Positions 1 to 24,219 of a stretch of DNA of 24,219 nt are shown in pieces (the stretch's first letter is position 1; every line of letters starts with the position of its first letter). The notes beneath the pieces were generated by a model that ran no database searches, was not told the DNA's origin, and saw nothing but the letters and a program-made list of their open reading frames with translations. The DNA is from a virus. Location of the stretch: positions 1 through 24,219 of the IMG/VR virus record IMGVR_UViG_3300025301_000111; one strand, written 5' to 3'. The translations under genes were made by a program, and so were the position numbers.

Positions 1-144
1 GTAAATCACATTAATGATTTGCAGAACAAACAGAATACTAATCAGTTTATGGCTGACCAGTTAGCTGTTGGTAAAGAAGCGTTCATTAATATGCTTCGTA
101 CATCTCTCACTGAAGAAGTAGAAGAGGCTGAAGCAGAAGCATGA
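1..144 (+). CDS. C-terminal end of an unknown phage protein (partial)
   Basis: The reading frame is open from the left edge to TGA at 142-144, giving the last 47 residues of a protein that begins outside the window. The visible part is hydrophilic, Asn/Gln-rich at first and then predicted helical, and it ends in a Glu/Ala-rich acidic tail. The stop overlaps the ATG of the next gene (ATGA at 141-144), the same coupling seen along the whole + strand operon, which supports the frame. Too little is visible to name the protein. By position it belongs to the virion/morphogenesis block. Confidence 0.75.
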   Translation, partial: VNHINDLQNKQNTNQFMADQLAVGKEAFINMLRTSLTEEVEEAEAEA

Positions 145-590
145 TTGTAAGAAGGTGTAGTCAGGGTCATCGAGTACGGATTCATAGAAATACAACTCCG
201 GGTGCAACACGCACAAAAACTTATGCAGATGGTTCTACAGAGACTCTGACTTACCCTTCGTCTTATACATACTTTGTTGATGTAGATGGTGAGATAGAAA
301 AGAGAAGTAATAGCTTTAAAACTATTGAAGAGTTCTATGTTGATGAGTGTGCTAAGAAGCATGGTGATGGGCATGGCAGGTTGATAGTAGGAGGACATCA
401 TATAATCAATGGTGTCGCTACTTTACAAGCAGATTATCCTACTGATGCAAATACTAAAGCAGAGATAAAAGATTTCTATGATAAGCGTGGAGTTGCTTAT
501 GGTGGAAGCGAAACCAAAACAGAACTTCTTTCAAGAATAGTTCCTCAGTATAGTGGTGCAAAAGAAGTATCTAAACATTTAAAGGTGTGA
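141..590 (+). CDS. 149-aa protein with C-terminal HeH/SAP-like motif
   Basis: This 149-residue protein starts at the ATG of an ATGA overlap. The N-terminal half is basic and His-containing. Residues about 105-133 (TKAEIKDFYDKRG, then GGSETKTELLSRI) match the helix-extension-helix pattern of HeH/SAP/LEM-like motifs: a short helix, the '-RGV/I-' turn and a second helix ending in 'K-ELL-RI'. Such motifs often occur at the ends of phage proteins that touch DNA or other virion proteins. The rest is not recognised. It lies between an unknown virion-block gene and the small membrane-protein cassette. A structural or DNA-contacting role is inference; the motif call is fairly good. Confidence 0.8.
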   Translation: MIVRRCSQGHRVRIHRNTTPGATRTKTYADGSTETLTYPSSYTYFVDVDGEIEKRSNSFKTIEEFYVDECAKKHGDGHGRLIVGGHHIINGVATLQADYPTDANTKAEIKDFYDKRGVAYGGSETKTELLSRIVPQYSGAKEVSKHLKV

Positions 591-592
591 AC

Positions 593-787
593 ATGATTAA
601 AAAACTAATGGCAGTAATTATAGCCCTATCATTTGCTGGAGCAGAACCTGCAAATCCAGTGCAGTATGAACAGCTTGCTTCCAGTGAAGAAGTAAAGAAG
701 AAGAAAAAGAAAGGTAAAAAGAAAATGTCTGAAAAAGGTAAAAAGAAGAAGAAAGGCTTTTTCTCAAAAGTATTTGGTTCTAAGTAA
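593..787 (+). CDS. Exported polycationic small protein (possible envelope-disrupting lysis peptide)
   Basis: This 64-residue protein starts at ATG 593; an upstream in-frame GTG at 587 would add two residues. Residues 1-17 (MIKKLMAVIIALSFAGA) form a textbook Sec signal peptide: Lys-Lys, a hydrophobic core, and an A-G-A signal peptidase I site before Glu18. The predicted mature 47 residues contain 17 lysines, in runs of six, three and five, then a short amphipathic end (GFFSKVFGSK). The product is therefore a small exported cationic peptide. It opens a cassette of tiny membrane proteins, and its TAA overlaps the next ATG. Phage phiKT encodes a cationic peptide, disruptin, that breaks the outer membrane during lysis. 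A similar role here is inference; no homology was tested. Confidence 0.8.
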   Translation: MIKKLMAVIIALSFAGAEPANPVQYEQLASSEEVKKKKKKGKKKMSEKGKKKKKGFFSKVFGSK

Positions 788-1080
788 TGAACAATCCTAT
801 TGCAAAAGTAGTTAACTGGCAACTGTCCACTGGTCAATTAGACCATTGGACTACATATCACTTAGCCGCTGGTTTGTTTATTGCTAAGGTGGCTCAATGG
901 TGTGGTGCATCTGATTTATGGGCAGTCCTATGGGTTGCTATTATTGGAGTATTATGGGAAGTCTTTGAAGTCTATGTAGAAGGCACCGATGAAACGTATG
1001 GTACAAAAAAGCGTTGGGCTTATAATACATTTGCTGACTTAGTAGTTGAGATTGGTGCCGCTTGGTGGATGGTATTATGA
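787..1080 (+). CDS. Small integral membrane protein (VanZ/YjdF-like pattern)
   Basis: This 97-residue protein starts at ATG in a TAATG overlap and is clearly membrane-embedded, with hydrophobic stretches around residues 26-38, 44-62 and 82-96. Polar residues sit in or beside the helices: His20, His25, Trp57-Glu58, Glu61, Asn80 and Asp84. This 'H...G...WE..E...N...D' spacing resembles bacterial VanZ/YjdF-type membrane proteins, though the similarity is only a by-eye pattern. It is the second gene of the small exported/membrane cassette and overlaps the next gene by ATGA. A holin-like or envelope role fits the position, but the conserved charged residues are unusual for a plain holin. Function unknown. 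Confidence 0.8.
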   Translation: MNNPIAKVVNWQLSTGQLDHWTTYHLAAGLFIAKVAQWCGASDLWAVLWVAIIGVLWEVFEVYVEGTDETYGTKKRWAYNTFADLVVEIGAAWWMVL

Positions 1081-1250
1081 AGAATAAAATTAAAAAACTA
1101 CCTAACGGCGATTTTAAGGTTGAACATAGAATTGATGACCATGATGGACTATCAAAACAATATCCTAAAGTAATGAAAAACCCAGCTAGGTTTGGGTTTA
1201 AATGGGAACATTCCTGTTCTAATGTCAAGTATGTCAAAGCAAGAGATTAA
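1077..1250 (+). CDS. 57-aa basic hypothetical protein
   Basis: I chose ATG 1077 because it forms the ATGA overlap with the preceding stop; an upstream TTG at 1062 in the same frame is less likely. The 57-residue product is basic and soluble, with the segment KNPARFGFKWEHSC in its C-terminal half and no membrane segment. It is not recognised. It is coupled to the gene before it and overlaps the lipoprotein gene that starts at 1222, so it is probably made with the membrane-protein cassette. Confidence 0.65.
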   Translation: MKNKIKKLPNGDFKVEHRIDDHDGLSKQYPKVMKNPARFGFKWEHSCSNVKYVKARD

Positions 1251-1353
1251 AGTTCTTGGGGGATATATTCTATTTTTACTTTTTATCCTGTTTTTAACCA
1301 GCGTTTTTACTGGTTGTGACTCTGGATGGTCTGTTGTTGGATGGGAGATTTAG
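1222..1353 (+). CDS. Tiny putative lipoprotein (entericidin/o-spanin-like size)
   Basis: This 43-residue frame (or 40 residues from the second ATG at 1231) overlaps the end of the previous gene. It has a basic N-terminus, a long hydrophobic core (YILFLLFILFLTSVFTGC) and a Cys in the context V-F-T-G-C. That context satisfies the prokaryotic lipoprotein pattern: two small or hydrophobic residues, then T, G and Cys. Processing would leave only about 12 residues (CDSGWSVVGWEI). The size recalls entericidin-like lipoproteins or a minimal outer-membrane spanin subunit, but 12 residues is short for a spanin. Its end overlaps the next gene, which begins at 1341. The frame was found by tracing overlaps; moderate confidence that it is expressed. 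Confidence 0.6.
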   Translation: MSSMSKQEIKVLGGYILFLLFILFLTSVFTGCDSGWSVVGWEI

Positions 1354-1487
1354 ACAAATGGGATGTTGCCCTGATAGCAGTCTGTTCAGCCATTATACTT
1401 CAGATGCTGAAAACTATTTACCCGCCACTATTCTGGATACTATTTTCCATGTTGATATGGGTAGCAATATACAGGAAGGTTAAGTGA
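1341..1487 (+). CDS. 48-aa membrane protein, two hydrophobic segments
   Basis: ATG 1341 lies inside the lipoprotein gene and the frame ends at TGA 1485-1487, overlapping the GTG of the next gene (GTGA). The 48 residues hold two hydrophobic segments, about 9-22 and 29-43, joined by a short Lys/Pro turn, and end in RKVK. This is a hairpin topology of the kind used by small holins. Sequence ahead of the stop (AGGAAGG at 1473-1479) is a good ribosome-binding site for the following frame(s). Not recognised by family. A holin-like role is inferred from topology and neighbours. Confidence 0.6.
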   Translation: MGDLDKWDVALIAVCSAIILQMLKTIYPPLFWILFSMLIWVAIYRKVK

Positions 1488-1804
1488 GTGAAAAACCTGA
1501 CACTGCAAGAAGTTATAGGGGTGCTGTTGTCGATGATAATGCTGTTATTAGCATTAATCTCAAATGGTTGGGGCAGTTATGTGTTCTCGTTGGTATGCTT
1601 GTGTATGGCTATTGGCGTGTGGAGAGTAGACTTGGAGAGCTTGAAAATAAGATGCTTGATGCAAATGAGCAGATTGGGGATTTGCTTGGCAAACATATCG
1701 TGGAGGAACGGATTGAACGAGAAGAGCTGGCAGAGAAAGTAAGCTTTTATGAGAAAGAATTTAATATTAACCCACTCAGTTGGGGAAAACGGAAGAAAAA
1801 GTAA
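1484..1804 (+). CDS. Membrane-anchored coiled-coil protein (i-spanin/holin-like)
   Basis: This 106-residue protein starts at GTG in a GTGA overlap. It has a polar N-terminus with AVVDDNAVIS, one transmembrane helix at about residues 28-44, then a long charged heptad-like helix (about 45-95). It ends in NPLSWGKRKKK. The layout, a single N-proximal anchor plus a coiled coil, is that of an inner-membrane spanin or a membrane scaffold. I recall similar sequences with the same 'NPLSW + basic tail' ending in marine phages, without a settled function. A second hydrophobic frame overlaps it from 1488. It is followed by a 69-base gap, the longest in this cassette. Confidence 0.8.
   Translation: MSEKPDTARSYRGAVVDDNAVISINLKWLGQLCVLVGMLVYGYWRVESRLGELENKMLDANEQIGDLLGKHIVEERIEREELAEKVSFYEKEFNINPLSWGKRKKK
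1488..1742 (+). CDS. Possible overprinted two-TM membrane protein in the +1 frame
   Basis: This alternative 84-residue frame begins with GTG directly after the TGA at 1485-1487. It lies entirely within the coiled-coil gene. Its first half reads as a membrane hairpin (VIGVLLSMIMLLLALISNGW, then YVFSLVCLCMAIGVW) followed by a polar tail. AAGG at 1476-1479 is 8 bases from this GTG but only 4 from the GTG of the other frame, so the ribosome-binding site suits this start better. Against it, the second half looks like random frame sequence, and hydrophobic shadow frames do occur by chance. It is listed as a candidate only. Confidence 0.25.
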   Translation: MKNLTLQEVIGVLLSMIMLLLALISNGWGSYVFSLVCLCMAIGVWRVDLESLKIRCLMQMSRLGICLANISWRNGLNEKSWQRK

Positions 1805-1805
1805 A

Positions 1806-1865
1806 ATGTGCGAAATATACTACATTTATGAAAAATGGCAATTCAATAACCAAATATCAAGGTAA
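1806..1865 (+). other. Spacer with a 19-codon mini-ORF
   Basis: The 69-base gap between 1804 and 1874 contains one small frame, ATG 1806 to TAA 1863-1865, giving 19 residues rich in Tyr and Asn. It has no clear ribosome-binding site of its own. It may be only spacer. AAGG at 1859-1862 is suitably placed for the next gene at 1874. Confidence 0.2.
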
Positions 1866-1873
1866 TATGAATA

Positions 1874-2191
1874 ATGGAAGAGTTTTTAGCACTCTATGCA
1901 GAAGCTGGAATGATTGGTGTTGTTGGAGCAATGTTTGTCTTTATGGTATACCAGAATGCAAAGAGAAGTGATGCTCAAGCTGAGTCTATCACTGAGTTAC
2001 AGGTTGAAAATAAAGGACAGTCTGAAACATTGGAAAATATGGAAGGTATGTTGATTAAATTAATTGAAAGATGGAACCGTTCTGATGAGACTAGGGATAG
2101 AAGACATGAAGATTCTGTTAGAGAAATTAATGATATGTCTGATGTATTAATGGAAATTAAGGGACAGGTGTCTAGAATAAACGGTAAATGA
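1874..2191 (+). CDS. Small membrane protein with cytoplasmic or periplasmic coiled coil
   Basis: This 105-residue protein has ATG at 1874 preceded by AAGG at 1859-1862. Residues about 9-27 (AEAGMIGVVGAMFVFMVY) form one transmembrane helix. From residue 28 on it is a highly charged helix with heptad spacing (QAESITELQVENKGQSETL, then a RWNRSDETRDRRHED stretch). It repeats the architecture of the 1484 gene without obvious sequence identity. Such pairs are common in phage lysis cassettes (holin, antiholin or i-spanin). Its stop overlaps the next start by ATGA. The specific role is not known. Confidence 0.8.
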   Translation: MEEFLALYAEAGMIGVVGAMFVFMVYQNAKRSDAQAESITELQVENKGQSETLENMEGMLIKLIERWNRSDETRDRRHEDSVREINDMSDVLMEIKGQVSRINGK

Positions 2192-2340
2192 TTATGGATA
2201 GTTTAAAAGTTACAGCAGTATCATTTGCTAACTATGGGGTTTACTTGGCAGAAATAAATTTGTTATTACAGTGTGTTGTCGCGGTGATGAGCATTGTATA
2301 TCTTAGTCACAAAATAGTAAAAATAAGGAGAGATAAATAA
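2188..2340 (+). CDS. 50-aa holin-like membrane protein
   Basis: ATG 2188 sits in an ATGA overlap and TAA 2338-2340 overlaps the next ATG. The 50 residues show an N-terminal amphipathic part (MIMDSLKVTAVSFANYGVYL), a hydrophobic segment (about 24-44, INLLLQCVVAVMSIVYLSHK) and a very basic tail (KIVKIRRDK). This 'IN..L....V....IYL..KI..' pattern is like short single-span holins of podovirus-type phages. It is the best holin candidate in the cassette. No lysozyme, amidase or peptidase was recognised beside it. Confidence 0.65.
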   Translation: MIMDSLKVTAVSFANYGVYLAEINLLLQCVVAVMSIVYLSHKIVKIRRDK

Positions 2341-2567
2341 TGGACTTCAAATCAATGTTAATGAAGATGGCAGAAGCTCAGGCAGATAAAATGAAAGAAG
2401 AGGCTATGGGTCATATTAAATCAGATGAGTTTTCTAAGATGCTTGCCACTAAGTTGAATGAGAAAATTAACATCCCATTTGTATCAGAAGATAAAGAACA
2501 AATCCTGTTCGAGAAAGTGATGGATGTTGTTACTGATATGATGGAAGGATTCTTTAAAGGCAAATAA
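2340..2567 (+). CDS. 75-aa amphipathic helical protein, unknown
   Basis: ATG 2340 is preceded by AAGGAG at 2325-2330, the strongest ribosome-binding site in this part, so the gene is probably well expressed. The 75 residues are Met/Lys/Glu-rich and predicted all-helical, with no membrane segment (MDFKSMLMKMAEAQADKMK at the start, MMEGFFKGK at the end). Its stop overlaps the ATG of the nozzle-like gene. It could be a small structural or scaffolding-type protein; no family is recognised. Confidence 0.75.
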   Translation: MDFKSMLMKMAEAQADKMKEEAMGHIKSDEFSKMLATKLNEKINIPFVSEDKEQILFEKVMDVVTDMMEGFFKGK

Positions 2568-2983
2568 TGCCCAAGCAGTATCATACTATACGTGATTGGT
2601 CTGGCGGTTCTAATAACAGGAGAGACCCAAGAGATATAGCTGAAAATGAGAATGCTCTTATTCAGAATATGTCTGTTGATGCTCTGGGTAAGATTAAAAC
2701 TGCCGGCGGTTTATATGCTCATGTAGAAGGCTCTGATGGTACTACTAATTTATCTGAATATATAGTAGAAAGAACTGCTACTCTTGCCGGTGCTGGTGGA
2801 TATGGATTATTTTACTTTGAATCTGATATTAGTAGAGATAGCACCTATACTGTTACAGATACAAAGCATCCGGGTACAAGTAATGATTTAGCTCTTGGCT
2901 CTGCTGTTGGTAATATAAAATTTGTAGCTAGGCAGGTTGGCGGTGATACTACTACAACAGCCCCTGAATATGGTAGTGAATAA
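2567..2983 (+). CDS. N-terminal part of tail-nozzle-like virion protein (ends at in-frame TAA)
   Basis: This 138-residue protein has AAAGG just upstream of ATG 2567. Its start (DWSGGSNNRRDPRDIAENEN, then ALIQNMSVDALGKIKTAGG) is the characteristic opening of long podovirus tail-nozzle / tail-tubular-B-like proteins: 'GG.N.R.DP..I...E...I.N...D..G.I....G'. The domain then breaks off after TTTTAPEYGSE at TAA 2981-2983. The next gene begins three bases later in the same frame, so the two pieces look like one ancestral protein divided by a stop. It may be made as a separate chain that assembles with the second, or joined by stop readthrough. Confidence 0.75.
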   Translation: MPKQYHTIRDWSGGSNNRRDPRDIAENENALIQNMSVDALGKIKTAGGLYAHVEGSDGTTNLSEYIVERTATLAGAGGYGLFYFESDISRDSTYTVTDTKHPGTSNDLALGSAVGNIKFVARQVGGDTTTTAPEYGSE

Positions 2984-2986
2984 ATA

Positions 2987-5900
2987 ATGCCGCAACCTAC
3001 AAAACAGCACTTACAATTAGTTGGAGGGGCAAATGCAGTTAATAGTACAATTTACACTTCTAGTCTCATTAGCATTGGAGATGCATTAAAGATAACTGGC
3101 ACTGGTAGTAATGATGGGATATTTACCGTGACTGATGTTGTTGATACTTTAAGCAGTAATGATGCGGCTGGTACAACATTCACACAAGCAAGTTGTACTG
3201 TAAGCAGTGGTGATGCTACAATTACACATAGCTCAAATACTCAAATAATAGCTGGTTTGTCTGTATCTGGTACAGGCATTCAAACAGATACATATATTGC
3301 TTCAATAACTGATTCAACTCATTTTGAAATGAGTAAAACTGCTAGTTCTAGCGGAACTAGAACCCTGACATTTGGCGATATGGATATTTATTATGTTTTA
3401 AAGGGTAGAACCATTTCCGATGATAGTTCTGGCGGAGACCCTACAATACAAATTAATAGTCAAGGTGATAAAATGGTTGCCCTTGGTGACGTTGATAGTA
3501 AAGGCGGTGTAGATGTTTGGTCAACTAATGCAACTACTAGTTATGGTGCAAAAGATAATGGCTGGACAACATCAGCTATTAGTCCAACTCTTTCTGGGAA
3601 CGATGCTAAGTATATATATCATATTGCAGATGGAACTGTTCGTGTTTGCGATATAAACGAAACAAATTCTACGATAATAAAATGGTATGGATATGTACAG
3701 GGAAATCAGTTCCATGCTACTACTGGTCTTGTTTTTGCTGAATGGCAGGAACATCCAAATTCTTTAGCTCCTCCTAAGATAGCTACTTCTTTTACATATG
3801 CCTATGGCACGTCTAGCCACGCTGGTGGAACTGCTACTAATTATTATAATTATCTTACTGATGATACTTGCGATACAGACCATACTGCTGGAAGTGGCTC
3901 AACATTCGGAAGTAATCCTAAGATTGTGCGAATGGATGCTACTGGCTCACTTGCTGTGGGAATGTGTGTCACCGGTACAGGAATTGCGGCTGGTTCTGTT
4001 GTATCCCAAATAGATTCAGGTACTCTTTTTAGGGTTGATAAAGATACAACCGCTACAAATACTAACGAAGAATTAACCTTTTTTCACAACAGGGGAGTTG
4101 CTATTATAAAAAAAACTGGGTCTGACCAATTACAAATGGGCGTTGACCTTTCCACATCAGCAACTGGTGTTAAGTTTGAAAATGGCTCCGGTGCTGATAA
4201 AAGCGGTAGAGCTGTTGTTGGAGAAGTTATATCTATTAAGGAAGCTAGTGGCGGAGTTGGAGATTTGGGAGAATATCCAAAAGAATTTTTATTCTGTAAG
4301 CAGGGTTATAGTTCAGCTACTGGAACTTCTACATACTCAAGAGCATATGGCGGTGCTTTAGGAGGCACTGCTCCATTTGATTTTGCTGATAATGAAACTC
4401 CTATCATTGTCAGGGGAACCGGTTGGAACATAGCTGTATCAGCAGGCACAGGAAATGGCGATTGGGAAGAGGGTACCTATGAATTTTATGAGACATTTAT
4501 ATACGATAATAATCAAGAGTCTTTACCAGTTCAAATAGGCGATGGTGCTTCAACCATTGCGGCTTTTACTGTAGCTGTTACAGTATCTCAAACATTGAGG
4601 GTTTCTGTGTATGCTGACTTAGCTTACAGTGGAAGAATAACTGGTGGGAGAATATATACAAGACTCAATGGTACAGATGATGATTTAGTATTATTAGCAG
4701 ATATAGATATTGTCAAGGGAATGAGAACAAATCTAGATGGAGACCATAGGGCTTGGACATATGAAGCTGGAAAAGGTTATCATGTTGTTAGTGGTACTTA
4801 CGGGAACGCTATTAAACCAAACCTAGATACATATACAACTATAAACGCCTTTAGCCCGGATTTAAAGTTCTTAGGTATAGGCGGCACTAATGAAATATAT
4901 AAAGCATCAGTGGTGGCTAATAGAAGGACATTTGTTGCTAATGTTAAATTGAAGGCAGGCTCTGGAGAGCTGGAAAAGTTTGGCGACAGGATTATGTATA
5001 GCGAGATAGGTAAATTCGATACATTTCTTGAATATAATTTTATAGATGTTTCAACTGGAGATTATGGTGAGTATACTGCCTTAGAATCGTTTGCTGACAG
5101 GTTGTTAGCCTTCAAACATAATCTGGTTCATATTATTAATGTATCCAGCCCAAGTGTTTCTAGCTGGTATCTTGAAGAAACTATTAAGTATTTTGGCGTA
5201 AATTTCCCATTTAGTGTTGCTAAGACAAAATATGGGATAGCTTGGGTCTCTGATGATGGATGTTATTTATATGATGGTAGAAATGTTAGAAATTTAATAG
5301 ATAAAAAAATAGCAGTGAGCAAGGCTTCTTTTACTGATACTGAGGTAGATTGGAATAGTTGGTATCGTGGTTCTGCTATAACTAAAGACGTAATGCTTGG
5401 CTATGACCCTATCAGCAATTCTCTCATAATGATGAGGAGTCCCAATGATGCATCAGATGATTCAAACCAATCTTTTGTATATGATTTCGATAGTAACGGG
5501 TGGACATATCACACTACAATATTTACCAATCACTTATATTATACAAACTTTATTACAGACTGGAACAACAATTTAAGCCTTGGTGTGTTTGATGGGAGCA
5601 CTGATGTAGAGTTTAAAAAGTTTTTACCTATTAGTGTTGCTCAGTCAGGTCAAGAGTTTAATACAAAGGATATAGATTTTGGGCACCCCGGCTTAATTAA
5701 AAAGATATATAAGGTAACCATGACTTATAAATCCAGTGCAGAACAACAGACCCCATTATATTATGCTATAAATGGCAGTCAAAGCTTCAGTTCATTTGCG
5801 AGCGACATTACCCCACAGGGGAACACTGGAGGTGCCGGCTATTTAGAAAGTTCTTTAGTTTGGGATGTTGCAACATTCACACCCAGTTCTCCTGTCTCAT

Positions 5901-6004
5901 GCCAAAGCATACAATTTCAATTAGATTTACCCACTTCTGGTACGTTTGAAGTGAATGATATGACAATAGAATACAGAACTATTAGCAATAAAAATGTATC
6001 ATAA
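2987..6004 (+). CDS. Large tail-nozzle-like structural protein with inserted beta modules
   Basis: This 1005-residue protein starts at ATG 2987, in frame with the preceding piece after TAA-ATA, with no clear ribosome-binding site. Residues 28-54 (GDALKITGTGSNDGIFTV) and 70-130 are small beta modules common in phage structural proteins. A second copy of the latter lies at about 308-365; both carry 'V(S/T)GTGI' followed by 'T/S-(H/L)F-(M/V)-K-T'. The C-terminal half has Tyr/Trp-rich blades (YLYDGRNVRNL, VYDFDSNGWTYHTTIF) typical of beta-propeller nozzle proteins. By family logic it forms the distal tail tube below the portal and gatekeeper. The family call is by eye; size is large for the family because of the inserts. 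Confidence 0.8.
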   Translation: MPQPTKQHLQLVGGANAVNSTIYTSSLISIGDALKITGTGSNDGIFTVTDVVDTLSSNDAAGTTFTQASCTVSSGDATITHSSNTQIIAGLSVSGTGIQTDTYIASITDSTHFEMSKTASSSGTRTLTFGDMDIYYVLKGRTISDDSSGGDPTIQINSQGDKMVALGDVDSKGGVDVWSTNATTSYGAKDNGWTTSAISPTLSGNDAKYIYHIADGTVRVCDINETNSTIIKWYGYVQGNQFHATTGLVFAEWQEHPNSLAPPKIATSFTYAYGTSSHAGGTATNYYNYLTDDTCDTDHTAGSGSTFGSNPKIVRMDATGSLAVGMCVTGTGIAAGSVVSQIDSGTLFRVDKDTTATNTNEELTFFHNRGVAIIKKTGSDQLQMGVDLSTSATGVKFENGSGADKSGRAVVGEVISIKEASGGVGDLGEYPKEFLFCKQGYSSATGTSTYSRAYGGALGGTAPFDFADNETPIIVRGTGWNIAVSAGTGNGDWEEGTYEFYETFIYDNNQESLPVQIGDGASTIAAFTVAVTVSQTLRVSVYADLAYSGRITGGRIYTRLNGTDDDLVLLADIDIVKGMRTNLDGDHRAWTYEAGKGYHVVSGTYGNAIKPNLDTYTTINAFSPDLKFLGIGGTNEIYKASVVANRRTFVANVKLKAGSGELEKFGDRIMYSEIGKFDTFLEYNFIDVSTGDYGEYTALESFADRLLAFKHNLVHIINVSSPSVSSWYLEETIKYFGVNFPFSVAKTKYGIAWVSDDGCYLYDGRNVRNLIDKKIAVSKASFTDTEVDWNSWYRGSAITKDVMLGYDPISNSLIMMRSPNDASDDSNQSFVYDFDSNGWTYHTTIFTNHLYYTNFITDWNNNLSLGVFDGSTDVEFKKFLPISVAQSGQEFNTKDIDFGHPGLIKKIYKVTMTYKSSAEQQTPLYYAINGSQSFSSFASDITPQGNTGGAGYLESSLVWDVATFTPSSPVSCQSIQFQLDLPTSGTFEVNDMTIEYRTISNKNVS

Positions 6005-6687
6005 TGCCGCTAACTGACAGAGACCTTAGAAAATTAATTAATACCAAGCAAAGCTCTATTGAGTTTCAGGGAAAGCCGTCAATTAATGGTATGGTAGACG
6101 GTCAGGTCGCTCTTGAAAAGAAATCAAACAGCCAACTGGCATTATACAGGAAGAAGTATGGCAAACTGTGGAAGACGTATATGTCTTCAGACGGTAATCA
6201 ATATGTGGATAGAACATTAACTGCTAATACATTAAAGTATACTAACAAGTTTATAGACTATCGTACTTTTTCTCATAATTTTACTGATGATGTAGATGCT
6301 AGTAAAATTTACTTGCCTTGGTTTAATAATACTGAACTTGCTTCTTTTAGAAGTGGTCAGGGTTATTTAGCTCCATTTAAAATGACTTGCTATAAGTTAA
6401 TATTCAAACCACCTGACCTTGATGACAATACTGACGATATTGTATTTGCTATAGAAAAGAAAGATGATGGCGATGATACAACTGATGCCTTATGTAACTA
6501 TACATATTCAACATCTTTTGTAGACCATACAGCGATAACTGTAAGTGAATCAGATTGGAGTGCTTCTCCGGTTATTGATGAGGGAGATGTTGTGGCTCTT
6601 GCAATAACTGCATCTGATGCTGGTATAGTTACAAGCGAAAAAGCATTTTGGGTTACATCCGTTTGGAGAGTAGAAGTAGTTATCTAA
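6004..6687 (+). CDS. 227-aa virion surface protein (fibre/decoration-like)
   Basis: ATG 6004 overlaps the previous stop (TAATG). The N-terminus (residues 16-55) reads SSIEFQGKPS, then NGMVDGQVALEKKSNSQLAL and YRKKYGKLWKTYMSSDGN. It resembles the attachment regions of phage fibres and head fibres, where a product carries a 'GQ.A...KS...L..YRK..G.LWK' segment. The remainder is predicted beta-rich, ending TSVWRVEVVI. It lies directly after the nozzle gene, a usual place for fibre or adaptor genes. The surface role is inferred from position and composition. Confidence 0.75.
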   Translation: MPLTDRDLRKLINTKQSSIEFQGKPSINGMVDGQVALEKKSNSQLALYRKKYGKLWKTYMSSDGNQYVDRTLTANTLKYTNKFIDYRTFSHNFTDDVDASKIYLPWFNNTELASFRSGQGYLAPFKMTCYKLIFKPPDLDDNTDDIVFAIEKKDDGDDTTDALCNYTYSTSFVDHTAITVSESDWSASPVIDEGDVVALAITASDAGIVTSEKAFWVTSVWRVEVVI

Positions 6688-6806
6688 TGGTCTCTAAAAC
6701 AAGAATAATCAACCAATTACAGTATTTGAAAAGATGTGTAAGTTCACTATCTTTAAAACGTATAATTATATCCGTATCAAACGGTATTTATAAGGAGTCT
6801 CTATGA
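6687..6806 (+). CDS. 39-aa basic peptide filling the gap before the ejection-protein genes
   Basis: This frame exactly fills what would otherwise be a 115-base gap. ATG 6687 overlaps the preceding TAA (TAATG) and TGA 6804-6806 overlaps the following ATG (ATGA). The 39 residues are basic and Ser/Ile/Leu-rich (MVSKTRIINQLQYLKRCVSS at the start), with no clear membrane helix. The double overlap is the signature of a real gene here. The same stretch also contains TATAAT at 6761-6766 and a strong AAGGAG at 6792-6797 for the next gene, so it may instead be only a promoter/leader region. Confidence 0.5.
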   Translation: MVSKTRIINQLQYLKRCVSSLSLKRIIISVSNGIYKESL

Positions 6807-7591
6807 GAACTTTACTCGGTATGCAATATGGCGGTAATGTACCGCAACAGTATCCTAGACAGCAAATACCCCCACAACAATTTCAAGAAGGTGGTGTCCC
6901 TGACACTGTCTCTGCTGGTTTAGCCGGTTTAAGAAGATTAGGTAAAAAACGAGAAGCTAGGGATGTTTTTGGAGAAGAACAAACTGAACAGATTGGAAAG
7001 CAGAAAAGCGGAAGTTTTTTGGGCTCTGTCCTTGGTCTCGGTAGTGGGGCTACAGCGGCATGGCTGGTGCCAATTCTTCTTTCTAATCCCGCCACCGCCG
7101 CCGCCGCTCTTCCTTGGTTGGTTGGCGGTGCAACTGGTGCTGGCAAATGGCTTGGTGAATATTTAGGCTATGGTGGAAAACAGGATATAGATACAGATAT
7201 TGCATATGGAAAAGAAGCAGGTCTTGAAGATATTGAGCGTGCAGGAGATGAATATAGAGGTGATATGTGGAAAAAATCTTTACTAGCTGGTGCTAAAGCT
7301 GGATTAACCGCCGGGTATGCACCTAGTGGCGGTATATATGGTAAAATAGCTGGTCGCGGTGCGCCAGCGATAGATACTGCTGTTACTAGGGCTAGTGAAC
7401 AGGCTATATTTGACAGTTGGAGTCCAGAAATGAAAGAGGCATATATTGGATGGGTTGGTGAACCGGGTCGGGTAAGCAATAGACTTACTTCTGATTGGCT
7501 GGCATCACCTGAATTTTCATCATCATCATTTCAGGGAGGTAGTATGATAAACCAGCAACCACAATCATTGTTAAGTTATTTAACGAGATAA
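6803..7591 (+). CDS. 262-aa Gly/Ala-rich probable internal virion (ejection) protein
   Basis: ATG 6803 has AAGGAG seven bases upstream. Residues 7-31 are Gln/Pro/Gly-rich (QYGGNVPQQYPRQQIPPQQF). Residues about 70-122 hold two hydrophobic Gly/Ala-rich segments (FLGSVLGLGSGATAAWLVPI and ATAAAALPWLVGGATGAG), suited to membrane insertion. The rest is mixed helical. Small glycine-rich, membrane-active proteins encoded just before very large helical proteins are typical of podovirus DNA-ejection sets. This is inference from composition and order; no specific homologue is recognised. Confidence 0.8.
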   Translation: MRTLLGMQYGGNVPQQYPRQQIPPQQFQEGGVPDTVSAGLAGLRRLGKKREARDVFGEEQTEQIGKQKSGSFLGSVLGLGSGATAAWLVPILLSNPATAAAALPWLVGGATGAGKWLGEYLGYGGKQDIDTDIAYGKEAGLEDIERAGDEYRGDMWKKSLLAGAKAGLTAGYAPSGGIYGKIAGRGAPAIDTAVTRASEQAIFDSWSPEMKEAYIGWVGEPGRVSNRLTSDWLASPEFSSSSFQGGSMINQQPQSLLSYLTR

Positions 7592-7592
7592 T

Positions 7593-8174
7593 ATGCCCGG
7601 TTTACTAGATTACGTAAAAGGTTACACTCATGGCGGTGGGGTTGATTTTGACCCCTATGCCGACACTACACAGGCAGAGCTTTTAGAGAGGTTTGGCATT
7701 GATGTTGATGCTGATTCCACAGGTCTTTTGCCAACGTATGATTCCACTGGTGCGGATTTGGCAAGGGAAGCATACAGGTTAAGGAGTGGTGCTACTAGAG
7801 GACAGGCGACTCGTAGCCTATTAGACCTTACTAAAGAGACTACACTAAGAGGTGGCGGAGCAGGATTTAAAGAAATGGGAGCTGGTGAACAGGCATATCA
7901 GGATGTCAGGGGAGATGTAATCACGGGATTCGGTGAAACCGCCGAGCAACAATACCTTGATTTACAGAGAGATATATCTGGTATCCAGAGAGGTTATGAG
8001 CAAGAATTGGTATCTGCCGTTGGTGATTTACCTGAAGAGTCATGGAGGTTTAGAGGAGACCTTGATGATAGTACGTATATACCAGAACCGGGTGAGACCT
8101 GCGCTGACAAAGGTTTTCAAGAATGTGATAATGGTGAATGTGTAGAATCACTTTCGGATTGCGAAGGTGGATAA
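7593..8174 (+). CDS. 193-aa virion-block protein with Cys-rich C-terminal knob
   Basis: ATG 7593 follows the previous stop by one base. Most of the protein is predicted helical and hydrophilic (TTQAELLERFGIDVDADS; EQQYLDLQRDISGIQRGYEQ). The last 27 residues (167-193) are different: Cys170, Cys178, Cys183 and Cys190 in a 'C-x7-C-DNGE-C-x6-C' layout, resembling half of an LDL-receptor class A or similar disulfide module. Disulfides would need an oxidising place, outside the cell or in the periplasm, which fits a virion or ejected protein. The cysteine part overlaps the start of the next gene. Confidence 0.8.
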   Translation: MPGLLDYVKGYTHGGGVDFDPYADTTQAELLERFGIDVDADSTGLLPTYDSTGADLAREAYRLRSGATRGQATRSLLDLTKETTLRGGGAGFKEMGAGEQAYQDVRGDVITGFGETAEQQYLDLQRDISGIQRGYEQELVSAVGDLPEESWRFRGDLDDSTYIPEPGETCADKGFQECDNGECVESLSDCEGG

Positions 8175-8355
8175 AGGATTAGGAGACACAGTTTCTTCAA
8201 TTATCCGCAGTGTTTCTAGTGGTAAGATTAAAGAGTGCGGCAGTTGTAAGAAGAGGAAGCAATGGCTGAATGAGAACGTATCTTATGAAAAGGTTGGTAA
8301 AATATTGGATGATTTAAGGAACAGTCAAATAAGGAATGGTATGACAAATGGCTAG
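8167..8355 (+). CDS. Small CxxC phage protein
   Basis: This 62-residue protein starts at GTG 8167 within the end of the previous gene. Residues 3-13 (KGLGDTVSSII) and the motif C24-G-S-C27-K-K-R-K-Q-W-L-N match a small protein I recall in many tailed phages: a 'GLGDTV' start, then 'CxxCxxRxxxLN'. The two cysteines could be half of a zinc site or a redox pair. Function is unknown. Its stop overlaps the next gene, so it is coupled to the ejection-protein genes. Confidence 0.7.
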   Translation: MDKGLGDTVSSIIRSVSSGKIKECGSCKKRKQWLNENVSYEKVGKILDDLRNSQIRNGMTNG

Positions 8356-10096
8356 GAGAAGAAGTATATACGAAACTGGTACCTATCAAACACCCCTTGC
8401 TGACTTCTTAGAGCAAATACCTGACTATTTTATAAAGTGGGAAGCACTTAAACTTCAAAACAAGAAGTACGATAACGAACAGGCGTATAGGGCGGCTAGA
8501 GATTTAGAATCAGATAGACGGTGGACTTTAACTCAGCAAAACCAAATACATCAAAGAGATTTTGATGCTAAAAAATTGCAGTTAAGTGATGAATTGAAAC
8601 AAATATCTATGGCTCCAATAAAGCAACAAGATGCTTTATTGGAAAAAATAAAGCCAACTTATATAAAACATCCTGAATTTACAGGTCTTATTGATTCTAG
8701 AATAAGTGCTAATGATGCAGTAGAAGGTGTAGCTGATAAACATTTAGACATCCAATCAAAGATTTCTGATTATAAAGGATTGGGTAAGTCTGGAAGATTT
8801 GGCAGTTATTATGATATGCTTGAAGATAAGCAAGAATTATCTAGGTTGGGTAAAGAAGTTCAAGGGACTAACTATCAATCATTAATTGATGCAGATATTG
8901 CAAAACTTGATGGATGGTTAGAGTTTTCTAAACAAAATGCTGATAAACCAATGCCAAAAAATTTATGGGAACATGAATTAGATAGAACAAATTATAGTCA
9001 AACAGCACAACAACGCTCAGCAGATATGAAAGCGGCAGATGCATTATCTGGTGAGATTGCAACTGCAAAGTCAAACTTAATAACCCTTGAAGGAGATACA
9101 GAAAGTGTAGCATATAAATCTGCCCTAGATGGAATAAATCAAAAACAAGCCCAATTAATTAATTTGGTAGGTGGCGAAGATGCTCAAGGCAATAGAATTA
9201 GAGGTCGAATAGCTGAAAGTGAAGCTACTCTTTATGGCATAGAGCAAAATAATAAATGGAATCCGCTAGGGGGAACTACTAAAGTTTTAGAAGGTGGAGT
9301 ATTTGGCTATGAGCCAAAGACAGAAATGAAAGAACAGGATGTAGAAAAATACATTCTAAACAACCCTGAAGAAGGGTTCGACGCTTGGATGGATTTTATA
9401 ACTAATCCTAGTGAAGAATCAGAAAATAAATTTAATTCAATGTTGAATGAATTTACTAAAGGTGAAAGAAGTCGTCGTACTGCCGATGTTATAATGCAAG
9501 ATTACACAGTACCGGGTGCTGGCGATTATGCTGTAGTTTCTAGAGCTGAAAAACCTGTTATTGAGGTTGATGAAAAACCTGATGTTGATTTAGCAGAGAC
9601 TGGTGATGATAAAACACAAGAAACTGTTGAAGATAAAGATGTTGAGGTTCCAGCTATATTAGGTGGATTACAGGCTCAAGATAAAACAGTAGCCAAAGAA
9701 GTTGATGATGAAGTTGAGATTTTCCCTGAAGGAGATGATGATAAACCTAGTGAATTTAATAAAAAAGTTCCTTCTCCAAAGTTAAGAGATGCTAGATATG
9801 GGATAAAATATTTAAGGAATGATTTGGAAAGTGTTATGCGAGATGAGAAAATGCTATCTGATGGTCTACCAAATAAATCAGCAGAAAAAAACATGAGAGC
9901 TGTAATTAAGAAAAAGAGAGATAAACTAAGGGACACATTCTTAGAAATATATGATAAAGACTCAAAAGCTTTTTATGATGATGACTTAGAGAGAGTTAAA
10001 AAGGTAAGAAAAATACATCCTCATTTAAAAGATAGACCTATGAAATATAGAGAATACCTTACAAACGAAGAATTTAAATATCTTATCTCACTGTAG
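8348..10096 (+). CDS. 582-aa helical, coiled-coil probable ejection protein
   Basis: ATG 8348 overlaps the previous gene. The start (RRRSIYETGTYQTPLADFLE, then QIPDYFIKWEAL) is followed by a long Gln/Lys/Asp-rich helical body with coiled-coil character. Residues about 397-471 form an acidic low-complexity linker (EVDEKPDVDLAETGDDK; EIFPEGDDDKPSEF), and the C-terminus is a basic helical bundle. No enzyme motif was seen. The combination of a large elongated helical protein, a flexible acidic linker and a position between Gly/Ala-rich and giant proteins fits an internal core or ejectosome protein. This is inference. Confidence 0.8.
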   Translation: MARRRSIYETGTYQTPLADFLEQIPDYFIKWEALKLQNKKYDNEQAYRAARDLESDRRWTLTQQNQIHQRDFDAKKLQLSDELKQISMAPIKQQDALLEKIKPTYIKHPEFTGLIDSRISANDAVEGVADKHLDIQSKISDYKGLGKSGRFGSYYDMLEDKQELSRLGKEVQGTNYQSLIDADIAKLDGWLEFSKQNADKPMPKNLWEHELDRTNYSQTAQQRSADMKAADALSGEIATAKSNLITLEGDTESVAYKSALDGINQKQAQLINLVGGEDAQGNRIRGRIAESEATLYGIEQNNKWNPLGGTTKVLEGGVFGYEPKTEMKEQDVEKYILNNPEEGFDAWMDFITNPSEESENKFNSMLNEFTKGERSRRTADVIMQDYTVPGAGDYAVVSRAEKPVIEVDEKPDVDLAETGDDKTQETVEDKDVEVPAILGGLQAQDKTVAKEVDDEVEIFPEGDDDKPSEFNKKVPSPKLRDARYGIKYLRNDLESVMRDEKMLSDGLPNKSAEKNMRAVIKKKRDKLRDTFLEIYDKDSKAFYDDDLERVKKVRKIHPHLKDRPMKYREYLTNEEFKYLISL

Positions 10097-10104
10097 GGTT
10101 TATA

Positions 10105-13100
10105 ATGGCTAACGGCAGAACCCCATACGGCTACCATGAAGACCTACTCAATAACGCTGTAGCCAACCAAGGAACATATGAGCTTTATGAAGATGGTCTT
10201 CAAAAAGTAGGTGACAGATTAAACCAACCCTTTGCCATCCCGTCAAGAGATTACAGTTATTACGAAACACAAGCACAGCAAGTTGCCAGTGATGAAGTAA
10301 CGTCATCTAAAGAAGATGAGGATTTATTTGGCTTTGTTCCGGGCGATTGGTTAGCTGATTGGATAAAGGTAGGTTATAACAATAGCATAGAGGGTCTATC
10401 TCGTCAGTTAATTACGGGCGAAAAGAGATGGAATATACCAGATGAGGTAGAACAAAACTTCGGTGCAATGGAAGACATTGGCGCTACCGTTATGTCTTTT
10501 TTGACGTTAACAGATATAGGCGCAATGGCGGCTGGAGGCGGAATCGGAGGTTTTGCTGTAAAAGGCACTGTTAAACAGGCCGCTAAACAAGCTATTAAAC
10601 AAGGATTAGCTAAAACAACCCTTACTAAAAACTTAAATAAAAATATTGTAAAGGAAGTTGTGGAGCGAAATTCACCTAGAGCTGTTCAGCTTTTAGTGAA
10701 TAACGGTAAGGTGAAACAAGAGGTTGCTGAAAAGGTTATAGCGGATGCTAGTAAAAAAGTTGCTAATAAACTTATTACAGAGCGTGCTGTAACAGGAGCA
10801 ACTGGTCTTGGTTTTTATAGTGGCTTACAATCATCACTTGGTCAGGAAGTACAAACTGGTGATATAAGCTTAGTGCAAACATTAGCTGATGCTTCAAAAG
10901 GTGCTGTTCTTGGTGCTGTAACTGCTGGTTCTGGCTCTGCAATGAATAGTTATTTAATAAGTAAACTTGGTTTACCAAAAACTGCTTCACAAAAACTTGC
11001 TCACTCTACCGCTGTTAAGGCATTGGAAACCGCTGAGTTTGGTACATTATCTCCAGCACTGGAGGGTAGGTTACCTGAATGGAACGATTATGTCCATGCC
11101 GCCGGAGTAATAGGCGGTTTAACAATAGCTAAAAATACACCAAAATACGCTAAAAAATTAATGAACATGGAGAACCCTAAGTTATCTATGGATAAGTGGA
11201 GTAAGCCATTAGCCGAAGCTCAGTTTGAAACTGCTAGGAAAAATGATATTTGGAAAAATAATAAGGGTGAGCAGTTAAAGAATGTAGAATTAAAGACCAA
11301 GAAAAGAAAGCTCACAAAAGAAGAAAAAGAACAAGGTCAGAAAGAAGATGCTGAGATTATAACAGGTGAAGATGTAAAGACTGGTGAAAAGGTTCAGTTA
11401 ACTGGTGAGCAATTTCTTGAACAAGGCTTTAATAGAAGACGGAGAGTCAAAGAACAAGATGAAATAAAGACTGCTAGGAGAAGGGAAACATTTGGGAAAA
11501 TGGGTGATTTCTTAAAATGGAGCAATGAAAGAATTACAAAAGCCGTGAATGATATCAGAGCGTTGGCTGGTAAAGACAAGATTGAACCAAAAAAAGGGCA
11601 TACCGGGTATAGTTCATTAACAGAAATAGAAAGAATTAAATTGCTTGATTATGTAAGAAAAATGGAGCACATAGAAAAAACCAGAACAGGTTTGAGAGAA
11701 TCAGGGGCTAGTGATTTTATGATTCCAAAATCAACTCTATTTAGTAAGATTATACCAGATGTAATTAAACAGGCTCAAAACAGGGCAAGAAGCACAGCCA
11801 GTTTAGATATAATGAGAAGCATAGACATTGTTGACATCAAAGGTGCAACTAGGGTCGGTACTTATATGCAGGCTCTTACAGAGGCTGGAATTTATAGGGG
11901 TGGTGCTTTTGCAAAGATATTTGGTAGATGGTCTGTAGAAGTACCGGATAATTTGCAATTAGATTTTTTAAATAAAAAACCGGGTGCAGTAAAAAAAGAC
12001 AAGTCTGGTAAAACAAGATTGAAATTAAGAAAAGAATCTCAGGCTAAAGAATATTACGAAGATTTATCTAGAAGGATGCAAGACCCAAATCATCGGAAGG
12101 ATGTTGATGTTAAAAAGATGAGAAAGGTTCTTGATGAAGCTTATTTTGAAGCAAAAAAAGCTGGTGTTGATGTGGCAGACCATATGCAAGATTATTTTCC
12201 ACATATGGTAAAAGCAGATAGAATGGCAAAGTTGGCAAATGATGTTAATACAATAATAGCTCTTGATTCAGCGTTTGAAGGTGATAGGATTAGTTCACTG
12301 CCTAATACATCTAGGTTATTAGCAGAAAAAATCAATCAGTTACAAGCAGATGGAAAATTATCTAGAGATACAGTAAAAGCTATTGACCATATAAAAAAGC
12401 AATTAAAAGATATAAGCGATTCAGATGTCAAAATGGCTGAAGCGTTCTTACGGTTAAGAAAAGAGACTCAAAAAACATTTACTACAGTTGGATGGTTAGA
12501 AAAATCAAGAAAGATAGATTTACCACCGCAATTCTATGAAGGAGATGCTCGTATTGTTCTGACAAAATACCTTACTGATGTAGCAAAGAGAACAGAGTTT
12601 GCAAGAGAGTTTGGAGCAAAAGGTGAGAAGTTTGATAGTACAATAGGTGCCCTTACAAAAATGCAAGAAAAAGTAATTGATACAAATCCAACCCTTGCAA
12701 AACAACTTGGTAAAGAGATTGAGTTAATTGATAAAATATATAAGATGGGCTTTAACCTTAGCGAAACAGACCCGCGTTTTAATTGGAGAGACCCTTGGGC
12801 TAGAAAATCAGCTAAAATCATTGTTGACTTTGAAGTTGCTACAAAGATTGGTCTCGGTTATGCTACTATACCAAATATAACTCAGACACTTATTTCAACT
12901 GCTGTAAAGGCTGGGTATTGGAATACAATTAAAGGCGGTGTAAAACTAGCGATAGACAAGGAATATAGAAAAGAAGTAGCAAAATCTGGTCTGAGTAATC
13001 TATCTGTATTTCAGATGTTAATGGGACTTGAGCCATCTGATAGTTGGATGGGCAAGGCGGCTCATAAGCTTACAAAAATCAGTGGTTTTCAGGGGATAAA

Positions 13101-14145
13101 CAAAGTAAACCAATATTTAGCCGCCGCCGCTGGACGTGAATACGTTACTTCCCTTATGAACGCTAGGAATAGTAAAATAAAATGGAGAAGAGATTGGGCT
13201 GAACAAAGTTTAAGAGATTTGAATATAGATGCAAAATCTCAGAGAAATCTTAATGGGAAAGATTGGGTAAAGGCTAATCAGCAACAGACATTAGAAGCAA
13301 TGTATAAGTTCTCAAGAGATGCCCAGCTACAAAGAAATGTATTAAAAGACCCCATCTTTGCCAATGACCCAAGATTTAGACCGCTATTTCTATTCAAAAG
13401 ATTTGGCTATAAACAATTTAACTGGATGAGAGAAAATCTTTCTCAAGAATTTACCAGAGGAAATATTTTACCAATAATAAGATTAGGTATTGGCGGTATG
13501 TTTGGTGCTCAATTTGTTACTTGGTCTAAAAAAGTATTGAATAATATCTTAGCTGGTGAAGATGTAACTTATGACGAGAGTAGATTGTTCATACCGGGCT
13601 TGCCGCCGGGAACACCATTAGGTACAATGGGGTCTGACGTTAATACAGATATGTCTCAATACACTTGGGGTGATTTCTTTGACCATGTTTCTTCTGTTGG
13701 AGCATTTGGTTTTATAAGTGATATACTGGCAAGTGAAAGCAAATATAGGGCAGTAGAATTTTTAGTTAAACCTGCAATCTTTCAAGATGCAATGAAAGGC
13801 GTTGATGCTTTACAAAGAATATATAAAGATATAGAAGATTATGGTATTGGTGCTGGCAAAAGATTGCCTAAATATATTGCACCAATTTTAGGAACCGTCC
13901 CAAGAAGAGCCGCTAAACAACTTGAAACACCGGGTCAAAAAGAAACATATACTAGATATAGAAGGGGTATTATACGTGGCAGGATTTTAGATGCTCTTTT
14001 AGAGGGTAAGGATAAGGAAGCTAATAGGATGATGCAGGCTTGGAATAGGGCAAATCCAGTTGAAGCACTTTATGTTGAGGATATTGGTGTTGATGCTATA
14101 TTCGATAGGGCTTATAAGAAAGCCGTAAAAAGAACTAAGCCCTAG
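10105..14145 (+). CDS. 1346-aa giant internal virion/ejection-type protein
   Basis: This is the largest gene and the last of the + strand operon; ATG 10105 follows a weak TAGGG. The N-terminus carries FVPGDWLADWIKVGYNNS, then Gly/Ala-rich hydrophobic stretches (about 137-153, GAMAAGGGIGGFAVKG; around 265-280). The middle is long, charged and helical. The C-terminal third has RPLFLFKRFGYKQFNWMREN followed by a hydrophobic Gly-rich helix at about 1121-1141 (ILPIIRLGIGGMFGAQFVTW). That arrangement resembles the domain often found at the ends of large 'polyvalent' phage proteins (LPD38-like). I saw no lytic transglycosylase or protease signature. Most likely it is the major protein ejected with the DNA; inference. 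Confidence 0.85.
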   Translation: MANGRTPYGYHEDLLNNAVANQGTYELYEDGLQKVGDRLNQPFAIPSRDYSYYETQAQQVASDEVTSSKEDEDLFGFVPGDWLADWIKVGYNNSIEGLSRQLITGEKRWNIPDEVEQNFGAMEDIGATVMSFLTLTDIGAMAAGGGIGGFAVKGTVKQAAKQAIKQGLAKTTLTKNLNKNIVKEVVERNSPRAVQLLVNNGKVKQEVAEKVIADASKKVANKLITERAVTGATGLGFYSGLQSSLGQEVQTGDISLVQTLADASKGAVLGAVTAGSGSAMNSYLISKLGLPKTASQKLAHSTAVKALETAEFGTLSPALEGRLPEWNDYVHAAGVIGGLTIAKNTPKYAKKLMNMENPKLSMDKWSKPLAEAQFETARKNDIWKNNKGEQLKNVELKTKKRKLTKEEKEQGQKEDAEIITGEDVKTGEKVQLTGEQFLEQGFNRRRRVKEQDEIKTARRRETFGKMGDFLKWSNERITKAVNDIRALAGKDKIEPKKGHTGYSSLTEIERIKLLDYVRKMEHIEKTRTGLRESGASDFMIPKSTLFSKIIPDVIKQAQNRARSTASLDIMRSIDIVDIKGATRVGTYMQALTEAGIYRGGAFAKIFGRWSVEVPDNLQLDFLNKKPGAVKKDKSGKTRLKLRKESQAKEYYEDLSRRMQDPNHRKDVDVKKMRKVLDEAYFEAKKAGVDVADHMQDYFPHMVKADRMAKLANDVNTIIALDSAFEGDRISSLPNTSRLLAEKINQLQADGKLSRDTVKAIDHIKKQLKDISDSDVKMAEAFLRLRKETQKTFTTVGWLEKSRKIDLPPQFYEGDARIVLTKYLTDVAKRTEFAREFGAKGEKFDSTIGALTKMQEKVIDTNPTLAKQLGKEIELIDKIYKMGFNLSETDPRFNWRDPWARKSAKIIVDFEVATKIGLGYATIPNITQTLISTAVKAGYWNTIKGGVKLAIDKEYRKEVAKSGLSNLSVFQMLMGLEPSDSWMGKAAHKLTKISGFQGINKVNQYLAAAAGREYVTSLMNARNSKIKWRRDWAEQSLRDLNIDAKSQRNLNGKDWVKANQQQTLEAMYKFSRDAQLQRNVLKDPIFANDPRFRPLFLFKRFGYKQFNWMRENLSQEFTRGNILPIIRLGIGGMFGAQFVTWSKKVLNNILAGEDVTYDESRLFIPGLPPGTPLGTMGSDVNTDMSQYTWGDFFDHVSSVGAFGFISDILASESKYRAVEFLVKPAIFQDAMKGVDALQRIYKDIEDYGIGAGKRLPKYIAPILGTVPRRAAKQLETPGQKETYTRYRRGIIRGRILDALLEGKDKEANRMMQAWNRANPVEALYVEDIGVDAIFDRAYKKAVKRTKP

Positions 14146-14180
14146 GTCTTCTCTTTTTAAATATCTTATACAGTATTAGA
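14130..14180. terminator. Convergent-transcription junction with weak terminator-like sequence
   Basis: Between the + strand stop (14143-14145) and the - strand stop (14201) there is no gene. AAGAACT (14130-14136) can pair with AGGTCTT (14144-14150) with one mismatch, and a T-run follows at 14153-14157. This is a weak intrinsic terminator for the + operon that overlaps its stop codon. Next to it, TCTTATAC-A-GTATTAGA (14164-14180) is a near-perfect palindrome. No strong hairpin serves the - strand operon. Confidence 0.3.
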
Positions 14181-14200
14181 AATATCCACTCCACTATTTA

Positions 14201-14422
14201 TTACTCTTCGTTATCACCATAATCTTCCTCAACCTTAATAATAAATTTTCTTAAATCAGCATCGCCACCCATCCAAAACATTGTAAAAATATTCCTTATT
14301 CTATTTTCTATTCTATGTAGTCTCCAAAGAATACTTAGATTTAAAAACAGCATCATTACCATTGTAAATTCCCAATATGGGAAATACTCTGTACTAAATA
14401 AAACTTCCCAATAATATCTCAT
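14201..14422 (-). CDS. 73-aa single-TM membrane protein
   Basis: ATG 14422 is preceded by AAGGAG and overlaps the upstream stop (ATGA). Residues about 17-36 (WEFTMVMMLFLNLSILWRLH) form one membrane helix. A basic amphipathic stretch follows (RIENRIRNIFTMFWMGG) and then an acidic tail (KVEEDYGDNEE). It is the last gene of the leftward operon. No family is recognised. Its role could lie in the envelope or in late steps, given the location beside the late genes. Confidence 0.7.
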   Translation of the reverse strand: MRYYWEVLFSTEYFPYWEFTMVMMLFLNLSILWRLHRIENRIRNIFTMFWMGGDADLRKFIIKVEEDYGDNEE

Positions 14423-14637
14423 TTTTTCTCCTTCATTTTATCTATTTTATTAAAATAAGCAACAGTTTTTGGATGCCAATTTCTTGTGTCCGTCCTTTTT
14501 TGTATATCCCAACCCCATTTTCTAAGGCAGTGAACTCCATTCCTAGTATGTGACTGGAAAATCCCTTTTTGTAAATCGTAGGTAGCCTTAACCATTTGCC
14601 CATCTTTATTTACGATATAAACATATCTACAAATCAT
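14419..14637 (-). CDS. 72-aa hypothetical protein
   Basis: ATG 14637 overlaps the upstream gene, and its TGA overlaps the next ATG. The 72 residues are basic, with two short beta-like stretches (CRYVYIVNKDGQMVKATYDL) and HCLRKWGWDIQKR. No signal peptide or membrane segment is present. The family is not recognised; it is translationally coupled to small zinc-binding proteins upstream. Confidence 0.65.
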   Translation of the reverse strand: MICRYVYIVNKDGQMVKATYDLQKGIFQSHTRNGVHCLRKWGWDIQKRTDTRNWHPKTVAYFNKIDKMKEKK

Positions 14638-14893
14638 TATGGTCTTTTAAATACCTTGCATAATCGTAAATACCGTAACCACTGTAATATTTATCTAGTC
14701 TATCTAGGTTTATTATATCACGACCCCCATTGGAGCCGGGAACAGGTGTGTTGTATACTCTAATGCGGTTAATCTCTTGATATAAAGTTTCTCTTTTGCA
14801 TTTTTTTTTACATTCCACACAAATAAACAAATAAACCTTTGCTCCGCAACAATTACTTCTCCAGTTACAATCACTTAACATACCAGTCAACAT
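14627..14893 (-). CDS. 88-aa cysteine-rich, zinc-ribbon-like protein
   Basis: ATG 14893 has AAGGAAA upstream; a second in-frame ATG four codons later is possible. Cysteines 9, 15, 16, 25, 28 and 32 (SNCCGAKVYLFICVECKKKC) form a zinc-ribbon-like knuckle set. The tail is Tyr/Asp-rich and polar. Small zinc ribbons of this kind are common in phage early regions, where they bind nucleic acid or host transcription or nuclease proteins. No specific family is recognised. Confidence 0.7.
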   Translation of the reverse strand: MLTGMLSDCNWRSNCCGAKVYLFICVECKKKCKRETLYQEINRIRVYNTPVPGSNGGRDIINLDRLDKYYSGYGIYDYARYLKDHNDL

Positions 14894-15132
14894 TATTTCC
14901 TTTGTTTGTAAGGCTTACCACTTTCCCCCAAACACATTTTACAGGTTTTTCTTGGTAACCCGTAAGTTGGCAGGTGGTCATATGAATGTATAGAGCCCGT
15001 AAAACCTATTTCCCAGACCCGTTTACACTTTTCACAATATTTAAGTCTCCTAGCTTCCTTTGTATGTACATTCTTTTTACGTTTTTTCTTTCTTACCTGT
15101 ATTTTTTTACCTGTTTTTAGTATCCAGTCCAT
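14893..15132 (-). CDS. 79-aa basic zinc-finger-like protein
   Basis: ATG 15132 gives 79 residues. Very basic residues 8-20 (GKKIQVRKKKRKK) precede CxxC pairs at Cys33/Cys36 and Cys64/Cys67, with His49 and His53 between. That is a plausible single zinc-binding site or an HNH-like remnant. The start codon lies one base downstream of a good sigma70 -10 box, so any transcript from that promoter would be leaderless or start inside the gene. DNA or RNA binding is inferred from the basic arm and zinc motif. Confidence 0.65.
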   Translation of the reverse strand: MDWILKTGKKIQVRKKKRKKNVHTKEARRLKYCEKCKRVWEIGFTGSIHSYDHLPTYGLPRKTCKMCLGESGKPYKQRK

Positions 15133-15161
15133 ATTTTACACTAATTTAAGAATTGAGTCAA
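15133..15161 (-). promoter_or_regulatory. Sigma70-like promoter, leftward
   Basis: On the - strand, TTGACT (15156-15161) and TAAAAT (15133-15138) are separated by exactly 17 bases, each matching five of six consensus positions. It points at the 14893-15132 gene but lies so close that the expected start would fall just inside its ATG. It is probably active by sequence, with an uncertain target. Confidence 0.5.
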
Positions 15162-15177
15162 AAAAACACCGTCTAAT

Positions 15178-15206
15178 TTGACGTATATGCCCGTATTATT
15201 TAAAAT
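15178..15206 (+). promoter_or_regulatory. Sigma70-like promoter, rightward (antisense to the flanking genes)
   Basis: On the + strand, TTGACG (15178-15183) and TAAAAT (15201-15206) are separated by 17 bases. It is back to back with the leftward promoter, 16 bases apart. All nearby genes lie on the - strand, so a transcript would be antisense or a non-coding RNA beginning at the hairpins at 15203-15269. Confidence 0.4.
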
Positions 15207-15269
15207 AGGTGGTGGAGTTCACCTATTTAAGAAGCGGCGGTAGGTAGATAATTAAACCCGCCTACCGCC
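15203..15269. other. Two perfect hairpins in a 154-base gene-free gap
   Basis: AAATAGGTG (15203-15211) pairs perfectly with CACCTATTT (15220-15228) over an 8-base loop. GGCGGTAGG (15236-15244) pairs perfectly with CCTACCGCC (15261-15269) over a 16-base loop. Read leftward, the second AT-ended stem is followed by TTAAATAA, giving weak terminator character for the gene ending at 15287. No reading frame of note was seen in 15133-15286. Confidence 0.6.
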
Positions 15270-15286
15270 ACCGGACAAAACGAGCC

Positions 15287-15499
15287 TTAGAATGGCATAT
15301 CAGAGTCTTCTTTTGGTTGAAACTGACCCCTAAGATTGGTTTTACCAGTCTTAGTTTTGTTAATCCAAAGCGAAGCCTTTAATTCAACTCCGTTAACTTT
15401 GGCATCACCAGTATAATCGGGACGGTTATCACCATCCTCCTTATACCCATTCTTCAATAGGCTCATGCTATTGTCTTTAAGTTCAAAGCCTTTAGCCAT
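15287..15499 (-). CDS. DUF736-like small phage protein
   Basis: ATG 15499 is preceded by CAGGAG. The 70-residue sequence (GFELKDNSMSLLKNGYKE, then PDYTGDAKVNGVELKASLW, then KTGKTNLRGQFQPKE) follows a small phage/plasmid protein pattern: 'F..KDN..SLFKN..K....PDYTG...V.G.E...S.W....K.GK'. I associate it with DUF736-like proteins. These are soluble beta proteins often found among DNA-replication or transfer genes and suspected of binding single-stranded DNA. Position at the end of the recombination block agrees. The family call is moderately sure; function is not established. Confidence 0.75.
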   Translation of the reverse strand: MAKGFELKDNSMSLLKNGYKEDGDNRPDYTGDAKVNGVELKASLWINKTKTGKTNLRGQFQPKEDSDMPF

Positions 15500-15513
15500 T
15501 TTGAACTCCTGTT

Positions 15514-15567
15514 TTATGGAATGCTATACAAACGATGAACATAATGCCAACCATGTCCATCTGTCAT
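15514..15567 (-). other. Possible 17-codon leader peptide ahead of the DUF736-like gene
   Basis: The 97-base gap 15500-15596 contains ATG 15567 with AGGAAAG just upstream and TAA at 15514-15516, encoding 17 residues rich in His and Tyr. An overlapping second frame of 22 codons is hydrophobic and runs into the next start. Either could be a leader peptide or chance. No hairpin is obvious. Confidence 0.2.
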
Positions 15568-15596
15568 TCTTTCCTGTTTGCACAGCGTTCCCGTTA

Positions 15597-15986
15597 TTAA
15601 AAAACTTTTCCAATTAATCCAGTTAATTCTTTTATGGGTAGCAATAGTAGTTCTGATTTATCATCATCACCGCCCATTATTTTTTTAGCAGTTCCGTTCC
15701 GTAGCATAGCCCTGCAAATATTCTTAAGTTCATCAACCGGAAAACAAAGCATACCTTTTACCTTATCTTTGTCTGTAAGTATATGAAACCACCAATCTGA
15801 TTCTGTCACTGAAATTCCTGACTTCTTTCCACGACATTTTATTTCTATTGCTATGTTTCCGGTGTCAACCCACTTATCCCTTTCTGTCTTAACTTCTATC
15901 TTGCCTTTCATGGCAAATAGTTTTTGCAGACCTTTTTCGTAAATCTGTCCAAATTCTAAGTCTAAATCAAATTTAGAATTATACAC
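15597..15986 (-). CDS. PD-(D/E)XK-like phage nuclease family protein
   Basis: This 129-residue protein starts at GTG 15986 with AAGGA about eight bases upstream. Glu17 lies in a first helix, then KIE31-V-K33 gives the E-x-K core. DTGNIAIEIKCRGKKSGI and TESDWWFHILT follow. The order 'E..., EVKT, TGN-IE, SGI, T.(A/S)DWW' is one I recall in a phage protein family thought to have a restriction-endonuclease fold. The acidic residue that normally precedes E-x-K was not clearly placed, so activity is uncertain. It lies beside a second nuclease-like gene and near the Cas4-like nuclease, consistent with DNA recombination or processing. Confidence 0.7.
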   Translation of the reverse strand: MYNSKFDLDLEFGQIYEKGLQKLFAMKGKIEVKTERDKWVDTGNIAIEIKCRGKKSGISVTESDWWFHILTDKDKVKGMLCFPVDELKNICRAMLRNGTAKKIMGGDDDKSELLLLPIKELTGLIGKVF

Positions 15987-16308
15987 CTAGTTTTTCCTTA
16001 ACTATAGAAAGCATCCATACAAACTTTTCATAATCTATAACCATCATTGCCTTGCCCCGGTCTTCCCTTATTACAACACCCTCTTCTTCCTTTTCAGGTT
16101 TGAGCCATGATGCTACAACCTTCCTTCTCTTGCATCCGTAATACTTTCCTTCAATCTCTATATCACCCTGTTCATGCTGGGCTCCGCCCCTGTCCCGGTT
16201 AAATGCTTCCAATTTATATTCCTTTGCCTTACTTACAGCAAATCGTTGCAGGTCAGCACCGCGCCTGCGGTTACGCCTGCCCTGTCTAACCTTCTTGGGG
16301 TCTTTCAT
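15979..16308 (-). CDS. Hjc-like Holliday-junction resolvase/VRR-type nuclease with altered active site
   Basis: ATG 16308 has GGAG at the right spacing; 109 residues. It has a basic start (RQGRRNRRRGADLQRFAVSK), then RDRGGAQHEQGD49IEIEG and YYG58CK60RRK, ending in VIREDRGKAMMVIDYEKFVW. This is the layout of Hjc-type resolvases and phage PD-(D/E)XK nucleases: basic helix, 'GG..G.D', 'E-x-K', then a strand with 'R.DR...lv.l....F'. The expected acidic residue of (E/D)-x-K is Gly58 here, so catalysis may be lost or moved to Glu51 or Glu53. It overlaps the next gene by eight bases. Confidence 0.65.
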   Translation of the reverse strand: MKDPKKVRQGRRNRRRGADLQRFAVSKAKEYKLEAFNRDRGGAQHEQGDIEIEGKYYGCKRRKVVASWLKPEKEEEGVVIREDRGKAMMVIDYEKFVWMLSIVKEKLGV

Positions 16309-16487
16309 ACGTATATCTCCATCTTGGTTTTAACACCCTTGTTTCTACAAGGTGGGCAAGACATAAGCAGTCTCTTTGAATCGCTCCACATCTCGTTACT
16401 GCATTCTTCACATACATACAGGTATTCAATTTTTTCCATACCATCCTCCAACCTTTTCTTGCGCCTTGACATCCTAAATCTCGTCAT
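16305..16487 (-). CDS. 60-aa zinc-ribbon protein
   Basis: ATG 16487 has GGAAGG about ten bases upstream; an alternative ATG at 16472 directly after the upstream stop is possible. A basic N-terminus is followed by YVC26EEC29 and MSC44PPC47, two CxxC knuckles 14 residues apart, the classic small zinc ribbon. It is probably a nucleic-acid or protein-binding accessory factor of the recombination genes it is coupled to (four-base overlap with the resolvase-like gene). The exact role is not known. Confidence 0.7.
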   Translation of the reverse strand: MTRFRMSRRKKRLEDGMEKIEYLYVCEECSNEMWSDSKRLLMSCPPCRNKGVKTKMEIYV

Positions 16488-16737
16488 CTTTGCAATACCT
16501 TCCGGTTATGGGTTCAGTGAACCTGTTATTGTCTTCCACTGCCTTGTTGTATTTATCAACCAAATCATCCCTTATCTTTTTCATATCTTTTAAAAGTTTT
16601 TCATAGGGTTTAAAATGCTTAAGTGTATTAACCCCGTAAATCCTTATCCCTAACAGGTTCTCAAGTGCGTTTATCTGCAACTCTATCTCAGGCAGGGTGT
16701 ACTGGATGATAGCATTTATCTGTGTCTTGTCAATCAA
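16474..16737 (-). CDS. 87-aa helical hypothetical protein (TTG start)
   Basis: The start is TTG 16737 in a TTGA overlap with the preceding stop, analogous to the ATGA and GTGA overlaps elsewhere. The 87 residues are predicted mostly helical (EIELQINALENLLGIRIYGV, KLLKDMKKIRDDLVDKYNKA). No catalytic or metal motif was seen. It sits inside the DNA-recombination block and may be an accessory of its neighbours; no family is recognised. Confidence 0.7.
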   Translation of the reverse strand: MIDKTQINAIIQYTLPEIELQINALENLLGIRIYGVNTLKHFKPYEKLLKDMKKIRDDLVDKYNKAVEDNNRFTEPITGRYCKDDEI

Positions 16738-17132
16738 AACGGGATATCCAATGTGCTGATAACCCTAGCAACCGGGTACTTCACCACTTTAGAGAACGCA
16801 TTAGTGAAAACTTTTTCATATACTTCTATAGTCACCAGTTCACCTATAATTTTTTCAGGTTTAAAACTTGGAGTATCGCTACTCCTGTCTCTCTTAATGC
16901 CCATTACATTCAGGAACCTTGCATAACCCCAATTTTTCTTGGGGTCATACAAGAATCCATCAGCCTTTTTATATCTGAACACGCCGTTATCTTTAACAGT
17001 ACCGCCGTCAACATGATATACGGGCTTGTAAACATCGGCTAAATACCTGCCGAATCTGATATCAGTTGCAACTTCAACATCAACGATTTTCGCGTTTTGT
17101 TTTCCTGTCTTAACTGAATCATAACTCCGCAT
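16734..17132 (-). CDS. Possible ssDNA-binding (DUF669-like) protein
   Basis: This 132-residue protein starts at ATG 17132, overlapping the upstream gene by 14 bases, without a clear ribosome-binding site. It is predicted beta-rich, with RFGRYLADVYKPVYHVDGG, VKDNGVFRYKKADGF, a short helix (YARFLNVMGIKRD) and then IIGELVTIEVYEKVFTNAF and YPVARVIS. A beta-barrel followed by 'LG-I...G..v.v.v....' resembles phage DUF669/OB-fold single-strand-binding proteins that accompany recombination nucleases. The gene order (this, a 126-residue partner, Cas4-like nuclease) supports the idea. The call is tentative. Confidence 0.65.
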   Translation of the reverse strand: MRSYDSVKTGKQNAKIVDVEVATDIRFGRYLADVYKPVYHVDGGTVKDNGVFRYKKADGFLYDPKKNWGYARFLNVMGIKRDRSSDTPSFKPEKIIGELVTIEVYEKVFTNAFSKVVKYPVARVISTLDIPF

Positions 17133-17499
17133 TATTGCTGGAAAGTTCTTCTATCCTCCGCAGGCAGACATCCAAGTTTTCCTTAGTGATGTGACCATCT
17201 GCAAGTGATTTAAGCACCTTATCCCTGTCACCACTAGTTAAAGCCTGAGCCTTATCCTTAATAATTTCAGCAATATGCTCTGCATCCGTGTTGTTTTCAG
17301 CCTTTCCAAAAGCACTGTTTGTAACTGAACCGTTACCAGATGTTGATTTGCCGTCAACAACATACCTTACCCAACACTCAATCTGAGTGCAGAGTTCGTC
17401 TGTCATATTCATGCCGTTAGTAAAAGCGGCGACTGCAAAACCATGCCTGATTTTACCTTCAGTTATCTTATCCCAATCGGGTTGTTTTGTTTCACTCAT
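17119..17499 (-). CDS. 126-aa recombination-block protein, unknown family
   Basis: ATG 17499 has AAGGAG at good spacing and overlaps the nuclease gene stop. The N-terminal part (PDWDKITEGKIRHGFAVAAF) is a pattern I recall in proteins encoded next to phage single-strand annealing or ssDNA-binding genes. It is followed by CTQIECWVRYVVDGKS, a Ser/Asn/Gly-rich linker (about residues 55-72) and a C-terminal helical part (VCLRRIEELSSN). It is soluble, with no enzyme motif. It may be an accessory to the nuclease and ssDNA-binding neighbours. Confidence 0.7.
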   Translation of the reverse strand: MSETKQPDWDKITEGKIRHGFAVAAFTNGMNMTDELCTQIECWVRYVVDGKSTSGNGSVTNSAFGKAENNTDAEHIAEIIKDKAQALTSGDRDKVLKSLADGHITKENLDVCLRRIEELSSNNAEL

Positions 17500-18227
17500 A
17501 GTTTATTATCTCCTTCTGATTTTAAACCACCACCGCAGACTTCAAAAAATCCGCAGTATTTAGGGTTGCATTCCCACGAATATGCAGGTGCAACGCCTAA
17601 CTCTATTGCCGGGTTCCCTTTTTTGAATCGTTTATTAAGGTCTACCCAATAATTCTTTGCCTCTTCTATGTACTGGACATCAACAGGGTATTCTCTCATT
17701 GCTGATGTATCCTTCTGATAGTAGATGAGTGCAAGTTTTTTCATGCGCTTACTATATTCCTCTTCATACCACCAAGCATATGCCCCTAGTTGCAGGTGGT
17801 AATTAATGGATGGTGCAGGGTCTGGACACCTGCCAAATAATTTCTTCCACTTAAAAGAATTGCAGGTCTTAATGTCATACAGTGCATCATCGTCTGCCAC
17901 AATGATATCCAAGAACCCGCGTACATTAACCTTTGGCAACTGAATCTCTTTTTCAATAAATATCTGTGTACCATTATTCTGGGCATATTCTCCAAGCGCA
18001 TCCTGTATGTCTCCGTGAACCAAATCGCCAAGCCTGAACAGGCGCAGGGTATCTTTGTCAATGGGCTTTGGTTTTACCTTTGCAACGTGCTGAAAATAAT
18101 GCTTACGCATACACATTCCAGATGCTGATGCGTGAAACCACTTCTCATGCCCATCATATCTTTTCTTCTGATGGAGACTATTTCTATTTGCTATGTATTC
18201 GTTATAAATCCCTATAATATCAATCAC
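17496..18227 (-). CDS. Cas4/RecB-like PD-(D/E)XK exonuclease with predicted 4Fe-4S cluster
   Basis: This 243-residue protein starts at GTG 18227 with GGGAG eight bases upstream. In order: Cys39 in ASASGMC39MRK, H71 in LGDLVH71GD, D107 in GFLD107IIV, D118-I-K120-T (the D-x-K core) and Q146-L-GAY150. The C-terminal trio is Cys220, Cys225 and Cys231 (C-NPKY-C-GFFEV-C). One N-terminal plus three C-terminal cysteines around a RecB nuclease core is the Cas4/AddB arrangement that binds a 4Fe-4S cluster. Such phage enzymes resect DNA ends for recombination or processing. No cas1, cas2 or CRISPR repeats are nearby, so a replication/recombination role is far more likely than spacer acquisition. Confidence 0.88.
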   Translation of the reverse strand: MIDIIGIYNEYIANRNSLHQKKRYDGHEKWFHASASGMCMRKHYFQHVAKVKPKPIDKDTLRLFRLGDLVHGDIQDALGEYAQNNGTQIFIEKEIQLPKVNVRGFLDIIVADDDALYDIKTCNSFKWKKLFGRCPDPAPSINYHLQLGAYAWWYEEEYSKRMKKLALIYYQKDTSAMREYPVDVQYIEEAKNYWVDLNKRFKKGNPAIELGVAPAYSWECNPKYCGFFEVCGGGLKSEGDNKL

Positions 18228-18471
18228 TTAAAGCTCTCCCTATGGGAGATATATCTTTGAACTTCATTTCTTTCCGCATCTCCGTTTGTGCCCATCTATC
18301 GAGTTCAAGTAATTCTTTAGATTGAGCCTGTTTAACAACATTTATTGCTCTCTTAACCCCCGTTATTTCGTGAAAAAGATAATCCTTATTGGGGTCATCA
18401 CCCCATTCTTTTTCAATATCAGTGATTTTAGCATCTAAGTTATTTTCAAGATTTTTTAAAACATCAAACAT
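18220..18471 (-). CDS. 83-aa helical hypothetical protein
   Basis: ATG 18471 overlaps the end of the small basic gene. The 83 residues are all-helical and charged (MFDVLKNLENNLDAKITDIE, ELLELDRWAQTEMRKEMKFK) with no metal or catalytic motif. It overlaps the Cas4-like nuclease gene by eight bases and is probably co-translated with it. Function unknown. Confidence 0.7.
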   Translation of the reverse strand: MFDVLKNLENNLDAKITDIEKEWGDDPNKDYLFHEITGVKRAINVVKQAQSKELLELDRWAQTEMRKEMKFKDISPIGRALSD

Positions 18472-18595
18472 TTATTTTACCTTTTATTTTATTAAGATAT
18501 TTTTTATACTGAATACTTGTACGCCCCTGACGGCTCAAAGTTTCATTTAATTTCCTTTTTTTCTGCTTTCTAATTTTTGCTTTCCTGTTAGGCAT
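18464..18595 (-). CDS. 43-aa highly basic protein
   Basis: ATG 18595 to TGA 18464-18466; the end overlaps the next gene's start by eight bases, which supports reality. The sequence (MPNRKAKIRKQKKRKLNETL, then SRQGRTSIQYKKYLNKIKGK) is one third Lys/Arg. It follows a 'MPNRK..KRKRR.LN..L...GRT..QYKK' pattern that I recall in several phages. Nucleic-acid binding is likely from charge. It lies just downstream of the large hairpin at 18608-18671. Confidence 0.65.
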   Translation of the reverse strand: MPNRKAKIRKQKKRKLNETLSRQGRTSIQYKKYLNKIKGKINV

Positions 18596-18607
18596 ATTTA
18601 AAAATGT

Positions 18608-18671
18608 GGCAAAGGGCGGTGGAATGATAACAAACGGAGTATCAGATATGGAGTTACCACCACCCTCTGCC
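18608..18671 (-). terminator. Long GC-rich hairpin with T-run (intrinsic-terminator-like)
   Basis: Read on the - strand, GGCAGAGGGTGGTGG (18671-18657) pairs with CCACCGCCCTTTGCC (18622-18608): 15 pairs including two G-U. An inner TAAC/GTTA helix extends it, and ACATTTTT follows. It closes the HNH/AT-hook pair on its downstream side. It may terminate, attenuate or process the leftward transcript. Confidence 0.6.
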
Positions 18672-18677
18672 GGGGGG

Positions 18678-18866
18678 TTATTTAGGTGGACTTAAGAACA
18701 CTTCCAATCCGCGACCAACTTTTTCCATAAAACTTGCGGTTGGGGTTGCCAAATCAATCTTTTTGTACACTCTTTTTCTGTTTGACCAGTAGGTATCGCA
18801 ATCCTGTGCAATCCTGTATCCATTTGCCTTGGTTGTACCTTTAGGTCTTCCACGCTTTGTTTTCAT
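18678..18866 (-). CDS. 62-aa AT-hook DNA-binding protein
   Basis: ATG 18866 has a strong AAAGGAG and overlaps the HNH gene stop (ATGA). Residues 2-11 (KTKRGRPKGT) are a canonical AT-hook (core R-G-R-P), which inserts into the minor groove of AT-rich DNA. The rest (YRIAQDCDTYWSNRKRVYKK, EKVGRGLEVFLSPPK) is unrecognised. Being coupled to the HNH gene suggests it is part of the same cassette, perhaps helping target or regulate it; that is inference. Confidence 0.7.
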   Translation of the reverse strand: MKTKRGRPKGTTKANGYRIAQDCDTYWSNRKRVYKKIDLATPTASFMEKVGRGLEVFLSPPK

Positions 18867-19522
18867 TTAGAGACTCCTTTGTATTCTTTTTTTAGTTTCT
18901 CTCTTCTTTTTTTTGTTACAGCGGAAGAATGCTGAGACATTACTTCCGCAAACTTCTCAGATATTTCCCGCTTCTGTTTATTAAACGTCCCGTTTTCAGA
19001 AAAGTTCCCGTTATATTCATATAATTTTTTAATTAATTTTGAGTATCCTTCAATATAATCAGATATCTCTTTCCAGTGATTAAAGTCTTTTGATGTTTTT
19101 AAGAAGTGGCAGTTGTGACACCTGACCTCGCACTTGGCAATCTCTTTCTCAATTCGTATCCAACTGTACCCTTCCCTGACTAACAGATTGACACCTTCGG
19201 TTTTTCTAATCCTTAATTTTTCATCCATAGAGATATGGTCAAAAACCATAGATGATGGATGATACAGCACACCACAGTCAGTACACGGCACATTCAAATA
19301 CTTGGTTATAATCTTTATATAATTCAGCAGACTCCTGCCCCGTTTGTTTATCCTGCCACGCTTGATGTCCCTTTCTTTATTTTTATGGTAAGCAGACCGG
19401 TTAAATGCAGTCTGACATACCTTGCACATAGTCTGCAACTTGTCTTTTCTGCAATTATTTACATGGAAATAAGAAACAGGCTTTGTTTCTTTGCACTTAC
19501 AACATTTTTTCATTTTTTGCAT
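18863..19522 (-). CDS. HNH endonuclease with N-terminal zinc finger
   Basis: This 219-residue protein starts at ATG 19522 (or 19513). Residues 7-36 hold a first zinc knuckle (CCKCKETKPVSYFH; MCKVC). The HNH core comes later: C80-TDC83, the catalytic-type VFDH96 at 94-96, then a helix and EVRC135HNC138H139. This is the layout of phage HNH enzymes related to homing endonucleases. They cut DNA lacking the insertion and spread their gene, though some act in packaging or modification. A basic C-terminal region (KKRREKLKKEYKG) could bind DNA. It is preceded by a hairpin rather than a ribosome-binding site, and is flanked on the far side by a related hairpin, as expected of a mobile insert. Confidence 0.85.
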   Translation of the reverse strand: MQKMKKCCKCKETKPVSYFHVNNCRKDKLQTMCKVCQTAFNRSAYHKNKERDIKRGRINKRGRSLLNYIKIITKYLNVPCTDCGVLYHPSSMVFDHISMDEKLRIRKTEGVNLLVREGYSWIRIEKEIAKCEVRCHNCHFLKTSKDFNHWKEISDYIEGYSKLIKKLYEYNGNFSENGTFNKQKREISEKFAEVMSQHSSAVTKKRREKLKKEYKGVSK

Positions 19523-19531
19523 ATCAAAAAT

Positions 19532-19589
19532 AGGGCGGAATCACACGGATATAAGAAAAGGAAAAGAAAATAAAATCCGCAACCGCCCT
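19532..19589 (-). repeat. GC-rich hairpin upstream of the HNH gene
   Basis: Read on the - strand, AGGGCGG (19589-19583) pairs with CCGCCCT (19538-19532) and an inner CGGAT (19579-19575) pairs with ATCCG (19550-19546); ATTTTTG follows. The 3' arm and T-run resemble those of the hairpin at 18608-18671, so the two may be copies of one element. The surrounding gap 19523-19629 holds no gene that I can see. Confidence 0.5.
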
Positions 19590-19629
19590 GCTACTAATCT
19601 ATTAATTATCCTATGAAATTTCAACAAGA

Positions 19630-19890
19630 TTATGAGTCAATCCGGTAGTAGCACTGCCATCCGCAGTCATCATCGTGCCAACTTATTTCAGAGATATTCA
19701 CATCACAATGCTCCTGAACATAACTGATGTCTTCAGCACGTATCGGTAGCCAGTGCCCAAATGATAGATACCTTTCATTCTCAGCATTTGTGCTGAAATC
19801 AAGCCTATCCCTAGTGATGCCACACATACCCAATAGTAACACTATCTTATGTTCATTCGGGCAACTTGGTAATGTCTCTTTATTGTTCAT
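19630..19890 (-). CDS. 86-aa hypothetical protein
   Basis: ATG 19890 has AAGGAT upstream and lies one base after the previous stop. The 86 residues are acidic, with several cysteines (Cys9, Cys23, Cys67 and two more near the end, in HDDDCGWQCYYRID) but no regular zinc motif. It looks soluble and mixed alpha/beta. No family is recognised. It is the last gene before the hairpin that precedes the HNH cassette. Confidence 0.65.
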   Translation of the reverse strand: MNNKETLPSCPNEHKIVLLLGMCGITRDRLDFSTNAENERYLSFGHWLPIRAEDISYVQEHCDVNISEISWHDDDCGWQCYYRIDS

Positions 19891-19891
19891 T

Positions 19892-20101
19892 TTAATCCTT
19901 CGCTTTTTTATCAGGTTGATGACGATATAATTTTATTCCCATCTCAAGTTCTCTTGCAAATGAATGAAATGTTTCGAATTCCCCATCTTTCCACTTCATC
20001 AGCATTCTATCCATAAATTCTTCAAGAGGTAAATCTTTGTATTCTTCCTTATAAAACTTTACCGCTTCTTCCCATGAATCAAAATCACCTTTATCCATCA
20101 T
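19892..20101 (-). CDS. 69-aa acidic helical hypothetical protein
   Basis: ATG 20101 has AAGGATT at suitable spacing; a second Met follows at once. The sequence (DSWEEAVKFYKEEYKDLPLE, then RMLMKWKDGEFETFHSFARE) is helical and charged, without membrane or metal motifs. It belongs to a chain of small leftward genes with individual good ribosome-binding sites, typical of an early region. Function unknown. Confidence 0.65.
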   Translation of the reverse strand: MMDKGDFDSWEEAVKFYKEEYKDLPLEEFMDRMLMKWKDGEFETFHSFARELEMGIKLYRHQPDKKAKD

Positions 20102-20110
20102 TCTAATCCT

Positions 20111-20398
20111 TTATTTAGTTATTGCGTTTTTTAATCTAAACCCAACTACACGGACGTGCTTTTCTTTATTATATTCAATAAAGCCAGAATGAAAATTTGA
20201 AAGGTCTTTTGTGTAAAAGGCTTCTTTTTTTTCAAGTGTCTTAGACAACCTTAGTAAAAATTCAATACCACCATTTGATTTTATATCTATTGGGTCATCT
20301 TTGTCCCGTTCAGTTATCCCTTTTTCCCTACCATCATCTAAAACAAGTATTACATTAACAAGATGGTTTTTACTACTAATCGAAACGTGTCTATACAT
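20111..20398 (-). CDS. 95-aa hypothetical protein
   Basis: ATG 20398 has AGGAG at ideal spacing. The 95-residue product is predicted alpha/beta: strands (HVSISSKNHLVNVILVLDDG), a helix (GGIEFLLRLSKTLEKKEAFY), and a final strand pair (HVRVVGFRLKN). There are no cysteines and no membrane segment. No family is recognised. It is co-oriented with, and 19 bases downstream of, the DUF932 gene. Confidence 0.65.
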   Translation of the reverse strand: MYRHVSISSKNHLVNVILVLDDGREKGITERDKDDPIDIKSNGGIEFLLRLSKTLEKKEAFYTKDLSNFHSGFIEYNKEKHVRVVGFRLKNAITK

Positions 20399-20417
20399 TT
20401 CTTCTCCTATTTATTCA

Positions 20418-21335
20418 TTAACCTACGATATAGTTCTTGGCAATTTCAAAAGCCTTGACTTTCTGCCTTGCCCGTGTACCGCTCAAGATATTGCTACCGG
20501 CATCCAGTTCTTTATCAGAAATCATATGGTCAGCCCAATATGTGACTGCTGAAAACCATCTCCAAGCCGTATCGCCACGCTCAACCTGTCCGGGCGACTC
20601 ATGGTAAGCCCAATCGAGGTCAATAAGTTGGTTGGTATGCCTTCCTGAATAACTTGGCTCTGTCCAGTATTGTTTACCACGCTTTGTACGACTTCTAGGT
20701 TTCATCGAGGCACCAAGCACATTAGCGAACTCTTTCTTGTTTCTCATTTCATGCCAATCCGTATCCTGCATCCTGTTTACCAAGTCATAGTATTCAAGAA
20801 TAGTATCATTAGCCAATCGTATCTGTAACTGGTAATCCTGAATCTTAAAAGAAGAGTTACGGGTATGCTTTGCCTTGAACAGAATGTCAGAGGCTGAATT
20901 AAGCATGAACGTATTGGCACACCATGTATCTACAACCTTTATAGTGCTTTTTAACGCTACTGAACCATCATGCGATGTCCCAATCCACATCTTAGGGTTT
21001 AACGTAGTCCCATCAAAAGACAGGTTGGGCAACTCATCATTCTCCAATTCAATGAAGGCGAGCCGGTTGTTTTTTAATTCACCACTGCCTGTTATTTTGT
21101 ACCCCATTTTTACCAGTTCGTGGGCAATCTCTTCCAACTGCTCTAACTGGATAGGGTAATAACTTGCAGGATGCACGTAAACTACGTCCCCATTATCACG
21201 GGGGTTATTGCGTGCAGTACGCTCTACTGCATGGAACCCGTGAATAGGGTCAAAGCCGGTACTACCATCTTCGTTAATTATTTCCCGGTACATCTTGACC
21301 GGCTTAACATCATGTGTGAATATGTTTTCTTTCAT
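20418..21335 (-). CDS. DUF932 family phage/plasmid protein
   Basis: This 305-residue protein starts at ATG 21335 with AAGGAG upstream. The family core is visible: SHDGSVALKSTIKVVDTWCA at about 121-140, NTFMLNSASD, then FKAKHTRNSSFKI at about 153-165. It matches 'N.HDGS......(R/K)VVC.NT......... +HT' of DUF932/TIGR03299. These proteins are widespread in phages and plasmids, and their biochemical role is not established. Links to replication or recombination have been suggested. Length is close to normal for the family, so the gene looks intact. Confidence 0.85.
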   Translation of the reverse strand: MKENIFTHDVKPVKMYREIINEDGSTGFDPIHGFHAVERTARNNPRDNGDVVYVHPASYYPIQLEQLEEIAHELVKMGYKITGSGELKNNRLAFIELENDELPNLSFDGTTLNPKMWIGTSHDGSVALKSTIKVVDTWCANTFMLNSASDILFKAKHTRNSSFKIQDYQLQIRLANDTILEYYDLVNRMQDTDWHEMRNKKEFANVLGASMKPRSRTKRGKQYWTEPSYSGRHTNQLIDLDWAYHESPGQVERGDTAWRWFSAVTYWADHMISDKELDAGSNILSGTRARQKVKAFEIAKNYIVG

Positions 21336-21535
21336 TATTTATTCTCCTTTTTATTAAGTTCCCGACACAATCCTTCAAGACTATTGAAAGATATTTCTTC
21401 AATTTTATCATCAGCGACACCAAAGCCTTCATTTTCCCATTCCTGTATTTGTTTTTCAAATACTAATTTAGATGTGCCGTATTTAACGTGTGGAAAATCT
21501 GCATCACCATAAGATGTGAATTTGTATATTTTCAT
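21335..21535 (-). CDS. 66-aa hypothetical protein
   Basis: ATG 21535 has AAGGAAA upstream; its stop shares a base with the DUF932 start. The product is mixed alpha/beta: MKIYKFTSYGDADFPHVKYG, a Glu-rich helix (FEKQIQEWENEGF), and a second helix (SLEGLCRELNKKENK). No family is recognised. The tight coupling suggests co-expression with DUF932. Confidence 0.65.
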   Translation of the reverse strand: MKIYKFTSYGDADFPHVKYGTSKLVFEKQIQEWENEGFGVADDKIEEISFNSLEGLCRELNKKENK

Positions 21536-21816
21536 TTTTTATTTTCCTTTTTCTTGTTTATTATTGTAGCAAAGCAGGGCGTATTATCGCCAACCCAAGA
21601 ACCAATCGTATTGTAATAAAAGTAGTCCATTGCATCTTCGCTATCTTTAATGCCCTGCTCCGCAAGAAGTTCCAAACATTTTTCCTTGTCGTATAAAACC
21701 ACTGGCTCCATACTGCATCTTTCGACAATGCCTAGAATAGCATCATCATAGCCATCAGCAAATAACACTTCCGGGTATTTGCTTGCAATGATGTCCTTAA
21801 CAAGCCTGATGTTCAG
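21532..21816 (-). CDS. Conserved phage protein of unknown function, probable CTG start
   Basis: The recognisable core (VLFADGYDDAILGIVERC, then EPVVLYDKEKCLELL, then YYNTIGSWVGDNTPCF) belongs to a small protein family I recall from many phages, function unknown. In that family a helix resembling IRLVKDIIASKYPE precedes 'VLFADG'. This helix is present in frame upstream of the first conventional start (GTG 21768), but no ATG, GTG or TTG is available there. CTG 21816-21814 overlaps the previous stop (CTGA) and has CGGAG six bases upstream (21827-21823). I therefore place the start at CTG, giving 94 residues; the fallback GTG gives 78 and lacks a ribosome-binding site. Confidence 0.7.
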   Translation of the reverse strand: MNIRLVKDIIASKYPEVLFADGYDDAILGIVERCSMEPVVLYDKEKCLELLAEQGIKDSEDAMDYFYYNTIGSWVGDNTPCFATIINKKKENKK

Positions 21817-22013
21817 TTTACACTCCGCTCTAAGAGACCAATCTCATCAGCAATGTAATTTGTGACAGATTCAATATCCAGAGAGATGTGCTTTAACATA
21901 TCTATCAATGCTCGTTTACTTAAATCCGAGTTGATTCCTTCTGTATAAGCATACATCCTGAATACCTTGGCTCTTATTTTTTCGAGTCTTTTTATTTCTT
22001 GTTTCATGTTCAT
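21813..22013 (-). CDS. 66-aa helical hypothetical protein after an early promoter
   Basis: ATG 22013 is preceded by AAGGAC; a second ATG at 22007 is equally possible. The sequence (MKQEIKRLEKIRAKVFRMYA, then LIDMLKHISLDIESVTNYIA) is a two-helix charged protein with no other motif. The TATAAT of the promoter-like element at 22012-22041 overlaps its ATG. A transcript from it would begin near the second ATG and be leaderless. The end overlaps the following gene (CTGA). Confidence 0.65.
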   Translation of the reverse strand: MNMKQEIKRLEKIRAKVFRMYAYTEGINSDLSKRALIDMLKHISLDIESVTNYIADEIGLLERSVN

Positions 22014-22041
22014 TATACGTCCTTATTTTAAAAAAGTTCCA
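22012..22041 (-). promoter_or_regulatory. Copy 2 of a 30-base leftward promoter-like element
   Basis: On the - strand: TGGAACTTTTTTAAAA (22041-22026), eight bases TAAGGACG, then TATAAT (22017-22012). It matches the element at 23869-23898 in 26 of 30 positions with identical spacing. GGAACTT lies 16 bases from TATAAT, a workable -35/-10 distance. Confidence 0.65.
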
Positions 22042-22048
22042 TTTTATT

Positions 22049-22423
22049 TTAAACTTTCCACACTCCACCTTCAATTTCTTCCGGTATAAGACCGAAACTT
22101 GACATTTTTGACAGTGTACTAACATATATGTAGGTTGGTTCTTTTAATTTTGGTTTCATTTCCCTTAAATCAATACGCTTATACAAGCCCAAGTGAACAC
22201 TTTCTACTAAATCAAGCGTTCTTAGTGTCCCTGAATGAACGTCATATTTTTCTCCCCAAATCCAATCATCATCTTCATCTGTTTTTACGGCAAAAGGAAA
22301 CCCGCTTTTAGAATCATACATCTTGAATCCAGTAACTACAGTATCAATAATGAATTCTGAATCATCCAAGTAACTAGATAACTTTCCACCTTTTTTCAGA
22401 GTGCCGTATACTATTACTTTCAT
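22049..22423 (-). CDS. Gamma-glutamylcyclotransferase-like (GGCT/AIG2 fold) protein
   Basis: This 124-residue protein starts at ATG 22423 with AAGGAAA upstream. The family signature YGTLKKGG lies at residues 6-13, followed by VTGFKMYDSKSGFPFAV (about 30-46) and IWGEKYDV (W56-G57-E58). TLRTLDLVE74 follows with the usual catalytic-position Glu, then YKR. Length is normal for the family. Family members cyclise gamma-glutamyl amines or peptides to release 5-oxoproline. In phages the substrate is unknown and could be glutathione-related or a glutamyl-modified molecule. It sits directly upstream of a promoter-like element, so it ends one small transcription unit. Confidence 0.85.
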   Translation of the reverse strand: MKVIVYGTLKKGGKLSSYLDDSEFIIDTVVTGFKMYDSKSGFPFAVKTDEDDDWIWGEKYDVHSGTLRTLDLVESVHLGLYKRIDLREMKPKLKEPTYIYVSTLSKMSSFGLIPEEIEGGVWKV

Positions 22424-22605
22424 TTTGTTTCCTTATTATTTAGTTTTAGCCACATTTTGCGGAGAGCAGTTAAAAGTTTTCTTCGTTCACGAATATTCAT
22501 CTTTGTCCAAGACTTTGCACCAATTACCCTTAACTGCTCACGCAATACAGCACTAATACCTAGTTCAGCCTGTGCTTTCCTGTAACTGTCTGATAATTCT
22601 GACAT
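22420..22605 (-). CDS. 61-aa basic helical hypothetical protein
   Basis: ATG 22605 overlaps the stop of the small membrane gene (TAATG) and has no own ribosome-binding site, so translation is probably coupled. The sequence (SDSYRKAQAELGISAVLREQ, then NIRERRKLLTALRKMWLKLN) is a basic three-helix-like protein that could bind nucleic acid. No family is recognised. Confidence 0.65.
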   Translation of the reverse strand: MSELSDSYRKAQAELGISAVLREQLRVIGAKSWTKMNIRERRKLLTALRKMWLKLNNKETK

Positions 22606-22754
22606 TATTTGTCTAATAATCTCTGCTTTCCGTTAAAGAAAACAATCATTTCTCTCCACTTGTCCAAACTATAGAGAGCCGTGTTTAACTTGGTCTTTAA
22701 ATGCAATGTATACGTAAAGCATAAAGCCAATAATATCAATAGTATCCCGTTCAT
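22605..22754 (-). CDS. 49-aa single-TM protein
   Basis: This small frame exactly fills the gap between its neighbours. ATG 22754 forms ATGA with the upstream stop and TAA 22605-22607 overlaps the next ATG. Residues 2-17 (NGILLILLALCFTYTL) form a membrane anchor followed by a basic amphipathic tail (WREMIVFFNGKQRLLDK). Small membrane-anchored early proteins are often phage-to-host interaction or exclusion factors; the specific role is unknown. Confidence 0.6.
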   Translation of the reverse strand: MNGILLILLALCFTYTLHLKTKLNTALYSLDKWREMIVFFNGKQRLLDK

Positions 22755-22933
22755 TCTTCCTCGTCACTCCCGGTTATTCTCCACAAGGAAACTTTACCCT
22801 TGCTATCGTATTTAATCACCACATTCCAACCCTTTTTAGTCAGCCGGTCTCTCTCTGATTCCAACCAACCTAAGTCCATTTTAAAGAGCCACATGGTTAT
22901 CTGATAACCATTATCCAGTTTACTTTCTTTCAT
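22751..22933 (-). CDS. 60-aa hypothetical protein
   Basis: ATG 22933 has AAGGAAGG upstream. The product has a helix (MWLFKMDLGWLESERDRLTK) and then a beta hairpin (GWNVVIKYDSKGKVSLWRI) and an acidic end. It is small, soluble and unrecognised. Its stop overlaps the start of the 49-residue membrane protein. Confidence 0.65.
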   Translation of the reverse strand: MKESKLDNGYQITMWLFKMDLGWLESERDRLTKKGWNVVIKYDSKGKVSLWRITGSDEEE

Positions 22934-23166
22934 TACTTACCTTCCTTTTTATTTGAAATCATTGAATATGAAACGAATGATTCAATAATACTATCATCCG
23001 TATCCATTGCTACCGCAATTAATTCGTCATCACTGTCATTGCTCTGTATAGAATCATAGATAGCACATGAACCTATATTTAACTCTTTCTCACAGTATTC
23101 GCTTGTATGATTACTATGTGAATCTTTTATGAATTGTAAGAATTCATTCTTTTCCTTTTTATTCAT
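22933..23166 (-). CDS. 77-aa acidic hypothetical protein
   Basis: ATG 23166 has GGGGAG at good spacing. The 77 residues are Ser/Asp/Glu-rich and strongly acidic (SIQSNDSDDELIAVAMDTDD), a composition seen in DNA-mimic inhibitors, though nothing else supports that role. It overlaps the possible histone-fold gene by eight bases, pairing an acidic with a basic small protein. No family is recognised. Confidence 0.6.
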   Translation of the reverse strand: MNKKEKNEFLQFIKDSHSNHTSEYCEKELNIGSCAIYDSIQSNDSDDELIAVAMDTDDSIIESFVSYSMISNKKEGK

Positions 23167-23350
23167 TGTTTAATCTCCCCAATGCTACCCAAAATAGTTC
23201 GGGCGTTAATCTTTTAAGGTTACCATCTTTGCACCTTCTCGCCATCCTGCTTACCTGTACCTTTAATTCGTATTCTATGCTCTCAATAGCACCTTTACCT
23301 AGTTGCACCCCATCATGACTAAATGCCTGTTTTATATATTTTTTATTCAT
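23159..23350 (-). CDS. 63-aa small protein with possible histone fold
   Basis: ATG 23350 follows AAAGGAAAGCGAG and overlaps the previous stop (TAATG). The layout is a short helix (KKYIKQAFSHDG), V-Q-L-G-K-G, a long helix (AIESIEYELKVQVSRMARRC) and then LKRLTP with a last helix (ELFWVALGRL). It matches the lengths and loop positions of a histone fold, a helix of about 11 residues, then one of about 25, then one of about 10. LKRLTPELFWVAL parallels the loop-2/third-helix region of archaeal and H4-type histones (RKT(V/I)-A-D---AL). I recall similar 'KRLTPELFWVAL' proteins in other phages without assigned function. If correct it would dimerise and bind DNA. Inference only. Confidence 0.65.
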   Translation of the reverse strand: MNKKYIKQAFSHDGVQLGKGAIESIEYELKVQVSRMARRCKDGNLKRLTPELFWVALGRLNNE

Positions 23351-23523
23351 TACTCGCTTTCCTTTTCATCAAACACCAATTTGATTTTGTAATCATTGGC
23401 TACTTTTTTTAATAATATCTCCGTGTAATATCTTTTATCGCTTGCCATTTCTAAAGTGTATCCCATAGTAAAAAGATATTCTATTGCATCAATACATTCT
23501 TTTTTTGTTACTTTATTTAGCAT
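23350..23523 (-). CDS. 57-aa hypothetical protein
   Basis: ATG 23523 has GGGGAAA upstream; TAA 23350-23352 overlaps the next ATG. The 57 residues (KKECIDAIEYLFTMGYTLEM, RYYTEILLKKVANDYKIKLV) are helical then beta, soluble, with no motif. The clean ribosome-binding site and the overlap make it a real gene despite its length. Function unknown. Confidence 0.65.
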   Translation of the reverse strand: MLNKVTKKECIDAIEYLFTMGYTLEMASDKRYYTEILLKKVANDYKIKLVFDEKESE

Positions 23524-23526
23524 TAT

Positions 23527-23739
23527 TTATTTCCCCATTTCCCAAGTCAGCCAGTTAATAAACATCCTGCGTATCATAGATGTCGATTTACTAACCATTG
23601 GTATAGTATGTGCGTTGATTGATTTATTCACTCTCGGATTATGTAGCATTGTTAATTTCCAATCCTTGCTTAACTGTTTCCACCACATTAAGGCTTTTTT
23701 ATTGATACTGTTTACATCAATGTTTATTGTTTGTTTCAT
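23527..23739 (-). CDS. 70-aa basic hypothetical protein, first gene after a structured leader
   Basis: ATG 23739 has AAGGA about ten bases upstream. The product is basic, Trp/Lys/Asn-rich (NKKALMWWKQLSKDWKLTML, RRMFINWLTWEMGK), with no membrane helix or metal site. It is the first gene downstream of the promoter-like element at 23869-23898 and the structured leader. It is therefore likely among the earliest leftward products. No family is recognised. Confidence 0.65.
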   Translation of the reverse strand: MKQTINIDVNSINKKALMWWKQLSKDWKLTMLHNPRVNKSINAHTIPMVSKSTSMIRRMFINWLTWEMGK

Positions 23740-23862
23740 ACTGTTTTCCTTTTTAAGTGGTTCATGTGGGTGAAACCAGTTTTCACGTGATTTATGGGTC
23801 TATATTTACACACCCGGGAAAGACATCTTTTATTCCCCTGTTACACGAACCATTTTTGTTTG
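23740..23862 (-). ncRNA. Structured 5' leader of the leftward early operon
   Basis: About 120 bases lie between the predicted transcription start and the first gene. Outer arms CACGAACCA (23844-23852) and TGGTTC-AT-GTG (23758-23768) pair; inside, GTGAAA (23770-23775) pairs with TTTCAC (23781-23786) and GGGTG (23768-23772) can alternatively pair with CACCC (23811-23815). The ribosome-binding site lies just outside the closing helix. A 7-codon frame opens at the leader's start (ATG 23853-23851). No known riboswitch class is recognised. Confidence 0.4.
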
Positions 23863-23868
23863 TTTCCT

Positions 23869-23898
23869 ATTATACTACCTACTTTTAAAAAAGTTCCA
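23869..23898 (-). promoter_or_regulatory. Copy 1 of a 30-base leftward promoter-like element
   Basis: On the - strand: TGGAACTTTTTTAAAA (23898-23883), eight bases GTAGGTAG, then TATAAT (23874-23869). The spacing equals that of the copy at 22012-22041. It sits in the intergenic space upstream of a run of small leftward genes, as expected of an early promoter. Confidence 0.7.
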
Positions 23899-23909
23899 AA
23901 TTAGTTTAT

Positions 23910-24219
23910 TTAATGGTACACCAAGCCAATTTTATCCGCTTGTATCATTGCCATGTCATTCTCTGTGCAGTTAGTATACCCTGCTTGTTTAAGTTCATCC
24001 ATTGAGTCAAATATCACTGCCTTTTTATCTGTATCTTTTATCATATCATCCTTTTTGCCACCAGTAGAAAAACAGAAAACAAAGTTCTCCGGTGCTGTAA
24101 TATGTTTAAACAGTGGTACGCTTTTTGTATACCCGTAAAAAATTACGTCCGGGTTATTATTTGCAATTTCTACCCACGTTTTTAAATATTTTAGTGAGTA
24201 AAAGTCGCCACTACTATGG
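23910..24219 (-). CDS. GP88-family phage protein (partial, 5' end beyond the window)
   Basis: The frame is open from 24218 down to TAA 23910-23912, giving the last 102 residues. The visible part begins HSSGDFYSLKYLKTWVEI, then NNNPDVIFYGYTKSV, then PENFVFCFSTGGKKDDM, and ends with QAGYTNCTENDMAMIQADKI. 'H(S)SGDF(Y/F)S..Y...W..I...NPD(V/I).FY.YTKS...P.NF..S.GG..D' is the signature of the phage gene-product-88 family (GP88). The family's function is unknown. The N-terminal half lies off the right edge. The promoter element at 23869-23898 lies immediately after its stop. Confidence 0.8.
   Translation of the reverse strand, partial: HSSGDFYSLKYLKTWVEIANNNPDVIFYGYTKSVPLFKHITAPENFVFCFSTGGKKDDMIKDTDKKAVIFDSMDELKQAGYTNCTENDMAMIQADKIGLVYH

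Follow-up and report, generated by a model that had tools for sequence, protein, structure and literature searches.

The window, that is, the whole stretch of 24,219 bases analysed here, is one strand of an IMG/VR record and is probably a fragment. Structural genes run rightward from approximately 1 to 14.1 kb, and small non-structural genes run leftward from 14.2 to 24.2 kb. The non-structural strand carries three copies of a two-part element (copies A, B and C; Table 1). The initial annotation had described two of these as 30-base minus-strand sites, and both are present exactly as given there, with TGGAACTTTTTTAAAA and TATAAT in common, separated by 8 bases that include AGG, and 26 of the 30 bases equal.

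Table 1 Copies of the putative promoter element and associated genes in the window
Feature	Position	Strand	Sequence	Remarks
Putative promoter copy A	23866..23903	-	TAATTTGGAACTTTTTTAAAAGTAGGTAGTATAATAGG	Core of the initial annotation, 23869-23898, matched exactly; 39.1 bits by matrix
Putative promoter copy B	22009..22046	-	TAAAATGGAACTTTTTTAAAATAAGGACGTATAATGAA	Core of the initial annotation, 22012-22041, matched exactly; 36.2 bits by matrix
Putative promoter copy C	18977..19014	-	ATAACGGGAACTTTTCTGAAAACGGGACGTTTAATAAA	29.6 bits by matrix; absent from the initial annotation
64 aa gene immediately following copy B	21813..22007	-		Start supported by relatives
Gamma-glutamyl cyclotransferase-like gene, last of the cluster behind copy A	22049..22423	-		phrog_2520, E = 9.6e-6
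HNH/endonuclease VII-like gene, coding sequence holds copy C	18863..19522	-		phrog_2255, E = 2e-25
Cas4/PD-(D/E)XK exonuclease, downstream of copy C	17496..18227	-		phrog_1706, E = 1.3e-22
1346 aa virion-type protein, structural strand	10105..14145	+		Homologues in 24/25 records compared, window included

Copy A faces a leftward cluster that begins at a small ORF (23527–23739), and its close counterpart in the relative G002, with one mismatch to the pattern of the initial annotation, also precedes a small-gene cluster. The first copy of the element has an iteron-like region in its vicinity. Copy B sits between the ORFs at 22049–22423 and 21813–22007 and has conserved counterparts at the corresponding position in two further loci (L003 and L004). 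Its TATAAT runs at 22012 into an ATG at 22013; comparison with relatives favours the ATG that comes next (22007) as the first codon of the 64 aa gene, with G001 and G002 having an ATG only there and the N-termini of the homologues in G005, G006, G008 and G216 aligning. This start lies approximately 5 nt past the −10 of copy B, an arrangement common to G001 and G002 and unusual compared with the other sites, so the mRNA from copy B would be leaderless or nearly so. Copy C lies within the 3′ end of the HNH-endonuclease ORF and is followed by conserved genes, comprising an 83 aa gene, the Cas4-like exonuclease and recombination-type genes. Equivalents of copy C precede exonuclease and recombination-type genes in several relatives (for example, G001, G002, G009 and G010), and protein clustering places the Cas4/PD-(D/E)XK exonuclease in 17 of 17 near-complete motif-carrying records.

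The pattern of the two initial sites occurred 0 times in 100 dinucleotide shuffles. This control is circular because the pattern was derived from the sites themselves, and the real test therefore lies outside the window. The exact 30-base pattern had no match in viral_contigs, so a matrix was needed.

Relatives were retrieved using the 305 aa and 1346 aa proteins of the window, which yielded viral contigs at 34–100% identity, the latter protein also serving to orient them; a profile search brought in 71 loci. Full or nearly full sequence was read for 25 records, the window among them. The near-complete records span approximately 37–46 kb. These phages are uncultured podoviruses of about 40–45 kb, and no close cultured relative was found by DNA or protein search. 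Full scans of two near-complete genomes (G002 and G009) identified a P22-type portal, an SU10-type major capsid protein, a terminase, a Cas4-like exonuclease, and RusA-like or HNH nucleases, with no DNA polymerase and no RNA polymerase among the families displayed.

The matrix was seeded with GGAAC[TA][TA]...GT sites from the window and ten relatives and was iterated until it settled at 65 sites, all but one of which lie on the non-structural strand, compared with one match in the reversed sequences of the same set. Ten held-out genomes contained 51 distinct sites, all on the non-structural strand, and one match in reversed sequence. Across 21 records of the lineage (792 kb), the matrix located 110 sites on the non-structural strand, one on the other strand and one in the reversed control, whereas four more distant relatives (G220–G223) had 0 sites. 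Near-complete genomes carry approximately 3 to 10 copies, ahead of genes of the non-structural block. In line with the promoter reading of the initial annotation, the sites are promoter-like, and the element is conserved in relatives, where it faces non-structural, presumably early, clusters. This conservation and the third copy in the window run counter to the possibility, raised in that annotation, of just two copies without conservation. The sole site on the other strand (G007, position 3460, plus strand) lies 81 nt upstream of a DUF932-like gene. This is the one presumed early gene with an inverted orientation in G007, and it occupies the non-structural strand in ten of ten other genomes that carry it; the motif therefore follows the gene.

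The spacing was also assessed by taking every GGAACTT in the held-out genomes and scoring the position of GT at offsets of 12 to 35. GT occurs at offset 22 in 35 of the 79 instances on the non-structural strand, with counts of 1–13 at each other offset, and in 5 of 33 on the opposite strand and 0 of 9 in the distant relatives. Smaller secondary peaks are seen at offsets 23 and 31.

The consensus across the lineage reads TAAwTTGGAAC-TTTTT-A-rich-N-g[C/A]GTATAAnAA. Among 95 distinct sites, the bases of GGAAC are present in 95, 93, 95, 95 and 95 instances, respectively, and the GT of the −10 in 93 and 95, at a single spacing of 17 bases between GGAAC and GT. The base preceding GT is C in 53/95 sites and A in 35/95, and the base following it is A in 66, T in 27, G in 2 and C in none. 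An exact TATAAT in register is present at 17/95 sites, with A at −11 in 66/95 and T at −7 in 39/95. Outside genes lie 81 of the 95 sites, compared with a noncoding share of approximately 13–21% by the same rule in four sampled genomes. At most of the 95 sites, a start codon follows 22–36 nt after GTATAA ends, a gap wide enough for a short leader that includes a ribosome-binding site.

Judged by its sequence, the element appears to be a complete promoter of the extracytoplasmic function (ECF) type, close to that of σE, with GGAAC at −35 and CGTATAA at −10. The −10 of Bacillus subtilis σW is CGTA. The phage consensus, GGAACTTTTT...[C/A]GTATAA, fits the ECF class, whose hallmarks are AAC at −35 and CGT at −10 (PMC8103513): the −35 block contains AAC, and the CGT-type −10 lies at a fixed spacing. 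The likeness to ECF promoters in general, for example those of σW, extends to a CGT(A/T) −10 and a T-rich stretch after the −35 (PMC8103513, PMC3397946), although the C of CGT is present at only 53/95 phage sites. In a Thermoanaerobacter ECF promoter, CGTC is required and a neighbouring TATA is dispensable (PMC3397946).

The initial annotation had assigned GGAACTT to the σE-type −35 elements, an assignment that agrees with the published σE motif, GGAACTTTT at −35 and GTCAAA at −10 (PMC1804206). The resemblance to σE (RpoE) of Escherichia coli and Salmonella comprises GGAACTTTT in the phage consensus at −35 (GGAACTT(TT)), a −10 starting with GT, and a comparable spacing. However, the phage −10 reads GTATAA or GTTATA rather than the GTCAAA of σE (PMC1804206). 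Because C follows GT in none of the 95 sites, the element is not a strict σE promoter, and its setting differs from that of the σE regulon in that phages carry it, on a block presumed to be early. The further proposal of a hybrid between this −35 and a housekeeping −10 is not supported, as the bases of a σ70 −10 are weak and GT is nearly invariant; the −10 reads [C/A]GTATAA, which is of ECF type, so no hybrid is needed. What was taken for TATAAT thus reads mostly as the AT-rich tail of an ECF −10. The σ70 class also differs at −35, where the block is GGAAC and not TTGACA.

We consider it likely that the element belongs to a genome-wide set of ECF-type promoters of one uncultured podovirus lineage, read by an ECF-class σ factor. 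Host core RNA polymerase carrying such a factor would transcribe the non-structural block, with domain σ4 contacting GGAAC and domain σ2 contacting CGT, and the structural genes on the opposite strand would rely on something else. The comparisons show that the element exists and is conserved, together with its spacing, strand bias and position before genes; promoter activity, ECF recognition and early timing are inferred from them, 'early' being assigned from gene content and position. As to the origin of the σ factor, our best reading is that a host-supplied one is more likely than a phage-coded one, with a cryptic phage σ factor as the main rival; we put the chance that it is the host's at about even, and that of an unrecognised phage factor well below this.

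According to the latter explanation, the phages encode a highly diverged ECF-like σ factor of their own, as do phiEco32 and 7-11, and the sites constitute its regulon. There is a precedent among podoviruses in gp47 of phage 7-11, which reads the two-part promoter GTAAtg-(16)-aCTA and is 15% identical to phi32_gp36 (PMC8948821). Searches with Pfam, with PHROGs, and by profile–profile comparison with ECF and phage σ factors returned no supported candidate. No Sigma70_r2 or r4_2 domain was found in 11 records, and the complete Pfam results for two near-complete genomes included neither a σ factor nor an RNA polymerase family. As metagenomic records can lack part of a genome, the absence of a σ gene carries weight only where a record is near-complete. 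In profile–profile comparisons, the best of 154 protein clusters reached a probability of 2.4% with the ECF profile and 8.2% with either phage σ factor. As positive controls, 7-11 gp47 reached 88.7% with the ECF profile, and gp47 combined with phi32_gp36 reached 94.2%. For phi32_gp36 alone the value was 14.8%. The method reaches its limit here, and a comparably diverged phage σ factor could therefore be missed. One cluster of all-helical proteins of 126–135 aa (cluster 9) gave the sole, weak phmmer match (E = 6e-4). It gained no support as a hidden σ factor, being short for σ2 plus σ4, poorly modelled (pLDDT 62) and without a σ match by profile or fold.

The distribution of the motif bears on both origins. 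Among 50 viral loci with the strict motif or one variant, 46 are from this lineage and the other four are single, chance-like matches, so that no unrelated phage convincingly shares the motif. This restriction counts against a host σ factor, which might be expected to serve other phages; it favours a phage-coded reader, and it is equally compatible with a reader specific to the lineage and with a specialised host. Anti-σ factors usually keep ECF σ factors inactive, so that these remain silent until stress releases them, which makes them an odd choice for early genes and likewise counts against a host ECF factor.

Relatives of the phages in bacterial genomes are confined to one contig of a Marinimicrobia metagenome-assembled genome (MAG), and no second Marinimicrobia genome with a relative was found among 199. 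The motif shows no enrichment either in this MAG (3 matches versus 16 for the control) or in 41 genomes of the Marinimicrobia group (5 versus 17), which argues against a Marinimicrobia host σ factor or against that host, and is in keeping with a phage-coded factor. On these grounds, Marinimicrobia was set aside as the host. In five Marinimicrobia genomes, GGAACTT...GGTTATAT ahead of ECF genes resembled an autoregulated promoter; the match lies within the coding sequence of the upstream gene, where it encodes the conserved peptide NGT......GYIP, and this candidate was dropped.

Three further explanations do not involve an ECF-class factor. It is improbable that a σ70-type polymerase acts on TATAAT with the help of an activator, from host or phage, bound to GGAACTTTTT in a MotA-like manner; no phage activator was identified. 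In both initial sites of the window, TATAAT is perfect and correctly spaced, and the −10 is generally AT-rich, but the exact hexamer and its T at −7 occur in minorities of the 95 sites, and one of the near-invariant bases, the G that precedes the TATAAT register, is dispensable for σ70. A σ70 scan of the early region found 36 sites, compared with 35 expected, and listed neither element. A protein-binding site without promoter function, for instance the operator of a repressor or an element used in replication, would be consistent with several intergenic copies per genome and with the iteron-like region; we regard it as very unlikely, given that the element has an asymmetric sequence, points the same way as the gene downstream of it (the inverted gene included) and is built of two parts with a fixed −35/−10 spacing and a near-fixed distance before start codons. 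Single-subunit RNA polymerases are common in podoviruses, but it is scarcely credible that a phage enzyme of this kind reads the element, as two conserved blocks with a variable spacer do not fit and no RNA polymerase family appears in Pfam or the displayed PHROG families of two near-complete genomes.

An ECF-class reader would place these phages beside phiEco32 and 7-11, whose promoter sets lie outside the σ70 class (tAATGTAtA and GTAAtg-(16)-aCTA, respectively) and are served by phage-coded ECF-like σ factors (PMC8948821, PMC4331800). A repeated set distinct from σ70 promoters is likewise present here (110 sites in 21 records), with a consensus that differs from both sequences. The late promoters of 7-11 share the two-part architecture, a podovirus genome with non-structural genes opposite the structural ones, and probably an ECF-like reader (gp47 in 7-11). 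However, the 7-11 set drives late genes with a phage-coded σ factor (PMC8948821), whereas the set described here faces non-structural genes and no σ factor is detected. The middle and late promoters of phiEco32 resemble it in forming a phage-specific set, read by an ECF-like σ factor (gp36 in phiEco32, a putative one here), and in the broad genome layout, but consist of a single element without a −35, whereas a canonical GGAAC −35 is kept here. The promoter sequence, the canonical −35, the orientation towards non-structural genes and the lack of a detectable σ factor thus set these promoters apart from those of both phages.

The matrix is strong and can serve to recognise members of the lineage in metagenomes, along with their early transcription units; it also predicts which promoter specificity is required of the σ factor of the host (or of the phage). 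Phages with ECF-like promoters, as far as such phages are known, supply the σ factor themselves. Tentatively, and with somewhat less than even confidence, we suggest that a phage lineage without a σ factor or polymerase of its own may run its whole non-structural programme from the envelope-stress (ECF) promoter type of the host, which would tie infection to the host stress response or trigger it. Canonical ECF promoters without a visible σ factor would mean that this group either exploits a host stress σ factor directly or hides a new kind of σ factor.

The coding sequence of the HNH endonuclease gene of the window contains a conserved copy of the predicted ECF-type promoter, such that the same bases serve both the C-terminus of the nuclease and the predicted promoter of the downstream genes. 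At two such sites of the related record G002 (25195 and 29086), a very short open reading frame (for example, MNANQKRK) begins a few nucleotides past the -10 element and stops at, or just 5' of, the ribosome-binding site that serves the main gene; these frames may be leader peptides or merely the start region. The DUF932-like gene of G007 is oriented opposite to that in all ten other genomes carrying the gene, and an ECF-type site belonging to this gene lies on the same, inverted strand.

Features and their coordinates
Feature	Record	Position	Remark
Cluster 9 gene	window	17119-17499	adjoins exonuclease gene
HNH endonuclease gene	window	18863-19522 (-)	
Promoter copy	window	18977-19014 (-)	
DUF932-like gene	G007	3541-4542	
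Iteron-like repeats TGCACGTANGTA	G002 (L029)	about 29,270-29,520	
Iteron-like repeats TGCACGTANGTA	G001	about 6,690-6,890	
Iteron-like repeats TGCACGTANGTA	G006	22,326-22,417	
Iteron-like repeats TGCACGTANGTA	G003, G005, G008-G010, G211-G214, G216, G217		

The cluster 9 protein, which is helical, ubiquitous and composed of 126–135 residues (N-terminal start PDWDKITEGKIRHG), matched no known family. With phmmer, the G010 and G213 homologues matched the phiEco32 sigma factor gp36 marginally (best E = 6e-4), and these matches found no other support.

A copy of the 1346-residue virion protein (52% identical) is present in DKQR01000126.1 (L052), a contig of the Candidatus Marinimicrobia metagenome-assembled genome UBA7303; this contig is either a clue to the host or mis-binned phage DNA.

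In 14 of the 21 lineage records, iteron-like repeats (two to six copies, all on one strand) occupy the intergenic region that precedes the first copies of the motif, accompanied in G001 and G002 by a DnaA-box-like TTATCCACA and AT-rich DNA. The equivalent gap of G007 holds GC[AG]ACGTGCAC repeats. The region with the iteron-like repeats is likely to be a phage replication origin that uses the host DnaA.
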